64,000 nt of DNA from an uncultured Flavobacteriaceae bacterium (GTDB lineage: Bacteria > Bacteroidota > Bacteroidia > Flavobacteriales > Flavobacteriaceae). The DNA lies in contig CANLUH010000007.1 in the NCBI GenBank assembly GCA_947494205.1, positions 62,001 through 126,000 of the forward strand, read 5' to 3'. This document shows, piece by piece, positions 1-64,000 of the stretch; position 1 is the stretch's first letter, and each line of letters begins with the position of its first letter. Below the pieces are notes generated by a model, which was given only the letters and a program-made list of their open reading frames with translations, was not told the origin of the DNA and did not search any database. The translations under genes were made by a program, and so were the position numbers.

Positions 1-762
1 AATTGTAAAACGCTTAATAGCTGGTGTCTTACTAGTTGCCTGAAATAATTGATAAGCTTCTTCTTTTAAAGCATCTGCAATTGGTAAATCTATAGACGCG
101 TATACAGCACGCTTACAAGCTTCAATAGATTCGGCAGGGAATTTTGAAATACGCTCTGCTAATGCATTTACATAAGACCCAATTTCATCTGCATCTAACG
201 CTTTATTTATTGTTCCAAATTTTTCAGCCTCATCTGCATCCCAATCTCTAGCACCTAAAATAATTTCTAAAGCTTTGCCAAGACCAGCTTGTCTTGCCAT
301 ACGAGATGCTCCACCACCACATGGTAAGATCCCCATACCTACTTCCATTTGCATAAATTTAGCTTTCCCACGAGCTGCAAAACGCATATCTAAAGCTAAT
401 GCCATTTCGTGTCCACCACCTCGTGCAAAACCTTCTATTTTTGCTATAGTAGCTTGTGGTACATTACTTAATCTTTCTAGTACAGATTGTAAGTCTAATA
501 ATTTAACTTCTTGTCTAGATATTGCTTCTTGAGACATGTCTCTTAGTAAGTTGGTGTCGTAATGGCATACCCAATATCCTGGATTTGATGACTGAAAAAC
601 AACTACTTTTACGCTTCTATCTCTTTCTAAACGTAAGCAAAGACTGCTTAAATCTGCTAACATTTCTTGTCCCTGTACGTTTACAGGTCCAAAGTTAATA
701 TCAACTGTTAAAATTCCTCCTTTTTGTTCTGCTGTGAATGTTTGAAAATTTTTGTAATCCAT
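1..762 (-). CDS. Enoyl-CoA hydratase/isomerase family protein (3'-truncated by window edge)
   Basis: Read directly on the minus strand from an ATG at 762-760; 254 codons are open to base 1, so the C-terminus is missing. The protein has the crotonase fold signature: an oxyanion-hole segment around IEGFARGGGHEMALALDMR (A-x-G-x-A-x-G-G-G-x-E), followed by MEVGMGILPCGGGASRMAR, which matches the crotonase second loop. Family members hydrate or isomerise acyl-CoA esters in the cytoplasm. Whether this one acts in fatty-acid or amino-acid breakdown cannot be told. It is separated from the next gene by 66 bp and shows no operon partner inside the window. The family call is firm; the substrate is unknown. 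Confidence 0.85.
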   Translation of the reverse strand, partial: MDYKNFQTFTAEQKGGILTVDINFGPVNVQGQEMLADLSSLCLRLERDRSVKVVVFQSSNPGYWVCHYDTNLLRDMSQEAISRQEVKLLDLQSVLERLSNVPQATIAKIEGFARGGGHEMALALDMRFAARGKAKFMQMEVGMGILPCGGGASRMARQAGLGKALEIILGARDWDADEAEKFGTINKALDADEIGSYVNALAERISKFPAESIEACKRAVYASIDLPIADALKEEAYQLFQATSKTPAIKRFTI

Positions 763-828
763 TGTATTGATTTTTTAAATTAATTATTACTCGATACTCG
801 AGGTTTTAGTATTTGTATCGTCTGACTT

Positions 829-1164
829 TTAGTTGGTTATCGCAGCAAAAGTGTGCTGCTTGATTTTTCCGTTTTCAATAATATAGGTGTCTGTTGCTAG
901 TTGTACATCTAGGTGTTTGTTTTTCCCGTTCCAAACAAAATACACTACATTATTATTAGTTTCTTGTTTGATTGTTTTAAAGTGAAATTCATCAAAATTT
1001 GGAAGAAATTCTTTATAGAAATTTAAAATGGCATCTTTACCTCTATACGTTTTTTCTGGTGTGATAAATATGGCATCATCAGTATAATCATCCGCTACTT
1101 TCAACGGATTTAATGTATTAACAGCCAACATATGACTCTCAAAAACTTCTTGTGAATTTTTCAT
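829..1164 (-). CDS. SnoaL-like / NTF2-fold small protein (DUF4440 type)
   Basis: About 111 aa, with a one-domain NTF2-like pattern: helix (SQEVFESHMLAVNTLN), then 'DDYTDDAIFITPEKTYRGKDAILNFYKEFL', then beta strands ending in 'DTYIIENGKIKQHTFA'. Such proteins are small cone-shaped dimers, either enzymes (isomerase, cyclase) or ligand binders; no function can be assigned. A longer reading from 1194 exists, but its ATG overlaps the TAAATTTG -7 box at 1192-1199, so transcription should start downstream of it. I therefore choose the ATG at 1164. A 21-bp-period direct repeat at 1221-1260 suggests control by the neighbouring AraC regulator. Confidence 0.75.
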   Translation of the reverse strand: MKNSQEVFESHMLAVNTLNPLKVADDYTDDAIFITPEKTYRGKDAILNFYKEFLPNFDEFHFKTIKQETNNNVVYFVWNGKNKHLDVQLATDTYIIENGKIKQHTFAAITN

Positions 1165-1191
1165 TATAACTTTTTGTATTAAATTATAATG

Positions 1192-1199
1192 CAAATTTA
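1192..1199 (-). promoter_or_regulatory. Bacteroidota -7 box TAAATTTG upstream of the SnoaL-like gene
   Basis: The minus strand reads TAAATTTG, a full match to TAnnTTTG, 27 bp upstream of the chosen ATG. No TTTG is present at the -33 position; that place is next to the direct-repeat operator at 1221-1260. This suggests an activator-dependent promoter. Seen in sequence; transcription itself is inferred. Confidence 0.5.
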
Positions 1200-1220
1200 C
1201 TGCGAGACAAGAGGTTAGAT

Positions 1221-1260
1221 TTAGTAAGAAAAAAAGAGGATTTAGTAAAAAAAGAGGATT
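1221..1260 (-). promoter_or_regulatory. Putative AraC operator, copy A (TTAGTAA-N14-TTAGTAA-N6-AGGATT on + strand)
   Basis: TTAGTAA occurs at 1221-1227 and again at 1242-1248, exactly 21 bp apart (two helical turns), followed 6 bp later by AGGATT at 1255-1260. The same three elements with the same spacings occur at 3888-3927 in front of the other promoter of this locus. Direct repeats with 21-bp spacing next to the -33 region are typical of AraC-family sites. The adjacent regulator at 1281-2120 is the natural candidate to bind here. Confidence 0.6.
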
Positions 1261-1280
1261 ATGTAATTAATCGGTAATGT

Positions 1281-2120
1281 TTAAGTTTTTTTATACATTT
1301 TAGCAGTAATTCCCTTATACGTTAAAAAGGTTTTATCTAAGTGGCTACTATCTGTAAAGCCTAATTCTTGAGCGATTTGAGTTACAGTTAAATCTGTATA
1401 CTTTAAACGGGTTTCTGCTAATTTTAGCTTGTAATTAAGAATGTATTTTTTTAAGCCAATATTCATTTTACTTTTAAAAAATTGACTAATATAATTTTCA
1501 GAAATATAAAATTGATTTGCCAATTCCTTTTTAGTAAGTCTTTCGGAATCGTGAATATAATAGTGAATATAATTAATAATATCTTGGATTTTAGAGCTAG
1601 ACGTTTTTGAAGAAATGAAATTCACATTTCTAGAAATAATATGCAAAATCGTATGTAAAGTAGATCTTAGCACGACCTCGTTTTTTAAGTTTTCAGCATT
1701 AAATTCGTTACACAGCACAGTAAACAAAGCATGTAAACTACTTTGATCTATAGTATACTTTAAATTTAAGTGTGATGTTCTGTTAGCGCTATGTAAAATA
1801 GTCTCAATTCTTCTAAACCATTCTTTCCTTTGTGATTCATTTTCGTCTAAACTTGAGTTGTTAAAAAAACTATTTAGAAATTTTATAGCAGAAACTGTAG
1901 TTGGAGTTTCAATCTCTAAATTGTATTGATCATTAGGAATTAAAATAAATAGTTGGTTATCGCTATAATTTACCTTGTGATTATTAATAATAATTGTTCC
2001 AGAACCTTTTTCAATATGTAAAATCTCAAAAAAGCGTATAGGTGTGTATTGGCAGAAAGCTAAGGCTGTTGCTGCTTCATATCTTTGAATTACGATATTT
2101 TCGAATATGGTTCTAGGCAT
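1281..2120 (-). CDS. AraC family transcriptional regulator
   Basis: 279 aa, a normal length for the family. Residues 1-150 form a cupin-like sensor region ('FEILHIEKGSGTIIINNHKVNYSDNQLFILIPND'). Residues about 175-279 form the double helix-turn-helix, including 'LTKKELANQFYISENYISQFFKSKMNIGLKKYI' and the AraC consensus 'VTQIAQELGFTDSSHLDKTFLTYKGI'. It is the last gene of an operon with the cupin lipoprotein and the SDR (gaps of 5 and 6 bp). It probably binds the repeats at 1221-1260 and 3888-3927, which would make it autoregulatory and an activator of the SnoaL-like gene. The inducer is unknown. Confidence 0.9.
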   Translation of the reverse strand: MPRTIFENIVIQRYEAATALAFCQYTPIRFFEILHIEKGSGTIIINNHKVNYSDNQLFILIPNDQYNLEIETPTTVSAIKFLNSFFNNSSLDENESQRKEWFRRIETILHSANRTSHLNLKYTIDQSSLHALFTVLCNEFNAENLKNEVVLRSTLHTILHIISRNVNFISSKTSSSKIQDIINYIHYYIHDSERLTKKELANQFYISENYISQFFKSKMNIGLKKYILNYKLKLAETRLKYTDLTVTQIAQELGFTDSSHLDKTFLTYKGITAKMYKKT

Positions 2121-2125
2121 AACTG

Positions 2126-2977
2126 TTATTCTGAAACAATTTTATAATCATTATTTGTCCTTACATATATTAGACACTCCTTTGTATTATCTACAGATAA
2201 TTGATGTCTAGACTTTCCGTTTGAGCTGAAATAGCTTCCTGGATCTAAAACTATAGGAGCTTTACTATTTGATTCATTATATGTTAATTCATTTTGAATA
2301 ATTATGGCATAAAAAATGGAACCAGTACTTTTAATAACTCCTTTAAAGCCTTGCGGTAATTTAATAAGATTACCCTGTATGTCGTCTTTTTCCCAAAGAA
2401 AAGCAACTTTCGCATCATTTGTAACGTCTTTAGTTTTTTCAATAATGGAAGTTTTATCAGCTCCAAGCCAAACAATATTGGATGCATCTATATTTACAGG
2501 CCTTTCTCCATTATCAAAAGCTTCTTCTATTGGTTTTACTAAATAAGGGCCATTGTCAATTTCTACATATGCTATGTTTTCAGTTCCTTTTGCAGATGTA
2601 ATATGTGGCGCTCCAGCTGGTTGAGTCCAAAATGAGCCTTCGGGCATCCACATTTTGTCTGCATTAGCGTCATCATTGTGAATTTGTCCATTAATAACCA
2701 ACGCACGATATGATACATTATGTACATGAGGTGGTGAAGAAAATCCATCCTTAAATTTAGCAAGGAAACCTGTAGCAACTTTTCCTTTTCGGTCTCCCCA
2801 AACTGTGCCGGCTTTGGGGCTATTATCTCCACGAGCAGGATTTAAAGGTTCCCAAATAATTTCAGAACTTAAAACAACTTTAGTTGTTGATTGTTTAATT
2901 ATTTCTTCATTATTATTAGGGGATTTACACTGTAATAAAGTTAATGCTACTAATAGAGATATGATTATTTTTTTCAT
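2126..2977 (-). CDS. Cupin-domain lipoprotein (DUF4437-like)
   Basis: 283 aa with a type II signal peptide: lysines, a hydrophobic core and lipobox LLQC, giving a lipidated Cys17. Two cupin modules can be seen. The first has '[25 protein letters not shown]' and '[18 protein letters not shown]', with His residues placed as metal ligands. The second, weaker module has '[19 protein letters not shown]'. This matches the DUF4437 / ChrR-like cupin group, whose function is mostly unknown. It sits between an SDR and an AraC regulator in one operon, so it may detoxify or sense a small molecule at the cell envelope. Confidence 0.75.
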
Positions 2978-2983
2978 TATAGG

Positions 2984-3790
2984 TTATACTATTTTTTTTG
3001 TTTTATTAATCAAATTGGATATTAATTCTTCGTCATAAGCATCTGGATGCGCTTTTGCAAAAATACCTTTTGGATTGCCTTTATCATTATCAAAGTATTT
3101 TCCAGAACAGTCTTTATAGTCCTCAGAAATTGCTAAATCATATAATATATCTGAACCTTTTGTTGCTGGCGACCAATGTTGTCCATAAGCTTCATTTGCC
3201 ATTCTTGTGTTTAAAAGCGATCCCGGATTTACAGCAATTACGGAAACATTTTCTAATTGTTTTGCCAAGTTAAAACTCCACATGGTTAATGCTAATTTAC
3301 TTTGTGCATAAACTTCACTGTCATTTACAGTAGCTTGTCCATTTAAAGCTCCTATTCTTACTGTAGATTGTGCAGCAGAACTTAAATTAATAACTCTAGT
3401 TTCATTCCCAGATTTAAGTAGCGGTAATAGTGCATTGGTTAGTATATAAGGTGCAAAATAATTTACTGCAAAACGGATATCTAAACCATCAATAGTCTTG
3501 TTAACTGGGCTTTTAAAAATTCCTGCATTGTTAATTAGTACATCAATTTTTGAAAGCTTTTCTAAAATATTATTTGCCATATTTCGAACTGCCTTCATAT
3601 CTGAAAAGTCAGCGATAAAACCATCAATGTTGTTATTATTAGATACTTCTTTTACTTCTGTTATAACCTTATTTAATTTTTCTTTATTCCTTCCGTGGAT
3701 GTAAACTATATGGCCTTCTTTAGCAAGTTTAATAGCTACAAGCTTTCCAATGCCATCTGTACTTCCTGTTATTAATATCGTTTTGCTCAT
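2984..3790 (-). CDS. Short-chain dehydrogenase/reductase (SDR)
   Basis: 268 aa. The NAD(P)-binding motif TGSTDGIG (T-G-x3-G-x-G) lies at residues 8-15, NNAG near 87-90, and the catalytic Y-x-x-x-K in 'YAQSKLALTMW' near 160. The extended C-terminal part ('NPGSLLNTRMANEAYGQHWSPATKGSDILYDLA') resembles retinol-dehydrogenase-like SDRs. It is a cytoplasmic oxidoreductase of unknown substrate. It is the first gene of the SDR-cupin-AraC operon and is preceded by a strong promoter at 3858-3887. Confidence 0.9.
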   Translation of the reverse strand: MSKTILITGSTDGIGKLVAIKLAKEGHIVYIHGRNKEKLNKVITEVKEVSNNNNIDGFIADFSDMKAVRNMANNILEKLSKIDVLINNAGIFKSPVNKTIDGLDIRFAVNYFAPYILTNALLPLLKSGNETRVINLSSAAQSTVRIGALNGQATVNDSEVYAQSKLALTMWSFNLAKQLENVSVIAVNPGSLLNTRMANEAYGQHWSPATKGSDILYDLAISEDYKDCSGKYFDNDKGNPKGIFAKAHPDAYDEELISNLINKTKKIV

Positions 3791-3857
3791 AACTTCTATT
3801 TCTTTATAATTTTTTTATAATTTTGGATACTTACGTTTTAACATTATGTTCCAAGTA

Positions 3858-3887
3858 CAAATATAGCTATACGACTAGTACTTCAAA
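3858..3887 (-). promoter_or_regulatory. Strong Bacteroidota promoter of the SDR-cupin-AraC operon
   Basis: The minus strand reads TTTG (3887-3884), 18 bp, then TATATTTG (3865-3858). Both boxes match the Bacteroidota sigma consensus TTTG-N18/19-TAnnTTTG exactly. The predicted start is near 3851, leaving a leader of about 60 nt. The AraC-like repeat begins directly upstream at 3888. Confidence 0.75.
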
Positions 3888-3927
3888 TTAGTAAAAATTA
3901 ATGCAATTTTAGTAAAAAACAAGGATT
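3888..3927 (-). promoter_or_regulatory. Putative AraC operator, copy B (same repeat architecture as 1221-1260)
   Basis: TTAGTAA lies at 3888-3894 and 3909-3915 (21-bp period), and AGGATT at 3922-3927, with the same internal spacings as copy A. The distance from the -7 box is 22 bp here and 21 bp in copy A, so the geometry of site and promoter is also kept. Confidence 0.6.
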
Positions 3928-4254
3928 TGATTAATTATGCCATTTTAATGCTTAATTATAGTTGATTGTTTTATGTTTTACATACAATTCCTACTACTTT
4001 CCTATTGCTGTGTGTAAAAAGAATGTTTGTATATAATTATGATATTATGGTGATTATGAATTTTAAGTTGCTTAACGAAAAACATTATAACGTTTTTTAT
4101 ATTGGGTTATCCTAAAAAATGTTTAATGGTAAAGCAATGTTTTGTTATACAGTTTGGATGCGTTATAAAGAAGTAAATCAATTGAATTAATTTATAAATT
4201 GAAGAATTTTTATTCAAATCCCTTTAATAATTTAAAATATTATTTACTTTTACG
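3928..4254. other. Intergenic stretch, no gene seen
   Basis: AT-rich divergent intergenic DNA between the SDR promoter and the small secreted protein gene. I see no open frame with coding character, no stable hairpin and no RNA family. A possible -7 element (TTTACTTTTACG) lies just before the next start at 4261. Confidence 0.5.
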
Positions 4255-4260
4255 TTGACA

Positions 4261-4563
4261 ATGAAAAACAGTAAGAACTTCATTACTCTATTTTTTGTCG
4301 CTTTGTTTTTGTTATTCAAAGTGGCAGGATTACATGCGCTTACGCATCATGAAGAAGATTCAGATGTTCAGCATTGTGAAGTTTGTCATATTTCTGCAGC
4401 GGTTAACTTTATACCGCTTCTAGAAACAGAAGCTACTGTTTTACCTGAGATAGACTATTTTTTTGTAAAACAAAAAATAAATGACAAAGCACTTCTTGTT
4501 ACTTATAACAACAGATATTTATCAAGTTATCTCTTTACCAGACCTCCCCCACAATTTATATAG
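4261..4563 (+). CDS. Small secreted/membrane protein with His-Cys metal-like motif
   Basis: 100 aa. The ATG at 4261 is preferred over an upstream TTG at 4255. An N-terminal signal/anchor (about residues 8-22, hydrophobic) is followed by a cluster HALTHHEE...QHCEVCH (His-rich, then H-C-x-x-C-H) and a C-terminal tail ending RPPPQFI. I recall that short proteins of this design (signal, HH...CxxC, terminal R-x-P-P) often precede TonB receptor genes in Flavobacteriia, but I cannot name a characterised family. The motif suggests metal or heme binding in the periplasm. It precedes the ABC/TonB operon on the same strand by 422 bp. Confidence 0.6.
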   Translation: MKNSKNFITLFFVALFLLFKVAGLHALTHHEEDSDVQHCEVCHISAAVNFIPLLETEATVLPEIDYFFVKQKINDKALLVTYNNRYLSSYLFTRPPPQFI

Positions 4564-4985
4564 TCCATTTTGTATGTAATACCATTGCTATTTTATAGGA
4601 TAGGTATACCCAATTCATTTATTGTTTCGATTTGGTAATTTCCATGTTTTATGGGATACATCGAAACGTTATGTAGACTATTTAAACATGTTTTTAGCAT
4701 TATAACTTTGTACTTAATATTCTAAGTGCATTAAAAGTTAGTATTTCTTAATTTTTTGTAGACGATTTCTACACATAAATTAAAAATACTGCAAAGCATT
4801 AAGTTTTTATAGCTATAATAAATTGTAATAGGGTTCTCCTGTTACATACGGGGTATACACATATACTGGGCTCAGTCCTTTTTTATAGGACAAATCTTCA
4901 ATACATACAATACCTAATTACTATTTACCATAGTGAGTACAGGTGTGTATCTGATTTTACAAATAATTTTAATTTATTAAAGATT
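4564..4985. other. 422-bp non-coding stretch with hairpins before the ABC/TonB operon
   Basis: No plausible gene is present. Visible structures are a stem GTTTCGAT/ATCGAAAC (4624-4631 with 4660-4667) enclosing a smaller CCAT/ATGG hairpin, and GTCCT/AGGAC (4875-4879 with 4887-4891). Neither has a terminator-like U-run, so this may be a regulated leader. I do not recognise a known riboswitch. Confidence 0.4.
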
Positions 4986-5675
4986 ATGTTGAAAGCAACT
5001 AACATAAGGAAGTCTTACGAAGGAAAGACAGCCTTAAAGGATGTTTCCTTCGAAGTTTCTAAAGGCGAAATATTTTGTCTTTTGGGGCAGAATGGTGCAG
5101 GAAAAACCACAACCATCAATATTTTTCTAGGCTTTATTCCAAAAGATGGCGGTCAAGCATTTGTTGGGGATAAAGAAATTGGAAAAGATAATACCAATGA
5201 ACTTACTGCATATATTCCTGAAACAGTGCAACTCTACAGTAACCTTAGCGGTGTAGAAAATCTAGATTTCTTTAGTCGTTTAGCGGGATTTAAATATACT
5301 ACGGCTGCATTAGAAGATTTTCTAACAAAAACGGGGCTGCAATTAGAAGCACAACACAAAAGACTATCGGGCTATTCCAAAGGTATGCGCCAAAAGGTTG
5401 GTATTGCTGTGGCACTAGCAAAGAATGCAGAGGTAATATTTATGGATGAGCCTACTTCTGGGTTGGATCCAAAGGCCACTACAGAATTCACTAAAATCTG
5501 TAAAGAATTAGCAAGTATGGGAAAAGTAATTTTTATGGCTACCCATGATATTTTTAACGCTGTAGAGCTTGCAACTACTATAGGTATTATGAAAGAAGGC
5601 ACCTTAGTGCAACAACTAAAAGCTAGCGAAATAAACGCTGGAGAATTAAAACAACTTTACTTAGAAACAATTTAA
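4986..5675 (+). CDS. ABC transporter ATP-binding protein
   Basis: 229 aa, the usual size of a stand-alone ABC ATPase. Walker A GQNGAGKTT is at residues 34-42, the signature 'LSGYSKGMRQKVGIA' near 126-140, Walker B with catalytic Glu 'VIFMDEPTSGLD' near 150-163, and the H-loop 'MATHD' near 184. It is closest to the ABC-2 type (drug/lipid/NosF-like) ATPases. It is the first gene of an operon followed by a TonB receptor (4-bp gap) and two permeases (gaps of 2 and 0 bp), and should power those two membrane proteins. Confidence 0.95.
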   Translation: MLKATNIRKSYEGKTALKDVSFEVSKGEIFCLLGQNGAGKTTTINIFLGFIPKDGGQAFVGDKEIGKDNTNELTAYIPETVQLYSNLSGVENLDFFSRLAGFKYTTAALEDFLTKTGLQLEAQHKRLSGYSKGMRQKVGIAVALAKNAEVIFMDEPTSGLDPKATTEFTKICKELASMGKVIFMATHDIFNAVELATTIGIMKEGTLVQQLKASEINAGELKQLYLETI

Positions 5676-5679
5676 AATC

Positions 5680-8181
5680 ATGAAAAATTATAGTATCATT
5701 TTATTAATACTAATTGCAATTAATACATCGTTCGCCCAAATTTCGGTTACAGGTAAAATTATTGATGCAGAAAGTCAACCAGTATTAGGAGCAACCGTTT
5801 CGTATACCAATCAGGATTCAGGAATAACTAACGGTACGGTTACCCAAGATAATGGAGAATTTACTTTTGAACTTGAGCAGACAGGAAATTACCAAATTAA
5901 TGTAAGTTACATAGGTATGAGCGCATTGCGTTTACAAAAAACGTTTAGCCAAAATCAAGTTTACGACCTAGGAGCATTGGTGCTGGAGGAAGATGAAGAA
6001 CAATTGCAATCTGTAGAAATTATAGGTAGAGTTAGAAAAGATTATAATAGTGACTACTCCTTCTCTGCTACCAAAATAGCAATTAAAAATAAAGAATTAC
6101 CTCAAGCTGTAGCTACAGTAACCAAAGAACTTATAGATGATCGTATAGCATTTCAGTTACCAGATGCAGTAAAAACGGTAAGTAGTGTATCGGCTACAGG
6201 TTTATATAATCATTATAATATTAGAGGTATAACGCAAGGAGATGATGGACAAATGCTAAATGGTATGCGTACACGACAATATTACTTTTTACAACCTATC
6301 ACCTCTCATTTAGAACGTGTAGAAGTTATTAAAGGCCCATCTTCGGTAACTTTTTCTAGTGCAGATCCTGGAGGAACTGTAAATATGGTAACTAAAAAAC
6401 CATTAGCCGAACAAAGAAGTGCTATTGGGTTTACAACAGGAAGTTTTGGAACTCTTAGAGCTACAGCCGATTTTACAGGACCATTAAATGAATCTAAAAC
6501 AGTATTATACCGCTTTAATGCAGCGTTTCAAGAAGCAGATTCTTTTAGAGATGTTGTAAATAATAATGCCATTTTAATTTCGCCATCTTTAAGTTATGTT
6601 CCTAATGAAAATACATCATTTAATGTTGAGATGATTTACAATGATGCCAAAGGAAATCTAGATAGAGGTCAGCCTATTTTTGGTGCCATTAATGGTGAGT
6701 TCGATTTGAATAGCACACCAATTACAAGAAATGTCGGAGCGTCTAATGATCATTACAAAACTAAAGAAGTGATATTTATGGCGAACTTTAATCAAAAATT
6801 CACTGAGAATTTTGGTTTTAATGCCCAGTTTATGAAACAAACTTGGGATGAAGATTTAGCAGAACATAGAGTTGACGGCGCAGCGGTAGATATTGATGGT
6901 AATGTAATTTCTACACTTGCAAGAATGCGATACGATAAAAGACAGCAATTTTGGGAAACCGATAACTTTAGTGCCTATTTTAATTATGACATTAAAAAAG
7001 GAAACATAACTAATAAAATATTAGTTGGATATGATGCTACACGATGGGAAAGACAAATTGGTGCTGGATTCCTTCGTGCTAGAAGATATTTAACAGTTAA
7101 TGGCGGACAGGCTAATTACGATGCAAGTAATCCAGGTAATTTTCAACAAATGACAGTAGATGGTGTAACGATGCCAGTACCAGCTGTTCCGCATTTTAAT
7201 TTAGAAAACCCTTTCAACGGCGCTAGAAATACAGATAATTACAACCTTGCAGAATTAACAATACCTGCCAATTTAAATACGTCGAATGGTATCTATATTC
7301 AAAACCAATTTAAAGTCGGCAAATTTTCAGCTTTAGTAAACTTGAGGTATGAATGGTTTACAGATATATTCGATTATAAAAACAATGAAGAAGAGTTTAA
7401 AACAAGTGCTTTTGTACCTAGATTAGGTTTAACTTATGAAGTAACTAAAGATATTAGTGCTTACGCTACTTATTTAGGCGGTTTTCAACCACACACAAAT
7501 ACGGTGTCCTTATCCCCTACTGCAGAAGGTTTCTTCTGGGCAGCTTCGCCAAGTAGATTTGATCCTTTAGAAAGTAGTTTAATAGAAGTAGGTGCTAAAG
7601 CAGAATTTTTAAATGGTAAAATATTTGCCAATGTCGCAATTTTTAATGTGACACAAAAAAACATCTTACTAGGTGATACTTACGATTTAGATAATTTAAC
7701 AACAAGAGGTGAGCAAAGAAGTAGAGGTTTCGAAACAGATATTTCTGGTTATGTATTACCTAATTTACAATTAACTGCTTCTTATGCTTATACAGATGCT
7801 ACAATTGAAGAAGATGCTGTAGAGGAGTTTATAGGAGCACGCATTGGTGGAGCGCCAAAACATAATGCAAATTTTTGGGGTAGATACGATTTTAATTCAA
7901 GTTCTATATTAAAAGGTATAGGTATTGGTTTAGGAGCTCAGTATGTAGACGAGAGATACACTTGGTACAACCCAACATATGATACTAGTAGAGTATTATT
8001 ACCAGAATATACTGTGTTTGAAGGCGCTGTGTATTACAAGCCAAACAATACAAAAATGCAGTTAACAATAAAAGTAAACAACTTATTTAATAAAACATAT
8101 TGGTTAGGAGGTCTTAACCCTTCTAGATTAGGTCCTGGAGCGCCAAGAAATGTCTTACTAAATGCAACGTATAAATTTTAG
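5680..8181 (+). CDS. TonB-dependent siderophore-type outer-membrane receptor
   Basis: 833 aa. A signal peptide (MKNYSIILL...SFAQ) is followed by a carboxypeptidase-regulatory-like domain (about 22-105). The plug (about 130-245) contains 'YNIRGITQGDDGQMLNGM' and 'HLERVEVIKGPSSVTFSSADPGGTVNMVTKKP', hallmarks of siderophore receptors. The 22-strand barrel ends in an aromatic residue (ATYKF), with 'KVNNLFNKTYW' near the C-terminus. It imports a ligand, probably a ferric chelate, across the outer membrane using TonB. Its place between an ABC ATPase and ABC-2 permeases is unusual for a plain siderophore importer. Confidence 0.93.
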   Translation: MKNYSIILLILIAINTSFAQISVTGKIIDAESQPVLGATVSYTNQDSGITNGTVTQDNGEFTFELEQTGNYQINVSYIGMSALRLQKTFSQNQVYDLGALVLEEDEEQLQSVEIIGRVRKDYNSDYSFSATKIAIKNKELPQAVATVTKELIDDRIAFQLPDAVKTVSSVSATGLYNHYNIRGITQGDDGQMLNGMRTRQYYFLQPITSHLERVEVIKGPSSVTFSSADPGGTVNMVTKKPLAEQRSAIGFTTGSFGTLRATADFTGPLNESKTVLYRFNAAFQEADSFRDVVNNNAILISPSLSYVPNENTSFNVEMIYNDAKGNLDRGQPIFGAINGEFDLNSTPITRNVGASNDHYKTKEVIFMANFNQKFTENFGFNAQFMKQTWDEDLAEHRVDGAAVDIDGNVISTLARMRYDKRQQFWETDNFSAYFNYDIKKGNITNKILVGYDATRWERQIGAGFLRARRYLTVNGGQANYDASNPGNFQQMTVDGVTMPVPAVPHFNLENPFNGARNTDNYNLAELTIPANLNTSNGIYIQNQFKVGKFSALVNLRYEWFTDIFDYKNNEEEFKTSAFVPRLGLTYEVTKDISAYATYLGGFQPHTNTVSLSPTAEGFFWAASPSRFDPLESSLIEVGAKAEFLNGKIFANVAIFNVTQKNILLGDTYDLDNLTTRGEQRSRGFETDISGYVLPNLQLTASYAYTDATIEEDAVEEFIGARIGGAPKHNANFWGRYDFNSSSILKGIGIGLGAQYVDERYTWYNPTYDTSRVLLPEYTVFEGAVYYKPNNTKMQLTIKVNNLFNKTYWLGGLNPSRLGPGAPRNVLLNATYKF

Positions 8182-8183
8182 AG

Positions 8184-9623
8184 ATGAGAAAACCAATGAT
8201 TTATTTGTTGGCAGGTAAACTATGGAAAGATGCCTTTAGATCCAAAGTGATGGTTATTGCTTTGGGTCTCATGGTCTTTTTATTGCTTTTTTCTACTTAT
8301 AGTGGTTGGGAAAATTATCATGATCAAAATTACACTCGAGATGTAATGCAAGATAAAGTGCAACAAAGTTGGGAGAATAACCCCGATAAGCACCCCCATA
8401 GAATGGCACATTATGGCTCTTTTGCCTTTAGGCTAAAACACGTGTTAAGTGTTTTCGATTTAGGTATGGAAAACTTTGTTGGTAATGCGGTATTCTTAGA
8501 AGCACACAAACAGAATACGGTTAACTTTTCTGAAGCCAGTATGTCTACAGGATTATTGCGCTTTGGAGAAGTAAGTTTAGCCATGCTATTAAAAGTTATT
8601 GTGCCACTTTTAATTTTCTATCTAGGCTTTGCAAGCATAGTAAGAGAGCGAGAAAACGGCACCCTAAAACTGCTAATAAGTCAAGGGATTAGTAGAAAGG
8701 AAATTGTTTTCGGAAAATGGTTTGGCCTCTGGGGCTTGTCTTTAGTTTTTCTTTTACCAGTGTTTTTGGTGGTATTATTATTTGTACTTATAGAATCTCA
8801 CGATAGTCTATATGCAGATAGCTTATTACGATTTGCTGTACTATTCATTTCATATATATTATTTTTTGCTATTCTTAGCGCCATTACCATTTTGGTATCG
8901 GCTTTTAGTAAAACATCCAAAGGTGCCTTGGTAAAACTTTTAGGCATTTGGCTACTATTTGTTATTATTTTGCCTAAATCGTTACAAGCAATAGGCTATT
9001 ACCTCTACCCTACACCTTCTAAAATAGAAATGGAAACTGCTGTAGAACACGATTTAATTAAACAAGGCGATAGCCACAATCCAGATGATCCACATTTTAA
9101 AGCCTTAAAAGATTCTGTGCTTTTGGCAAATAATGTAAAACAAGTAGAAGATCTGCCTTTTAATTATGGTGGATTTGTAATGGCAAAAGGAGAAGCTTTA
9201 AGTACCGCAATTTATCTAGAACATCAAGAACGACTGTATAAAGTATATACTAAACAAAATAATTTAGAACGCAATTCGGCTTTTCTAAACCCGTATACAG
9301 CTATAAAAAACTTATCCATGGGATTCTCAGGAACTAATTTTCAGTCGTTTCTTCATTTTAAAGATAAAGCTGAAGCCTACCGCTATAAATTGGCACAAGA
9401 CATGAATCAATTACAAATGGATTTTATTCCTAATAAAGGAAAAGCTGGTCCAAATAAAATCTCTAGGGAGTATTGGAAAGCATTTCCTCCATTTAAATAC
9501 GAGTTTTTAAGCGTTTCAAGAGTGTTTAAAAATGAGTTAATTTCAATATTAGCGCTAATGTTATGGAGTGTATTAGCCGTTTTTAGTTTGTTAAAAGTAT
9601 CCACGAATTTAAAAGCTATTTAA
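8184..9623 (+). CDS. ABC-2 type permease (DUF3526 family)
   Basis: 479 aa. One membrane helix lies near the N-terminus (residues about 20-40), then a large extracytoplasmic loop, then a cluster of helices at about 130-275 ('LAMLLKVIVPLLIFYLGFASIVRERENGTLKLLISQGISRKEIVFGKW', the ABC-2 coupling segment). A second soluble loop of about 170 residues is followed by a final helix. This long-loop design is the DUF3526 pattern. It is co-transcribed with the ATPase and probably forms a heterodimer with the next gene product. Substrate unknown. Confidence 0.85.
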   Translation: MRKPMIYLLAGKLWKDAFRSKVMVIALGLMVFLLLFSTYSGWENYHDQNYTRDVMQDKVQQSWENNPDKHPHRMAHYGSFAFRLKHVLSVFDLGMENFVGNAVFLEAHKQNTVNFSEASMSTGLLRFGEVSLAMLLKVIVPLLIFYLGFASIVRERENGTLKLLISQGISRKEIVFGKWFGLWGLSLVFLLPVFLVVLLFVLIESHDSLYADSLLRFAVLFISYILFFAILSAITILVSAFSKTSKGALVKLLGIWLLFVIILPKSLQAIGYYLYPTPSKIEMETAVEHDLIKQGDSHNPDDPHFKALKDSVLLANNVKQVEDLPFNYGGFVMAKGEALSTAIYLEHQERLYKVYTKQNNLERNSAFLNPYTAIKNLSMGFSGTNFQSFLHFKDKAEAYRYKLAQDMNQLQMDFIPNKGKAGPNKISREYWKAFPPFKYEFLSVSRVFKNELISILALMLWSVLAVFSLLKVSTNLKAI

Positions 9624-10964
9624 ATGTATAGATTATTATTCAAATCATTTTTTAGAACTAAAATATTCTTTGTAAGCCTAGTATTGTTGCTAACTGTAGG
9701 ATTGGTTAGCATATGTATTGGTAAGCAGTATTTAGTAAAACAAGAACAAGCTATTGTTGCTGCACAAGAATTTCAAAAAGAAAGTATTAAGAGAAATATA
9801 GAATATCATAATGACGATTTGGGCTTGTTATTATATTATTTACGCTTTACATTAATAAAAAAGCCATCTAATATTAGTGCTATTTCTATAGGGCAAAGTG
9901 ATGTAAACCCACTATTACAAACAGTTACCATTAGAGGATTAGAAGGGCAGAAATACGATACCGATTTTGAAAACCCCTCCTTATTAATGTCTGGAAATTT
10001 AGATTTAGGATTTGTTATAATCTATCTAATTCCGCTCGTATTAATAGCCCTCACATTTAATTTATATTCTGAAGAAAAAGAATTGGGTACTTGGCGAATA
10101 TTAGCCGCTCAAACATCTGGAAAATCTAAGTTTTTATACAAAAAGCTAGCGGTTAAAATGCTTTTTGTTTTTGTTGTTTTGATTTTTCTTTTGTTTATGG
10201 CTAAAATTATTCTCCAAATACCTTTAGACCGTCGCTATTTGGTCATTTTAATTCAAAGTGTACTCTATTCATTGTTTTGGAGTACACTTTGTTTTTTCAT
10301 TGTTTCATTATTAAAAAGCTCTAGTTTTAACGCATTGGTGTTAATTTCTATTTGGGTAGTACTTACTATTTTGCTACCAGCAATGGTTAATAACTATGTG
10401 CTTAATAAATACCAAGTACCAGAGGCTTTAAATGCTATGGTAGAACAACGGGATGGTTACCATAACAAATGGGATTTAGAAAAAGAGGCGACTATGAGTG
10501 GTTTTTTGGAAGCCTATCCGCAGTATAAAAAGTACACCGTTCCCGAAGATAAATTTAGTTGGATTTGGTATTACGGCATGCAACACATGGGAGATATAAC
10601 AGCAAAGGAAACGAGTGCTGAAATGACAGAAAAAATAATGCAACGTCATCGTGTAAACGAAAAAGTGGCGCTTTTTGTACCAACTATGCATGCACAACTA
10701 AGTTTTAATACCTTAGCTGGAACAGATATGGTAAGCCATTTGGATTTTTTAAAAGCATTAACAAAGTATCACGAAAGTTTACGATTAGAATTTTATCCTA
10801 AAATTTTTGATAATAATCCGGCCGACACCATTGATTGGAAAGTACATAATGCCAAGTTTTACACTCCAAAGCATGAGTTTAACTGGGTTTATATAATACT
10901 TCCAACCTTACTCATTACACTATTAATAACTGTTTTCGGACGATTTAATCTTCGGAAATTATAA
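9624..10964 (+). CDS. ABC-2 type permease (DUF3526 family), second subunit
   Basis: 446 aa, starting immediately after the stop of the previous gene. It has the same architecture: an N-terminal helix (about 14-31), a long loop, a membrane block with 'FVIIYLIPLVLIALTFNLYSEEKELGTWRILAAQTSGKSKFLYKK' (the ABC-2 coupling-helix region), a second long loop, and a C-terminal helix ('WVYIILPTLLITLLITVFGRF'). It is a paralogue of the preceding permease and probably its partner. It ends the operon; a long inverted repeat at 10972-11058 follows. Confidence 0.85.
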   Translation: MYRLLFKSFFRTKIFFVSLVLLLTVGLVSICIGKQYLVKQEQAIVAAQEFQKESIKRNIEYHNDDLGLLLYYLRFTLIKKPSNISAISIGQSDVNPLLQTVTIRGLEGQKYDTDFENPSLLMSGNLDLGFVIIYLIPLVLIALTFNLYSEEKELGTWRILAAQTSGKSKFLYKKLAVKMLFVFVVLIFLLFMAKIILQIPLDRRYLVILIQSVLYSLFWSTLCFFIVSLLKSSSFNALVLISIWVVLTILLPAMVNNYVLNKYQVPEALNAMVEQRDGYHNKWDLEKEATMSGFLEAYPQYKKYTVPEDKFSWIWYYGMQHMGDITAKETSAEMTEKIMQRHRVNEKVALFVPTMHAQLSFNTLAGTDMVSHLDFLKALTKYHESLRLEFYPKIFDNNPADTIDWKVHNAKFYTPKHEFNWVYIILPTLLITLLITVFGRFNLRKL

Positions 10965-10971
10965 ACTAAAT

Positions 10972-11058
10972 TAAGAGACTGTCTAAAAAGGCATTATTAT
11001 TTGAATGGTCAAGCTTGCCGAAACTGATATTGTTTGATGCTTTTTAGGCAGTCTCTTA
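10972..11058. repeat. Long inverted repeat between convergent genes; likely bidirectional terminator
   Basis: The left arm at 10972-10994 contains GAGACTGTCTAAAAAG. The right arm at 11037-11058 is its complement with about two differences, and a run of T follows it. The 42-bp centre includes 'GTCAAGCTTGCCGAAACTG', which resembles flavobacterial dispersed intergenic palindromes. It sits between a + strand operon and a - strand gene, so it can terminate both. The arms also resemble insertion-sequence ends, but no transposase lies between them. Confidence 0.6.
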
Positions 11059-11062
11059 TTTT

Positions 11063-11917
11063 TTAAAACAACGTTTTTATGCCGTTTTTAAGCGTAAATA
11101 CAGTATTTACTTCTTTGAAGTCTAGAGGTTTGTCGAATATGGCTAGTTCATCCATAAAACCAATATAACCTAAGCCTAGCATGATTTTTCCTTGTTCTGC
11201 ATCCCATGTAAAAGGATCATTGATGCCTTTTATAGCACCTTGAAGTTTACCGTTTATATATAATTTAAACTCAGATTCTGTTTTTGTATTTACTTTAGAG
11301 AACACAAAGGCAACATGTGTCCATGTTTTCGATTGAAACGGCGACGGATTTACCGTAACCGTTCGCTTCTTCCAATCTGTTTCGTTACTATCGCTATTGG
11401 GGTCCCAAACGGCTAAATCTCCCATGGCTCCAAACCGAAACTGTCTTGGACTATGGTCTGTAAAGTCTACCCATAAACCAGCATCGCTCCATTTAGAATC
11501 CGTAATACAAATAGGATCACAATAATGAGGTGCTAACGCTTTGTTAGGATCTAGTTTTAACCAAAACGATACCGTGCCATTCCATGATTTGGTATGGTAG
11601 CCTACATTGTTATAAGCCTTATAAAAAATGGCAGCAGTTTTTGCTTCTTTAAAATGAATAGCGTCTCCATAAAGCCCTTTGTCTTTTGCTAAAACAACAT
11701 TAGCATCGTACAAACCCGCTTTTGCATGAGCTGCTTTTTTATAGTTTTCTGCGGTATACAATAATGAGTCACCAACGGCTATATCGGCAGTAGTTGTTCC
11801 GTCGAAAGCACTGTAGAACAAAATATGATCTTTTAATGTACTGTTTTGAGAAAAAGAAAGCGTAGTCATTAACAAAAAGACGACTCTAGATATAGATAAA
11901 TACAAGCTTGTTTTCAT
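11063..11917 (-). CDS. Secreted LamG / concanavalin A-like domain protein
   Basis: 284 aa with a signal peptide ending near 'LSFSQNS'. The rest is one lectin/glucanase jelly-roll domain of the LamG_3 type: 'GTVSFWLKLDPNK', 'TWTHVAFVFSKVN...FKLYINGKLQGAIKG' and 'GKIMLGLGYIGFMDELAIFDKPLD' are the classic strands. These domains bind sugars or proteins and are common in exported flavobacterial proteins. No catalytic residues are recognised. It lies 39 bp downstream of the racemase on the same strand; the functional link is unclear. Confidence 0.8.
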   Translation of the reverse strand: MKTSLYLSISRVVFLLMTTLSFSQNSTLKDHILFYSAFDGTTTADIAVGDSLLYTAENYKKAAHAKAGLYDANVVLAKDKGLYGDAIHFKEAKTAAIFYKAYNNVGYHTKSWNGTVSFWLKLDPNKALAPHYCDPICITDSKWSDAGLWVDFTDHSPRQFRFGAMGDLAVWDPNSDSNETDWKKRTVTVNPSPFQSKTWTHVAFVFSKVNTKTESEFKLYINGKLQGAIKGINDPFTWDAEQGKIMLGLGYIGFMDELAIFDKPLDFKEVNTVFTLKNGIKTLF

Positions 11918-11956
11918 GATTACTTAGTTTTAAGATTAAAAAGGTATAGTTGTTTA

Positions 11957-12658
11957 TTACGATTTATTAGTTATACTCCATTCAATAGCTTTGTGCGCGT
12001 GAATTTTACCGGTGTCGAATGTTGGAATAGTAACATCTACTTCAGAAATTAATATGGGTAATTCCGTACAACCTAAAATAACACCTTCTGCACCTTGACG
12101 TTGTAGCCGTTTTATAATTTCAATAACTTTTTGTTTAGACGTGTTTGTAAACTGTCCTTTAACTAATTCGTTATAAATAATATCATGAACCACCTGTTTA
12201 TCATGTGCATCGGGAATTAAAACTTCAAGTCCAAAATCGTTGGTTAATGTTTTGGTGTAAAATGCTTTTTCCATAGTGAATTTAGTACCTAATAAGGCTA
12301 CCTTTTTTAAGCCTGCTTCTTTAATAGATGCGCCTGTAGTAGTCGCAATATGTAGAAACGGAATAGCAACACTTTCAGAAATATAATCACTCACTACATG
12401 TATGGTATTGGTGCATAATAAAATAAGCTCTGCTCCTGCCCGTTCCAATTGTTGTGCAGCTTGTTTCATAAGTAAGCCTATAGCTTCCCAATCGCCTTTA
12501 AAGGTTAAGCGTTCTATGTCTGCAAAGTCTACCGAAACCATAATGCATTTTGCAGAATGCGATCCGCCTAACATCTCTTTTGCTCTGGTATTTAAAAATT
12601 CGTAATACAGTTTAGACGATTCCCAACTCATACCTCCAATTAATCCTATTGTTTTCAT
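11957..12658 (-). CDS. Aspartate/glutamate racemase family protein
   Basis: 233 aa. It starts with 'MKTIGLIGGMSWESS', the family opening. The two catalytic cysteines of cofactor-independent racemases are present in 'LLCTNTIH' (about residue 83) and 'VILGCTELP' (about residue 194). The enzyme interconverts L- and D-amino acids, most likely aspartate or glutamate, or acts as an amino-acid racemase of broad specificity (YgeA-like). The gene is divergent from a LysR regulator 134 bp away, which probably controls it. Confidence 0.88.
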   Translation of the reverse strand: MKTIGLIGGMSWESSKLYYEFLNTRAKEMLGGSHSAKCIMVSVDFADIERLTFKGDWEAIGLLMKQAAQQLERAGAELILLCTNTIHVVSDYISESVAIPFLHIATTTGASIKEAGLKKVALLGTKFTMEKAFYTKTLTNDFGLEVLIPDAHDKQVVHDIIYNELVKGQFTNTSKQKVIEIIKRLQRQGAEGVILGCTELPILISEVDVTIPTFDTGKIHAHKAIEWSITNKS

Positions 12659-12680
12659 ATCTATGCTATTGTAATTTTTA

Positions 12681-12688
12681 CAAAACTA
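12681..12688 (-). promoter_or_regulatory. -7 box TAGTTTTG of the racemase gene
   Basis: The minus strand reads TAGTTTTG, a full match to TAnnTTTG, 22 bp upstream of the racemase ATG. No TTTG is seen at -33, which fits an activator-dependent promoter. A TGAAAT half-site lies just upstream at 12692-12697. Confidence 0.5.
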
Positions 12689-12742
12689 AGTTGAAATATT
12701 GGGTTTTAATCGTTTTGAAAATGAGATAAATAACAGGATAGC

Positions 12743-12755
12743 TGAAATAATTTCA
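12743..12755. promoter_or_regulatory. Putative LysR box (TGAAATAATTTCA)
   Basis: A perfect 13-bp palindrome fitting the LysR T-N11-A rule, located in the divergent racemase/lysR promoter region 37 bp from the lysR start. Binding by the product of 12793-13683 is inferred from position and symmetry. Confidence 0.55.
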
Positions 12756-12779
12756 ACTATAACTTATAACGAAGTCCTT

Positions 12780-12787
12780 TATCTTTG
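12780..12787 (+). promoter_or_regulatory. -7 box TATCTTTG directly before the lysR start (leaderless mRNA likely)
   Basis: TATCTTTG is a full match to TAnnTTTG. It ends only 5 bp before the ATG at 12793, and transcription normally starts about 5 to 7 bp after this box, so the mRNA would have almost no leader. Confidence 0.5.
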
Positions 12788-12792
12788 TAGTT

Positions 12793-13683
12793 ATGGAACT
12801 TAAATATTTCAGATTAATACAAACCATTGCAGAAGAAGGCAGTATTGCTAATGCAACCGAACGACTTTTTTTAACACAGTCGGCTTTAAGTCATCAATTA
12901 CGCGAGCTAGAAGAGCGTTTAGGCTTTAAAGTGTTTAATAGAACAAGAAATAAATGGGAGTTAACAGAAGAGGGTAACGAACTCTATAAATTAGCGAATA
13001 CACTATTTAGTGCTATAGACGAAGGGTTTAGTAATATAAAACATATTAAAGAAGGCGCAAAAGGATCTATTAAATTGAGTGCAGAATGTCAATCCTTTTT
13101 TCATGCCATTCCAGCATTTATACAAAAAATGGGTATGCTGTATCCCGAAATTGATATAGAGGTAACATTGGGTGCAACACACCAAACCATAGCGCAAGTA
13201 TTGTCTGGAGACATAGATATTGCTATAGTTACCGCTAAACCTGCTTCTGAAGCTTTAGAAAGCATTACCGTTTTTAAAGATGAAATCTTTGCTGTAATAC
13301 ATAAAGAACACCCATTAAATAGCTTAGCGTATTTAGAGGCTAGCCATTTTGAAAACATACATCTGTTAATTAATTCTTTTCCGTTGGAAGGTGTCGCTGT
13401 TTACGAACAGTTTTTAAAACCTAATACCATAACGCCTAAAAAGATATCTGCTATTCCGTTTACCGAAATTACGATATCTATGATTGCTGCAAACATGGGC
13501 ATTATGTGCGCTCCAAAATGGCAATTAGAACCGTTTAAACTGTCTGATGATATTGTGTTTAAACGCATTAGTAAAAATGGTTTAAAACGCAAACACTATT
13601 TAGTAATAAAAACCGTAAATAGGAATAAGAAATACATCCACGATTTTATCTCTAATTTTGAAAATGATTTTTTGGGAGGGTGA
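12793..13683 (+). CDS. LysR family transcriptional regulator
   Basis: 296 aa, standard length. The N-terminal winged helix-turn-helix is at residues 1-60 ('FRLIQTIAEEGSIANATERLFLTQSALSHQLRELEERLG'). A linker helix follows, and then the two-lobed substrate-binding domain ('GSIKLSAECQSFFHAIPAFIQKMGMLYPEIDIEV'). It is transcribed away from the racemase gene and the LamG gene, the usual LysR layout, and should control them and itself through the palindrome at 12743-12755. The effector is unknown; an amino acid is plausible given the racemase. Confidence 0.92.
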   Translation: MELKYFRLIQTIAEEGSIANATERLFLTQSALSHQLRELEERLGFKVFNRTRNKWELTEEGNELYKLANTLFSAIDEGFSNIKHIKEGAKGSIKLSAECQSFFHAIPAFIQKMGMLYPEIDIEVTLGATHQTIAQVLSGDIDIAIVTAKPASEALESITVFKDEIFAVIHKEHPLNSLAYLEASHFENIHLLINSFPLEGVAVYEQFLKPNTITPKKISAIPFTEITISMIAANMGIMCAPKWQLEPFKLSDDIVFKRISKNGLKRKHYLVIKTVNRNKKYIHDFISNFENDFLGG

Positions 13684-13767
13684 TTTTATTTAGGAATAGT
13701 ATATTTTGGGAGTTTTAACAAAAAGAGCTTTATGAAGTTATGTTACCTAATGACATCTTACTACTGT

Positions 13768-14547
13768 TTAATTACTCTTATTAAAGATTGTATCTAAGTG
13801 ATATTCTAAAAAATCCTTTCTAGGTAAATAATTTTTTGGTTTTGAAATTTTTAAATTTTCAATATGAGAAAAATGACTTTGATAAAAGGGAGTCTGTTCT
13901 TTCTTTTTTAGACTACTGGATAGTATCACTTGATAGTTTTGATTGATTCCTATTAGCCCTCTATCAAATGCTTTGTCATAAAGTGGTGAAAAGCAAATAC
14001 CATTCTCAGGATTTAATCTTTCACTTTTATTTTCTGACCAAGGTATAATGTGACTAGCCAATAGTAATTCAGGTAAATCAATTCCAGAAATAGCACATTT
14101 AGTTCCATAATTTGCTAAAACCATTTTTCTAAATACCGACTGATTTACTCTAGTTTTAGTTTCTTTAATCACAGTTTCTCCTTTTAAATCTTTTAAGTCG
14201 AAAAGTAATTCTTGATATTTATTTTCTATAGAAGTATTTTCTTTTTTCGCTAGAATCTTTTCGCTAAGGAAAACCAATTCTTCTTGATTATTAAAGAACT
14301 CATCCCAAATTGGTTGACATTGTTTTATCCCGCCTTTCATACCTTTTATCCCTCTGTTTTTATGGTATGGATCACAAGAAGCAAAATTTGTAAGTCGAAT
14401 ACTTATAGCGTTAACTGAACGATTCAATAAATTTGCTAATTCAATAATTTCTGGTGTTCCTGTATGCATTTTACCAAAAGGAAGCTTCAAATATAAATTG
14501 AATGCAAGTATTAATTCTTCTTTTGACCAGAGATTACGGGCTCCCAT
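13768..14547 (-). CDS. HNH endonuclease (restriction-type), last gene of defence operon
   Basis: 259 aa. Residues 1-55 look like a DNA-binding segment ('WSKEELILAFNLYLKLPFG...IELANLLNRSVNAISIRLTN', SANT/helix-turn-helix-like). The HNH domain is at about 140-205: 'NYGTKCAISGIDLPELLLASHIIPW', 'NPENGICFSPLYDKAFDRGLI', with Cys151, His166, Asn182 and Tyr190. Many relatives carry His where this one has Tyr190. It starts 3 bp after the receiver-domain gene and ends the operon, so it is the likely effector nuclease. Its target may be DNA lacking the methylation made by the operon's methyltransferase. Confidence 0.88.
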   Translation of the reverse strand: MGARNLWSKEELILAFNLYLKLPFGKMHTGTPEIIELANLLNRSVNAISIRLTNFASCDPYHKNRGIKGMKGGIKQCQPIWDEFFNNQEELVFLSEKILAKKENTSIENKYQELLFDLKDLKGETVIKETKTRVNQSVFRKMVLANYGTKCAISGIDLPELLLASHIIPWSENKSERLNPENGICFSPLYDKAFDRGLIGINQNYQVILSSSLKKKEQTPFYQSHFSHIENLKISKPKNYLPRKDFLEYHLDTIFNKSN

Positions 14548-14550
14548 TCT

Positions 14551-16284
14551 TTATTTTTTTACAAAATCAACACCAACTCTAGCGGGATGACCAAAAGCAT
14601 GATTTGCAATTCTTTGCGTATAATCATTTCTTAAAGTAATCACGTATTCTACTTCAAAATGATTTAAATCTTGATTCAAACCATCCTTTTGGGTTTTATT
14701 AGTTATATCCCAAATATTTAATTTATTTTCAATTAACTTATTATTCGTAACATTATATACTTTAGGTTTTATATAAAAAGGACGATATAGAAATTTGTTT
14801 AATTTATCAATATTAGATTCTAGTTTTTTAGTCTTTGATTCTAATTTTTGGATATCAGCAATTAATTTACCTGGCTCTTCTTTTGAACCTTCTAGTTGTA
14901 TGTCTTTTATTTTACTTAATTGAGGGTTATCAATATTACCCCAACTGACTACCTTTCCGTCAGGTAAATAGCTTAAGAATGCTGTATCACCTAACATTAA
15001 AGCTAATTCGACATCTTCCAATTCAGTCCCTTGCACAAAATAATAATTAAAATCAATTTTATCAGGATAATAACAATCACATAAAGCAGTAATACATAAA
15101 TAATAGTTTGATGCTTTATCTATAAAAATATCACCAAAGTTTAAGTTGAGAATATCTGAATCTGTAATACTTTTTACTGTAACAGCATTATAAAATGTAT
15201 TTAATTGTATAAGATCTTCAGACTTCGCTTTGCTTGTTAAAGTTTTTCCATGAGTTTCTAAAAAATCAGATTGCAGTATTTTTAACTTTGCAGTTCTTAA
15301 TTTTAATGTTGCTTGTTCTAATAATAATTTTTTAATAACTATTCCAAATGTCTTGTCATCATTTATATGACTCCTAAAATTAAATAAAGCTTCAGTTGAA
15401 GATTTTAATATTGTATTATCAATAAACTGTTCACTCGAATTAAATACGGATTGCATTTCAATGCCTAATAACTGAAAAAAACTGCTCTCATTTTTTATTA
15501 CTTCATCTGAAATTCTGCCAATTAATTTTGAAAAATCATTATCTATCTCTTCATTTTTTTTTAAAGTAAAGACTAACGTATTATTAATTAAAAAAGAATT
15601 ATCTCCAGTGTCTACAACATCAAACCCTTCAATATTCTCATTTTGAAAAATATATTTTTCATTTTCAATCCCTATTATTATTAAATCTAACAAGTCTTCA
15701 AAGCTATGATTTTTACATTTTTCGATTGGGAAAGTTTCATGTTCAATTTCATTTTCTATAAAAAAATCTTCTATCGAATTCGAACTACTTTTAAACTCAT
15801 TAATATCTGAAATATCTATATATTCATATTTTTCTGAAATACTCACAAAATTCTTTTTTGTTAAGCCAGAGAAATAAGCTTTTAAAAAAAATGGTATCTT
15901 ATTGAAATTTGAGGCACTTGAATAGATGCAAGTAAAGTTTATATAAGGCAAACTTATTGCATGTAATAACAATTCAAGTGAAAACTCTTGTCCACTGACG
16001 TCATCTAGTTCCCAATCTAACAATATCAAATCTTTATTATTGAATAAATACTCAATAATTTTTTCGTCCTTTATATCTGTTTTATTGAACTTATGCACAG
16101 TTAAACTTTTTCCATTATCTTTAAAAGTATTATATAAATTAATGGATAATTTTTCTTCAGGAATGTCAGTATTAATTGGTTCCCCTGAAAAAAAATCTTT
16201 TGCTTTTTCATCAATATAAACTGCTGAATTTATAGACGAAGTAAGTATGTCATGTGCTTTTTGTCTGTACATTTTATTCAACAT
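14551..16284 (-). CDS. Receiver-domain (response-regulator-like) protein of the defence operon
   Basis: 577 aa. Residues about 18-150 look like a divergent receiver domain: an acidic pair in 'SAVYIDEKA' (Asp25/Glu26), the phospho-acceptor Asp90 in 'LILLDWELD', and the strand 'FTCIYSSAS' with Ser at the switch position. The remaining 400 residues have no family I recognise, apart from a short coiled segment near 470-500 ('LIADIQKLESKTKKLESNIDKLNKFL'). It overlaps the ATPase gene upstream by 11 bp. I infer that it receives phosphate from, or is allosterically read by, the kinase-like half of that ATPase and passes the signal to the HNH nuclease. Confidence 0.75.
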   Translation of the reverse strand: MLNKMYRQKAHDILTSSINSAVYIDEKAKDFFSGEPINTDIPEEKLSINLYNTFKDNGKSLTVHKFNKTDIKDEKIIEYLFNNKDLILLDWELDDVSGQEFSLELLLHAISLPYINFTCIYSSASNFNKIPFFLKAYFSGLTKKNFVSISEKYEYIDISDINEFKSSSNSIEDFFIENEIEHETFPIEKCKNHSFEDLLDLIIIGIENEKYIFQNENIEGFDVVDTGDNSFLINNTLVFTLKKNEEIDNDFSKLIGRISDEVIKNESSFFQLLGIEMQSVFNSSEQFIDNTILKSSTEALFNFRSHINDDKTFGIVIKKLLLEQATLKLRTAKLKILQSDFLETHGKTLTSKAKSEDLIQLNTFYNAVTVKSITDSDILNLNFGDIFIDKASNYYLCITALCDCYYPDKIDFNYYFVQGTELEDVELALMLGDTAFLSYLPDGKVVSWGNIDNPQLSKIKDIQLEGSKEEPGKLIADIQKLESKTKKLESNIDKLNKFLYRPFYIKPKVYNVTNNKLIENKLNIWDITNKTQKDGLNQDLNHFEVEYVITLRNDYTQRIANHAFGHPARVGVDFVKK

Positions 16285-19162
16285 TTTTTGAAATTATAAA
16301 ACAAGCTCCTTTTAAGGTATTATACTTCTTATCGTTATTAGCATTAATATCTAAGCCTGATTCATTTAAACTCTGTTTTGAAAGGTATAATCCAATACCT
16401 CTACCGTTTGGTCGCTGAGAATAGAATAATTCAAAAATGCTTTCTAATCTATAATCTGGAATCTTATCGCCTGAATTTGCGATTATTATCTCTTCAGTAT
16501 CTTGAATAAAATCCAATTTAATAACCCTCTGTTCTTTATTTCTCATCCAATAAATAGCATTATTTATTACATTTATAAAAACGGTAAATATTATTGGTTC
16601 TTTTATTCTGATTACATGATTTTTAAAACTATTTGAAACATCAAACTGAATATTATATGCCTCAATTTGTTTTTCAAAAAATTCTAACAAGTATTCATAA
16701 ATTGAATTACAAGACACATCTTTTATTGTTGCACCTGAAATTCTGTATAAGGGAGATAATAATGTATATTTATCTTCTAATTGTTTAAAATTCTTTTCTA
16801 AAAATTTAAATTCTTTAATTGAATTAAAATTATCATTAGAATTCAATATATGTAATTGATGATTTATTCTAGCATATAAGTGATTAAATTCATGATCTAT
16901 TATTTCTACAGCAATACCCAGTTGGGCAGTGTCCCTGGTCTGTTCCCATTGGTATTTCATTTGATCATATTGCATTTTATAAGCGCCTTGAAGCTGTTCT
17001 TCATCAATATCTAAAGAAAGCCTATTTATATGGTTTACCAAGGGAAATAATTTATTTTCGGCTTCTTCAATTAAAATATTGTACTTGTTTTCAATTGATT
17101 GATTTAAATCATGTATTTGTTGTTTGGAAACAATAGAATCTATAGTTCTTTCTTTTCCTTCTTCTAAAACTTGAGAAAGTTTTCGCGCTTTTTCATTATA
17201 ACTTTTAAGAAGCTCCTTAAATTTTGAATTTAATATTTCTTTATGACTATTCGTTTTCTTTTGAATATCTGAAATATAACTATTGTATTTTTTAGCAAAA
17301 TCTATTTTTAAGTCTCTTACTTCTAATTTGTCCTGTGCTTTTGTATTTAGTACTTCTCTTTTATCAGAAACACTTTCCAAGTAATGATTTAACTTGTTTT
17401 CAAATTTATATAAACGCTCCCTTTGTTTCTCTGTAGGCTTATACCTCTTAGGTACTTTTGGAAGTAAATCTTTAAATTCGAGATCTAGTTTTTGTAAATT
17501 ATCTAAAATAGATTCAATTTCTGAGTAACCTATATTTACTATATTTAACTTTTCATCTAAATTAGTGAGGAGTTTTTCATATTCTACTTGATATTTTTCT
17601 AGGTTTTTTAAATATTCGTTTAATGATTTGGTAAAAGCAATTTTCTCTTTTTTCTCTCTAGCTTTATCTGCGTTTAATGCTTCATGTTGTTTATTTAATT
17701 CCTTTTTCTTGTCTATGAAAATTGATTCTTTTGCTTCTGTAGAAAAATAATCCGATGCTAAGTTTATAAAAAAGTTAGAAGCATCACTAACAAATGCTCT
17801 ATATTGAGAATTATTTATAAGTCCTTCCCTACTTGATTTATCTTTTAATTTAGAATTTATTTTTCTTTTAAGATCAATATACCCAAACATTCTTCTATAA
17901 GAAAAATAGTACGTACCAGCTCTTTTAGACCTTCTTTGTTCAAAATTCAAAAAATCTGCATTGTGACGTCCATATGGTAAAACTCTAAACTCATCTCTGT
18001 ATATATAAAGACCTCCATATTCTTTAGCTTTTTTTCTAATTTTGAAAAATTCATTTTCACTTAGATTTGATGACTTTTCTTCACCTTGAGTATAACCTAA
18101 TTCAATAGGTATTTTTCCATAAAAATTTCTGTTATCTTTTTTTCTTGGATTTTGATAAGAGTAATCAATAATTTCATCGTAAATCCTTACAATACCTTTA
18201 AATAAACCATTACCATCGAATTCACCTTTAATATAAACATCTGCTAATTTAAAATCTGATTTATCAAAAAAACCTCCTTTAGATGTTAATAAGTTATAAG
18301 GTTGCTGCTCTTTATATATGTTGAATTTAGTAAGTGCTTCTACACTTGTTTCTTTAAATGGATTTGAAAAACCCGACAAACTAGAAATGACAAAATTTGT
18401 GTCTTCAACTTTATCTTCATCTTTTTCAGAAAGATCTAATATTTGATCTATTGGGTTAAATGTTAAAAATAAAGTACCATGCTCTTCTTTATTAAAGAAT
18501 TCTATAATATGATTATTAACAGGTTCTTCTATATTAGCATTATTAATATCTGAAATTATTATTTCTTTTAGTTCTATTTGCTTGTCTTCCCAAATTAGAA
18601 TGTCAGAATCTTCATTCTCTTCAAAGTTTTGTAAAAATTCTTTTTTTAAGTCTTCTAAGGAATCTTTTAATCCTTTTATATCACTTAGTGATTTGATTGG
18701 AATATTTATGTCATCTAAAAATAAATTGTAATTTTCAAGCAATCTCCAATCGAAAAAAACAGCTTGTATATCAAAACCTGTTTTTTTGGTTAGCATTAAC
18801 ATTGGGCTACCAATGTAAGCTATAGATAAACGGCCAATACCTTTTTCTCCTGCCTTAACACGAGGTTTCTTCCATAGTGTATTTTCAGATTCAACGTCTA
18901 AATCTGCTCGTGATTTAGAGTCTGTACCTAGAACTAACCATTTATCAAGAATATCAGTATTTGACATTCCTTTTCCATCATCAGAAATAATAAAATAGGA
19001 GTTCTCCAAATTATCATATCCAGCTTTAAATAACTCAGCCTTTAAATTATCTGCATAAGCATCATAACCATTTTTCCATAATTCTGTTATGGCTGTGGGT
19101 AAATCGGCAATTTGTCCTTTTCCAAGTAAATCTACAGCTCTTGCTTTGGTTCTAAATTGCAT
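16274..19162 (-). CDS. Double GHKL ATPase: MORC/Hsp90-like N-terminus plus histidine-kinase-like C-terminus
   Basis: 962 aa. The N-terminal GHKL ATPase (about 1-130) has the N-box 'AITELWKNGYDAYAD', the G1 motif 'DDGKGM' and the G2 motif 'GEKGIGRLS'. The middle (about 490-740) is a long Lys/Glu-rich coiled coil. The C-terminus has an H-box-like 'IIDHEFNHLYARINHQL' (about 755), an N-box 'FINVINNAIYW' (about 865), a second G1 'ANSGDKIP', an F-box 'IFELFYSQRP' and a G2 'GRGIGLYL' (about 921), the order seen in sensor histidine kinases. Gene overlaps of 11 bp on both sides indicate translational coupling. It is likely the sensor or motor of the defence operon. MutL/MORC-type ATPases in restriction operons are known; the added kinase half is unusual. 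Confidence 0.82.
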   Translation of the reverse strand: MQFRTKARAVDLLGKGQIADLPTAITELWKNGYDAYADNLKAELFKAGYDNLENSYFIISDDGKGMSNTDILDKWLVLGTDSKSRADLDVESENTLWKKPRVKAGEKGIGRLSIAYIGSPMLMLTKKTGFDIQAVFFDWRLLENYNLFLDDINIPIKSLSDIKGLKDSLEDLKKEFLQNFEENEDSDILIWEDKQIELKEIIISDINNANIEEPVNNHIIEFFNKEEHGTLFLTFNPIDQILDLSEKDEDKVEDTNFVISSLSGFSNPFKETSVEALTKFNIYKEQQPYNLLTSKGGFFDKSDFKLADVYIKGEFDGNGLFKGIVRIYDEIIDYSYQNPRKKDNRNFYGKIPIELGYTQGEEKSSNLSENEFFKIRKKAKEYGGLYIYRDEFRVLPYGRHNADFLNFEQRRSKRAGTYYFSYRRMFGYIDLKRKINSKLKDKSSREGLINNSQYRAFVSDASNFFINLASDYFSTEAKESIFIDKKKELNKQHEALNADKAREKKEKIAFTKSLNEYLKNLEKYQVEYEKLLTNLDEKLNIVNIGYSEIESILDNLQKLDLEFKDLLPKVPKRYKPTEKQRERLYKFENKLNHYLESVSDKREVLNTKAQDKLEVRDLKIDFAKKYNSYISDIQKKTNSHKEILNSKFKELLKSYNEKARKLSQVLEEGKERTIDSIVSKQQIHDLNQSIENKYNILIEEAENKLFPLVNHINRLSLDIDEEQLQGAYKMQYDQMKYQWEQTRDTAQLGIAVEIIDHEFNHLYARINHQLHILNSNDNFNSIKEFKFLEKNFKQLEDKYTLLSPLYRISGATIKDVSCNSIYEYLLEFFEKQIEAYNIQFDVSNSFKNHVIRIKEPIIFTVFINVINNAIYWMRNKEQRVIKLDFIQDTEEIIIANSGDKIPDYRLESIFELFYSQRPNGRGIGLYLSKQSLNESGLDINANNDKKYNTLKGACFIISKNVE

Positions 19163-20222
19163 TCATATGATTTTTAATTATTGCTTGTCCTACTCTTTTT
19201 GCATACTCTGGAGGAACTGCGTTTCCAATTAATCTAGCTATACTTCCCATACTAGTTCCTAAAAACTTATAAGTCTTAGGGAAAGATTGTAATGTAGCTC
19301 CTTCTCTAATAGATAAAGCTCTATTTTCTTCAGGATGTACAAAACGTCCATTAGAAACACTGAAAAATTTTGTAGTAATTGTTGGTGATGGCTTATCCCA
19401 CCATAACCTACCAAAAGTATCTTTAAAAGAAGTATCCCTATCTATAAAGCAATTTAATTGAAGTTTTTTATCATTAGCAAAGCTTAAACGATTCCCTCCA
19501 TCTTTTTCAACTCTTTCTAAGCGTTTTAATGTTAATTCACTAACATTAGGAACTGAATGATTAAAGTCAGTTAAATCTTTGTGTCCAGCCTTTATTTTTG
19601 AAAAACCGTTTTCTTCTCCAATAACATCTCTAACTGTTAGTTTTTTTCTTGATTTAATAGGTACTAACTCTTTATCAGTAATTCTATTTGCTATTAGAGT
19701 AAACCGCTTTCTGTTTTGAGGAACACCATATTCAGATGTGTTATGAATTTTAAAGTGAACTTTATACTTATTAGATTCAAGCCAATTTATAAATGTTTCT
19801 AAACCACTTTCTCCTTTTTTACGTAAAACTCCTGGAACATTTTCGACAACAACATAACCAGGATTAAAATACTTAACAAATCTTTCAAATTCAACTAATA
19901 AGTTTTTTGATTTTTGAGACTTCTTTTTATCAGTATTTATAATACTCCAAAACTGACAAGGACTACAACCAATAAGTAATAATTCATCATCATTACGTTT
20001 TAGTTTCAGAGTTTTTTCTAACTCTTCTTCTTTCAATTCAAAAACATCAGCTTTTATAAATTTATCCTTACCTATGTTTGCATTATAAGTTGCTCTACAA
20101 TTCTCTTCATAATCAATCCCTGCTAAAACCTGAATCCCAGATTTTTGCATACCATAGCTCATTCCGCCTCCGCCGCAAAAGAAATCTACAGCTTTAATTT
20201 TTTTTTTATTTTTTGTTCTCAA
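19152..20222 (-). CDS. DNA (cytosine-5) methyltransferase, first gene of defence operon
   Basis: 356 aa. Motif I 'VDFFCGGGGMSYG' (about 12-24), motif IV with catalytic Cys89 in 'GCSPCQFWS', motif VI ENVPG (127-131), motif VIII 'QNRKR' (169-173), a target-recognition region, and motif X 'GNAVPPEYAKRVGQAI' near the end. It modifies cytosines in a specific site, presumably to protect self DNA. Translation appears to start at a TTG (20222), since an in-frame stop lies three codons upstream and motif I follows at once. It overlaps the ATPase gene by 11 bp and leads the operon. Confidence 0.92.
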   Translation of the reverse strand: MRTKNKKKIKAVDFFCGGGGMSYGMQKSGIQVLAGIDYEENCRATYNANIGKDKFIKADVFELKEEELEKTLKLKRNDDELLLIGCSPCQFWSIINTDKKKSQKSKNLLVEFERFVKYFNPGYVVVENVPGVLRKKGESGLETFINWLESNKYKVHFKIHNTSEYGVPQNRKRFTLIANRITDKELVPIKSRKKLTVRDVIGEENGFSKIKAGHKDLTDFNHSVPNVSELTLKRLERVEKDGGNRLSFANDKKLQLNCFIDRDTSFKDTFGRLWWDKPSPTITTKFFSVSNGRFVHPEENRALSIREGATLQSFPKTYKFLGTSMGSIARLIGNAVPPEYAKRVGQAIIKNHMNAI

Positions 20223-20240
20223 ATTAAGTTAGAATTTTAA

Positions 20241-20247
20241 CAAAGTA
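20241..20247 (-). promoter_or_regulatory. Possible -7 box TACTTTG of the defence operon
   Basis: The minus strand reads TACTTTG, one base short of TAnnTTTG, 18 bp upstream of the methyltransferase TTG start. No clear -33 box is visible in the very AT-rich upstream DNA, so this is only a candidate. Confidence 0.3.
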
Positions 20248-20453
20248 AATTAACTAAATTTTATGTGTTAAACAAAGAAAAAAATAGATATAATACCATT
20301 TCATATACATTCATTAATAACAAAAAAATCTTTTGTTTAGTAATTCATCATTTTTTTGATTTTAAATTTTAGGCTAAATGTATCTCATTTAATGAGTAAC
20401 TATTTACGGAATTCCATAATTAATTAAAAAATAGAGATATTTAAAAACTCAAC
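20248..20453. other. AT-rich intergenic DNA upstream of the defence operon
   Basis: Very AT-rich, with poly-A/T tracts, no open frame and no recognised RNA. Together with 20223-20247 and 20473-20548 it makes the gap between the defence operon and the next gene. Confidence 0.45.
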
Positions 20454-20472
20454 AACACCCTATTCGGGTGTT
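20454..20472 (-). terminator. Terminator hairpin of the 440-aa protein gene
   Basis: AACACCC (20454-20460), a 5-nt loop, GGGTGTT (20466-20472), with an outer ACTC/GAGT pairing. Read on the minus strand, the stem is followed by TTGAGTTTTT, as expected for an intrinsic terminator of the gene ending at 20549. Confidence 0.75.
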
Positions 20473-20548
20473 ATCGAGTCAATTATCTATAGTTGAATTG
20501 TAATATACTTACTATAAAAGCATTACAACATCTATTTAATTATTTAGT

Positions 20549-21871
20549 TTAAGAACGAGAGTGTCCCATCACTGGACAAACAGTACCAAGAGATTTTTTA
20601 CTAGCTACTTCTGGGGCATCTGTTTCCGTTGGTAGTTGAATTAAATCTAAACGTCTGTTTTCTGGGATATCCTTCAAGCGTCGTAATGTATTTACTTGGA
20701 TGTGTGGCCATAATGTTGTACCACCTGTAGCTCCAAATTGGAACTCAAAGTCTACAATTTGCTCGTATTGTAACTGTTCTATAAGTCCTCCGAATTCTTC
20801 ATCGAAAACTTCTTCTATCCACATACGGTAGCGCATTCTAGCAACGCGACAGTAGCGCTCTATCATTACATTATTAACGATACCACCTTGAACACCTGTG
20901 TTATGCAATGAGTCTAACTCAATCATATCGTAACTTTTAAACTTCAGTTTCTCGTTGGCATCCGTTAACTTTAGGTTTGGCTGAACGGTGTATGGAAACT
21001 TAGCACCAAATTCGTCGTAGTTAAAAATTTTCTGAAAGTAGGCACGTCCACTGTTTACACCAGTGTTACCTGGTCCTCCGTTAGGATTTTGTGCTTCACG
21101 AGGGAGTTTTGTCCAATCTGGCTTCTTGCGTGAGCCAGCAATTAAATCGGTCTCAGGATCTATACCCATAGATGGCGATATTGCTAAATATTGTTGTTCC
21201 CAAAGGTTGGCAATGTGTGGTGCTTTACCTTCTCCAGATTCTGTGATGTTACCTGTTAAGTGTATGGTTGTACCATGAGGAATTACCCCAGAACGAGAAA
21301 TTTGATACGGTGGCACAAACTGAGGGCCTAATTCTCCTGGACCAATAACTGGCTCTCCTCCGTCTGTTTTTACAGAATCAGCATCGGATGTATGCTTAAA
21401 CATAGTCGGTGGGTTTTGATATGGACTTTTATCTTTCCAAGGCATATCATGATCGCCCAACCATAGATACATACCGTCCTCAAAGTGTTGAAGGTCGCCA
21501 TCGGTGTCTATAATTGCTGTTTCATATTTAACGGCTGCGTTAAACTGCTCGTTAGATCCTGCACGGTTACGAACAGGTGCATTAACTTGCGTAAACTTAA
21601 GTTGTTCTGTGTATTCCTGAGATTTAAAATGGAAAACACCAAAAATTGTTTCTGAGGATGTACCCGGTGAAGGCATTGGCGTGGTGTGTAACCCTGTTGG
21701 TCCATCTTTCCAGTTCACCCAAGTACCATTAAGTTTCGATAAAATACCGAATTGTGCGCCTTTGTAAGGGCCGCCTTTCGGTAGGTCTTTTTCCCATTCT
21801 ATGTACGGTCTTACAGAAGATTTTTGTGGCCCTTTTGTTATTGGCTCTACGTTTTCGTTTGGTTTTTTCAT
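20549..21871 (-). CDS. Uncharacterised 440-aa protein, partner of a flavin amine oxidase
   Basis: 440 aa, no signal peptide, acidic and rich in Gly/Pro. The N-terminal part ('GAQFGILSKLNGTWVNWKDGPTGLHTTPMPSP...ETIFGVFHFKSQEYTEQLKF') has the look of a one-domain beta-barrel, such as nitrobindin-like heme or lipocalin-type folds, but I cannot confirm this. The C-terminus carries 'CPVMGHSRS'. It follows the amine oxidase gene on the same strand after a 145-bp gap that contains a palindromic repeat. Co-occurrence suggests it handles the oxidase product or hydrogen peroxide; that is inference. No catalytic motif is recognised. Confidence 0.6.
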   Translation of the reverse strand: MKKPNENVEPITKGPQKSSVRPYIEWEKDLPKGGPYKGAQFGILSKLNGTWVNWKDGPTGLHTTPMPSPGTSSETIFGVFHFKSQEYTEQLKFTQVNAPVRNRAGSNEQFNAAVKYETAIIDTDGDLQHFEDGMYLWLGDHDMPWKDKSPYQNPPTMFKHTSDADSVKTDGGEPVIGPGELGPQFVPPYQISRSGVIPHGTTIHLTGNITESGEGKAPHIANLWEQQYLAISPSMGIDPETDLIAGSRKKPDWTKLPREAQNPNGGPGNTGVNSGRAYFQKIFNYDEFGAKFPYTVQPNLKLTDANEKLKFKSYDMIELDSLHNTGVQGGIVNNVMIERYCRVARMRYRMWIEEVFDEEFGGLIEQLQYEQIVDFEFQFGATGGTTLWPHIQVNTLRRLKDIPENRRLDLIQLPTETDAPEVASKKSLGTVCPVMGHSRS

Positions 21872-21911
21872 AATAGATTCCTTTGTAAATTAATAGTTGT
21901 TTTATTTTTTT

Positions 21912-22003
21912 GAGAACATATCGTCAATTCGAGTCATTTTAATATTGAAACTGTTCTCGATACAACCCCGATAGCTATCGAGGTCACTCGAACTGACGAT
22001 TCT
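21912..22003. repeat. Flavobacterial dispersed palindromic repeat
   Basis: Outer arms ATCGTCAATTCGAGT (21920-21934) and ACTCGAACTGACGAT (21986-22000) pair with one mismatch. Inside are 'GAAACTGTTCTCGATAC' and the perfect palindrome CGATAGCTATCG (21969-21980). I recall this sequence type as a common intergenic repeat in flavobacterial genomes. Here it interrupts a presumed operon, so it may attenuate the last gene or stabilise mRNA ends. Confidence 0.65.
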
Positions 22004-22016
22004 TACATGCAAATGT

Positions 22017-24116
22017 TTATGCTGGACAAATAAATGGATACTCTTTATCGTCTATTAGTTTTTCTATATTAAAGAAATCGTTTAATACCGATTCTGCAGT
22101 ACAGAAGGCGCCTTCTACCCAAGCTTGATCATTAGAGTATGTGGATCCAACAATAAAAAGATTGCTATCTTTTCCTTTTACTAAGGTCGATGGCTTACGT
22201 ATTTTTTGTTGTACATCTCCAATATTATAATGCGAATAATAGGCATGATATCCTGCTTTAAATGGTGGTAAAGACCAGTCCATATATTTGGTTTCTAAAG
22301 GTTCTGGAATTGCTGTATAACTGGCCTGAGAACCAAAATGTAAACTTGCTAATTGCTGACGTAACATTTTTACCATGATTGCAGGTGCTTTACGTGGGCC
22401 GTCTAAGGGTTGTGTGTCTTTAGATTCTGCGACTTCTCGTTCTCTATTTGGTCCTATTTCTAAGGCTTTCCAGAAGGTTGTATAGCGTATATCGTCGTAA
22501 CTTGCTAGAATTCCGTACACTTTTTCACCTGTTTCGCTACGTGCATTGTCACCAAAATAAACCACTTGTCTAATAGGCATATCTGTTGCACTTGGACCAA
22601 TAGTATCTAAATGTGCAATCCCAGTAATTTGTTGTGCTTCTTCGTAAGTAAAATTGGCCTGTACAATGGTTTCGGCAGCACTTAAAAAATCGGCTTCATT
22701 TGTATAGGTAGTATCTATAAGTGACGTTACAGAATTATCGTACGATTTACCTTGTGCTTCTGCTTCTAGTTTTGCTTGTGCAGCTTCGGAAGCTGCTTTT
22801 TCTATAGCTTCTATATATTTAGGAGGAAACTTAGCTTCTGCAAGTGCTTCAACACCTTCTTGAGTTAAAAAATAACTATTCAACTTTGCTGGATATTTTG
22901 GAGGCGACGGAATATCGTCTCGCCACCAAGGCGAATCAAAGAACATTCCAATTTTATACGACGGTTGCATTAAAACGGATTCTAAATACAATTGTACTCT
23001 GTCTTCATTTAAAACATCGAAATCGTCTTCATTTTTATTCATATAACGTGTCGCTTGTGCTACTAAATCTATAGCATAGCGTCCCATGGCTAGAAATGCT
23101 GCGTCACAAGTTTTTGAATCTAATTCCTTATTGGGTTCTTTTTTGCTTGCTGTTGTGTAATGAATAACATTGTTGTTTTCTATAATAGAACGTAGTCTTG
23201 TGTTAGAATAATATTCGAAACAGATGCCTTTCTCTTCTGCTAATTTCACAATTTCTTGAAACAGTGTAGAGAAAATACCAGAATACCCAATAGTTAATGT
23301 TTTATAAAGTGTTCCGGGTGTAAACTCATTATTTACTTCGAAAGATTGCGCAGAATTACTATTTACTACATTAGAAGAATAGCCGTTACCATCTGCTAAA
23401 TAGCTAAAGCCTTCTTGTCCTAAAACATCATAGGCTAAGTTCCAATAGCCAATATCTTTTAATTTTTGACCTTTTTCGAAGATGGACTCATCTCCTAAAT
23501 CTTTTGTTATTTTTCCGTTTTCGTAAAAGTCGCACCATTCATTTCGTGTTGGTGGTAAGGCATCTCCAGAAACATCAATACCTACGCTTTCTATTTTTGT
23601 AAACCCGTCGTCTGGACCAGAGTCTGCGCCGTAATTATTTACATTATATGGTGCTGGATTTTGAGCATCGATATCTGAGGTATACATGCTTTTTGCTCGT
23701 AATGATAAAAGCGGATCACTAGCTTCGTTAAAAGGCACAGAATATTGTTCTAAACCAATTTCGCTAATGGTTTTGGTAACTAATCGATGTCCAGGGTTAT
23801 TACCATCGTTAGGATTCGGGTTGTTTTTTGTTTTTTTATAATCCCAGGCAGAATAGCGCATCCCTCCTAGTTCTAAATAAGACGCGTCTGGATTGTCTTT
23901 ATAATGCCAAGTACACACTCTGGCTCCTGCTTCTCGGGTTCCTTTTTCTTCATCTGAAAATTCGTATTTCCCCCAATCGTATAATTCTAAAGTGTCTCCT
24001 GCTTTTAAAATTTTAGAGGTATCGCTTTCATTTGCGGGTTTTCCTTGAAGTAATCGCCATGCGGTGTATAAACCAGCGGCTCCTGCTCCAAAAATTGAAT
24101 AGGTCTTGTTTTCCAT
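22017..24116 (-). CDS. Flavin-dependent amine / L-amino-acid oxidase family protein
   Basis: 699 aa. The FAD-binding G-x-G-x-x-G is at residues 10-15 in 'IFGAGAAGLYTAWRLLQG'. The second conserved strand is 'ASYLELGGMRYS' (typically E-x-G-G-x-R in flavin amine oxidases), and the C-terminal FAD site lies in 'DSNLFIVGSTYSNDQAWVEGAFCTAESVLNDF'. The family oxidises an amine or amino acid to an imine, which hydrolyses to an aldehyde or 2-oxo acid with hydrogen peroxide release. It is longer than typical members. The preceding gene (10-bp gap) encodes a 2-oxoacid decarboxylase, so an aromatic or branched L-amino acid is a likely substrate. Confidence 0.85.
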   Translation of the reverse strand: MENKTYSIFGAGAAGLYTAWRLLQGKPANESDTSKILKAGDTLELYDWGKYEFSDEEKGTREAGARVCTWHYKDNPDASYLELGGMRYSAWDYKKTKNNPNPNDGNNPGHRLVTKTISEIGLEQYSVPFNEASDPLLSLRAKSMYTSDIDAQNPAPYNVNNYGADSGPDDGFTKIESVGIDVSGDALPPTRNEWCDFYENGKITKDLGDESIFEKGQKLKDIGYWNLAYDVLGQEGFSYLADGNGYSSNVVNSNSAQSFEVNNEFTPGTLYKTLTIGYSGIFSTLFQEIVKLAEEKGICFEYYSNTRLRSIIENNNVIHYTTASKKEPNKELDSKTCDAAFLAMGRYAIDLVAQATRYMNKNEDDFDVLNEDRVQLYLESVLMQPSYKIGMFFDSPWWRDDIPSPPKYPAKLNSYFLTQEGVEALAEAKFPPKYIEAIEKAASEAAQAKLEAEAQGKSYDNSVTSLIDTTYTNEADFLSAAETIVQANFTYEEAQQITGIAHLDTIGPSATDMPIRQVVYFGDNARSETGEKVYGILASYDDIRYTTFWKALEIGPNREREVAESKDTQPLDGPRKAPAIMVKMLRQQLASLHFGSQASYTAIPEPLETKYMDWSLPPFKAGYHAYYSHYNIGDVQQKIRKPSTLVKGKDSNLFIVGSTYSNDQAWVEGAFCTAESVLNDFFNIEKLIDDKEYPFICPA

Positions 24117-24126
24117 TTTTTATATT

Positions 24127-25857
24127 TTAGTTGTTACAATTCATTACTTGTGGTGTTAAATTTTTCATTTGTCCTGCTAAATCTTTTTCAGGAATAGTAA
24201 TTTCTACCAAAGTGGGTTTGCTTGTTTTAGTATTTTTAAGGGTTTCTAATACAGTGTTTAATTCGGTTATGGTACTGGCTTGATAGCCATTGGCTCCGTA
24301 AGCTTTTGCTAAAGCCATATAATCCCATTTTGGTAAATTATCAAATTCATCGAATGTGCCATTAGGGCAAAAAGCATCGACATCTACAAACACTTGTTCT
24401 ATAGCGTACACTTGATTGCTCATAACGAAAATCACACTGTTTACATCGTATTTTGCCAAAGTGGAAAGCGATTGACAAATCATCATAAAGCCGCCATCTC
24501 CAGCAATCGTCCAAGATTGTTTTTTGCTTCCTAATTGCGCGCCTAAAGCGGCTCCAGTTTCATATCCAATACATTGCCAAGCGGCAGAACTGATGAAGCT
24601 GTTTTGTTTCATGCCGTAAATGTTTGTTGCAACATACATAGCAGAACTCACACCAAAGGTTAGGTTAATGTCTTCCCATAGGCTGTTATCTTCTATATGT
24701 TTAACGGTATGCTGAAAAAAGCGATTATAGGTAATCACTTCTGGAGTGTCATTATATTTAGAATCTGAAGACGACACCCAAGGTTCAGGATATTTAGGTT
24801 GCTCTGGTGCTTTTACATCTAATGGATAGCAGTTACTGTTTTCAAAACGTTCTAATAAGGCTTCCATAAAGTCTTTCATAGTAACCTCTTTATAGGTATA
24901 ATATCCGGCTCTAATTTCGGTTGTTGTTGCCATTACCATATCTGAAAATTTGTTTTCAACAAACCATAAATAGTCATCTGTAATGAGTGTTCCTAAGGTT
25001 AAAAAACAATCGGATGCTTTTACATAGTTCGTTACATTCTCTATAGAAGCGGCATCGGAGTACGTGCCTATAAAATGATCGCCTTGTTCATCTAGTACCG
25101 TTTTACCAAGAGAGGTTGTTGTGTATACAAAGCCACTGGCATCTATTATTTTCTGAAGTAAATCGGACAAGCCATGACGTAACACTTCTACTCCTGCAAA
25201 AATCATAGGGTGTTTTGCTGCTGTTATCTGTGTCCAAGCTTGATCTACTGCATTTAATAATGCATCTGGTTTACTCTTTTTAACTTTAGGTTTTAATGGT
25301 TTTTTTGAAGGGCGTTTGCACGGTTCTCCCCAAACCTCGCTATAACAAGCAATGTAAACCGGTTTTTTATGTGTAATAGCAGCTACTATTAATTTATCAA
25401 TTTTTTTTGCTGCGCCAACAGAGGTGCTTAAGGTTTCTGAAGCTACTGTTATATGATTATAAATCTCTTGATCTGCATTTAGGTTACCTGTTGAGTGATG
25501 GTATAACACATTATACATGTTTCCAATCTGTCGGTCGTTAGCACCTGGTGTGGCACTTATTACTACCATTGGACTAGATTCTACGTAAGCGCCTGCTACT
25601 GCATTTAATGCACTAAAAGTACTCACACCATATTGTAATGAAACGGCCGATAAGCCTCTGGTTCTTCCATAAGCATCGGCAGCATAAGAGGCATCTAATT
25701 CGTTAGAGGTGCCTATGGTTTCAATACCATCAAATTTTTCTAAAGCTTGTGTAAAGTTTTTAACGTAATCGCCAGGAATTTGAAACAATTCTGTAACATC
25801 CAATTGTTTTAAGCGCGTTAATAAATAGTCTGCGACTGTAAAAGTATTGTTTTGCAT
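24127..25857 (-). CDS. Thiamine-diphosphate 2-oxoacid decarboxylase (pyruvate/indolepyruvate decarboxylase family)
   Basis: 576 aa, the normal length for PDC/IPDC enzymes. The catalytic Glu53 is in 'TSNELDASYAADAYGR', the decarboxylase-type His pair is at 120-121 ('YNVLYHHSTG'), and the ThDP/Mg motif GDGG is near 452, followed about 25 residues later by 'VMSNQVYAIE'. The HH pair points to non-oxidative decarboxylation of a 2-oxo acid (pyruvate, indolepyruvate, phenylpyruvate or branched) to an aldehyde, rather than to acetolactate synthase. It leads the operon with the amine oxidase, suggesting the Ehrlich-like route amino acid to 2-oxo acid to aldehyde. Confidence 0.9.
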   Translation of the reverse strand: MQNNTFTVADYLLTRLKQLDVTELFQIPGDYVKNFTQALEKFDGIETIGTSNELDASYAADAYGRTRGLSAVSLQYGVSTFSALNAVAGAYVESSPMVVISATPGANDRQIGNMYNVLYHHSTGNLNADQEIYNHITVASETLSTSVGAAKKIDKLIVAAITHKKPVYIACYSEVWGEPCKRPSKKPLKPKVKKSKPDALLNAVDQAWTQITAAKHPMIFAGVEVLRHGLSDLLQKIIDASGFVYTTTSLGKTVLDEQGDHFIGTYSDAASIENVTNYVKASDCFLTLGTLITDDYLWFVENKFSDMVMATTTEIRAGYYTYKEVTMKDFMEALLERFENSNCYPLDVKAPEQPKYPEPWVSSSDSKYNDTPEVITYNRFFQHTVKHIEDNSLWEDINLTFGVSSAMYVATNIYGMKQNSFISSAAWQCIGYETGAALGAQLGSKKQSWTIAGDGGFMMICQSLSTLAKYDVNSVIFVMSNQVYAIEQVFVDVDAFCPNGTFDEFDNLPKWDYMALAKAYGANGYQASTITELNTVLETLKNTKTSKPTLVEITIPEKDLAGQMKNLTPQVMNCNN

Positions 25858-26086
25858 CGGTTTATATTTTAGGTTGTTATTATCTAAAACAAAAGCATGA
25901 TATCTTATTTGCTGAAGATAATTTTTGTTAAAATTAAAACTTTAGCATTATTTTTTTACACGTAGAAATACCCCATTTTTTCAAAACATGACATAAAATT
26001 GTATTTGTTTAATTAGGTTATTATAGGTTACCAGACTTATTATACAGTTATAGGAATTCGTAAGGTTAAAATTTTAAGTTTTATCG

Positions 26087-26093
26087 TACTTTG
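26087..26093 (+). promoter_or_regulatory. Possible -7 box TACTTTG before the thiE-like genes
   Basis: TACTTTG followed by CA, one base short of TAnnTTTG, 21 bp upstream of the ATG at 26115. The intervening leader is too short for a TPP riboswitch, and no THI-box sequence is seen in the 257-bp divergent gap 25858-26114. Confidence 0.35.
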
Positions 26094-26114
26094 CAGCAAT
26101 AAAAGAAACAAAGA

Positions 26115-26705
26115 ATGATCATAGTAATAGCACCAGAAAATGATGTGCCTAACGAAATAGAAATACTTAATAGCTTATTTGAAGCAGGCTTAGCGTATTA
26201 TCATTTAAGAAAGCCTAATAAAGACTACAAGGCGCATTGCGATTATTTAAATACAATAGACCAACAGTATCACAACAGAATTGTTGTACACTATCATCAT
26301 GAACTTATAAACGCATTTAATTTAAAAGGGATTCATTTTCAAGAGCAAAAAAGAATGGACCATATAGATAATCCTGGGCAGTATTTTAAAGGTTTAAATA
26401 TGTTTGGAAAAACCATAAGTTCGTCGTTTCATGAACCTAAAGTGTTAGCCGATTGCGAATTCGAATTCGATTACCATTTACTTAGCCCTGTGTTGTCTTC
26501 AATATCTCAAATAGGTTACACTGGTCGCGGTTTTGATGTTAATGCTATAGACAAAACAATTATTGGTATGGGAGGTGTTATAGCAGATAATTTGTCTACT
26601 TTCGACATCCTAGGGTTTAAAGGTGTTGGTGTTTTAGGCGGTATTTGGAAAAGTGAAACACCTCTAACTGTTTTTAAAAAAATGAAAGCTCATTATAACT
26701 TATAG
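26115..26705 (+). CDS. TenI-like thiamine phosphate synthase paralogue
   Basis: 196 aa TIM-barrel protein of the ThiE/TenI family ('YYHLRKPNKDYKAH', 'RIVVHYHHELINAFNLKGIHFQE', 'IGMGGVIADN'). The residues that hold pyrimidine pyrophosphate in true ThiE enzymes are changed: there is no 'GVHLGQxD' and no 'GPxxxTxTK'. That favours a TenI-like role (thiazole tautomerase or unknown) over thiamine phosphate synthesis. It is followed after 29 bp by a canonical thiE. In other flavobacteria such a pair usually sits in a full thi operon; here the other thi genes are absent. Confidence 0.8.
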   Translation: MIIVIAPENDVPNEIEILNSLFEAGLAYYHLRKPNKDYKAHCDYLNTIDQQYHNRIVVHYHHELINAFNLKGIHFQEQKRMDHIDNPGQYFKGLNMFGKTISSSFHEPKVLADCEFEFDYHLLSPVLSSISQIGYTGRGFDVNAIDKTIIGMGGVIADNLSTFDILGFKGVGVLGGIWKSETPLTVFKKMKAHYNL

Positions 26706-26734
26706 AGTAGTAAAAAATAAATAATATAAAAGCC

Positions 26735-27388
26735 ATGATTATACCTAAACTACATTATATCTCTCAAGGTAATTCTCCTAAAGAGCATATAGAAAACATA
26801 CAAAAGGCCTGTACTTCTGGTGCTGAGTTGGTACAATTGCGTTTAAAAGGGGTTTCTGAAAAAAAGGTTTTAAAAATTGCTAATGAAGCTAGAGAGATCA
26901 CCTCTCACTTTCAAACCCGATTAATTATTAACGACCACTATAAAATAGCAAAAACAATTAAAGCAGATGGTGTGCATTTAGGACAAACAGACACCTGCCC
27001 TACTATTGCTAGAAAAGAATTGTACACTTGGCAACTCATTGGTGGTACGGCCAATACATTTCAGGATTGCGAATTATTACTAGATAAAGACATCGATTAT
27101 ATTAGTTTAGGTCCTTTTAGAGAAACAACAACTAAAGAGAATACACCTCCTGTTTTAGGTATAGAAGGCTATATGGCGATTACAGATGTTTTAAAAACTC
27201 CAATACCAATCATTGGTGTTGGCGGTATTACTACAAAAGATGTTACGGCTATATTAAAAACTGGTATTTCTGGAATTGCTGTATCTGCAGTAATTAATTG
27301 TAATTTTAATAGTATAAAAACATTTCATCAATTATTAAACGCCTCTTCTACTGCGGAGCAGCGTTATGACTTTAAAAAGCCGGAGTAG
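26735..27388 (+). CDS. thiE: Thiamine phosphate synthase
   Basis: 217 aa with all ThiE landmarks: 'VQLRLKGVSE', 'LIINDHYKIAKTIKADGVHLGQTD', 'IGGTANT', 'YISLGPFRETTTKEN' and 'PIIGVGGITTKDV'. It joins hydroxymethylpyrimidine pyrophosphate with thiazole phosphate to give thiamine phosphate in the cytoplasm. It is co-transcribed with the TenI-like gene. The upstream divergent operon encodes a thiamine-diphosphate enzyme, so local linkage of cofactor supply and use is possible. Confidence 0.92.
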   Translation: MIIPKLHYISQGNSPKEHIENIQKACTSGAELVQLRLKGVSEKKVLKIANEAREITSHFQTRLIINDHYKIAKTIKADGVHLGQTDTCPTIARKELYTWQLIGGTANTFQDCELLLDKDIDYISLGPFRETTTKENTPPVLGIEGYMAITDVLKTPIPIIGVGGITTKDVTAILKTGISGIAVSAVINCNFNSIKTFHQLLNASSTAEQRYDFKKPE

Positions 27389-27489
27389 TTGTTTTCATTA
27401 GAGTTATACAATTCCTAAATGTCATTTTTTAAGTAGACAATACATCATTTTTTTAATTAAGGATTTAACAAAAAATATAGTCTAACACA

Positions 27490-29010
27490 TTATCTTCCTT
27501 CTAAAACTTGGTCTAGTTTTCTAGTTAACACTTCTAATTTCTGCTCTAAAGTCTCAATTTGTGTTTGTTGTTCTTGTATGGCTTTTGTTAGCACTGGTAT
27601 TAATTCTGTTTGTTTTAAACCCAAAAGATTATCGCCGATAGAACCAACAATGGCGTTGCCTTGTACGTTAGATTTTTTAATCAATTCATCAATTTCCTGC
27701 GCTATAAAACCAAACGTTTTATCAGTTTCTTTAGCTGCATTATTATAAACATACTCAACAGGATTTAACTGTTTAATAAAGTCTAAACCAACTGGAATTT
27801 CCTTTATATCGTGTTTTAAAGCCCTATCTGATGCCTGAGTCCAGCTAGCTGCATACATTAAATAAGTATTGTGTGACGAATTTCCTAATGTTACCGTATT
27901 ACTATTGTTTGTAAACCTAGAAGATTTATCGCCAATAGCTATATTATTTGAACCCGTTGTATTATGAGAAAGTGTACCAACGCCAATACCTATATTGTTG
28001 CCACCGCTTAGATTAGCAGCTCCTAATGTTCCTGAACCAATGGCTATATTTCTACTTGCTGTTTTACCTTTAAAGATGGCTGCTACACCTATAGCAACGT
28101 TATCAATTCCTGTGGTATTATCTGTTAAAGCACGTGCTCCAAATGCAACATTTGTATTCCCTGTTGTATTTTTACTTAATGCTGTATTACCAAAAGCACT
28201 ATTTAAAGAGCCTGTGGTGTTATTACCTAAGGCAGAATTCCCTACAGCATTATTAAATGATCCAGTAGTATTCTTTTTTAATGATGAATTCCCAACTGCG
28301 TTATTAGCATCTCCTGTAGTATTTAACTCTAAAGATCTGTTACCTATAGCTGTATTATACGAGGCTGTATTTTTAGATAAACTACCATAACCTATAGCAA
28401 TATTAAATTTTCCAGTTGTATTAGTTGATAGAGCAAGACTACCAACAGCAACGTTATCTAGTCCAGAAGTATTAGCAGACAAAGCATTATACCCTATACC
28501 TACATTATAATTAGAGGTTGTGTTTCGTAATGCTCCATAACCAATACCCACATTTCTAATACCATTAACCATATTTTGTAAGGATTGATACCCAACGCCA
28601 ACATTTCCGTTATTGGTACCATTATCTAAAGCACCAGAATCTACACCTAAAAAAACCGATGATCCATTGGTATCACTTTTACCATCTAACAAATCATCTA
28701 TTTTTTCAACTTTTGGACCTGGAATACCTATCCAAGTTGTCGATGCTTGATTCCAATAATAAAAACCAGGTGTATCTGTGCCATCTGTAGTTGTTAAGTA
28801 TACTAGCATAGAGTCTTGGTCTTCTGTGGGATTAACATTAGAAAATTGATCAACTTTTGGGATAATTAAACCATCTGTGTTTTCTGGTGAAGCTTGATTA
28901 CTTGCACGAATATCTAACAGCGCTTTTGGGTTAGTAGTACTTATACCTACTTGAGCAAAACTGATATTAATAAAAAAAGAAAATAGTAATAATGTAATAG
29001 CGTTTTTCAT
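27490..29010 (-). CDS. Secreted repeat protein with S74 endosialidase-chaperone domain
   Basis: 506 aa. The signal peptide ends at 'ISFAQ'. A short N-terminal region 'VGISTTNPKALLDI' and a linker lead into about 13 repeats of roughly 16 residues (about 130-380), following N-x-A-x-G-x-x-A-L-x-x-N-T-T-G, the left-handed head repeat seen in YadA-like trimeric adhesins. The C-terminus (about 395-506) is an intramolecular chaperone of endosialidase (S74), with the Ser-Asp cleavage-type motif in 'ASDRALKHDIKEI', 'EYVYNN' and 'FGFIAQEI', and a terminal coiled coil. It probably forms a trimeric surface fibre that self-cleaves after folding. Confidence 0.88.
   Translation of the reverse strand: MKNAITLLLFSFFINISFAQVGISTTNPKALLDIRASNQASPENTDGLIIPKVDQFSNVNPTEDQDSMLVYLTTTDGTDTPGFYYWNQASTTWIGIPGPKVEKIDDLLDGKSDTNGSSVFLGVDSGALDNGTNNGNVGVGYQSLQNMVNGIRNVGIGYGALRNTTSNYNVGIGYNALSANTSGLDNVAVGSLALSTNTTGKFNIAIGYGSLSKNTASYNTAIGNRSLELNTTGDANNAVGNSSLKKNTTGSFNNAVGNSALGNNTTGSLNSAFGNTALSKNTTGNTNVAFGARALTDNTTGIDNVAIGVAAIFKGKTASRNIAIGSGTLGAANLSGGNNIGIGVGTLSHNTTGSNNIAIGDKSSRFTNNSNTVTLGNSSHNTYLMYAASWTQASDRALKHDIKEIPVGLDFIKQLNPVEYVYNNAAKETDKTFGFIAQEIDELIKKSNVQGNAIVGSIGDNLLGLKQTELIPVLTKAIQEQQTQIETLEQKLEVLTRKLDQVLEGR
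28040..28630 (-). repeat. Tandem ~48-bp coding repeats in the adhesin-like gene
   Basis: The DNA repeats with a period near 48 bp, most visible as recurring 'cctgtngtatt' followed by 'ttannnnaangcngnatt'. It encodes the N-T-T-G / A-L-x-x-N repeats. Units have diverged, so it is an old array; copy-number change by recombination is possible. Boundaries are approximate. Confidence 0.7.
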
Positions 29011-29265
29011 AAAAAAATTACTTGGTTTTATGTAAAACTACAGTATGTAACATTGAAAAAACATAAACAGGCATAAAAAATTTAAAAGATGTACTTTGTA
29101 GTGAATTTATGTATTACATCTTTTAATAGTAGGTTTATACTTACAAATAAATAAAATAATTGAAATGTTTTTAATTTTTTGATTGTAATAAATTATAATT
29201 TTATTCAAATAATAGGTTACTAATTATTATTTTTAACTAGTAATACATTACCAAAAACTTAATTA

Positions 29266-30456
29266 ATGAATTTCCCTTTTGGTTTCGGACAAAAAAGTTC
29301 GTTACTACTTATTTTCTTTTTTCATGGTATTATTTTCTCTTTCTTATTATTAAGAAAAGGGATGGTATATAATAATAAAGCAAATAAATGGTTAAGCCTC
29401 CTCCTTTTTTTATGTGCCATGTATATTACACCATACATGTTGGGCTATGCGGGATGGTACATGAAAACGGTAACTAAAGAGATTCTTTTTTTTACACCTT
29501 TTATGCAAGTCCTTTTAATTGGTCCTGTGGTTTATTTTTATACTAAGAGTTTATTAAACCCAATATTTAGTCTTTCTAGAAAAGATAGTATACACTTTAT
29601 CCCTGCCATCCTATATTTTATTTATACGCTTATTGTTTTTATAACCGATAAATTGGTTTTAGATGCGTTTTATTTTTATGCCGATGGAAGAGATAAAGAT
29701 TTATCCACTTGGTATCAAGTTGCTGGTTTAATATCTATGTCTTTTTACCTTATTTTAAGTTTACGCTACTACGGCAATTATAAAAAAATACTATTTAATA
29801 CTGTTAGTTATGCAGAGTCTATTTTGTTTAGATGGATTAAACGCTTTATGATAGCATTTCTAGGGATATTAATACTACGTATTTTGTTTTTTATTTTAAA
29901 TCCAAATTGGGGCGAATTTGGAAGTCAGTTTTGGCACTATATTGCTTTTTCCCTTGTATTTTATTACATCTCTTTAAATGGTTATTCTAATGCAGTAAAG
30001 ATGTCTATGCTTAACAACTTTAATAATCATGAGCCAGTAATTTTTAATGAAAACATTATAAAGGAGCAAACCATTGAAGTTAACGCTACTATACAACCAC
30101 TAGATGAAGATACTAAACGCATAAAAGAGCAATTAATAGATGTTATTACTAAACAGCGTTTATTCGAAAACCCTCGTTTAACACTTTTAGATGTTGCAAA
30201 AACATTAGATACTAACTCAAAAGTTATTTCTGCTGCGGTAAATATAGGTTTCGAAATGAATTTTAACGATTTTATAAACCATCACCGCATTGAAGCTGTA
30301 AAGGAGAAACTAAATGCAGGCGAGCATAATACCACTACGCTACTTGGTATTGCATTTGATTGTGGTTTTAATAGTAAAGCAACATTTAACCGTGCGTTTA
30401 AAAAGAGTACAGCACTTTCTCCAAATGAATATATTAAAAAAAATAACCTAAAATAG
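29266..30456 (+). CDS. Membrane-anchored AraC family regulator
   Basis: 396 aa. Residues 1-245 carry about seven hydrophobic segments ('LLIFFFHGIIFSFLLL', 'WLSLLLFLCAMYIT', 'FMQVLLIGPVVYFY', 'HFIPAILYFIYTLIVFI', 'VAGLISMSFYLILSL', 'FMIAFLGILILRILFFIL', 'YIAFSLVFYYISL'). Residues about 290-396 form an AraC helix-turn-helix pair ('TLLDVAKTLDTNSKVISAAVN', 'TTLLGIAFDCGFNSKATFNRAFKKSTALSPNEY'). This membrane-sensor AraC design is common in Bacteroidota. It lies 76 bp upstream of the serine hydrolase gene and probably regulates it. Confidence 0.9.
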   Translation: MNFPFGFGQKSSLLLIFFFHGIIFSFLLLRKGMVYNNKANKWLSLLLFLCAMYITPYMLGYAGWYMKTVTKEILFFTPFMQVLLIGPVVYFYTKSLLNPIFSLSRKDSIHFIPAILYFIYTLIVFITDKLVLDAFYFYADGRDKDLSTWYQVAGLISMSFYLILSLRYYGNYKKILFNTVSYAESILFRWIKRFMIAFLGILILRILFFILNPNWGEFGSQFWHYIAFSLVFYYISLNGYSNAVKMSMLNNFNNHEPVIFNENIIKEQTIEVNATIQPLDEDTKRIKEQLIDVITKQRLFENPRLTLLDVAKTLDTNSKVISAAVNIGFEMNFNDFINHHRIEAVKEKLNAGEHNTTTLLGIAFDCGFNSKATFNRAFKKSTALSPNEYIKKNNLK

Positions 30457-30532
30457 GTCTCAAATCTTGATTTGAAGCGTTTATTGTGTTGTTACATAGC
30501 ATTTTTGCTGTAGACAACCAAAAAACGAACAA

Positions 30533-32659
30533 ATGAAGAAAATTATTTTTATTGCTGTAACATTATGTTCTGCTATCGTAAGTGCACAAAACTTAGATAC
30601 AGCAAAAATTAACGATTTAATTAATTCTAAAATTAACGATACTGATCCAGCTCTAACTGTTGGTATTGTAAAAGATGGTGCTATTGTATATCAATATACC
30701 AAAGGTCTTGCTAACTTAGAACATAGTGTTAAAGCTAATAATCTAACAAGATTTAATATAGCATCTACAGCTAAACAATTTACCGCCTTAATGGTTTTAC
30801 AATTATCTCTAGAACAGAAGTTAACTCTAGAAGATGATATTAGAACGTATTTACCAAAATTATATCCTACAGTAAAAGAGAAAATAAGAATAAGACATTT
30901 GTTAAATCATACTAGTGGTGTTCGAGATTACCCAGACTTAATGAGTGTGCAACGAGAACCATGGTGGCGACGCGTTGGCTTAGATAACAACGATGTTTTA
31001 GAGCTTTTAGAAAAACAAGAAGATTTAGCGTTTAAACCTGGTTCTAAAAAAGTATACAGCAATTCTGGTTACACGATTCTTACAAAGATTATTGAAAACG
31101 TTTCTGGACAATCATTTTATGAGTATTCTAAACAGTTTTTTAAAGGATTAGGGATGAATGACACCTTTTTTTCAAAGAATTATATGGCTGTAATTCCTAA
31201 TCGAGCACTACCCTATTCCGATTGGCAAGGCAATGGTGTATGGCAAGAATTTCCTATGCTTACCAATTTAAATGGTGATGGATTTTTATTTACGACATTA
31301 AAAGATCAGTTAATTTATGAGCAAGCGGTACAAAATGCAACACTTAATAATAATGTGTTATTAATTGAAAGCCAGAAACCAATACCTAATAGTGAAATTA
31401 AAACGTACGGTTTTGGTCTAGAATTAGAAAACAGGTTGAATTATAAAGCAGTGCATCATTCAGGTGGCACTGGATCTTATAATTCGCAAGTTGTTCGTTA
31501 TCCAAACGAAAAATTAACCATTTACGTAATGAGCAATAATAGTACTATTTGGAGTGGTTATATAGCAGATGCCATAGCCAATACAATACTTCCAAAACAA
31601 AAACAAAATATTACTTATGATGATAGTATAAATACTATTGCTACTATAGAGAAATCAGACTTAAATCGTTTAGTTGGTCAATATAGATCACCAGAAGGTG
31701 TTATTATTAGAATAGAACAAAAGGAGAATACACTCTATTGGAAAATGGATAACAACAATCCTATAGCCTTACAACTCGAAAAAGGGAATTTATATTCGTA
31801 TGCTGGTAATACTTCAACAAAAATAAGTTTTGAGGTTAATAAAAATATGACTGTTTACTGGCCAAACGCTACTAAATTCATTTATAAAAAGATACCGTTA
31901 TTTAAACCAACTATTACAGATTTAGAAGCCTTTATTGGCGAATACTATAGTGAGGAACTTGATGTCGCTTTCAATATTATATTAAATGAAGATGACAAAT
32001 TAATGGCTAAAATGAAAAAAAGAAAGCAATTACAAGCCGTTGAAGTTATTAATAAAAATGACCTTTTAATTTCTCATTATAGAATACAAGTAGAACGGGA
32101 TGCTTTTAATAGGGTAATGAGTGTTTTAGTAACAACAAACCGCGTTTTAAATATGAAATTTATAAAGAAAACTAACTTACAATTTCAACCTAAAATCCCT
32201 ACAGATAATGGTTCTATAAATGTTACAACAATTGGTTCTAGAGACGGGAATTCATCACAAATTTTGCTAACAAAAAATTATAGTAATGGTAATGAAATAT
32301 GGTCTAAACAATTTGGTGGCAAAAGTTACGATAAGGCAAGTTCTATAATTGCTACAGATGAGGGTTACTTACTTATAGGCTCTACAAGCTCTTATGGTAA
32401 AGGGAATTATGATATGTTTGTTATAAAAACCGATAAAAAAGGAAAAACAATTTGGCAAAATACATACGGTAACTTTTATAACGACTATGGTTATGCTGCA
32501 GAAATAACAGATACAGGTTATTTAATAAAAGGGGCTACCCAAGATTGCTCTTCTAATACAGATGTTTTTAATAGAACTTGTAAAACAAACGTTTGGTACG
32601 TCTCTATAGATAAAAATGGAAAAGAGTTATCTAATACCGTTTTAGAAGAAATTAAGTAG
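30533..32659 (+). CDS. Serine hydrolase (class C beta-lactamase family) with C-terminal repeat domain
   Basis: 708 aa, exported (signal peptide ending 'IVSAQN'). The catalytic domain (about 25-350) has S-x-x-K in 'IASTAKQFTALM' (Ser78, Lys81), Y-x-N in 'KVYSNSGYT' and 'HSGGTGSYN' as the third motif. It is followed by a lipocalin-like region (about 380-560). The last 120 residues have two beta-propeller-like units ('GYLLIGSTSSYGKGNYDMFVIKTDKKGKTIWQNTYG' and a second copy). The family includes D-aminopeptidases, esterases and penicillin-binding homologues, so the substrate is open. It may depend on the upstream AraC regulator. Confidence 0.87.
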   Translation: MKKIIFIAVTLCSAIVSAQNLDTAKINDLINSKINDTDPALTVGIVKDGAIVYQYTKGLANLEHSVKANNLTRFNIASTAKQFTALMVLQLSLEQKLTLEDDIRTYLPKLYPTVKEKIRIRHLLNHTSGVRDYPDLMSVQREPWWRRVGLDNNDVLELLEKQEDLAFKPGSKKVYSNSGYTILTKIIENVSGQSFYEYSKQFFKGLGMNDTFFSKNYMAVIPNRALPYSDWQGNGVWQEFPMLTNLNGDGFLFTTLKDQLIYEQAVQNATLNNNVLLIESQKPIPNSEIKTYGFGLELENRLNYKAVHHSGGTGSYNSQVVRYPNEKLTIYVMSNNSTIWSGYIADAIANTILPKQKQNITYDDSINTIATIEKSDLNRLVGQYRSPEGVIIRIEQKENTLYWKMDNNNPIALQLEKGNLYSYAGNTSTKISFEVNKNMTVYWPNATKFIYKKIPLFKPTITDLEAFIGEYYSEELDVAFNIILNEDDKLMAKMKKRKQLQAVEVINKNDLLISHYRIQVERDAFNRVMSVLVTTNRVLNMKFIKKTNLQFQPKIPTDNGSINVTTIGSRDGNSSQILLTKNYSNGNEIWSKQFGGKSYDKASSIIATDEGYLLIGSTSSYGKGNYDMFVIKTDKKGKTIWQNTYGNFYNDYGYAAEITDTGYLIKGATQDCSSNTDVFNRTCKTNVWYVSIDKNGKELSNTVLEEIK

Positions 32660-32685
32660 AAATAAATGCTGTTTAAAAAAAATAA

Positions 32686-32734
32686 CACTCCAAATATTAA
32701 GACATGTATATGTCATACTTTAGTATTTGGAGTG
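32686..32734. terminator. Bidirectional terminator between convergent genes
   Basis: CACTCCAAATA (32686-32696) pairs perfectly with TATTTGGAGTG (32724-32734). A second small hairpin GACAT/ATGTC (32701-32714) lies inside the loop. A/T-rich flanks on both sides fit termination of the serine hydrolase gene and of the small-gene operon on the other strand. Confidence 0.7.
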
Positions 32735-32749
32735 CTTAAATTATATTAT

Positions 32750-32950
32750 TTATACAGTAACAGTAGTGGCTAGACGAATTTTTATATCTTCTCTATCACT
32801 TCTTCTAGAAATAATAGGAATACCTCTATTACTTATTTTTACCTTTTCGAATGTGAGTTCAATATCTATGGCATTTTTATGTTGAACAGCAGTTGCTTCT
32901 TTTTTAACTGAAGCTACTACACCAGAAAATGTTTTTACTATATCTGACAT
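32750..32950 (-). CDS. Small uncharacterised protein (66 aa), third of a three-gene set
   Basis: 66 aa, soluble, with an alternating hydrophobic/charged beta pattern ('NAIDIELTFEKVKIS', 'DIKIRLATTVTV'). No family recognised. It starts directly after the stop of the 102-aa gene, so the two are translationally linked. The set of three small genes lies beside an orphan cytosine methyltransferase. It could be a subunit of a small beta-rich assembly. Confidence 0.6.
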   Translation of the reverse strand: MSDIVKTFSGVVASVKKEATAVQHKNAIDIELTFEKVKISNRGIPIISRRSDREDIKIRLATTVTV

Positions 32951-33259
32951 TTATTTACTTTTTTCTATTTTTTCCAAATTTTCTTCAATCTCTACATTTT
33001 CATTAATATCAGGGTTAATATCTCCCGAAATATTAATCTTTATGCTTCCTTCTCCTGGTGTATCTGTATATATTAACTTATCATCATCTGGAATGACGTT
33101 AAGTGTTATATCAAATTTAATATTACTATTAATACGCGCTAACGACTTCATGTCTGTAGCCATTAACTCCACATCTGTATTATCATTTAAACGGCTAAAA
33201 CTCTTTTGTAGAGCTGTTAATATCTGGTCTAATGATTGTTTGTTGTCTTCTGAACTCAT
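32951..33259 (-). CDS. Small uncharacterised acidic protein (102 aa), second of a three-gene set
   Basis: 102 aa. An N-terminal helix ('QSLDQILTALQKSFSRLNDNTDVEL') is followed by beta strands ('INSNIKFDITLNVIPDD', 'GSIKINISGDINPDIN') and an acidic tail. No known family. It lies 17 bp after the 165-aa gene and abuts the 66-aa gene. The beta segment 'KFDITLNV' resembles the small-protein pattern of its neighbours, hinting that the three proteins assemble together. Confidence 0.6.
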   Translation of the reverse strand: MSSEDNKQSLDQILTALQKSFSRLNDNTDVELMATDMKSLARINSNIKFDITLNVIPDDDKLIYTDTPGEGSIKINISGDINPDINENVEIEENLEKIEKSK

Positions 33260-33276
33260 TTTAAAAATTATTAAAA

Positions 33277-33774
33277 TTATTCAGCTTCGGTTTCGCCAAC
33301 ATCCTTCTTTAAAAATGCAATAGCTTTTACCAATTGCTCTTCATTCGCTGGCTCTATGTCTCTATTTGATAAATATTCTTTTAAATTAGTTTCCTGATTG
33401 CTAATAGTATAGCGTGTGCTTGCTTGAAAAATACTTTCCTGACTAGATTGATTAGAAAAACCAAAACGGCCTGAAGCGTGAATAGGACCTAATTGTAATC
33501 CTGCAGAAAACCCGCCTTCCTTGCTATTTACTTCTGCAATTCGCATTGTAATTCCTGCTTCTATAACACCATCTAAACCAACTACAGGAGCTATGTCTAA
33601 TATCTTTGCTAATAACTCTGGTGTTATTGCTGTTCCAGATTCTTTTAATAATTTAAATTGAAACTCTAACCAATTCGCCCATGTTTTTCTATATTCTCTT
33701 TCGGCTAATGTTACAGCATTAATAGGAGCTGTAAAAAGTTCGTTTAGAACTCTGGTAATACTTGTGCTACTCAT
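33277..33774 (-). CDS. Uncharacterised protein (165 aa), DUF2589-like, first of a three-gene set
   Basis: 165 aa, soluble. The start 'VLNELFTAPINAVTLAEREYRKTW' resembles the DUF2589 family opening (hydrophobic-x-x-APL-x-A-x-x-A-x), but the match is from memory and not certain. A Gly/Ser beta stretch in the middle ('GGFSAGLQLGPIHASGRFGFSN') precedes a helical end ('NEEQLVKAIAFLKK'). Function unknown. It leads the small-gene operon; the methyltransferase gene lies 200 bp upstream on the same strand. Confidence 0.6.
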   Translation of the reverse strand: MSSTSITRVLNELFTAPINAVTLAEREYRKTWANWLEFQFKLLKESGTAITPELLAKILDIAPVVGLDGVIEAGITMRIAEVNSKEGGFSAGLQLGPIHASGRFGFSNQSSQESIFQASTRYTISNQETNLKEYLSNRDIEPANEEQLVKAIAFLKKDVGETEAE

Positions 33775-33974
33775 TATTTAATTTATTTGATTAATAACTT
33801 GATATTGTTTACTCTTTTCAATCATATTATAGCCTCTATTCTTAATAGATTAATATGATTTTTCTATGCGAATTTTAAATATACAAATTTTTAAGAATCA
33901 AATTATTTTTATAATAATTAATTAACAGAAGGCTTCTATTTATGTTTTTTTAATGTGAAGTTATCTTAGTCTAT

Positions 33975-35255
33975 TTACACCAGCTGTTCTTGGTTTACAG
34001 CTATTCTTTTACTTAATTCTTTACCTAGTTTTTCAACAATTCCAACCACTAAAGCATTCCCCATAAAAAAGGCTCTTTTGGTGTCTGTTATGCCTTCTAA
34101 TTTTGTATGGTTTTCAGGAAACATGTTTAATTTCTCTAATTCTACAGGTGTTAATCGTCTTAACACACCATCTTGTTCTACAACATGTTTAAATCTTGAA
34201 GGTGATTTTCCGCCTTCTCCTGTTATTATGGTTCTAGAAGCATTTTCTAAATTATCAGGAAAAATCATGCTGCCTTCTGTGTAATTGTATTTAAAACCAG
34301 CTTTGGTTTCTCTAATTTCACTTTTAGAACCTTTAAGATATTTCCAACCTTTAGGCTTTGTAATATCGTCTTTATCTATAATAAACTCCTTAGGCACATC
34401 TTTTAAATCTATTAATATTTTACCTAAAGTTTGTAGCTTACCATTGTAATTTGGTTTTACTTTTACGGTAGTAAATTGACCATTAATCATAACACCACAA
34501 TTTTCAAACGGACTAAGTTTTCCGTTTAGATTAAATTGCTCTGAAACTTTAATTAAATCGGATTCAATAGTTCCTGTATGAATTTTTTCGCTAATTTCTT
34601 TAACAGGAAATGCATTTGCAATAATACCATCTGCATCTAACCAATCTTCTTTATTACTTGCTTGTTCTAGATCTTTATAAGTATTGGTAGACTCATGATA
34701 TGCTAAAAAGAAAATACGTCGTCTTCGCTGTGGCATACCATATTCTGCGGCATTAATAACACGCCACTCTACTGCATAACCTAAATTATTTAAAGAAGCC
34801 AACATAACTGCAAAATCACGACCACGTTGTGTTGAAGGAGATTTTAATAAACGATCCACGTTTTCTAACATTAAATATTGCGGTTTGTTTTCTTTTCTGC
34901 GCAATATAGCTTCAATACTCCACCATAAAACGCCTTTTTTTCCAATAAGGCCTTTAGAGTTTTTTAAAGTTGTAGCTACAGAGTAATCTTGACACGGAAA
35001 ACCACCAACTAATAAATCATGATCAGGGATTTCATCGAATTTAGTTTCTATAACTTCTTCAATATTTTCACCACAATGATTCGCTTTTGGCCAGCGATTT
35101 GCATAAACCATATTTGCGTGTTGTGTTTTTGTACTAGGTTCCCATTGGTTACTCCAAACCACATTATAGTTTGAGTTTTTTCTTTTTGGGTAGCCTTCAA
35201 GACCTACTCTAAACCCTCCTACTCCAGCAAATAATTCAACAACTCTAATCGGCAT
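33975..35255 (-). CDS. Orphan DNA (cytosine-5) methyltransferase
   Basis: 426 aa. Motif I 'VELFAGVGGFRVGLE' (5-19), catalytic Cys88 in 'GGFPCQDYSVA', motif VI 'ENVDR' (131-135), motif VIII 'QRRRRIFF', a long target-recognition region (about 190-340), and 'FMGNALVVGIVEKLGKEL' as motif X. It methylates cytosine in an unknown site. No nuclease gene sits next to it, so it may be an orphan enzyme used for gene control or anti-restriction. It is unrelated in detail to the methyltransferase at 19152-20222. The C-terminal part between TRD and motif X is ordinary. Confidence 0.92.
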   Translation of the reverse strand: MPIRVVELFAGVGGFRVGLEGYPKRKNSNYNVVWSNQWEPSTKTQHANMVYANRWPKANHCGENIEEVIETKFDEIPDHDLLVGGFPCQDYSVATTLKNSKGLIGKKGVLWWSIEAILRRKENKPQYLMLENVDRLLKSPSTQRGRDFAVMLASLNNLGYAVEWRVINAAEYGMPQRRRRIFFLAYHESTNTYKDLEQASNKEDWLDADGIIANAFPVKEISEKIHTGTIESDLIKVSEQFNLNGKLSPFENCGVMINGQFTTVKVKPNYNGKLQTLGKILIDLKDVPKEFIIDKDDITKPKGWKYLKGSKSEIRETKAGFKYNYTEGSMIFPDNLENASRTIITGEGGKSPSRFKHVVEQDGVLRRLTPVELEKLNMFPENHTKLEGITDTKRAFFMGNALVVGIVEKLGKELSKRIAVNQEQLV

Positions 35256-35354
35256 AAATCGCTTTTTTCTATAAATAAATTAAAAAATAAAAATATGTCT
35301 TTTAATCCTAAAAATAAACACAAGAAAACATTAATATTAAGTATTTTTCAACAA

Positions 35355-36026
35355 TTAGAATTTGTTTAAAACTGTTTTTTTTAAACGGACGCTTATAGGT
35401 ATTTTAAACGTTCCAATAACAACTTGATTGTCTACAATTTTATCTACTTTAAATTTGGAAACTATATACGATTTATGTGTTTGAATAAAATAATCGGGTA
35501 ACTGTTTTTTAAAGCTTTTTAATGAGGTATGTATTGTTATAGACTCTGTAGCCGTTACCACTTTTATATAATTCTGCATGGCTTCTGCAAACAAAATATC
35601 GTTTACATTAAGTTTTTTAAGCTGCTTATCACTTTTTACAAACAGTACTTCCTTTTCTGTTATATTACCATGGTAATTATATACTTTATTTACAGCTTGT
35701 AAAAACCTATTAAATGAGATTGGTTTTACTAAATAATCTATCACATTATAATTAAAACTCTCTAAGGCATGTTCTGTATAAGCCGTTGTCATAATTACAG
35801 AGGGAGAATTTTTTAAACCTTTTAACCAATCTATTCCAGAAACTAAAGGCATATTAATATCCAAAAAAATTAAATCGATTTCGTTTTCTTCTAAATACAG
35901 ATTTGCTTGTAACGCATTTTTACATAATGCAATAACATTTAAAAATGAAATATCTTTACAATAGTCTGCTATAGCTTCTCGAGCAATAGGTTCGTCGTCT
36001 ATAATTAAACAGTTTAATTGTTTCAT
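35355..36026 (-). CDS. LytTR family response regulator
   Basis: 223 aa. The receiver domain (1-115) has an acidic start 'IIDDEPIAREAI', the phospho-acceptor Asp in 'LIFLDINMPLVSGID' (about 56), Thr in 'VIMTTAYTEHAL', and Lys in 'YLVKPISFNRF'. The C-terminal LytTR DNA-binding domain has 'LFAEAMQNYIKVVT' and 'FIQTHKSYIVSKFKVDKI'. It works with the sensor kinase encoded 9 bp upstream. Targets are unknown; the divergent outer-membrane protein / hydrolase pair at 37202-38859 is a candidate. Confidence 0.94.
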   Translation of the reverse strand: MKQLNCLIIDDEPIAREAIADYCKDISFLNVIALCKNALQANLYLEENEIDLIFLDINMPLVSGIDWLKGLKNSPSVIMTTAYTEHALESFNYNVIDYLVKPISFNRFLQAVNKVYNYHGNITEKEVLFVKSDKQLKKLNVNDILFAEAMQNYIKVVTATESITIHTSLKSFKKQLPDYFIQTHKSYIVSKFKVDKIVDNQVVIGTFKIPISVRLKKTVLNKF

Positions 36027-36035
36027 TTTTTAGCG

Positions 36036-37061
36036 TTATAAGTTGATAGATAAATCGACTATAAAATAGCTGTTTGTTCTTTCTATATTTAATGTATGGC
36101 TGTCTAGGTATAATAATGATAATCGTCTTTTTACATTACTTAACCCAATACCTCCAATTGGTTTCTCCGAAACTAAATCATCAAAACTGTTACTGCTTTT
36201 TAGTATAAGCTTCCCTCCTGTTTCTATAATGTTTATATCAATTATATTTTTAGTATCGTCTATATTATTACTACAATGTTTAAAAGCATTTTCTATAAAC
36301 GGGATTAATAACAAAGGTGCTATTTTTTTATCTGCGTTTTCAAATTCTATCGTGTATTGAAGTTGAATGTCTGATCCTTTTCGTATCTCTTCAATTTTAA
36401 TATACTGCGAAACATAATCCAACTCTTTTTCTAATGAAATAGTTGTTCCACTTTCATATAGTTGGTATCGTAATAATCCAGAAAACTGAAGTAAAGTATC
36501 TTTAGCTAACTCATTATTTTTTCCAATTAAGTGGTAGACGCTATTTATGCCGTTAAATAAAAAATGTGGGTTTAATTGCGCTTTCAAATATTTCAATTCT
36601 GTTTTGTAAGTTTCCTCCTTAAGTTGTTGTCTTATTTTCTCAGATTTCCTGTATTCGAACTTTAGAATATAATAAAATCCAGCAATAGTGTATAATATAT
36701 GAAACAATAAGGTGAAGACTGCAGCTCCAGAGAGGAACTCTCTATCTATGTTATAAATACCAAAAAGTATATAATCAAAATAGGTTTCAATTGCAGTAAC
36801 TATTATAATAACCAAAATAGTTAACACATAAAATACCACCTTTTTATTCTTTACATAAAACCTAGGAAACAACCAGAATATTTGCACGTAAAATACAACA
36901 GCATTAAAAAAAAGACTATAGATGTAAGCATCAGATAAACTGCCTGAAGCAACAGTAAAACCATTCCAATTAAAATCTGATGCAATAGCAGTAAACCAAT
37001 AATTAAATAACCAAAACACGATATGTACTAATACAACTCCCGCTTTTTTGAATGCATTCAT
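36036..37061 (-). CDS. LytS-type sensor histidine kinase
   Basis: 341 aa. Four membrane helices fall within about 10-140 ('VVLVHIVFWLFNYWF', 'IYSLFFNAVVFYVQIFWLF', 'VVFYVLTILVIIIVTAIET', 'AAVFTLLFHILYTIAGFYYIL'). A HisKA_7TM/His_kinase domain with 'LKAQLNPHFLFNGINSVYHLI' (phospho-acceptor His) and an ATPase with N-box 'LIPFIENAFKHCS' and 'GGIGLSNVKRRL' follow. It phosphorylates the LytTR regulator next door. There is no periplasmic sensor domain, so the signal is likely in or at the membrane. Confidence 0.93.
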   Translation of the reverse strand: MNAFKKAGVVLVHIVFWLFNYWFTAIASDFNWNGFTVASGSLSDAYIYSLFFNAVVFYVQIFWLFPRFYVKNKKVVFYVLTILVIIIVTAIETYFDYILFGIYNIDREFLSGAAVFTLLFHILYTIAGFYYILKFEYRKSEKIRQQLKEETYKTELKYLKAQLNPHFLFNGINSVYHLIGKNNELAKDTLLQFSGLLRYQLYESGTTISLEKELDYVSQYIKIEEIRKGSDIQLQYTIEFENADKKIAPLLLIPFIENAFKHCSNNIDDTKNIIDINIIETGGKLILKSSNSFDDLVSEKPIGGIGLSNVKRRLSLLYLDSHTLNIERTNSYFIVDLSINL

Positions 37062-37201
37062 TTAAGATATTTTTAACAAAGGAAAGCATAATTTATTTGT
37101 TTCTCATCCTCTTTAACGTTCATCACTTACTATACAACGCTTATCAAATTATTATTTTTTTAAGCATCTTTTTCTATTGTTTTGTCTTAAAAATTATAAC
37201 A

Positions 37202-37813
37202 ATGAATAAATGCATTTTTGTCTTTCTTTTGCTTTTAACTTTATGCATTAATGCTCAAGAACAAAGAACTACCCTGTCTTTTCTAGACAGAACAGAGTTT
37301 AAAATTGGTTACTCAGGAAATGTAATCTGGAATAATGGTTTGACTTTTGGTGCAGAATACTTGTGGAAAGAAAAGGTAAAGATTAAAGATAGAAAAAGAG
37401 GAAAGAGGACAAATACACATCAATTTCTTTTTAATAGTACTCTAGGTTTTACTACAAATTTCTCGAGTAAAACAGATACTGGGCTCTTTACTAATTTTGG
37501 ACTAACTTGGAGAAGAACAAATAAAAAAGGAAAACAGTTTAGTATAGCATTTAACCCTTTGGGTTACTATCGTTCTTTTTTACCAGAAACCTATGAAGTA
37601 AAAGGTAATGATGTAAAAAAGGTGTTTTTGCCGGGCAGAGGTTATTACGCGCCCTCATTATCTATTGGTTTAGGACGATTGCGAAAAGGAAAAACACTAA
37701 CTGGAAGGTATTTTAATATCAACTTCATGCTTAGAACACCATATAATACAGGAACCGTTCCTTCTGTGTCTTTACAATATGGTTTTCGATTTAATTTTAA
37801 AAAGAAAAAATAA
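37202..37813 (+). CDS. Uncharacterised exported beta-rich protein (likely outer-membrane associated)
   Basis: 203 aa from the ATG at 37202. An upstream in-frame reading to 37052 overlaps the kinase gene start and lacks coding character, so it is not used. The signal peptide is MNKCIFVFLLLLTLCINAQ. The mature part has many alternating strands with Tyr/Phe/Gly ('FKIGYSGNVIWNNGLTFGAEYLW', 'TNFGLTWRR', 'SLQYGFRFNF'), like a small outer-membrane barrel ending in an aromatic-rich strand. No family recognised. It is coupled by a 1-bp overlap to the following hydrolase and divergent from the LytS/LytTR pair. Confidence 0.7.
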   Translation: MNKCIFVFLLLLTLCINAQEQRTTLSFLDRTEFKIGYSGNVIWNNGLTFGAEYLWKEKVKIKDRKRGKRTNTHQFLFNSTLGFTTNFSSKTDTGLFTNFGLTWRRTNKKGKQFSIAFNPLGYYRSFLPETYEVKGNDVKKVFLPGRGYYAPSLSIGLGRLRKGKTLTGRYFNINFMLRTPYNTGTVPSVSLQYGFRFNFKKKK

Positions 37814-38859
37814 TGAGAAAAATAATATGTATCCCATTGAGAACAGTCTTTATTCTAGTGACGCTATTAAGCTTTTTTTCGTGCTCTAACAATGATGATT
37901 TAAGTGATCTAAATGCCACTATTATGGTGCGCCATAAAAATGCAGATATGCCAGCATATATTTATGGTAATGGTTCAGAAAAAGTATTCTTAATTACCTT
38001 ACATGGAGGCCCAGGTTCTATAGGTTTAGGGTTTCGTAATTCAACGTTTAAAAATAAAATAGAAAAAGCCTGTGCGGTCGTTTATTTTGATCAACGAGGT
38101 TCAGGAATGTCTCAAGGTAGTTATTCTGAAAACGGTATTAGTATTGATATTATGGCTGAAGATGTTTTGGCGCTTGTAAAAGTATTGAAACATAAGTATG
38201 GAAGCGATTCTCGTTTCTTTTTAATGGGGCATAGCTGGGGAGGCTGTTTAGGTACTGCTACCCTACTAAAAAACCAAAATGAATTTTTAGGATGGATAGA
38301 AATCGATGGGATGCATAATCCTAAAGGGATGTATTCTAGATATATTGAGAATTTTGAGCTTATTGCTAATCAACAAATTAATGAGGGCAACAGTATTGAC
38401 TTTTGGGAAAGCACTTTAAATTTAATTAACACAGTCCCTTTAATATATGATGAATCGGCTTTTTTTGATATGAATAACAAAGCTTTTAATGCAGAAGTAA
38501 AGTTAGGTAGAGATGGTGTAATAAATAAGCCCAGAAACGATAGTGATGTATTGTTTGAATATAATTTTATAACAGCGCTTTCTACTGGTGGAAATACTCA
38601 AGCTATACTAATAGATCAAGGACTTTTGGAAACAGTAACCTATACAAATAGACTTTCTGAAATTACAATACCATCATTAATACTCTGGGGGAAATATGAT
38701 ATGGTATTACCTGTCTCTTTTGCACAAGAAGCTTACGATAACTTAGGCTCTAGTAGTAAAGAATTAGTGCTTTTTGAAGATTCAGGACACGAACCAATGT
38801 TTAGTGAAGCTGATTTATTTGCAGAAAAAGTTATTCAATTTATTGACGAAAATAAATAA
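37813..38859 (+). CDS. Alpha/beta-hydrolase lipoprotein (proline iminopeptidase-like)
   Basis: 348 aa with a lipobox 'LSFFSC' (lipidated Cys24). Oxyanion-hole motif 'HGGPGS' as in S33 proline iminopeptidases, nucleophile in 'GHSWGG', acid in 'WGKYDMVLP', and His in 'DSGHEPMF'. It is probably a periplasmic or surface-anchored serine hydrolase cleaving small peptides or esters; the substrate is unknown. It is translationally coupled to the preceding outer-membrane-type gene and is followed by an inverted repeat at 38879-38913. Confidence 0.88.
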   Translation: MRKIICIPLRTVFILVTLLSFFSCSNNDDLSDLNATIMVRHKNADMPAYIYGNGSEKVFLITLHGGPGSIGLGFRNSTFKNKIEKACAVVYFDQRGSGMSQGSYSENGISIDIMAEDVLALVKVLKHKYGSDSRFFLMGHSWGGCLGTATLLKNQNEFLGWIEIDGMHNPKGMYSRYIENFELIANQQINEGNSIDFWESTLNLINTVPLIYDESAFFDMNNKAFNAEVKLGRDGVINKPRNDSDVLFEYNFITALSTGGNTQAILIDQGLLETVTYTNRLSEITIPSLILWGKYDMVLPVSFAQEAYDNLGSSSKELVLFEDSGHEPMFSEADLFAEKVIQFIDENK

Positions 38860-38878
38860 GCTAAATAAGAAACTTAAA

Positions 38879-38913
38879 TTAAGCCTAAACAAACACAATC
38901 TGTTTAGGCTTAA
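38879..38913 (+). terminator. Inverted repeat, probable terminator
   Basis: TTAAGCCTAAACA (38879-38891) pairs perfectly with TGTTTAGGCTTAA (38901-38913) across a 9-nt loop, 17 bp after the hydrolase stop. The U-run after the stem is weak, so termination is probable rather than certain. Confidence 0.6.
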
Positions 38914-39044
38914 CTGATTAACACTGTTTGTTGATAGAACTGCAAATAATCATTGAAAATATTTAGAGCCTTTTTTTTGATAAATGTCAAGTATTTTGAT
39001 TGTATAAATGTAAATCTTTGACTATCAAATCAAATAATTAAATA

Positions 39045-39497
39045 ATGGACAAATCAAAAGAAACAATTACAATTAATATAACATTTAATGCTCCAATAGA
39101 ATTGGTTTGGGACGCTTGGTCACGGCCAGAGTATGTTATAGAATGGTGGGGGCCTAAAGGCATGCAAACTACAATTGCTGAGCATAACTTTGATATAAAT
39201 AGACAATGGAAGTATGCTATGCTTACGAATAATGGACAAGTATTTGTTGCGAAAGGAAAATACACCGAGATTATACCGTTTAAAAAGATTAGCTCTCTAG
39301 CTAGTTTTGAACCAATGACAGAGAATGTAGAAATAGAGTCGCTCTTTAAAGAAGATGACGATAAAACCTACTTCACATTTAATATAATTTACCCAACTGA
39401 AATAGAAAGAATGCAACAAGAACAAATGGGAGTTTTAAAAGGTTGGAACTCTACATTTAATAGATTAAACAGCTTTCTTCTAGAATTAAACGCCTAA
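39045..39497 (+). CDS. SRPBCC / AHSA1-domain protein
   Basis: 150 aa, one START-like helix-grip domain. The opening 'TITINITFNAPIELVWDAWSRPEYVIEWWGPKG' is the Aha1-like / SRPBCC signature, and the C-terminal helix 'EQMGVLKGWNSTFNRLNSFLLEL' closes the pocket. Members bind hydrophobic ligands; most bacterial ones have no proven function. It stands alone after a terminator-like repeat. Confidence 0.88.
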   Translation: MDKSKETITINITFNAPIELVWDAWSRPEYVIEWWGPKGMQTTIAEHNFDINRQWKYAMLTNNGQVFVAKGKYTEIIPFKKISSLASFEPMTENVEIESLFKEDDDKTYFTFNIIYPTEIERMQQEQMGVLKGWNSTFNRLNSFLLELNA

Positions 39498-39562
39498 AAC
39501 AAATAAATAATTAAAGAGACGTTTTATAAAAATAGTGCTCCTCTTTAAACACTTTTAAAAAT

Positions 39563-40294
39563 ATGAAAAATATAATTTTACTTTTATTGTTTAGCCTCGT
39601 ATACATTACGCATGCAAACAGCCAAGAAGAACCATTAAACCCAAAAAATAATCCTGCTGACCCAGGTTTAATAAAATCTGAAATAACTTCAATGTCTTGG
39701 CTAATGGTTAAGGATTCAACAGAAATTAAAATTGGTGATGTACAAACCGAAATTAAGAAAGAAAAAGACAAAATATACGTTATTACAACGGTTAAAATGA
39801 AACAATCTCCAAGTAATTGGATAGATAGTACTATAGTTAGTACTTCAGGCTTTAAACCAATGTACCACTCATCGTATAATCAACAACGAGATATCGTATT
39901 AAAATTTAGAAAGAAAAAGATAACCGGGTATTATTTTGACAAGCAGACTAATAGTAAAACACAAATTTCTGAAACAGTAAAAACGCGTTTTTTTGATAGT
40001 AACTTCTACCCTCAACTAATACGATTATTACCGTTACAAAAAGGGTATTCGGATACTATTTCTATTTTTGATTATAATCCAAAATCAAAAATTGGAGTTA
40101 TTACAGCAACAATTAAGAGTACTGAAGAGACAACAATAGACTATAATGGAGAATTAAAACACGTTTGGAAAGTAGATACTACAGATGATATTTCGAACAA
40201 TACTACTATAAATACCTACTTTATAGAAAAATATACAAGAAAATTACTAAAACAAGAAATTGATTTAGGCGACCGAAAAATGATAATGAAATAA
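39563..40294 (+). CDS. Uncharacterised exported protein (DUF3108-like)
   Basis: 243 aa with a signal peptide ending near 'ITHANSQ'. The mature part is beta-rich with paired strands ('DSTEIKIGDVQTEIKKEKDKIYVITTVK', 'GVITATIKSTEETTIDYNGELKHVWKVDTTDD', 'TYFIEKYTRKLLKQEI'). It is similar in style to DUF3108/outer-membrane-lipoprotein-sorting-like beta half-barrels, but that is a guess. Function unknown. 65 bp from the SRPBCC gene. Confidence 0.6.
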   Translation: MKNIILLLLFSLVYITHANSQEEPLNPKNNPADPGLIKSEITSMSWLMVKDSTEIKIGDVQTEIKKEKDKIYVITTVKMKQSPSNWIDSTIVSTSGFKPMYHSSYNQQRDIVLKFRKKKITGYYFDKQTNSKTQISETVKTRFFDSNFYPQLIRLLPLQKGYSDTISIFDYNPKSKIGVITATIKSTEETTIDYNGELKHVWKVDTTDDISNNTTINTYFIEKYTRKLLKQEIDLGDRKMIMK

Positions 40295-40362
40295 TAACAG
40301 TCTTTAACCTTTTGAGTTTCTACCAGATTTTAATTAATAATGAAGTACAAAAATAACTGTAA

Positions 40363-40959
40363 GTGCGCGTTCTAATTATATACTGCCATCCAAGTAAAAA
40401 ATCATATACCTACGAAGTCTTACAACAATTAAAAACAACTTTAAAGAATGAACAAATAGACTTTGAGGTTTCCGATTTGTATGCTATGCGCTTTAAAACA
40501 GATATGAGCGAGGCAGAATATGAACGTGAAGGATTAGTGAATCTAGACCTTCCTATTCCAGGCGATGTAATGAAAGAACATCAAAAAATAGCTAATGCAG
40601 ATTGTATAATCTTCTTATACCCTGTTTGGTGGAGTGATTGTCCTGCAAAATTAAAAGGCTGGTTTGATAGAGTGTATTCTGTTGGTTATGCATACGGTCA
40701 TAATAAATCAATACATACAATAGAAAGTATGAAAACAATTTCTAAAGGTATTGTCATTTGTACAGCGGGTCATTCTAATGCGTTTTTAAATGAAATTGGA
40801 ATTGCAAAAAGTATGCGTACCGTAATGCTAGATGATAGACTAGGCAAAAGATTTAAAAATAAAGACATGATAATTTTAGGAGGCACTATAAACATTGATA
40901 ATGTAAGAACAGTACATGCAGAGACAATTAATAAAATAGGTAATTACATTAAAGAATAA
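40363..40959 (+). CDS. NAD(P)H:quinone oxidoreductase-like flavodoxin-fold protein
   Basis: 198 aa. The Flavodoxin_2 fold begins 'VLIIYCHPSKKSYTYEVLQQLK' (FMN/FAD phosphate loop), continues with 'ADCIIFLYPVWWSDCPAKLKGWFDRVYSVGYAYG', the family signature, and ends with 'IILGGT'. It reduces quinones, azo or nitro compounds with NAD(P)H in the cytoplasm. Translation starts at GTG (40363); no ATG fits before the phosphate-binding loop. Confidence 0.88.
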   Translation: MRVLIIYCHPSKKSYTYEVLQQLKTTLKNEQIDFEVSDLYAMRFKTDMSEAEYEREGLVNLDLPIPGDVMKEHQKIANADCIIFLYPVWWSDCPAKLKGWFDRVYSVGYAYGHNKSIHTIESMKTISKGIVICTAGHSNAFLNEIGIAKSMRTVMLDDRLGKRFKNKDMIILGGTINIDNVRTVHAETINKIGNYIKE

Positions 40960-41169
40960 TAAGTTTAGATAAAAGCACTTAACTATCTGCAATGTAGTAG
41001 TTTGCGAAATATAAAAACATATTATATAAATTAAAGACAAAACATTATTTAATAAAGTCTAAACTAATGTATTAGAATGTCTAGACTCTATTTTTGAAGA
41101 CAATAAAAAGCTTAAGATATTTTGTAATCTAAATTCTAAAAGAACAAAAAGAGAATTCTAATAAACATA

Positions 41170-41195
41170 AAAAGACCCAATCGCTTGGGTCTTTT
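41170..41195 (-). terminator. Intrinsic terminator (works on both strands)
   Basis: AAAAGACCCAA, loop TCGC, TTGGGTCTTTT: a perfect GC-rich stem with a U-run, 29 bp beyond the stop of the 74-aa gene on the minus strand. Confidence 0.85.
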
Positions 41196-41223
41196 CATAA
41201 ATCTTATATTTCTTATTAGAGTG

Positions 41224-41448
41224 TTATACTGTTGGTCTACCGTTTAAACGCTTTTCAATTTTACGTTTCTTTTCAGTTAAACGTTTCATAACCTCCATTA
41301 AAGATGAGTCTTTTGTCTGTTTGTAGATTTCATTTATTGCTAAAATAAGGCGCTTTGCTTCTCTAGAAGCTACTACTCTATCACTAGTTGACATATGACT
41401 CATTTTTGCGTTTTCGAAAACTGTTGCTTCTTTTAATAAAATGTCCAT
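41224..41448 (-). CDS. Small charged helical protein (74 aa), unknown function
   Basis: 74 aa, almost all helix, rich in Lys/Arg/Glu ('VASREAKRLILAINEIYKQTKDSSLMEVMKRLTEKKRKIEKRLNGR'). It is followed by a strong terminator, which supports it being a real gene. No family recognised. The basic C-terminal half could bind nucleic acid; this is speculation. A 209-bp gap separates it from the divergent glycosyltransferase cluster. Confidence 0.65.
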   Translation of the reverse strand: MDILLKEATVFENAKMSHMSTSDRVVASREAKRLILAINEIYKQTKDSSLMEVMKRLTEKKRKIEKRLNGRPTV

Positions 41449-41657
41449 AATCTGTATTTTGTTTAATTTTTAATAAATTTAGTTAAACAATTCGAATTTA
41501 CACTATGATTGTTAATGATTGTGATTATTTTAACATAAATAAAACTGATAGTCCAATGAGAATGGCTATCTAGATAGTTTTTTAAATAGTATAATATGCT
41601 ACAAGTATTTGTTATAGCAATCAACTTATAATATATTTATAGCATTAAACTAATATC

Positions 41658-42818
41658 TTGATTTCTAAACCCGAATACATTTACATAGCTTTCGATTTGT
41701 TTCCGTCTCAAAAAGGAGCTGCTACACATATAAATCATTGTTTAAAAGCATTACAGAATACTTATAAAACGGGGTTGTTAATCTGTCTAGGCAATGAAGA
41801 TATGCCTACATTTCAATACGATAAAGAACGTCGATTATATGTTTATCGTTGGAAGGAAAAAATTGTAAATTTCTTAGAACGCACACAAGCATTTCAGAAA
41901 AAAGTAAAAGCGCTTCTACTATCCGATTTATGTACAGATATTAAGTTAGTCCATTTTAGAGATATTTGGGGCGGGCTTCCTGTTCTTAACACTATAAATA
42001 AACAAACTCAAAAAACAGTTTTCGAAATTAATGCGTTTGCTTCAATAGAGCTACCCAATAGATATCCAAATATTAGTCAATCGGTTATAGCAAAAATTAA
42101 AACGATTGAACAGTTTTGTGTAACCAATTGCACAGCGATTATTACCCCTTCAAAAGTAACTAAACAGTACATTTTAAATACTTATAAAACTAAAGCATCA
42201 TTAAATGTAATCCCTAATGGTGTTACTATTTATAAAACTAAAAAAATAAGCCAAAATTCAAGACCTTATATTTTATATTTTGGAGCCATGCAAAAATGGC
42301 AAGGCATTAAAACATTATTTAAAGCCTTAAAAGAATTGGAAGACTTAAATGTAAGATTAATGATTTGTGCTTCGGTTTCAGAAAAAAGAACTGCTCCACA
42401 AAGAACTTTAGCAGAAACTATTGGTGTAGCTGATAAAATAGACTGGTTTTACGAATTAAATAAGGAAACTTTGGCTGTTAAAATTACTAATGCTTTATAT
42501 ACTGTTGCACCATTAGCGTTATGTAACAGAAACTTAATACAAGGCTGTAACCCACTGAAAATAATAGAATCTATAGCTTACGGCATTCCAGTAATAGCGT
42601 CTAATATACCTGTTGTTAAAGAACTTATAGAAGATAACGAAACAGGGTTTTTAGTAGCTTCGGACAGACCTGAAGCATTAGGTCGGAAAATGAGAGCCTT
42701 AATTGAACAGCCTGAGCAATTACAAAATGTAGGCGAAAAAGGCAAAAAACACATTCTAGAGAATTATCTTTGGGAACATCAAGAACAAAACATGAAAACA
42801 CTATATCTTAATCTATAA
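41658..42818 (+). CDS. Glycosyltransferase family 4 protein
   Basis: 386 aa, GT-B fold. The N-terminal domain begins 'YIYIAFDLFPSQKGAATHINHCLKAL' (acceptor-side loop). The C-terminal donor-binding domain has 'PYILYFGAMQKWQGIKTLFKAL' and the E-x7-E type motif 'NPLKIIESIAYGIPVIASNIPVVKELI'. It transfers a sugar from an activated donor, probably to a surface glycan or lipid. It starts at TTG (41658), because no ATG precedes the conserved N-terminal loop. It leads a six-gene cluster on the + strand (next gene 3 bp away). Confidence 0.87.
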   Translation: MISKPEYIYIAFDLFPSQKGAATHINHCLKALQNTYKTGLLICLGNEDMPTFQYDKERRLYVYRWKEKIVNFLERTQAFQKKVKALLLSDLCTDIKLVHFRDIWGGLPVLNTINKQTQKTVFEINAFASIELPNRYPNISQSVIAKIKTIEQFCVTNCTAIITPSKVTKQYILNTYKTKASLNVIPNGVTIYKTKKISQNSRPYILYFGAMQKWQGIKTLFKALKELEDLNVRLMICASVSEKRTAPQRTLAETIGVADKIDWFYELNKETLAVKITNALYTVAPLALCNRNLIQGCNPLKIIESIAYGIPVIASNIPVVKELIEDNETGFLVASDRPEALGRKMRALIEQPEQLQNVGEKGKKHILENYLWEHQEQNMKTLYLNL

Positions 42819-42821
42819 TAC

Positions 42822-43730
42822 ATGTTTGATAAAGATTTAAAAATAGACGGCAAACTATTAAAAAAACAAAAAAGCATTAGAGCAAGACGCCCTAGTGAAT
42901 ACTGGTTATTATTTTTTAAAAAATATATACTTGTAAAACGACCAGCGCCTTTTAGACTCCGATACTTACTTTTTGCAATACCTGTATTAATACTAATTAT
43001 CTTTTTAGTTTTTGATATTGTTGATGTTGACCCTGGAGATGTGGTTCCAATATTTGTAATAAGTATTTTTGTAAGTGTTTTTGCAAATATCTTTCTATCT
43101 CAAGCTTTCGATAAAAATAGCTTTATAGACGTACACACTTATAATGAATTAGCAAAATTCATTATAGATATTAAAGGAGATATTTACAGAAACTTAATTA
43201 ATCTAAAATTAAATTTCGATGTATTAGAACAAAATAAATATGAACTTTCCCCTTCAAAAATAGGTCTAAACAATACCGGACAAACTAAATACTATGCTTA
43301 CCAAGTAGAGCGCTTTAATGCAGGTGTCATGTTAAAAGATGGTAGCTTGTGTAACGTTGCATTGCATCAAGTATCTGTAAAAGTAAAAACAACAAAACGA
43401 CGTAGCAGCGGAAAATTAAAAACCAAATATAAATTTAAACACAAATTATTCTATAGTCTAGCCATAAAACTGAAACTATCTGATTATAAAAGTATAAGTG
43501 AAGACAAATTAAAATTCTTACAGGATGTATATACAGTAACCATGCAAAAGGATCATAATTTAGTTATAATAAAAGTAAAACATAAAGAAAAATTAAGAGA
43601 AGTAAATACCTCAGTTTCCACTCTTAATAAAAGAAGCACCTCTGTTTACACAAAAATGTTAAGCTATTTAATTGATAAACAAGTCATCGTGTCTAAAAAT
43701 ACAAATGCGTTATTATCTCAAAAAAACTAG
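42822..43730 (+). CDS. Uncharacterised membrane protein of the glycosyltransferase cluster
   Basis: 302 aa. A basic N-terminus (1-50) is followed by two adjacent membrane helices ('YLLFAIPVLILIIFLVFDIV', 'VVPIFVISIFVSVFANIFL', about 48-92). The rest is a 210-residue, lysine-rich, probably cytoplasmic or periplasmic domain with beta strands. No family recognised. Gaps of 3 and 4 bp to the neighbours show it is part of the glycosyltransferase operon; it might anchor or help the transferases. Confidence 0.65.
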   Translation: MFDKDLKIDGKLLKKQKSIRARRPSEYWLLFFKKYILVKRPAPFRLRYLLFAIPVLILIIFLVFDIVDVDPGDVVPIFVISIFVSVFANIFLSQAFDKNSFIDVHTYNELAKFIIDIKGDIYRNLINLKLNFDVLEQNKYELSPSKIGLNNTGQTKYYAYQVERFNAGVMLKDGSLCNVALHQVSVKVKTTKRRSSGKLKTKYKFKHKLFYSLAIKLKLSDYKSISEDKLKFLQDVYTVTMQKDHNLVIIKVKHKEKLREVNTSVSTLNKRSTSVYTKMLSYLIDKQVIVSKNTNALLSQKN

Positions 43731-43734
43731 TATT

Positions 43735-44163
43735 ATGAATTGTGAACAAAAATCTGGGATATTTTTAAATATAAAATGTAGTAATACTGCTGAACACGAA
43801 TGTGATACTTGCGAAAAACAAATTTGTAAAATTCATGTACATCGTTATAATGACAAAGATCTTTGCGAGAATTGTTATTGGGAAACATACATTTACACTA
43901 CAGAACGTGTAACAAATGATTACGATCACCATAATGAAACCACAATTATTGGGTTTCCTACAGGAGGTACTGGTGGTACAGCAAGTAATAATAGTGATAG
44001 CAATCCTACTGGTTTTGAAGAAGGTTTTGGAGGCGGTGAGTTTGGTGGCGGCGGTGCTACTGGGAGCTGGACAGAAGGCGATGCCCAAAGTTTTAATGAT
44101 ACTTCTACAGATACCAACGGCGGACTTTTAGGTGGAACAGATAGCACTTTCTTTTACAGCTAA
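43735..44163 (+). CDS. Cys/His-rich putative zinc-binding protein with Gly-rich tail
   Basis: 142 aa from the ATG at 43735. The longer frame to 43672 lies within the preceding gene and is rejected. The first 50 residues contain Cys3, Cys15, His21, Cys23, Cys26, Cys31, His34, His36, Cys44 and Cys47, a B-box or treble-clef-like double zinc site. The rest is a low-complexity Gly/Ser/Thr/Asn tail with 'GFGGGEFGGGGATG'. Function unknown. It is unusual to find such a protein inside a glycosyltransferase operon. Confidence 0.6.
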   Translation: MNCEQKSGIFLNIKCSNTAEHECDTCEKQICKIHVHRYNDKDLCENCYWETYIYTTERVTNDYDHHNETTIIGFPTGGTGGTASNNSDSNPTGFEEGFGGGEFGGGGATGSWTEGDAQSFNDTSTDTNGGLLGGTDSTFFYS

Positions 44164-44167
44164 ACCT

Positions 44168-45280
44168 ATGACGATTCTTTGGTTTACCGAAAATTATCCA
44201 CCAAATAAAGGGGGGATGTCTAGAAGTTGTGATCGTATTATTACAAACTTGAGGCAGCATCATACCATTCATATTTACCATTTTACTAATAAAGAAAAAC
44301 CATTTACAACAACAGCAAATAGTGGTGGCACCTATACTGCAGTTCCTGTTTTTGAAGATAGCTCGCATAGCCTAAACATGTTATGGGCCTATGTAAATAA
44401 ACAACAGCAAATGTTAGAGAGTTCTTTAATAGTGTCTTACGGAAGTCATTTAGCGTTAAAAGGATTAGCTTTAATCTCTAAATGGTTAGAAAAACCATTA
44501 TTAACCTGTATAAGAGGAAACGATTTTGACAATGTTATATTCTCACAACGAAAACAAGATTTACTATATGCTTTAGAGCATTCTGCGGCAATAGCCTGTG
44601 TTAGTAAAGAAAAAGTGAAACGTATAAAAACCATGGAAATTAATGAGCATGTGTATTTTACACCTAATGCTATTCACTTTTCAGACTGGCAGGTTTTAAA
44701 ATCGGATATTGCTTTAGCTAAAGACTTAAAACAAGAGCTACCTTCTGGAAAAACAATTATTGGTTTAATTGGCTACTTAAAACAAAAAAAAGGCGTTGAT
44801 TTCTTTATTAATACATTACAAAAATCGGTATTACGAAACAGTGTACATTTAAGAATTGTTGGAGAAATAGAACCACATATTGAAGCCCTATTAATAAAAA
44901 ATAACATATCGTATTCTAAAGTCATACCAGAAAGTAAAACACAGCTAATCGCTAACTATCTGTTGTGTAATGCTATTGCTATTCCATCTATTTACGATGG
45001 CATGCCAAATGTGTTATTTGAAGCAGCAGCGCTTAATGTACCTATAATAGCTTCAAAAGCTGGAGGAATACCAGATGTATTAACTAGTGAAACGTCATTC
45101 TTGTTTAATACCTTGTCTGAAATTAGTTTGCTCGACACTCTTTCAGAATATAATGCTGCAACACCAGAAGTACGTATAGAAAAGAGTAACGCTTTAAAAT
45201 TACATATTAAACACAATTTTACTCCATTAAAAGAGACTAACAATTATTTAAATATCTTTAAACAGATTATAAAAAACTAA
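44168..45280 (+). CDS. Glycosyltransferase family 4 protein
   Basis: 370 aa from the ATG at 44168, 4 bp after the previous stop. 'ILWFTENYPPNKGGMSRSCDRIITNL' is the N-terminal GT4 pattern; 'IIGLIGYLKQKKGVDFFINTL' and 'IPSIYDGMPNVLFEAAALNVPIIASKAGGIPDVL' form the donor-binding C-terminal domain with the E-x7-E motif. It is the second GT4 enzyme of the cluster and acts on an unknown surface glycan. Confidence 0.88.
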   Translation: MTILWFTENYPPNKGGMSRSCDRIITNLRQHHTIHIYHFTNKEKPFTTTANSGGTYTAVPVFEDSSHSLNMLWAYVNKQQQMLESSLIVSYGSHLALKGLALISKWLEKPLLTCIRGNDFDNVIFSQRKQDLLYALEHSAAIACVSKEKVKRIKTMEINEHVYFTPNAIHFSDWQVLKSDIALAKDLKQELPSGKTIIGLIGYLKQKKGVDFFINTLQKSVLRNSVHLRIVGEIEPHIEALLIKNNISYSKVIPESKTQLIANYLLCNAIAIPSIYDGMPNVLFEAAALNVPIIASKAGGIPDVLTSETSFLFNTLSEISLLDTLSEYNAATPEVRIEKSNALKLHIKHNFTPLKETNNYLNIFKQIIKN

Positions 45281-45285
45281 AAACC

Positions 45286-45891
45286 ATGATAGCCATAACC
45301 AACCATTTTAAAAGACTAAGCATTATAGTACTTGCTACATTAGCTATTAGCTGTAATACAGATACTAAAAAAACGAATACAGATCCAGAAACCAAAGTAC
45401 CACCAGTTTCTAGTACGACTTCTACAACGCAAAGCCCGTTAACCGACACTGGAGTTGTTGGTTATACCTCAAAGCAGACTAAAGCAGATAAGAAAAAGTA
45501 TTACGATAAAAATAATAGCGTTGTTTATGAAATAAAATATAAGCCAGATGGATTTAAACTGAGAACAGCTTCTTCTAAACTGTTATGGAAAATTAAACTT
45601 TACGATAATAAAATTAAGCTTAGTGATAATGAGGAAAATGAGAATCCTTATGAAATTAAAGTAGTTAACGCTAACGAAGCGAAGCTAGTAAGAGGCGATA
45701 TTAAAATTGCAAGAACAACATATAATTTAAATGCACAAATACAAACAGTAAAGCACGAAGACAACTCTAAAGCAAGTGTTTCTGCAAAAGTACCTTATTC
45801 CTATAGTAATGCTTTAGTAAAAGCGATTAGTGAAATCCCAGCAGATCAGCAACAAATTATTATTAGCGAATTAAAAGCAAAAGGCTATTAA
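45286..45891 (+). CDS. Lipoprotein of unknown function in the glycosyltransferase cluster
   Basis: 201 aa. The lipobox 'LAISC' gives lipidated Cys23, followed by a Thr/Ser/Pro-rich linker (about 25-60) and a beta-rich domain ('YEIKYKPDGFKLRTASSKLLWKIKLYDNKIKLSDN'). No family recognised. It starts 5 bp after the transferase stop and overlaps the next gene by 1 bp, so it belongs to the same transcript. It is probably anchored in the inner leaflet of the outer membrane. Confidence 0.7.
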   Translation: MIAITNHFKRLSIIVLATLAISCNTDTKKTNTDPETKVPPVSSTTSTTQSPLTDTGVVGYTSKQTKADKKKYYDKNNSVVYEIKYKPDGFKLRTASSKLLWKIKLYDNKIKLSDNEENENPYEIKVVNANEAKLVRGDIKIARTTYNLNAQIQTVKHEDNSKASVSAKVPYSYSNALVKAISEIPADQQQIIISELKAKGY

Positions 45892-46715
45892 TGCATTTAT
45901 TTTATGTTCAGGGTGGTGGTTTAGGGCATTTAACTCGGACAGATAAACTTATTCGCTTTCTAGGTATAAACGCTAAAGATGTTGTAATTATAACACCATC
46001 GCAGTTTATACATCATTTTAAACAGTATACTTTTATTACTCTGTCTTGGGATGATACTGTTAAACAATGGGCAGATATTGTAAATAATACCATAGCAACT
46101 AATACTGTAAATTCTTTTTATGTAGATACTTTTCCACTGGGTATAAAAGGGGAACTTATTCCTATTTACAAGCGTTTTAAAACACTTAATTACATTTATG
46201 TAGTACGTGTTTTAAAATGGGAATTCTATTTAAGTAACATGATCGAATTGTTTCGACCTCATTTTAATACTGCTTTAGTCTTAGAAACTATCTACGATAA
46301 GCATTATCATTGGATTGAAGCTGCCTCTAAAACGATTACAGAAATTGATACATTACAATTATATAATAGCAATAATCATAAACCTTTAATAGATTCTCCA
46401 TACTATTTAGTAGTACATTCTGGAGATTCTAAAGCTGTTTTAGAATTGTGTAAAAAAGTAGCAGAAGAATTAAAAGACAATACCATTCCTGTTTTTGTAA
46501 TCACTCAAGTAGATGTAACAATTAATGATTCTAGATTTATAGTAAAACCAAAATTATATCCAGTATCCCAATACTTTAAGTATGCTAAACATATTTTTAC
46601 AGGCGCTGGTTTTAATTTAATTAATGAATTAAAATCCTATAAAAATAAACATACTGTTTATGCTTTTAATAAGCTGTATGATGACCAGGTTTTTAGAAAG
46701 CAACAAAGTAGTTAA
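45891..46715 (+). CDS. MurG/GT28-like glycosyltransferase domain protein
   Basis: 274 aa. It starts 'LFYVQGGGLGHLTRTDKLIRFL', the Gly-rich loop of GT28/UDP-glycosyltransferases, and has 'YAKHIFTGAGFNLINELKSYKNKHTVYAF', the donor-binding strand-loop-helix. It is shorter than MurG (about 350 aa), so it may be a reduced enzyme. It ends the cluster; the next gene is convergent, with 1 bp between the stops. Confidence 0.72.
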   Translation: MHLFYVQGGGLGHLTRTDKLIRFLGINAKDVVIITPSQFIHHFKQYTFITLSWDDTVKQWADIVNNTIATNTVNSFYVDTFPLGIKGELIPIYKRFKTLNYIYVVRVLKWEFYLSNMIELFRPHFNTALVLETIYDKHYHWIEAASKTITEIDTLQLYNSNNHKPLIDSPYYLVVHSGDSKAVLELCKKVAEELKDNTIPVFVITQVDVTINDSRFIVKPKLYPVSQYFKYAKHIFTGAGFNLINELKSYKNKHTVYAFNKLYDDQVFRKQQSS

Positions 46716-46716
46716 A

Positions 46717-47883
46717 CTATTGCAACTTTAAACTATTTAGTATAAAATCGAAATTTTTGTTAGAATTGCTATTCGTTAAATACGCGTCGGTATAATGTTT
46801 AGAAGGCTTAGCTAAACCTAAAGCCTGCATTTTTTCTATAACGTCTTTATATTCTAAAGTGACTTTTCCAGTTAATAACACATTTAAGTCGTTACCAGCT
46901 TTAGCGTGATTATAGATTTTGTTTAATCCTGTTAAATACAGATAATCCTTAGTAAAACCTCCTCCTCTGTGTATGCGCAAGGTTATAATATAGGCTTTGT
47001 CTCTGTTTAGTTTGTATTGGTTATGCAATAAATCGAAAGTTGCTTGAAAACTATATCCTTTTGCTAGAGAATCGGCAGCAATTACTCTATAGGCCAATTC
47101 TTTTAGTCTGTTAATAGTTAAACAGTCTGACATATACTCTGAATAAACTGCTAAACCTTCTTGTGTTTCTACATTATTAGGTAAACCATTAGAGAATATT
47201 TTTAAAGGCTGTTCTAAAGCATTAAACGTTGTTACTAAATGCACTCCAATTTCATGATTAGCTAAAACCTTTAATTGGTTTTTACTATACTTATGGTTTT
47301 TACGCAGTACCAGTGTTTTTTGATTATTCAACACCATGGCAGCAGCAGAAATATTAGTCGATTTCTTTATTGCAAATTCAAAATCGTAACGCTTTGCATA
47401 ATCTTCAAAATAAGCAATCGCATCATCTGCAGTGTACATTGGTAATAAATCTTCTTCGAAGTCACCATCATCGAAACGTAAAATGAATTTGGCATTTTCT
47501 ATATCGCATTCTGTTGGTGTACCAAAGCTTTTTAGGCTGTTATAATAGAACTTTTTCCCTAAACCTATAGTTTCAATACATTCTATTAACCCTGAGTATT
47601 CATAGATAACGTCTTTATAAAGATTACGAATATCTGCATCTTCTATACCTTCTAGTTTTTGAGAGAATAGTTTTCTGTGTAGTTTATAACCATCGAATTT
47701 AATTTTTGGATATTTAAATTGTGGGCTATAAGAATATTTAGAAGAAAAAAACTGTTTCTTCTCACTTTCAATATTTAAAGGATTTATATAATTGAGTAAC
47801 TCTATTCTCTGCACCAAATGGTGTAGATAGTTATCAATTTTAAATACATCTTCGTAGGCTCTTACAACATCTTCAGTTATCAT
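46717..47883 (-). CDS. QEGLA-motif protein (DUF1704, MATCAP-like metallopeptidase family)
   Basis: 388 aa. The metal-binding motif 'NHEIGVHLVT' (H-E-x-x-x-H) and the name-giving 'TQEGLAVYSEYMSD' are present, with 'LRIHRGGGFTKDYLYLTGL' near the end. Members are annotated as flavohemoglobin expression-modulating proteins; the eukaryotic relatives (MATCAP) are carboxypeptidases, so a peptidase role is likely. It is the last gene of a four-gene operon with N-formylglutamate amidohydrolase, sulfurtransferase and an ATP-grasp ligase. The substrate could be a gamma-glutamyl-type peptide. Confidence 0.87.
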   Translation of the reverse strand: MITEDVVRAYEDVFKIDNYLHHLVQRIELLNYINPLNIESEKKQFFSSKYSYSPQFKYPKIKFDGYKLHRKLFSQKLEGIEDADIRNLYKDVIYEYSGLIECIETIGLGKKFYYNSLKSFGTPTECDIENAKFILRFDDGDFEEDLLPMYTADDAIAYFEDYAKRYDFEFAIKKSTNISAAAMVLNNQKTLVLRKNHKYSKNQLKVLANHEIGVHLVTTFNALEQPLKIFSNGLPNNVETQEGLAVYSEYMSDCLTINRLKELAYRVIAADSLAKGYSFQATFDLLHNQYKLNRDKAYIITLRIHRGGGFTKDYLYLTGLNKIYNHAKAGNDLNVLLTGKVTLEYKDVIEKMQALGLAKPSKHYTDAYLTNSNSNKNFDFILNSLKLQ

Positions 47884-48713
47884 TATTTTGAATGTCTTTT
47901 ATAAAATGCATTGGCGTGGGTTACAATACGACTTCTAAGCTGTTCTTCTACTGCTGCAACAACTTCAGGATACATAATGTAATTGTATTCATCGCAATAC
48001 ACTTTGGCGATTTCGGTTGCCAAAACTAAGGTATTTTTAAAGTTCTGCGAAATGAATTTTAAGAAAAACCCATTTCCTTGAAACGTATCATTGATTTTTG
48101 AAGTCGATTTAATACCATTTGGCAAATGCAATTCGCTTAAACTTTGTCTCCAAGTTTCTATATCACCACCAAATCGCGTGTTATCTACATTGGCAGTACC
48201 TAAATTCCAAGTGGGTACTTCCCTATCCCATCGTTTCCAGTTATAACTGTGCATATCGTAAACGATTGCAATACCAAATTTAGATTCCACTTTTTGTATT
48301 AACGTTTGCACTACTTTATAAAACGCATTATGTTTCTCTAAAGACTTCTGTTTTTTTGCTTCTGGCAGTGGTGTTTTCCAAAGTTGTTTTCCCCAAGCAT
48401 CTGTATATATTGCAGTTTCTGGCGCACGATTTAAATCGTATTCAAAACGCGAATCGCAACCAGCAATAACTATAGGGTGTGAAATAACCATGTTTTTGGT
48501 TTCTGGATCTTCTTCGTACCAACGATCGTATTCGGTATGCAAACAATTATCCCAAAGATCTTTTCTAAACTGATGTCCATCGTGTACTGCACCACAAACA
48601 TAAGGCACGTAATCTTCAATTTTTAATGTAAAAGAATAATCGCTAGAAACGGCATGAAACGTTTCTTCTGCTTCAATTTTAGATATGATTTGTTCTATGG
48701 TTAGTCTCTGCAT
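47883..48713 (-). CDS. N-formylglutamate amidohydrolase family protein
   Basis: 276 aa. Family motifs: 'VCGAVHDGHQFRKDLWD' near 35-50, 'DCLHTEYDRWYEEDP', 'AGCDSRFEYDLNRAPE' (Arg/Asn after a charged run) and 'IVYDMHSYNWKR' (His in the metal site). These zinc enzymes hydrolyse N-formyl or N-acyl glutamate and, in some relatives, other amide bonds. Stop and start of this and the QEGLA gene overlap by 1 bp. It sits between a sulfurtransferase and DUF1704. Confidence 0.85.
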   Translation of the reverse strand: MQRLTIEQIISKIEAEETFHAVSSDYSFTLKIEDYVPYVCGAVHDGHQFRKDLWDNCLHTEYDRWYEEDPETKNMVISHPIVIAGCDSRFEYDLNRAPETAIYTDAWGKQLWKTPLPEAKKQKSLEKHNAFYKVVQTLIQKVESKFGIAIVYDMHSYNWKRWDREVPTWNLGTANVDNTRFGGDIETWRQSLSELHLPNGIKSTSKINDTFQGNGFFLKFISQNFKNTLVLATEIAKVYCDEYNYIMYPEVVAAVEEQLRSRIVTHANAFYKRHSK

Positions 48714-48717
48714 AGTA

Positions 48718-49557
48718 TTAAGCTGTTAAACTCCCATACTCCGTCCAAGAGCCATCATAAACTCTTGTGTTTTTATAGTCTGCTAGTGTTGCTGCTAAAT
48801 CTAGTACACAAGCTGTTATACCAGATCCGCAGGTAAATACTAAATTTGTATTAGTATCTGGAATAAGAGTATAGAATATATTCTGTAATTGGTTTTTGTC
48901 TTTTAATTTTCCGTTTTCCAAACAATTAGCAAATGGCAAGTTTTTGGAATTAGGAATGGTACCACTTCGTAATCCCGCTCTAGGTTCTGGCACTTCGCAA
49001 TTAAAACGATTAGATGCACGTGCATCTAAAATAAGTGTGTTTGTTTGTTTTGAAAGTGTTTCTAAATCTTCAAAATACACCACATATTCTGGTTTAAAGC
49101 GAGCCACGAAATTTCCTAGAGTTTTTTTATAACCTTGTTTTGGTTCTGTTTTAAACCCTTGATGTTGCCATTCTGGTAATCCGCCGTTTAATATCGCTAT
49201 ATTAGTGTAACCGAAAACTTTAAATAGCCACCATACTCTAGCACTAGAGTAAATGCCTTTATCATCGTAAATAACAATGGCACTATCATTATTAATACCT
49301 AATTTTCTTGCTTCAGTTTGAAACTGTGTTTCCGATGGAATCGTGTTTGGGAATGCTCCCGATGCATCACTAAAAGCTTTCTTTATATCGAAAAACTGAG
49401 TTTTTGGTATCTGAGCTTCAGATAATTCTGAAGTGTTACCAACTACTTTTGGTATACTTGCATCAAATACTAATAGATTCTCTACTTGTAAATGAGTGTT
49501 TAGCCATTCCGCAGAAACAACAGGTGTTTTAATTTCTATTTTCGAGGTTTCCTTCAA
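48718..49557 (-). CDS. sseA: Sulfurtransferase (3-mercaptopyruvate/thiosulfate type)
   Basis: 279 aa, two rhodanese domains. The N-terminal one lacks the active Cys; the C-terminal one has 'VFTCGSGITACVLDLAA', the CG-S-G-V/I-T loop of 3-mercaptopyruvate sulfurtransferases, with the catalytic Cys near 247. 'DARASNRFNCEVPEPRAGLRSGTIPNSKNLPF' is the linker typical of SseA. It moves a sulfane sulfur to an acceptor such as thioredoxin or cyanide. It lies 6 bp after the ATP-grasp gene. Confidence 0.9.
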   Translation of the reverse strand: MKETSKIEIKTPVVSAEWLNTHLQVENLLVFDASIPKVVGNTSELSEAQIPKTQFFDIKKAFSDASGAFPNTIPSETQFQTEARKLGINNDSAIVIYDDKGIYSSARVWWLFKVFGYTNIAILNGGLPEWQHQGFKTEPKQGYKKTLGNFVARFKPEYVVYFEDLETLSKQTNTLILDARASNRFNCEVPEPRAGLRSGTIPNSKNLPFANCLENGKLKDKNQLQNIFYTLIPDTNTNLVFTCGSGITACVLDLAATLADYKNTRVYDGSWTEYGSLTA

Positions 49558-49563
49558 AATACA

Positions 49564-50604
49564 TTATTTACTGTCTTCAACTGTTTTACGTAAACGAGAA
49601 CGTCTATTAAAGGCTTCAAGATTATCTAACACCTTACTTTCTAAGAAGTCTATTACTTTTTCTTCAACTTTATATTTGTTTTTATAAACTTTATTAATGT
49701 ATGTAATCCCTCCTGGAGACATTACATTAACTTCTACTAGTTTCCCTCCAATAACATCTAAGCCAACAAAGTACAAACCATCTTTAACCAGTTTAGGCCC
49801 TATTTGTTTACATAATGCTTTTTCAACTTTAGTTAATGAGTGTCTTTGCACACTTCCACCTGCCGACACATTAGAACGGTGATCATCGCTTCCTGGTACT
49901 CGTTTCATGGCCCCTACAGGTTCACCGTTAAGTAACAAAATACGTACATCGCCTTGATCTGCGCCTTCTATATAATCTTGTAGAATAACGTAATTTGAGC
50001 TACCATCTGCACCATTAATGTAAAAATCTAATAATGAGTTAATATTACTCATCGCAGATTTTTCTATTAAAATAACTCCTGAACCTCCAAAACCATTTAA
50101 TGGCTTTAAAATCATTTTGTCTGCTTTAGATTCTTTAATTTGCTGTACTAAATACTTTTTGTTTTTAGAAACATGCGTGTTAGGTATAATATTGCTGTGC
50201 GCATCTCCAAAAGCTGCTGTGTACAGTTTATTGTTAGCTTCTCGCATACCTTGTAAAGAATTTACAATAAAGACATCGTCTTTTACCGAATCTAAAAAGT
50301 TAAGCATTATAGGGTCTAACGGTGGGTTTGCTCTAAAGAAAATAGTATCGAACCCCGCTAAAGGCAACATTTCTTCTCTTAAATCTGCTTTTTTATAAAA
50401 TGCTTTTAATGTTGAGGGGACTTTATCCATTCTACCAACTACTGTACAAAATGCATTGGTTACACTATTTCGTATGGTTAAATTTGCGGGTGTACACAAT
50501 GCTACACCATGACCTCGTTTTACACATTCTTTTATTAATGCCAAACTTGTGTCATTTTCTGGATCTATTTCCTCCCATGGGTACATTAAAAAGCAAACAT
50601 TCAT
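49564..50604 (-). CDS. ATP-grasp ligase, glutathione synthase (GshB)-like
   Basis: 346 aa. The N-terminal 'FLMYPWEEIDPENDTSLALIKECVKRGH' and 'DTIFFRANPPLDPIMLNFLDSV' match GshB. The ATP-grasp domain has 'KMILKPLNGFGGSGVILIEK' and 'VEVNVMSPGGITYINKVY'. GshB joins gamma-glutamylcysteine and glycine. Bacteroidota rarely have a classical GshA/GshB pair, and no GshA is seen here, so the product may be another peptide or thiol. It is the first gene of the operon 50604-46717. Confidence 0.88.
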   Translation of the reverse strand: MNVCFLMYPWEEIDPENDTSLALIKECVKRGHGVALCTPANLTIRNSVTNAFCTVVGRMDKVPSTLKAFYKKADLREEMLPLAGFDTIFFRANPPLDPIMLNFLDSVKDDVFIVNSLQGMREANNKLYTAAFGDAHSNIIPNTHVSKNKKYLVQQIKESKADKMILKPLNGFGGSGVILIEKSAMSNINSLLDFYINGADGSSNYVILQDYIEGADQGDVRILLLNGEPVGAMKRVPGSDDHRSNVSAGGSVQRHSLTKVEKALCKQIGPKLVKDGLYFVGLDVIGGKLVEVNVMSPGGITYINKVYKNKYKVEEKVIDFLESKVLDNLEAFNRRSRLRKTVEDSK

Positions 50605-50665
50605 AATTTTTATTTATAATTTGGTTAGGTTAATAAAGTTAAAAATAAAAAAACAACTTTAGATA

Positions 50666-52000
50666 TTATTTTTTAGGATAATCGTCATCCCATTCTATAG
50701 GTTTAGGATCATGTAATTTACCTAAAGATTTCGCCACTATAGTAGAGACTGTTGCATCTCCAGTTACATTTATTACGGTTCTACACATGTCTAAAGGACG
50801 ATCTACTGCAAAAATTAAGGCCAATCCTATTGGTAATAATTCTGCTGGAAACCCTATAGATTCTAATACAATAACTAGCATTACCATTCCTGCACTTGGT
50901 ACAGCTGCACTACCAATTGAGGCTAATAATGCGGTTGCTATAATTACTATTTGATTCGTAAAGGTTAAGCCTTCTGGCCAAATCACTTGCATAATAAATA
51001 CTGCCGCAATACCTTGATATAAACTAGTACCATCCATATTTACTGTTGCTCCTACTGGTAATACAAAACCAGAGACTTCTTTATCTACACCAATATGTTC
51101 TTCTACACGTTCCATAGTTACTGGTAAAGTTGCCGCACTAGAACTTGTTGAAAAGGCTAATAATTGCGCCGGACTAATTTGTTTTAAGAACCATAATGGC
51201 GATTTCTTAGCATAAACCTTAATTAAAATTAAGTAAAAGCCTATCATTAGTGCTAGTCCAAAGACTACACAACCAGCATAAGACAATAATTTAAGTAAAA
51301 TCTCGATATCATCGAAAGCAATAATAACGTTTGCTAATAAAGCAAATACAGCGTAAGGTGCAAATAGCATGATTAAGTCAACCATTTTCATAACGACCTC
51401 GTTTAGGGAGTCGAAAAACTTCATTAATGGTTTTGCTTTTTTTCGTGGTATTAATAATAATGAAATACCAACAAAAAACGCGAAGAATATAACTTGAAGC
51501 ATTTTTGGTTTTCCTTTGGCATCACTAAATGCAAAGAAAATATTACTTGGTACTATGTCTACTAAAGCTTGTAATGGCCCAGCATCTTGTTGATTGCTTG
51601 CTTTAGCTAGTTTATCTTTTACGCCAGCGTCATTCTCATATTTAGCTTTAATTTTCGCAATGGTTTCAGGCGTCATTCCTGTTCCTGGCTGTACCGTATT
51701 TACAATAGCTAAACCAATAATAATAGCAATTACTGTTGTTCCAATATATATAGCTAATGTACGAAAGCCCATTTTTTTAATTTTAGAAATATCCTTTAAA
51801 TCGGAAATTCCTTTAATTAAAGAGGCTAATATTAAAGGTACTGCAATAAGTTTTAATAGGTTTATAAAGATTTTTCCAAAAGGTGCAATCCAATCGGTTA
51901 CAAAACCTTTACCACCATCTACAGAATTCATTATAAAACCAAAAATGATACCTAGTACCATTCCTATTATAATTTTCCAATGTAATGCTAGTTTTTTCAT
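50666..52000 (-). CDS. Dicarboxylate/amino acid:cation symporter (DAACS family)
   Basis: 444 aa from the ATG at 52000, preceded by GGGAGA. A GTG reading to 52027 adds nine residues and is less likely. It has about eight membrane helices, the conserved serine-rich 'STSSSAATLPVTMERVEEHIGV' loop, 'VLPVGATVNMDGTSLYQGIAAVFI' (substrate and Na+ site), and 'AVDRPLDMCRTVINVTGDATVSTIVA' near the end (Asp and Asn/Thr of the transport core). It imports glutamate, aspartate or C4-dicarboxylates with Na+ or H+ in the inner membrane. Confidence 0.93.
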   Translation of the reverse strand: MKKLALHWKIIIGMVLGIIFGFIMNSVDGGKGFVTDWIAPFGKIFINLLKLIAVPLILASLIKGISDLKDISKIKKMGFRTLAIYIGTTVIAIIIGLAIVNTVQPGTGMTPETIAKIKAKYENDAGVKDKLAKASNQQDAGPLQALVDIVPSNIFFAFSDAKGKPKMLQVIFFAFFVGISLLLIPRKKAKPLMKFFDSLNEVVMKMVDLIMLFAPYAVFALLANVIIAFDDIEILLKLLSYAGCVVFGLALMIGFYLILIKVYAKKSPLWFLKQISPAQLLAFSTSSSAATLPVTMERVEEHIGVDKEVSGFVLPVGATVNMDGTSLYQGIAAVFIMQVIWPEGLTFTNQIVIIATALLASIGSAAVPSAGMVMLVIVLESIGFPAELLPIGLALIFAVDRPLDMCRTVINVTGDATVSTIVAKSLGKLHDPKPIEWDDDYPKK

Positions 52001-52121
52001 ATATATTCTCCCGAGAAAGCGAGACACTTATTAGTTTAATTTAGTTAGTTTAACTATTAAAATATAATTATAGCCTTCAATATATAGAAAATTGTGCTAT
52101 TACTTTCTATATAAGTATTTG

Positions 52122-53180
52122 TTAGTATGTTTTATTTAATAAAAAAGCATCTGCTAAAACTAATGCAGCCATAGCTTCAACTATTGGTACAGCTCTAGGA
52201 ACTACACATGGGTCATGACGTCCTTTACCTTGCATTTCTACAATATTTCCGTCTTTATCTATAGTTTCTTGTGTTTGCATTATTGTAGCAACGGGTTTAA
52301 AAGCAACACGGAAATAAATATCCATACCATTGCTTATACCACCTTGTATACCACCAGATAAATTGGTTTTTGTAGTACCATCATTATTAAATAAATCGTT
52401 GTGTTCGCTACCTTTCATTTTAGCGCCACAGAAGCCACTACCGTATTCAAAACCTTTTACTGCGTTAATAGATAGCATGGCTTTACCTAAATCGGCATGT
52501 AATTTATCGAAAACAGGCTCTCCTAAACCTATAGGTACATTTTTAACAACGCAAGTTATAGTACCGCCAATAGTGTCACCAGCTTTGCGTATTTCTTTAA
52601 TACGTGTTATCATTTTTTCTGCTGAGGCAGTATCTGGACAACGCACAGCATTAGACTCTATATTGCTAAAATCTAAATCTTGATAGGGTTTATCTATAAA
52701 TATATCTCCTACCGAAGAGGTGAACGCATGTATTTCAATATCTTTTAGTACTTGTTTTGCAATGGCTCCCGCTACTACTCTACTAGCAGTTTCGCGAGCA
52801 GAACTACGACCACCACCTCTATAATCGCGATGTCCATACTTTTTATCGTAAACATAATCGGCATGACTTGGTCTGTAAGAGTCTTTTATATGTGAGTAAT
52901 CTTTAGATTTCTGATTGGCATTTTCAATAACAAAACCAATGGGAGTTCCTGTAGTTTTACCTTCAAAAATACCAGAAAGGAACTTAACCTCGTCAGGTTC
53001 TTTACGTTGTGTAACTATAGAAGATTGTCCTGGTTTGCGTCTATTCATTTCATTTTGAATGGCTTCAAAATCGATATCTACTCCTGGAGGGCAACCATCT
53101 ATAACACCTCCTATTGCAACACCGTGAGACTCACCAAAAGTGGTAAGATTAAATAATTTTCCGAAGGAATTTCCCGCCAT
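52122..53180 (-). CDS. aroC: Chorismate synthase
   Basis: 352 aa, normal length. The signatures are '[32 protein letters not shown]', '[31 protein letters not shown]' and '[20 protein letters not shown]', then '[24 protein letters not shown]'. It converts EPSP to chorismate using reduced FMN, the last shared step of aromatic synthesis, in the cytoplasm. It stands alone between a symporter and a divergent phosphoesterase. Confidence 0.97.
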
Positions 53181-53445
53181 ATACTTTATTTTTATGCTAA
53201 TGTAAAAGTTATATTACAGAAACAAAAATTGTACTTTAAGTTTTATTTTACAACCGCATTCTTACACTTAAAAAGAATATAAATACGCTTACAAATTATG
53301 CAATTTATTGTGTTGTTTAATATTCAGTTAACATATCAGTTTTTAAGGAAACAATAAATTTACAATAGCTTATAAATTAAGTAATTAATAGCTAATGTTT
53401 AAGTAATATAATTATGCTTGCTTTGCTCTATAAAATAAGTAGAGT

Positions 53446-54282
53446 TTGAATTTAAAACGAAAAATAGAAATTGCCGTTATATCCGATGTACATTTGGGAA
53501 CTTTTGGTTGTCATGCTAATCAGCTATTAACGTATTTAAATAGTATTTCACCAAAGACATTAATTTTAAATGGAGATATTATAGACATTTGGCAGTTTAA
53601 AAAGCGTTATTTTCCAAAATCGCATTTACGAGTTATTAAAAAAATAATGGATTTTGCCGCAGATGGTGTTGAAGTGATTTATATAACTGGAAATCATGAC
53701 GAAATGTTACGTAAGTTTAGCGGTACAACTATTGGAAACATTTCTATTGTAGATAAAAAAGTACTGACTTTAGATGGTAAAAAAGCATGGTTTTTTCATG
53801 GAGACGTTTTCGATATTTCTATTCAAAAGGCGAAATGGTTAGCCAAATTAGGTGGTTATGGTTACGATTTACTTATTTTAATTAATCGTTTTATAAACAA
53901 AGGCTTAGAGTATTTAGGTAGAGAAAAATACTCCCTATCTAAAAAAATTAAAAACAGTGTTAAACGTGCGGTTAAATATATTAACGATTTTGAAAGTGTA
54001 GCAACAGATTTAGCTATAGAAAATGGTTACGACTATGTTATTTGCGGACATATACATCAACCTAAAATATGGGCTAAAAAGAATAAATATGGTGAAGTAA
54101 CTTATTTGAATTCTGGGGATTGGATAGAAAATTTCACGGCATTAGAATATCAGTTTAAACGTTGGAAACTATACGATTACAATAGAGATAAACGTACGCC
54201 ATTTTTTGCAGACGAAGGTATTGAAGACTTAGATGTACAAGATTTAATTGCTGCTATTACTATTGTGAAAGTTGAGGATTAG
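53446..54282 (+). CDS. Metallophosphoesterase, UDP-2,3-diacylglucosamine diphosphatase-like
   Basis: 278 aa. Calcineurin-type metal motifs: 'SDVHLG' (D-x-H), 'LNGDIIDIW' (G-D-x-x-D), 'ITGNHDE' (G-N-H-D), 'HGDVFD' and 'CGHIHQPKIW' (G-H-x-H). They match LpxH-like enzymes that cleave UDP-2,3-diacylglucosamine in lipid A synthesis. The protein is a little longer than LpxH (about 240 aa) and has a helical insert, so another lipid diphosphatase role remains possible. Starts at TTG (53446). Confidence 0.88.
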   Translation: MNLKRKIEIAVISDVHLGTFGCHANQLLTYLNSISPKTLILNGDIIDIWQFKKRYFPKSHLRVIKKIMDFAADGVEVIYITGNHDEMLRKFSGTTIGNISIVDKKVLTLDGKKAWFFHGDVFDISIQKAKWLAKLGGYGYDLLILINRFINKGLEYLGREKYSLSKKIKNSVKRAVKYINDFESVATDLAIENGYDYVICGHIHQPKIWAKKNKYGEVTYLNSGDWIENFTALEYQFKRWKLYDYNRDKRTPFFADEGIEDLDVQDLIAAITIVKVED

Positions 54283-54384
54283 GTTTTTGTGATACTGTCG
54301 TTTATTTTTATAACTAGTGTTTGTCTTTAAAACGAGCTTCGCTGTTTTTTGTAAAACCATCCGATTTTTCATTCTGAAAAACCA

Positions 54385-54406
54385 CCTTCCTTCGATTGAA
54401 GGAAGG
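54385..54406 (+). terminator. Perfect hairpin, possible terminator of the phosphoesterase gene
   Basis: CCTTCCTTC (54385-54393), loop GATT, GAAGGAAGG (54398-54406): nine paired bases. No U-run follows immediately; a T-rich tract begins about 15 bp later. It lies 103 bp after the phosphoesterase stop. Confidence 0.45.
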
Positions 54407-54503
54407 AACAGTTAACAATGTTTTTTAGTTATTTTAATTGGTTTCGACACCTTTATCTTGTACTAATAAATAAAGTATTAAACGTTCTTGAAATTATTGA
54501 GAT

Positions 54504-54528
54504 CAGTCAGGTTTTTAAAACTTGACTG
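54504..54528 (-). terminator. Hairpin after the FAD/Fe-S dehydrogenase gene
   Basis: CAGTCAGGTTTT and AAAACTTGACTG form a 12-bp stem (one G-T pair), 7 bp past the stop of the minus-strand gene. The T-rich stretch within and after the stem suits a terminator. Confidence 0.55.
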
Positions 54529-54534
54529 GTATGA

Positions 54535-57462
54535 CTAATAGTTTTTTAACAACGCTTGTCTTAAAATACTTACGGGGTGTATAGCTTCTCTGCTTGTGCC
54601 ATCCTTTATTTGATGTCTACAACTAGTACCATTTGCAGATATTACAGTAGTATCTACTGCTTTTCGTACTGCGGGGAATAACGTTTGCTCGCCTACTTGC
54701 ATACTCACATCATAATGTTCTTTTTCGTAACCAAAACTCCCTGCCATACCACAGCAACCACTAGGTATTATGGTTACTTTATAGTTTTTAGGAAGGTTTA
54801 ATACATTAAAACTGTGTATTTGATTACTTAATGCTTTTTGATGGCAGTGTCCGTGAAACTTAATGGTTTTAGTGTCTAATGTAAATTGCTCGGCTTTAAT
54901 ATTACCAATAGCAATTTCATTACTAATAAATTCTTCTATTAAAAACGTGTTTTTAGCTATGTTTTTAGCAGCTGTTTTATCGTCTGCCAATTTTATATAT
55001 TCATCCTTAAAAGTTAATATTGCAGAAGGTTCTATCCCAATTAAAGGTGTGTCTTCTGTTATAATATCTTTATAGAGTGTTACATTTTTATTGGCTACTT
55101 TTTTTGCTTGTTCAAGTAAACCTTTAGATAAAAATGTACGTCCTGATTCTGAGTTTTTAACGAGCTTTACGTTATAGTTTAAGGCTCTTAATAACTCTAA
55201 AGCATCTACGCCTATGTTGGTATCTAAATGATTAGTAAATTCATCATTAAACAAATAGATTGTTTTAATATTTTTTTCTTTAAATATCTTATTTTTAAAT
55301 AATTGATATTCTTTACTTAAACTTTTACTTGATAATAAAGGTAGACTTCTCTCTTTGGCTACATTTAGCGATTTTTTTAATATAGAGGATGTAAATGTAT
55401 TAGAAAACATGAAATTTGTTAGCCCTGTAGATAGTCTCCCAAATTCGTTTAGTTTAGTATTGTAAGCAAATAGCTTGGTACGTAATGATACGCCATTTGC
55501 TTTTTGATATTGGTATTGAAACTCTGCTTTTAAACTAGCCACATCTACACTACTTGGGCATTCGCTAGCACAAGCCTTACAGCTTAAACATAAGTCGAAC
55601 ACTTCTTTTAATTCTTTATGATCAAATTTATTTGCTTTCTCAGACTGAGTTAAAAATTCTCGTAATGTATTTGCTCTTGCTCGCGTAGTATCTTTTTCGT
55701 TACGTGTCGCACGATAACTCGGACACATAGTACCACCAAATTCTGGTGCTTTTCTACAATCTCCAGAGCCATTGCATTTTTCGGCTTCTCTAAGAATACC
55801 CAAAGAGTCTGAAAAGTCTAAAAGCGTATTAATTTCTGGTTCTTTTCTATCTACTTCGTAACGTAACGCTTGGTCCATTGGGTAAGCGTCTACTATTTTA
55901 CCTGGGTTGAAAATATTATGAGGATCGAATGTTGTTTTTACACGTTTTAATAGCTCGTAATTAGAGTCTCCTATCATTAATGGTATAAACTCTGCGCGTA
56001 CTATACCATCGCCGTGTTCTCCACTAAAGGATCCGTTGTATTTTTTAACGAGTTTAGCGACATCTGTTGTTATTTTTCTAAACAATACAACATCTTCTTT
56101 TTGCTTTAAATCTAATATGGGGCGTAAGTGTAACTCTCCTGCCCCAGCGTGCGCATAATATACTGCACTTTGATTGTAGTTTTTCATGAGCTGTGTAAAC
56201 TCCGAAATATAGTTTGCTAAATCTGGCAAAGCCACAGCTGTATCTTCTATACAGGCTACTGCTTTTTTATCTCCTATTATATTTCCTAATAGTCCTAAAC
56301 CTGCACTACGTAATGCATTAGCTTTGTTTATAGTATTACCATATAATGTTGGGTTTGCATAACTTAAGCCCGATGCTTCTATTGTTTTTATTAGTGCTTC
56401 AGCTTTTGTTTTAGCAGCTTCAATGGTTTCTGCTCTTACTTCACACATTAAAATAGCTTCAGGATCTCCTTCTATAAAGGAACGGTTTTCTTGTTGTGTT
56501 GCATTACGTTTAGTGCAATCTAAAATGGTTTTATCCATCATTTCGCAAGTAAATAGATTGTGTTCCATTGCTGGAGCTACAGCTTTTAAACAGTTTTCTA
56601 TACTTTTAAAATGTGCTGCGACCATAACACCTTCTTTAGGAGGTAAATCGTCTAGCTTAAGTGTTATTTGCGTTGTGAAAGCTAATGTGCCTTCACTTCC
56701 CGTTAACAGTTTGCTCATGTTAAACGTTTCAGAAGTATTAGAAAACAATTCTGTATTTAATAACTCATCAACCGCATAACCTGTACATCTTCTATGTATG
56801 TCTTGTTTTGGGAAATTTGTTTTTATGTCTTTCTGGATAACTTCCGAAGACAATTCATTATATATATTGCTATAAATAGTACCTTCTAGTGTATTGAGCT
56901 TTCTTTTTTCGTGAAATTCTTCCGAAGACACTTCAGAAAATACGGCCTCACTCCCATCACTAAGTAGGGTCTGTAATTCTAATACTTTATCGCGAGTCAC
57001 TCCAAATTGAATGGAAGTGGTTCCTGATGAGTTGTTACCGACCATTCCTCCCATCATACAACGATTAGAAGTAGAAGTGTTTGGTCCAAAAAAGAGTCCG
57101 AAAGGTTTTAAATAGTTATTTAAGGCATCTCTAACGACTCCAGGTTGTACTGTAACCGTTTTGTTAGTTTCATTGATGTCTATAATTTTAGTAAAATGTT
57201 TAGAAACATCTACAACAATGCCTTTTCCAACACATTGCCCAGCTAAGGAGGTTCCTGCTGTTCGCGGTATTAGAGAGGTATTGTGCTGTTTTGCAAAAGC
57301 TATTAAGGTTTTTAAATCTTGTTTATGCTTTGGGTAGGCAACCGCCAATGGTAACATTCTATACACAGAAGCATCTGTAGCATAAAGTGTACGCATTAAA
57401 TGATCAAAATGTAATGTGCCGTCAAGAGTATTACCTAAGGCTTTTAATATTGTATTATCCAT
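54535..57462 (-). CDS. FAD-linked, Fe-S, CCG-domain dehydrogenase (YdiJ-like D-2-hydroxyglutarate dehydrogenase)
   Basis: 975 aa. A PCMH-type FAD domain (about 40-260, 'IPRTAGTSLAGQCVGKGIVVD') and FAD-oxidase C-domain (to about 530, 'GSFSGEHGDGIVRAEFIPLM') are followed by iron-sulfur ligands in 'CNGSGDCRK' and 'CLSCKACASECPSSVDVA' and a C-terminal CCG domain ('HCHQKALS', 'IPSGCCGMAGSFGYEKEHYDVS'). This fusion length matches the YdiJ-type enzymes that oxidise D-2-hydroxyglutarate to 2-oxoglutarate; D-lactate is the other option. The DUF1338 gene near by (58087) makes 2-hydroxyglutarate, which favours the first. It overlaps the Lrp gene at its start by 1 bp. Confidence 0.88.
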   Translation of the reverse strand: MDNTILKALGNTLDGTLHFDHLMRTLYATDASVYRMLPLAVAYPKHKQDLKTLIAFAKQHNTSLIPRTAGTSLAGQCVGKGIVVDVSKHFTKIIDINETNKTVTVQPGVVRDALNNYLKPFGLFFGPNTSTSNRCMMGGMVGNNSSGTTSIQFGVTRDKVLELQTLLSDGSEAVFSEVSSEEFHEKRKLNTLEGTIYSNIYNELSSEVIQKDIKTNFPKQDIHRRCTGYAVDELLNTELFSNTSETFNMSKLLTGSEGTLAFTTQITLKLDDLPPKEGVMVAAHFKSIENCLKAVAPAMEHNLFTCEMMDKTILDCTKRNATQQENRSFIEGDPEAILMCEVRAETIEAAKTKAEALIKTIEASGLSYANPTLYGNTINKANALRSAGLGLLGNIIGDKKAVACIEDTAVALPDLANYISEFTQLMKNYNQSAVYYAHAGAGELHLRPILDLKQKEDVVLFRKITTDVAKLVKKYNGSFSGEHGDGIVRAEFIPLMIGDSNYELLKRVKTTFDPHNIFNPGKIVDAYPMDQALRYEVDRKEPEINTLLDFSDSLGILREAEKCNGSGDCRKAPEFGGTMCPSYRATRNEKDTTRARANTLREFLTQSEKANKFDHKELKEVFDLCLSCKACASECPSSVDVASLKAEFQYQYQKANGVSLRTKLFAYNTKLNEFGRLSTGLTNFMFSNTFTSSILKKSLNVAKERSLPLLSSKSLSKEYQLFKNKIFKEKNIKTIYLFNDEFTNHLDTNIGVDALELLRALNYNVKLVKNSESGRTFLSKGLLEQAKKVANKNVTLYKDIITEDTPLIGIEPSAILTFKDEYIKLADDKTAAKNIAKNTFLIEEFISNEIAIGNIKAEQFTLDTKTIKFHGHCHQKALSNQIHSFNVLNLPKNYKVTIIPSGCCGMAGSFGYEKEHYDVSMQVGEQTLFPAVRKAVDTTVISANGTSCRHQIKDGTSREAIHPVSILRQALLKNY

Positions 57463-57929
57463 TATTTCGTTTCTGATATTACAGGAATAGACCTATTAAA
57501 ATTAGTAGAAAAACAGATAAAGGAATCTGTGCCTGCTACACCATCTATTTCATGAATTCTGTTGTATAGAATTTGTCTTAAATGATCATTATCTTTAGCA
57601 TATACCAAAGCAAAAATAGCGTATTTACCAGAGACATAGTTGCATTCTTTTATTTCTGATATATTCTCTAATTCTAAGACTACTTTTGCCGCTAAACGGG
57701 CTTCTTTTAAACGAATACCTACATAAGATTTTGTGTTATATCCTATCTTTTGTTCATCTAAAATTAAATCGGCTTTTATAATAACACCATCATCCTTCAT
57801 TTTTTTAATACGTTGGTGTACTAATGAGTTGGATATTTTTAAATCTTCAGCAATTTTAGAGTATGCCTTTCTAGCGTCTGCCCGCAGCGCGGCTATAATT
57901 TGTTGATCTATATAATCAAGTTGACTCAT
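57462..57929 (-). CDS. Lrp/AsnC family transcriptional regulator
   Basis: 155 aa. An N-terminal helix-turn-helix ('DQQIIAALRADARKAYSKIAEDLKISNSLVHQRIKKMKDDGVI') is followed by the RAM ligand domain ('SYVGIRLKEARLAAKVVLELENISEIKECNYVSGKYAIFALVYAKD'). These regulators respond to amino acids such as leucine or lysine. It is the first gene of the unit with the FAD dehydrogenase and divergent from the DUF1338 gene (157 bp), so both are likely targets. Confidence 0.93.
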   Translation of the reverse strand: MSQLDYIDQQIIAALRADARKAYSKIAEDLKISNSLVHQRIKKMKDDGVIIKADLILDEQKIGYNTKSYVGIRLKEARLAAKVVLELENISEIKECNYVSGKYAIFALVYAKDNDHLRQILYNRIHEIDGVAGTDSFICFSTNFNRSIPVISETK

Positions 57930-58060
57930 TTTAATTGAATTTTAAAGTCTAAAAAATCAAAATAACTATTTTTAAAACTATTATTGGTCTATTTTTAAAA
58001 ATAACATATTATACAAAACAAAAGTAACCATTTAAAGATTAATAAAAGATTAAATTGATT

Positions 58061-58068
58061 TAATTTTG
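58061..58068 (+). promoter_or_regulatory. -7 box TAATTTTG of the DUF1338 gene
   Basis: A full match to TAnnTTTG, ending 18 bp before the ATG at 58087. It rules out the upstream in-frame start at 58066, which overlaps the box. The matching -33 element is not obvious. Confidence 0.5.
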
Positions 58069-58086
58069 TGCTGTAAATACTATATT

Positions 58087-58896
58087 ATGACAACTACAGC
58101 ATTATTTGACAAGTTATGGAACGAATACGTAGAACGTACACCTTCCGCAGAAAAAGTAAAAGACTTATTTGAATCTCAAGGCAATACTATTGCTAATGAT
58201 CATGTTGCTTTTAGAACATTTGATGACCCAAGGGTTAATATAGATGTTTTAGCAACTACTTTTATTAATAATGGTTATGAGTATAAGGGCGATTATCATT
58301 TTCCAAAAAAGAAATTGTATGCTAAACATTATGAGCATAAAACGGATAAAAATGCGCCATTAGTTTTTATAAGTCAATTAATAACTAGTGAGTTTTCGGT
58401 AGAAACACAGTCTATTATTAAAAGTACTTTAGATACTGTTGATTTTAATACTGTAAGTCCTGAAGCACTTGTTTTCTCTGGTCGTTTATGGGATATACCT
58501 TCTTACGACTTATATTCTAGATTATTAAATGAATCTGAATACGCAGCTTGGTTGTATGTTAATGGGTTTTGTTCTAATCATTTTACAATTAATGTTAATG
58601 CATTAGACACTTTTAATTCGTTAGAAGCTGTTAATACTTTTTTAAAGACTAATGGTTTTAAAATGAATACTTCTGGAGGCGAAATAAAAGGAAGTCCAGA
58701 GTTGTATTTAGAGCAATCTAGTATTCTTGCAGATACTATTATTATAGATTTTGAAGAAGGTGCTAAAGAAGTAACTTCTTGTTATTATGAGTTTGCTTAC
58801 AGATATACTAAACAAGGTGAGTTATTTAAAGGATTTATAGCGAATTCTGCAGATAAAATATTTGAAAGCACTAATGTTATTAATACATTAAGTTAG
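58087..58896 (+). CDS. DUF1338 protein, 2-oxoadipate dioxygenase/decarboxylase-like (HglS family)
   Basis: 269 aa from the ATG at 58087; the longer reading begins inside the promoter. Metal-ligand candidates match the HglS triad: His39 in 'NDHVAFRTF', His165 in 'CSNHFTINVN' and Glu235 in 'CYYEFAYRY'. HglS (VOC-like fold, Fe(II)) turns 2-oxoadipate into D-2-hydroxyglutarate in lysine breakdown. This protein is shorter than the Pseudomonas enzyme (about 460 aa) but keeps the core. The YdiJ-like dehydrogenase and Lrp regulator next door fit the same route. Confidence 0.87.
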   Translation: MTTTALFDKLWNEYVERTPSAEKVKDLFESQGNTIANDHVAFRTFDDPRVNIDVLATTFINNGYEYKGDYHFPKKKLYAKHYEHKTDKNAPLVFISQLITSEFSVETQSIIKSTLDTVDFNTVSPEALVFSGRLWDIPSYDLYSRLLNESEYAAWLYVNGFCSNHFTINVNALDTFNSLEAVNTFLKTNGFKMNTSGGEIKGSPELYLEQSSILADTIIIDFEEGAKEVTSCYYEFAYRYTKQGELFKGFIANSADKIFESTNVINTLS

Positions 58897-59073
58897 TCCT
58901 TTTTATATTTTGAGTTACTTAGTTTAAGTAACATTTATTCGAATTAGCTAATTTTTACAGAATTGATGAATTTTTGTAAAACAAAAAAACGGGTTAATCT
59001 AATAATAAAATATATTAATAATTTTGGCGTTATTTTTGTAATTAGCTTCAACAATAAAATAATATGGTCTATA

Positions 59074-59101
59074 TTGATGTAATGTATCGTATATAGATTT
59101 G
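59074..59101 (+). promoter_or_regulatory. Bacteroidota promoter of the small outer-membrane barrel gene
   Basis: TTG at 59074-59076, 17 bp, then TAGATTTG at 59094-59101, a full match to TAnnTTTG. The ATG follows at 59125, leaving a short leader. Confidence 0.6.
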
Positions 59102-59124
59102 AATTAAACTAAAAACGAAAACTT

Positions 59125-59610
59125 ATGAAGAAATTATTTTTATTAACATGTATTCTATTTGGCTTTGCAGCTACTGCTGGTGCTCAAAGTATTTCTGATA
59201 ACGCTATTGGGTTACGATTGGGTGATAGTGATGGCTTTGGAGCTGAAATTTCTTATCAACGCGCTTTAAGTGGTAATAACCGTTTAGAGTTTGATTTAGG
59301 TTGGCGCTCTGGTGATAGCTACGATGGTTTTAAACTAGCTGGGTTATACCAATGGGTTTGGCAATTAGACGGTAATTTTAACTGGTATGCTGGCGTTGGT
59401 GGTGGTATTGGTTCGTATAGTTTCGATTCCCCTATTCCTGGCGGAGACGATAGCGAATCTTTTTTCTTTGCCGCTGGAGACATTGGTGTAGAATATAATT
59501 TTGATATCCCTTTATTAGTCTCTCTAGATTTTAGACCAGAATTAGGTTTTGGTGATTTTAGAGATGATGTGGATTTTGATATTGCTTTAAGTTTAAGGTA
59601 TCAATTTTAA
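59125..59610 (+). CDS. Small outer-membrane beta-barrel protein
   Basis: 161 aa. The signal peptide (MKKLFLLTC...TAGAQ) is followed by eight alternating aromatic/Gly strands ('AIGLRLGDSDGFGAEISYQRAL', 'LEFDLGWRSGD', 'WYAGVGGGIGSY', 'VSLDFRPELGFGDF', 'FDIALSLRYQF') and a terminal Phe, as in OmpX/OmpW-like barrels. Role unknown; it may be structural or sense the envelope. It has its own promoter (59074-59101) and a strong terminator (59632-59660). Confidence 0.87.
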   Translation: MKKLFLLTCILFGFAATAGAQSISDNAIGLRLGDSDGFGAEISYQRALSGNNRLEFDLGWRSGDSYDGFKLAGLYQWVWQLDGNFNWYAGVGGGIGSYSFDSPIPGGDDSESFFFAAGDIGVEYNFDIPLLVSLDFRPELGFGDFRDDVDFDIALSLRYQF

Positions 59611-59631
59611 AAAACATAAAATATTATAAAG

Positions 59632-59660
59632 AAAAAACCACCTAAATTAGGTGGTTTTTT
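59632..59660. terminator. Intrinsic terminator of the barrel gene
   Basis: AAAAAACCACCTAA and TTAGGTGGTTTTTT form a perfect stem with almost no unpaired loop and a U-run, 21 bp after the stop at 59610. Confidence 0.88.
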
Positions 59661-59698
59661 CTTTATTTTAGTTTCTCTAATATAAAACCCAACTTTTA

Positions 59699-60259
59699 AT
59701 GAAAAAAGCAGAAATTATTCTATTCGCAATAACATGTGTAGCCTTTATAATGAAAATTATGAATATACCGTATAATGCTATATTGATAACGTTTTCTGTA
59801 TTATTGCTATCAATGTTATATTTAGCTTTCGGTTTTGCATTATTAAATGGAATTGGATTTAGAGCTATATTAAAAAAAGGAAAATATAACAAGATTTCTC
59901 TATTGCGAATTTTTGCTGGTATTGGCTTAGGCTTTATATTCTCTGCAATCTTAATTTATAGTTTATTTAGAATTCAACTTTGGCCTTATGGACAATTTGG
60001 CTTACAACTCATGTTGCCTTTTCTAGCTACAGCCATAGTAGTAATAGTTGTTTTTTATATTAAAAACAGGAGACAATTTTTAAAGATTAATATTTTTAGA
60101 TTAGTCATTATAAGCGTTTTAAGTTTAAGCTTGTATTTAGTGAGTACAGATACTCTGGTCGATTTATATTATGGTGATAATCCTGAATATGTAAAAGAAT
60201 ATAAAGAGTATTTAAAGAACCCTGAGAAAGGGAGACCAGAATACTATAAGACAAACTAA
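59699..60259 (+). CDS. Uncharacterised multi-pass membrane protein
   Basis: 186 aa with about five to six hydrophobic helices ('IILFAITCVAFIMKIMNI', 'ITFSVLLLSMLYLAFGFALL', 'IFAGIGLGFIFSAILIYSLF', 'LMLPFLATAIVVIVVFYI', 'FRLVIISVLSLSLYLV') and a charged C-terminal tail. No family recognised. It stands alone after a terminator, and 55 bp before the amino-sugar cluster gene on the same strand. Confidence 0.7.
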   Translation: MKKAEIILFAITCVAFIMKIMNIPYNAILITFSVLLLSMLYLAFGFALLNGIGFRAILKKGKYNKISLLRIFAGIGLGFIFSAILIYSLFRIQLWPYGQFGLQLMLPFLATAIVVIVVFYIKNRRQFLKINIFRLVIISVLSLSLYLVSTDTLVDLYYGDNPEYVKEYKEYLKNPEKGRPEYYKTN

Positions 60260-60314
60260 TAAAATTAGCTGTTATTTTCAATATTAACACCTACTTTATT
60301 AGATAATAAGTTAC

Positions 60315-61223
60315 ATGAAAAAAGAAAAGACATTAGCTATAATGGCTGCTGGGTTAGGCTCTCGATTTGGAGGCCTAAAACAGTTACATTACATTACAGC
60401 TAACAACTACTCTATTATTGATTTTTCTATTTACGATGCTATAAAAGCTGGTTTTAATACTATTGTATTTATTGTTAGAGAAGATATTTTAAAAGACTTT
60501 AAAATACGTTACGAGAAACAACTTAATCCAGACATAACAATTAAATTTGTTATTCAAGACATTAAAAGTATTCCAAATCCATATAAAGCTAAGTGTAAAA
60601 GAAAAAAACCTTGGGGAACAGGACATGCTCTATTAATGCTAAAAGATGTGGTGACAAATAATTTTGCTCTTATTAATGCAGATGACTTTTATGGTAGAAC
60701 AGCTTTTAAAATGATGCATGATGCTCTTTTTGCTTCAGGTGCTGCCAATACTAATTTTTTATTGGGTTACGATTTAAAAAATACATTATCTAACAGTGGT
60801 AGCGTGTCTCGCGGAGAATGTATAGTAGATAATAATAATTGTCTCGTTAGTATTCATGAACGAACAGAAATAGAAAAACAAAAATCGGGTGTTATTACTT
60901 ATACAGATATAAAGAATACCGATGTTGTTTTAACTCCCGAAACGATTGTCTCTATGAACTTCTGGGGCTTTTCACCAAAAATATTAGAAATAGCATTGCA
61001 TCGGTTTAATTATTTTTTAGAATCTTCAGAAACTAATGATAATGCTGAATTTTATATTACAACAATAGTAGATTATACTATTAAAAATAAATTAATGCCT
61101 TTTAAAATGTTACCAACTTCATCTCAATGGTATGGCATAACTTATAAAGATGATATTAATGCTATTTCAGCTAACATATCTCAATTAATACAACAGTATA
61201 TATATCCTGAGAAATTATGGTGA
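60315..61223 (+). CDS. Sugar nucleotidyltransferase (NTP_transferase family)
   Basis: 302 aa. The nucleotide-binding start 'MAAGLGSRFGGLKQL' is the NTP-transferase G-x-G-x-R-x-x-x-x-x-x-K pattern. 'KPWGTGHALLML' and 'FALINADDFYGR' (the metal-binding D-x-D-like site) follow. It likely activates a sugar phosphate (for example N-acetylhexosamine-1-P) to a UDP- or NDP-sugar. It overlaps the following kinase gene by 7 bp, so the two steps are coupled: kinase makes the sugar-1-phosphate, this enzyme adds the nucleotide. Confidence 0.87.
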   Translation: MKKEKTLAIMAAGLGSRFGGLKQLHYITANNYSIIDFSIYDAIKAGFNTIVFIVREDILKDFKIRYEKQLNPDITIKFVIQDIKSIPNPYKAKCKRKKPWGTGHALLMLKDVVTNNFALINADDFYGRTAFKMMHDALFASGAANTNFLLGYDLKNTLSNSGSVSRGECIVDNNNCLVSIHERTEIEKQKSGVITYTDIKNTDVVLTPETIVSMNFWGFSPKILEIALHRFNYFLESSETNDNAEFYITTIVDYTIKNKLMPFKMLPTSSQWYGITYKDDINAISANISQLIQQYIYPEKLW

Positions 61224-62308
61224 ATCTAGAGAAGTTACAATTAATATGTCATCAATTTAAAGTTGAGTCTAGCATACAATCTATAAAAACATTAGAATCT
61301 GGGCATATTAATGATACCTATTTAATTACATTAAATAATAATGAGCGTTATGTGTTACAAAAGTTAAATACATCTGTATTTAATGATATTAAAGGTGTTA
61401 TGGCCAACAAAATTACTGTAAGCAAACATTTAAAGCAATTAAAATCGCCATATCAGTCTTTAGATTTTATAATGACCAAAACGTCTAAATATTATTACAG
61501 GGATGAAATGAACGATTATTGGAACATGATGGTTTACATCTCTAATTGTGTTACTTATGATATTCCGAACACCAATAAAATTGTTTATGAAGCAGGTAAA
61601 CTCTATGGCGATTTTATTACACAGAATGCAACACTTTCATCGGGAGTTATTAAAGAAACATTACCAGATTTTCACAATGTTCCCTTACGATTTTCTCAAT
61701 TTGAACAGGCGCTAAAAACTGCAGATGATATAAAGATAACAACTGCAAAAGAAGTTATTGATTTTGCAAAAAAGAATAAAGATGAAATGTGTGAATTGGC
61801 TGCCTTAAAGACTAACAACATATTTCCAATTAGAATTACACATAACGACGCCAAACTATCTAATATTTTATTTAACAAAAATGAAGAAGGCTTAGCTGTT
61901 ATAGATTTAGATACTGTAATGCCGGGTATTGTCCATTTTGATTTTGGAGACTCTGTACGCTCTATTTGTACTAATGCCGCTGAAGATGATGATGATTTTG
62001 ACGCTATAGCTATAAAATTAGACTATTACGAGGCTTTTTGTAAAGGTCATGCAGATGCTACAAAAACTATTTTAACGCCTCAAGAGGTAAAATATTTACC
62101 TCTAGGAGTTAAAACTATTATTTTTATAATGGGATTACGTTTTTTAACCGATTATCTTAACAATAATAAATATTACAAAGTAAAATACGATGCCCATAAT
62201 TTGGTGCGTTGCAAAAACCAATTTAAACTAGTAGAAAGTGTACAGCAACATTATGATCATATTTTAAAAATAACATACCATTGTTATGGCTTAAATAATA
62301 TCTCTTAA
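61217..62308 (+). CDS. Sugar kinase of the aminoglycoside-phosphotransferase fold (N-acetylhexosamine 1-kinase-like)
   Basis: 363 aa. Catalytic loop 'RITHNDAKLSNILFN' (H-N-D-x-K-x-x-N) and metal motif 'VIDLDTVMPGIVHFDFGD' match the choline/APH kinase fold. N-terminal 'IKTLESGHINDTYLI' is the nucleotide loop of NahK-like enzymes. They phosphorylate GlcNAc/GalNAc at C1. Neighbours are a nucleotidyltransferase (overlapping) and a GH109 enzyme (convergent, 18-bp overlap of the 3' ends), which supports amino-sugar salvage. Confidence 0.85.
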   Translation: MVNLEKLQLICHQFKVESSIQSIKTLESGHINDTYLITLNNNERYVLQKLNTSVFNDIKGVMANKITVSKHLKQLKSPYQSLDFIMTKTSKYYYRDEMNDYWNMMVYISNCVTYDIPNTNKIVYEAGKLYGDFITQNATLSSGVIKETLPDFHNVPLRFSQFEQALKTADDIKITTAKEVIDFAKKNKDEMCELAALKTNNIFPIRITHNDAKLSNILFNKNEEGLAVIDLDTVMPGIVHFDFGDSVRSICTNAAEDDDDFDAIAIKLDYYEAFCKGHADATKTILTPQEVKYLPLGVKTIIFIMGLRFLTDYLNNNKYYKVKYDAHNLVRCKNQFKLVESVQQHYDHILKITYHCYGLNNIS

Positions 62309-63697
62309 AACTTCTGCTTTTCTATACTTTTCCCATGTGCCTCCTGTAAAATCTGGAATTTTTGTGCTAGCACTTTCGTTTGCAACAGATAGCTCAGATA
62401 GAGGTGTTATGGCACTCCATAATATACCATCGTATAGATTTATATCTAAAGGAAGCCCTTTGTTTAAACAGCGAATAAGTCTATAAATCATAACAAAATC
62501 CATTCCGCCGTGTCCTACTGCATTTGCATCTATTTGTGTTTTTAGTTTATTCCATAATGGGTGATCATATTTCTCTCTATAGTTTTTATATTCTTCTTCC
62601 TTAAGCCAATTATGTCCCCAATATTTTAATTCTGGTTCATTTATAAATAATCGTGAAGGATAGCCTTGGTGTACTGCTTTAGTTCCTGTAAGTGTATTTA
62701 ATCTTGAATATGGTCTCCCCGTATGCACATCGAACTGCAACATTATACTTTTGCCTTTTTTTGTTCTAATTAATGTGGTATTCATATCGCCACAAGCAAA
62801 ATTTGAAAACTTACTGTTTTGCTCTTTTGCTGCAATAGAAAGGCTCTGTTCTCTAGAACTCATAGAGACTAAATGGTCGTAATTATCGCCTCTACCAATA
62901 TCCATGTAAAAACTTACTGGTCCTAATCCGTGAGTTGTATAAAAATTACCATTCCTATTTTCATGATGCTTAATACGCCATTGGTCTTCATAATAGACAT
63001 CATCTAACATATGCTTTCTCAAATCATGGATATAGGCGCCTTCTGCATGATTCAAATCTCCAAAAACACCTTGGTCTACCATATTTAATACCCATAATTC
63101 TTCCCCATTAAAGCAACAGTTCTCCATCATCATACAATGTTTCTGAGTGCGTTCTGCTGTTTCTATTAATTTCCAACAATCTTCTAAAGTATATGCTATA
63201 GGAACTTCGCAAGCTACATGTTTTCCTTTTTCCATACCATAAATAGACATTTCTGTATGATATTTCCAAGGTGTAGCAATGATTAATAAATCTATATCAT
63301 CTCTATCTGCAACCTTTTTCCACTCCTCTGCTCCTCCAAAATATAAGTCAGCCTCTTTATTTTGTATCTTTTTTAAATAGGTATTATTTTTCTGAAGTTT
63401 ATCCTCTTTTAAATCAGAAAGTGCTACAATTTCGGCAAAGTTATTTTTAATTAAGTATTCGAACATTTGAATTAAAACGCTTCCTCGGTTTCCCATTCCA
63501 ATCATACCAACTCGAACTTTACTTATAGGATCCGCTTTTAAATTAACAACAGTTCCTGTTGCTTTACTATTTAAAAGTAATGCATTTGCTTCATCTTTAT
63601 TAATAACAGTATTGTCTTTACAGCTTGATAATACTGGGGATAGTCCTAAAAACAGACTTGCTCGCGCACTTAAATTTAAAAAGGATTTTCTATTCAT
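62291..63697 (-). CDS. Gfo/Idh/MocA family protein, GH109 alpha-N-acetylgalactosaminidase-like
   Basis: 468 aa. The exported N-terminus has 'LSSC' near Cys26 (possible lipoprotein). The Rossmann core has 'VRVGMIGMGNRGSVLIQMFEY' (NAD-binding G-x-G-x-x-G). 'GKHVACEVPIAYTLEDCWKLIETAERTQKHCMMMENCCF' and 'NGNFYTTHGLGPVSFYMDI' are GH109 landmarks; these enzymes use NAD+ to cleave terminal alpha-GalNAc. The last bases overlap the convergent kinase gene. Together the genes fit release of GalNAc from a glycan, phosphorylation and activation. Confidence 0.87.
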   Translation of the reverse strand: MNRKSFLNLSARASLFLGLSPVLSSCKDNTVINKDEANALLLNSKATGTVVNLKADPISKVRVGMIGMGNRGSVLIQMFEYLIKNNFAEIVALSDLKEDKLQKNNTYLKKIQNKEADLYFGGAEEWKKVADRDDIDLLIIATPWKYHTEMSIYGMEKGKHVACEVPIAYTLEDCWKLIETAERTQKHCMMMENCCFNGEELWVLNMVDQGVFGDLNHAEGAYIHDLRKHMLDDVYYEDQWRIKHHENRNGNFYTTHGLGPVSFYMDIGRGDNYDHLVSMSSREQSLSIAAKEQNSKFSNFACGDMNTTLIRTKKGKSIMLQFDVHTGRPYSRLNTLTGTKAVHQGYPSRLFINEPELKYWGHNWLKEEEYKNYREKYDHPLWNKLKTQIDANAVGHGGMDFVMIYRLIRCLNKGLPLDINLYDGILWSAITPLSELSVANESASTKIPDFTGGTWEKYRKAEVLRDII

Positions 63698-63843
63698 GTC
63701 GTCTTAGATTTTAATTCAAGGGAAGTTATTAAAATAAAGTTACTTGTTAAAATACAAGATTTAATTAGTGTTTAACTATTCAATAAAATTAAATGATAGG
63801 TTTTTAATACTTAAATCTTATATTGGATATTATAAAAAATAAT

Positions 63844-64000
63844 ATGTTTAATCCCACTCGAAGAAATAAAAATATAGGAACCTCTAAGCAAGGTTATGGA
63901 CAAAATAACGAAATGAAGATACCATATCCTGCAATTGAGATGAAGTCCTTTCATGAAAGACTTACAACTTACAAAAAAGATTATAGAGTAATTAATGGGA
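63844..64000 (+). CDS. Unidentified partial gene running off the right edge
   Basis: An open frame of 52 codons from the ATG at 63844 to the window end, beginning MFNPTRRNKN and containing 'IPYPAIEMKSFHERLTTY'. It is compositionally plausible as coding, with no stops, but too short to assign. It could be a chance frame; the 146-bp upstream gap shows no clear promoter. Confidence 0.4.
   Translation, partial: MFNPTRRNKNIGTSKQGYGQNNEMKIPYPAIEMKSFHERLTTYKKDYRVING

Follow-up and report, generated by a model that had tools for sequence, protein, structure and literature searches.

A predicted clamp-kinase/receiver pair in a C5 methylase operon of a Flavobacteriaceae bacterium, with sister pairs beside phosphorothioate-type and other DNA-marking systems

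The window analyzed here, 64,000 nucleotides of a contig from an uncultured Flavobacteriaceae bacterium, contains four overlapping or abutting genes, all on the minus strand, in the order C5 methylase, kinase, receiver protein, and HNH nuclease (Table 1). The locus belongs to the HEF_HK/Response_reg_2 family, a published class that would work like a soluble two-component system. Gene order shows that the same module of clamp-kinase, receiver, and output domain recurs beside phosphorothioate systems and other methylases, and the sister pairs include ones that Pfam misses or underscores and that were found with the output domain as a probe. Our best explanation, to which we give as a whole close to an even chance, is that the locus is a restriction-modification operon resembling type II, into which a two-component switch is built and in which the HNH_2 endonuclease is probably the restriction enzyme. 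A preliminary description of this DNA had noted kinase-like motifs and a receiver Asp in adjacent defence genes. The analysis supports a histidine-kinase-like protein adjoining a receiver protein in a methylase/HNH operon; both folds are predicted and the key residues are invariant, and we regard the two-component reading of the pair as plausible. Chance occurrence of the motifs was ruled out by Pfam matches far above chance and by residue conservation.

Table 1. Features of the operon in the window (residue numbers refer to the encoded proteins).
Feature	Position	Strand	Evidence or remark
C5-cytosine DNA methyltransferase, 356 aa	19152..20222	-	PF00145, E=3.9e-54; 3' end shares 11 bases with kinase start
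MORC-headed predicted histidine kinase, 962 aa	16274..19162	-	ORF, Pfam, and structure; 3' end shares 11 bases with receiver gene
MORC/Hsp90-like GHKL and transducer module, residues 1-490	17693..19162	-	Structure match and invariant ATP-motif residues
Extended segment, helical for the most part, about residues 481-720, interpreted as coiled coil	17003..17722	-	Predicted secondary structure
DHp (HEF_HK) helices, residues 721-805	16748..17002	-	Pfam and structure model
Candidate phospho-acceptor His757	16892..16894	-	88/88 aligned kinases
CA (HATPase_c) domain, residues 811-960	16283..16732	-	N-box and G2 intact; G1 altered (N896, K900)
Receiver protein (Response_reg_2), 577 aa	14551..16284	-	ORF, Pfam, and structure model
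Receiver domain, residues 17-261; strand 5 preceded by a large helical insertion	15502..16236	-	Structure match to PorX
Candidate phospho-acceptor Asp90	16015..16017	-	90/90 partners
Lys243, end of last receiver strand	15556..15558	-	90/90 partners and model
Uncharacterized C-terminal output domain, residues 374-577 (G384, C397, C402, D403, R569)	14554..15165	-	Conservation and profile
HNH_2 endonuclease, 259 aa	13768..14547	-	PDLC04132, E=3.7e-85

The kinase showed Pfam matches to HATPase_c_3 (PF13589, E=1e-11), HEF_HK (PF19191, E=1.8e-18, residues 747-809), and HATPase_c (PF02518, E=5.8e-11), all above the cut-offs and with HEF_HK lying between the two ATPase domains. A profile of 82 kinases found solved histidine kinases (ThkA 3a0r, E=2.1e-21). 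The structure model was of moderate quality (pLDDT 83.1, pTM 0.59) and weak at residues 747-755 and 801-805, i.e., around DHp. Its residues 735-959 aligned with the histidine kinase 4gcz_A (Z 18.9, rmsd 4.6, 221 residues aligned), and residues 1-490 aligned with MORC3 (5ix2_A, Z 20.0, rmsd 4.2, 342 residues aligned), SMCHD1 (Z 18.8), and Hsp90 (Z 17.7-17.8). The N-terminus has a GHKL and transducer fold with intact ATP motifs. The pair had been described as being without a sensor or output domain, which did not hold, since the kinase matches these ATPase modules in its N-terminal part and a conserved domain makes up the C-terminus of the receiver protein.

For comparison, 93 loci were chosen by the kinase alone, namely the best 80 of 428 relatives in species genomes and 13 viral contigs. 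The conservation alignment comprised those loci, eight more, and the window; kinases shorter than 900 aa and receivers shorter than 480 aa were left out, and filtering at 90% identity left 88 of the 96 kinase rows and 90 of the 94 receiver rows. In the 88 kinases of this set, which includes the best 80 of 428 relatives, E27, N31, D34, D61, G63, G65, G105, K107, G108, and G110 of the N-terminal module were invariant, and so were His757, N864, N868, G898, G920, G922, and G924 of the kinase part. An H-box-like motif, N-box, F-box, and G2 in sensor-kinase order had been noted before, and we located them at His757, N864/N868, F910, and G920/G922/G924. The H-box, formerly placed near residue 755, stood as a motif; the sequence HEFNHLYARINHQL begins at His757, a candidate phospho-acceptor histidine on the DHp helix.

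The ATP site of the CA domain has intact N, F, and G2 boxes, while the G1 box reads N-S-G-D-K versus D-x-G-x-G, and the preliminary description was right to list no G1 box. Position 896, that of the G1-box Asp, which we take to be the adenine-contacting residue, was N in 77 and D in 11 of the 88 kinases (again including the best 80 of 428), and the second G1 Gly was mostly lost (kept in 13/88). Residue 758 beside the histidine was E in 68 kinases, Q in 19, and D in 1 of the same set, and all 19 kinases with Gln758 carried N896. With an altered G1 box and, in some, Gln758, the kinase of the window clade may be weak, nucleotide-switched, or dead. The altered box counts somewhat against simple kinase activity in this clade; the kept N-box argues that the CA domain still binds a nucleotide. 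The change, which is the chief caution about the two-component reading, is confined to the side of the family that includes the window protein and possibly marks a nucleotide switch or a weakened kinase.

The receiver protein matched PF19192 (Response_reg_2) with E=1.3e-19, and its structure model was good (pLDDT 91.4, pTM 0.85). Residues 17-261 aligned best with PorX (8ted_B, Z 9.8, rmsd 3.2, 116 residues aligned), and ArlR, HemR, and many other receivers also matched; unrelated NmrA-type Rossmann rows reached Z 8.8, only about 1 under the best receiver match. Foldseek alone gave no match for the receiver protein at E<=0.001, and the assignment of the receiver fold therefore draws on the structural aligner, Pfam, and the active-site residues together. 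The lack of a receiver fold in structure prediction had been named beforehand as evidence against the pair; such a fold was predicted. The receiver had been assigned to residues 18-150: the fold agrees with solved receivers, and the extent needed correction, as the domain reaches about residue 261. The PorX match and the location of K243, where the last strand ends, point to an insertion of about 90 residues separating strand 4 from strand 5. The acidic pair D25/E26 and D90 in 'LILLDWELD' were found exactly where they had been reported.

In the 90 receiver proteins of the alignment (including the best 80 of 428 relatives) D25, D90, and K243 were invariant, residue 26 was D in 53, E in 35, and N in 2, and residue 122 was T in 74 and S in 16 (S122 in the window protein). 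The receiver fold comes with the acidic pair, the Asp, the Thr/Ser, and the Lys. PorX consists of a receiver and a PglZ-type domain, and the receiver part alone aligned; according to the accessible part of PMC12839542, PorX is a response regulator whose output is of the phosphodiesterase type. In the sampled phylum the Response_reg_2 family is rare (9/395 genomes over the cut-off, source genome included; 17/395 at E<=0.001). No output domain was found in eight further genomes with weak PF19192 matches below the cut-off (frames of 243-261 aa).

It is conceivable, but in our view unlikely, that the kinase and receiver parts of the window clade are relics, with the clamp ATPase acting on DNA and the receiver being a mere docking platform without phosphate transfer. 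The altered G1 box in 77/88 and Gln in place of Glu758 in 19/88 kinases (set including the best 80 of 428) fit such a decay, as does the fact that the kinase protein has its strongest structural match in MORC modules, whose action involves no kinase. The invariance of His757, N864, N868, the G2 glycines, and D25/D90/K243 in the same set counts against it because a relic would not need these residues, and the normal D-x-G-x-G is kept in all 15 sister kinases described below.

The gene order was also compared in the 93 loci, which again include the best 80 of 428 relatives. A receiver gene was present within 600 bases downstream of the kinase gene in 88 loci; four of the other five were cut inside the kinase and one was broken. 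In 83 of the 93 loci the C5 methylase gene immediately preceded the kinase gene in the same orientation. In the other 10 loci it was convergent after the receiver gene (four) or on the same strand after it (one), the assigned methylase frames exceeded the overlap limit (two), or no C5 methylase was seen (three). The gene following the pair was scanned for 38 proteins, i.e., 37 of 40 downstream neighbors (L050, L108, and L110 left out) and the HNH nuclease of the window. Matches were to AAA_15 (9), Vsr (7), HNH_2 (6), C5 methylase (4), and NOV_C (3); the AAA_15 ATPases beside the pair are presumably OLD-type nucleases. A suitable next gene was lacking in 31 loci, some of them cut by contig ends. 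Among the matches listed for 29 convergent neighbors (25 of 55 families), C5 methylase and HNH_2 occurred four times each and DUF6602 and AAA_15 twice each, and the remainder were single matches, mostly to unrelated genes. Large neighboring genes were considered as missing nucleases: seven upstream and three downstream proteins were scanned, and none was a plain restriction nuclease. An Eco57I-type N6 methylase follows in locus L068, and the other scanned large neighbors were mostly housekeeping proteins or had no assignment.

The methylase-kinase-receiver core is steadier than the nuclease (methylase upstream in 83/93 loci, including the best 80 of 428, with a varying third gene), as would be expected if the pair served modification, controlling or loading the methylase (or phosphorothioate) machinery, with the nuclease as an optional passenger. 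We consider this improbable, since HNH, Vsr, or AAA_15 genes follow in many loci and defence systems often swap effectors while the sensor core is kept.

The C-terminal half of the receiver protein gave no significant Pfam match. The output domain found there carries the signature 'G-D-I-F ... Y-x-x-C-I-T-x-x-C-D' and 'R-V-G'; in the 90 receiver proteins (including the best 80 of 428) G384 and C402 were conserved in 90, D403 in 88, and C397 and R569 in 86. The fold lists for the whole receiver protein were filled by receiver matches, and the absence of other folds there carries no meaning. For the output domain itself, a MazF/PemK-like fold was tried and rejected: the Foldseek top 50 gave four weak MazF-type chains (5cqy_B, 0.24; 5xe2, 0.63; 6l2a, 0.78; 5co7_C, 1.1), the viral library listed one PemK/MazF protein at E 1.6 and gave nothing at E<=0.001, and a PemK profile alignment, a weak test with three PemK rows, gave no match. 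Alignments A3 and A4 contained rows from the window and related loci only, A4 without L094.

The accessible part of PMC7464106 (2020) reports that kinase genes adjoin SspE in 211 strains of Acinetobacter and conjectures a two-component system, yet a classical transcriptional system setting expression of the operon is quite improbable here, as no DNA-binding output was detected across 85 receiver proteins, in which PF19192 alone was common, and as the kinase and receiver genes overlap inside the operon they would regulate.

A profile of the output domain, built from PF19192-type proteins alone, was searched in 395 genomes, and matches at E<=1e-6 were followed (those at E 0.0035 to 0.05 were left out). 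It recovered nine known loci and four more proteins (E of 8.4e-10, 4.7e-9, 1.7e-8, and 6.6e-7) that had no Pfam match at E<=0.01. The gene preceding each of the four encodes a protein that combines HATPase_c_3 with a C-terminal HATPase_c and in which HEF_HK was just under the cut-off in two cases and absent in two. The first sister locus reads, on one strand, SspB-SspC-SspD-PbeA-small gene-PbeC-small gene-kinase-receiver protein (PADLOC). In the second, similarity to the first identifies SspB, SspC, SspD, and PbeA, and the listed ORFs follow one another in the same way; the third reads SspC-kinase-receiver protein-SspD-SspF-SspG-SspH. The fourth pair (L158) comes after a methylase-like frame of 175 aa, in which a TSPPY motif was recognized by eye and Pfam gave no match. 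The contig that holds L158 (G215:C134) carries a second, different clamp-kinase/receiver pair (L020) about 5 kb apart, which goes with a C5 methylase.

Plasmid records were searched with two of the sister receiver proteins. Nine matched, one of them the same as another in length and position, and the eight distinct records have annotated phosphorothioate-type genes in the cluster (PAPS reductase, DUF4007, class-V aminotransferase/cysteine desulfurase, FtsK). All 11 phosphorothioate-type loci that were opened (three genomes and eight plasmid records) lie in Ssp-type clusters, a count that is not an unbiased rate, since the search seeds were themselves phosphorothioate-type. SspD was present at E<1e-90 in 8/385 genomes, three of which are genomes with a pair, and at E<=1e-20 in 19/385, where those beyond the 8 are partial matches. 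Further sister pairs adjoin an N6_N4-type DNA methylase (Allorhizobium), a C5 methylase (a genome from the class of a Vibrio), and, on a Campylobacter coli plasmid (L183, 5989-12387), a C5 methylase and an AAA ATPase; the latter pair is annotated as sensor histidine kinase and response regulator. In the class-wide sample around the Vibrio genome, 6/369 genomes had the output domain, the central genome included. The kinase of the window matched 28 Campylobacter plasmid records, and its receiver protein gave no match in the plasmid records searched.

The 15 sister kinases (11 + 4) that were aligned all had a histidine in the His757 column with E or D beside it, both Asn of the N-box, and a normal D-x-G-x-G; the first G2 glycine was Arg in 4 of 15. 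The sister receivers had the receiver Asp in 15/15 (14 by pattern, one by eye) and the CD motif of the output domain in 15/15. One of them was near-canonical (PF00072, E=1.5e-6, 28.8 bits versus a cut-off of 30.2).

We therefore return to the operon as a restriction system with a built-in switch. In the model that we consider about evenly balanced between right and wrong, with a slight lean to the latter, the MORC-like N-terminal clamp would close on ATP and bind or scan DNA as a dimer, as its fold suggests; DNA as the input is suggested by the clamp together with the genomic context. The coiled coil would relay the state of the clamp to the kinase part (DHp-CA). Judging by the conserved residues, this part may phosphorylate its own His757, and the phosphate would then move to Asp90 of the partner. 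Phosphorylation of Asp90 might change the contact of the output domain with the nuclease or methylase and so license cutting of unmarked DNA; this is the weakest step. The reuse of the module across marking systems suggests that it may read something general about DNA that is foreign or unmarked, and not one methylated sequence. Rather doubtful, but of wider reach, is the idea that one mobile phosphorelay of MORC-like clamp-kinase and receiver-output protein is the self/non-self switch of 5-methylcytosine, amino-methylation, and phosphorothioate defence, with intracellular DNA as input and licensing of a nuclease, not transcription, as output. If a phosphorylated receiver does gate the nuclease, restriction would be a regulated signaling response and more than a passive reading of missing marks. 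Coupling of a MORC clamp to a histidine kinase would also offer a simple way of reading out, in bacteria, what MORC ATPases sense on DNA. The wider set of sister pairs makes it testable how modification-based defence decides when to cut.

The accessible text of Bellieny-Rabelo et al. 2021 (PMC8011034) defines both domains, gives 91.6% linkage over 644 regions, and reports an enrichment of restriction-modification systems with C5 methylases, with N6/N4 methylases also in the network, Vsr downstream, and HNH_2 in Flavobacterium and others. It describes the loop extensions and the conserved strand-5 Lys of the receiver, proposes the N-terminal GHKL as a sensor, perhaps of NTPs, and infers a paraMORC origin. 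The new mode of input suggested in the preliminary description is consequently not new, as the family, its restriction-modification linkage, and the N-terminal GHKL as a possible sensor were already in that paper. Its pairs resemble the window in having HATPase_c_3, HEF_HK, and HATPase_c, an adjacent Response_reg_2 gene, an upstream C5 methylase, and a nearby HNH_2. To this our analysis adds an output domain, how far the receiver extends in the window protein, the alteration of the G1 box, and sister pairs located in phosphorothioate loci; the match to solved MORC structures, the C-terminal output domain, the G1-box change, and the phosphorothioate-type sisters are absent from the accessible text of that account.

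In the accessible text of Iyer et al. 2008 (PMC2292703) paraMORCs are placed in restriction-modification loci. Like the window protein, the MORC/paraMORC ATPases have an N-terminal GHKL and transducer beside methylases and Vsr or other nucleases, whereas some families have C-terminal nuclease or TIR extensions and, within that text, none has a histidine kinase. Ssp/Pbe phosphorothioate clusters contain sister clamp-kinase/receiver pairs; unlike them, the window operon uses a C5 methylase, and the source genome had no match to SspD (PAPS reductase) at E<=1e-20. The accessible main text of Rakesh et al. 2024 (PMC10853773) on phosphorothioate loci names no histidine kinase, receiver, MORC, GHKL, HATPase, or MutL, and that of PMC12421847 (2025) mentions a two-component system near Ssp in A. 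baumannii. In a search outside which most subscription papers and bioRxiv preprints lay, we found no paper linking the pairs of methylase type with those of phosphorothioate type or giving the output domain a name, and no demonstrated phosphotransfer, DNA binding, or phage phenotype for the family in the literature searched.

Residues 85-255 of the HNH nuclease match the NCBI model of a phosphorothioate-DNA restriction endonuclease, far under its cut-off (60 of 180 bits). The G+C content is 0.26-0.29 in the three bins of 14001-20000, which is lower than in the flanking bins (0.326 and 0.365). When the flanks were compared for an empty site, the left flank matched one congener and the right flank the second one, and a comparison split in this way gives no inference. 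Two genes adjoin the operon at 20549-24116, one of 440 aa and one of 699 aa, the latter called flavin amine oxidase-like from reading its sequence, and the stretch 20555-22500 has 78-85% DNA identity to one congener. Kinase or receiver frames are interrupted in loci L045, L050, and L078, suggesting decay or sequencing error. The kinase is present on thirteen IMG/VR contigs (L107-L119), and some copies may therefore travel in prophages or their borders.
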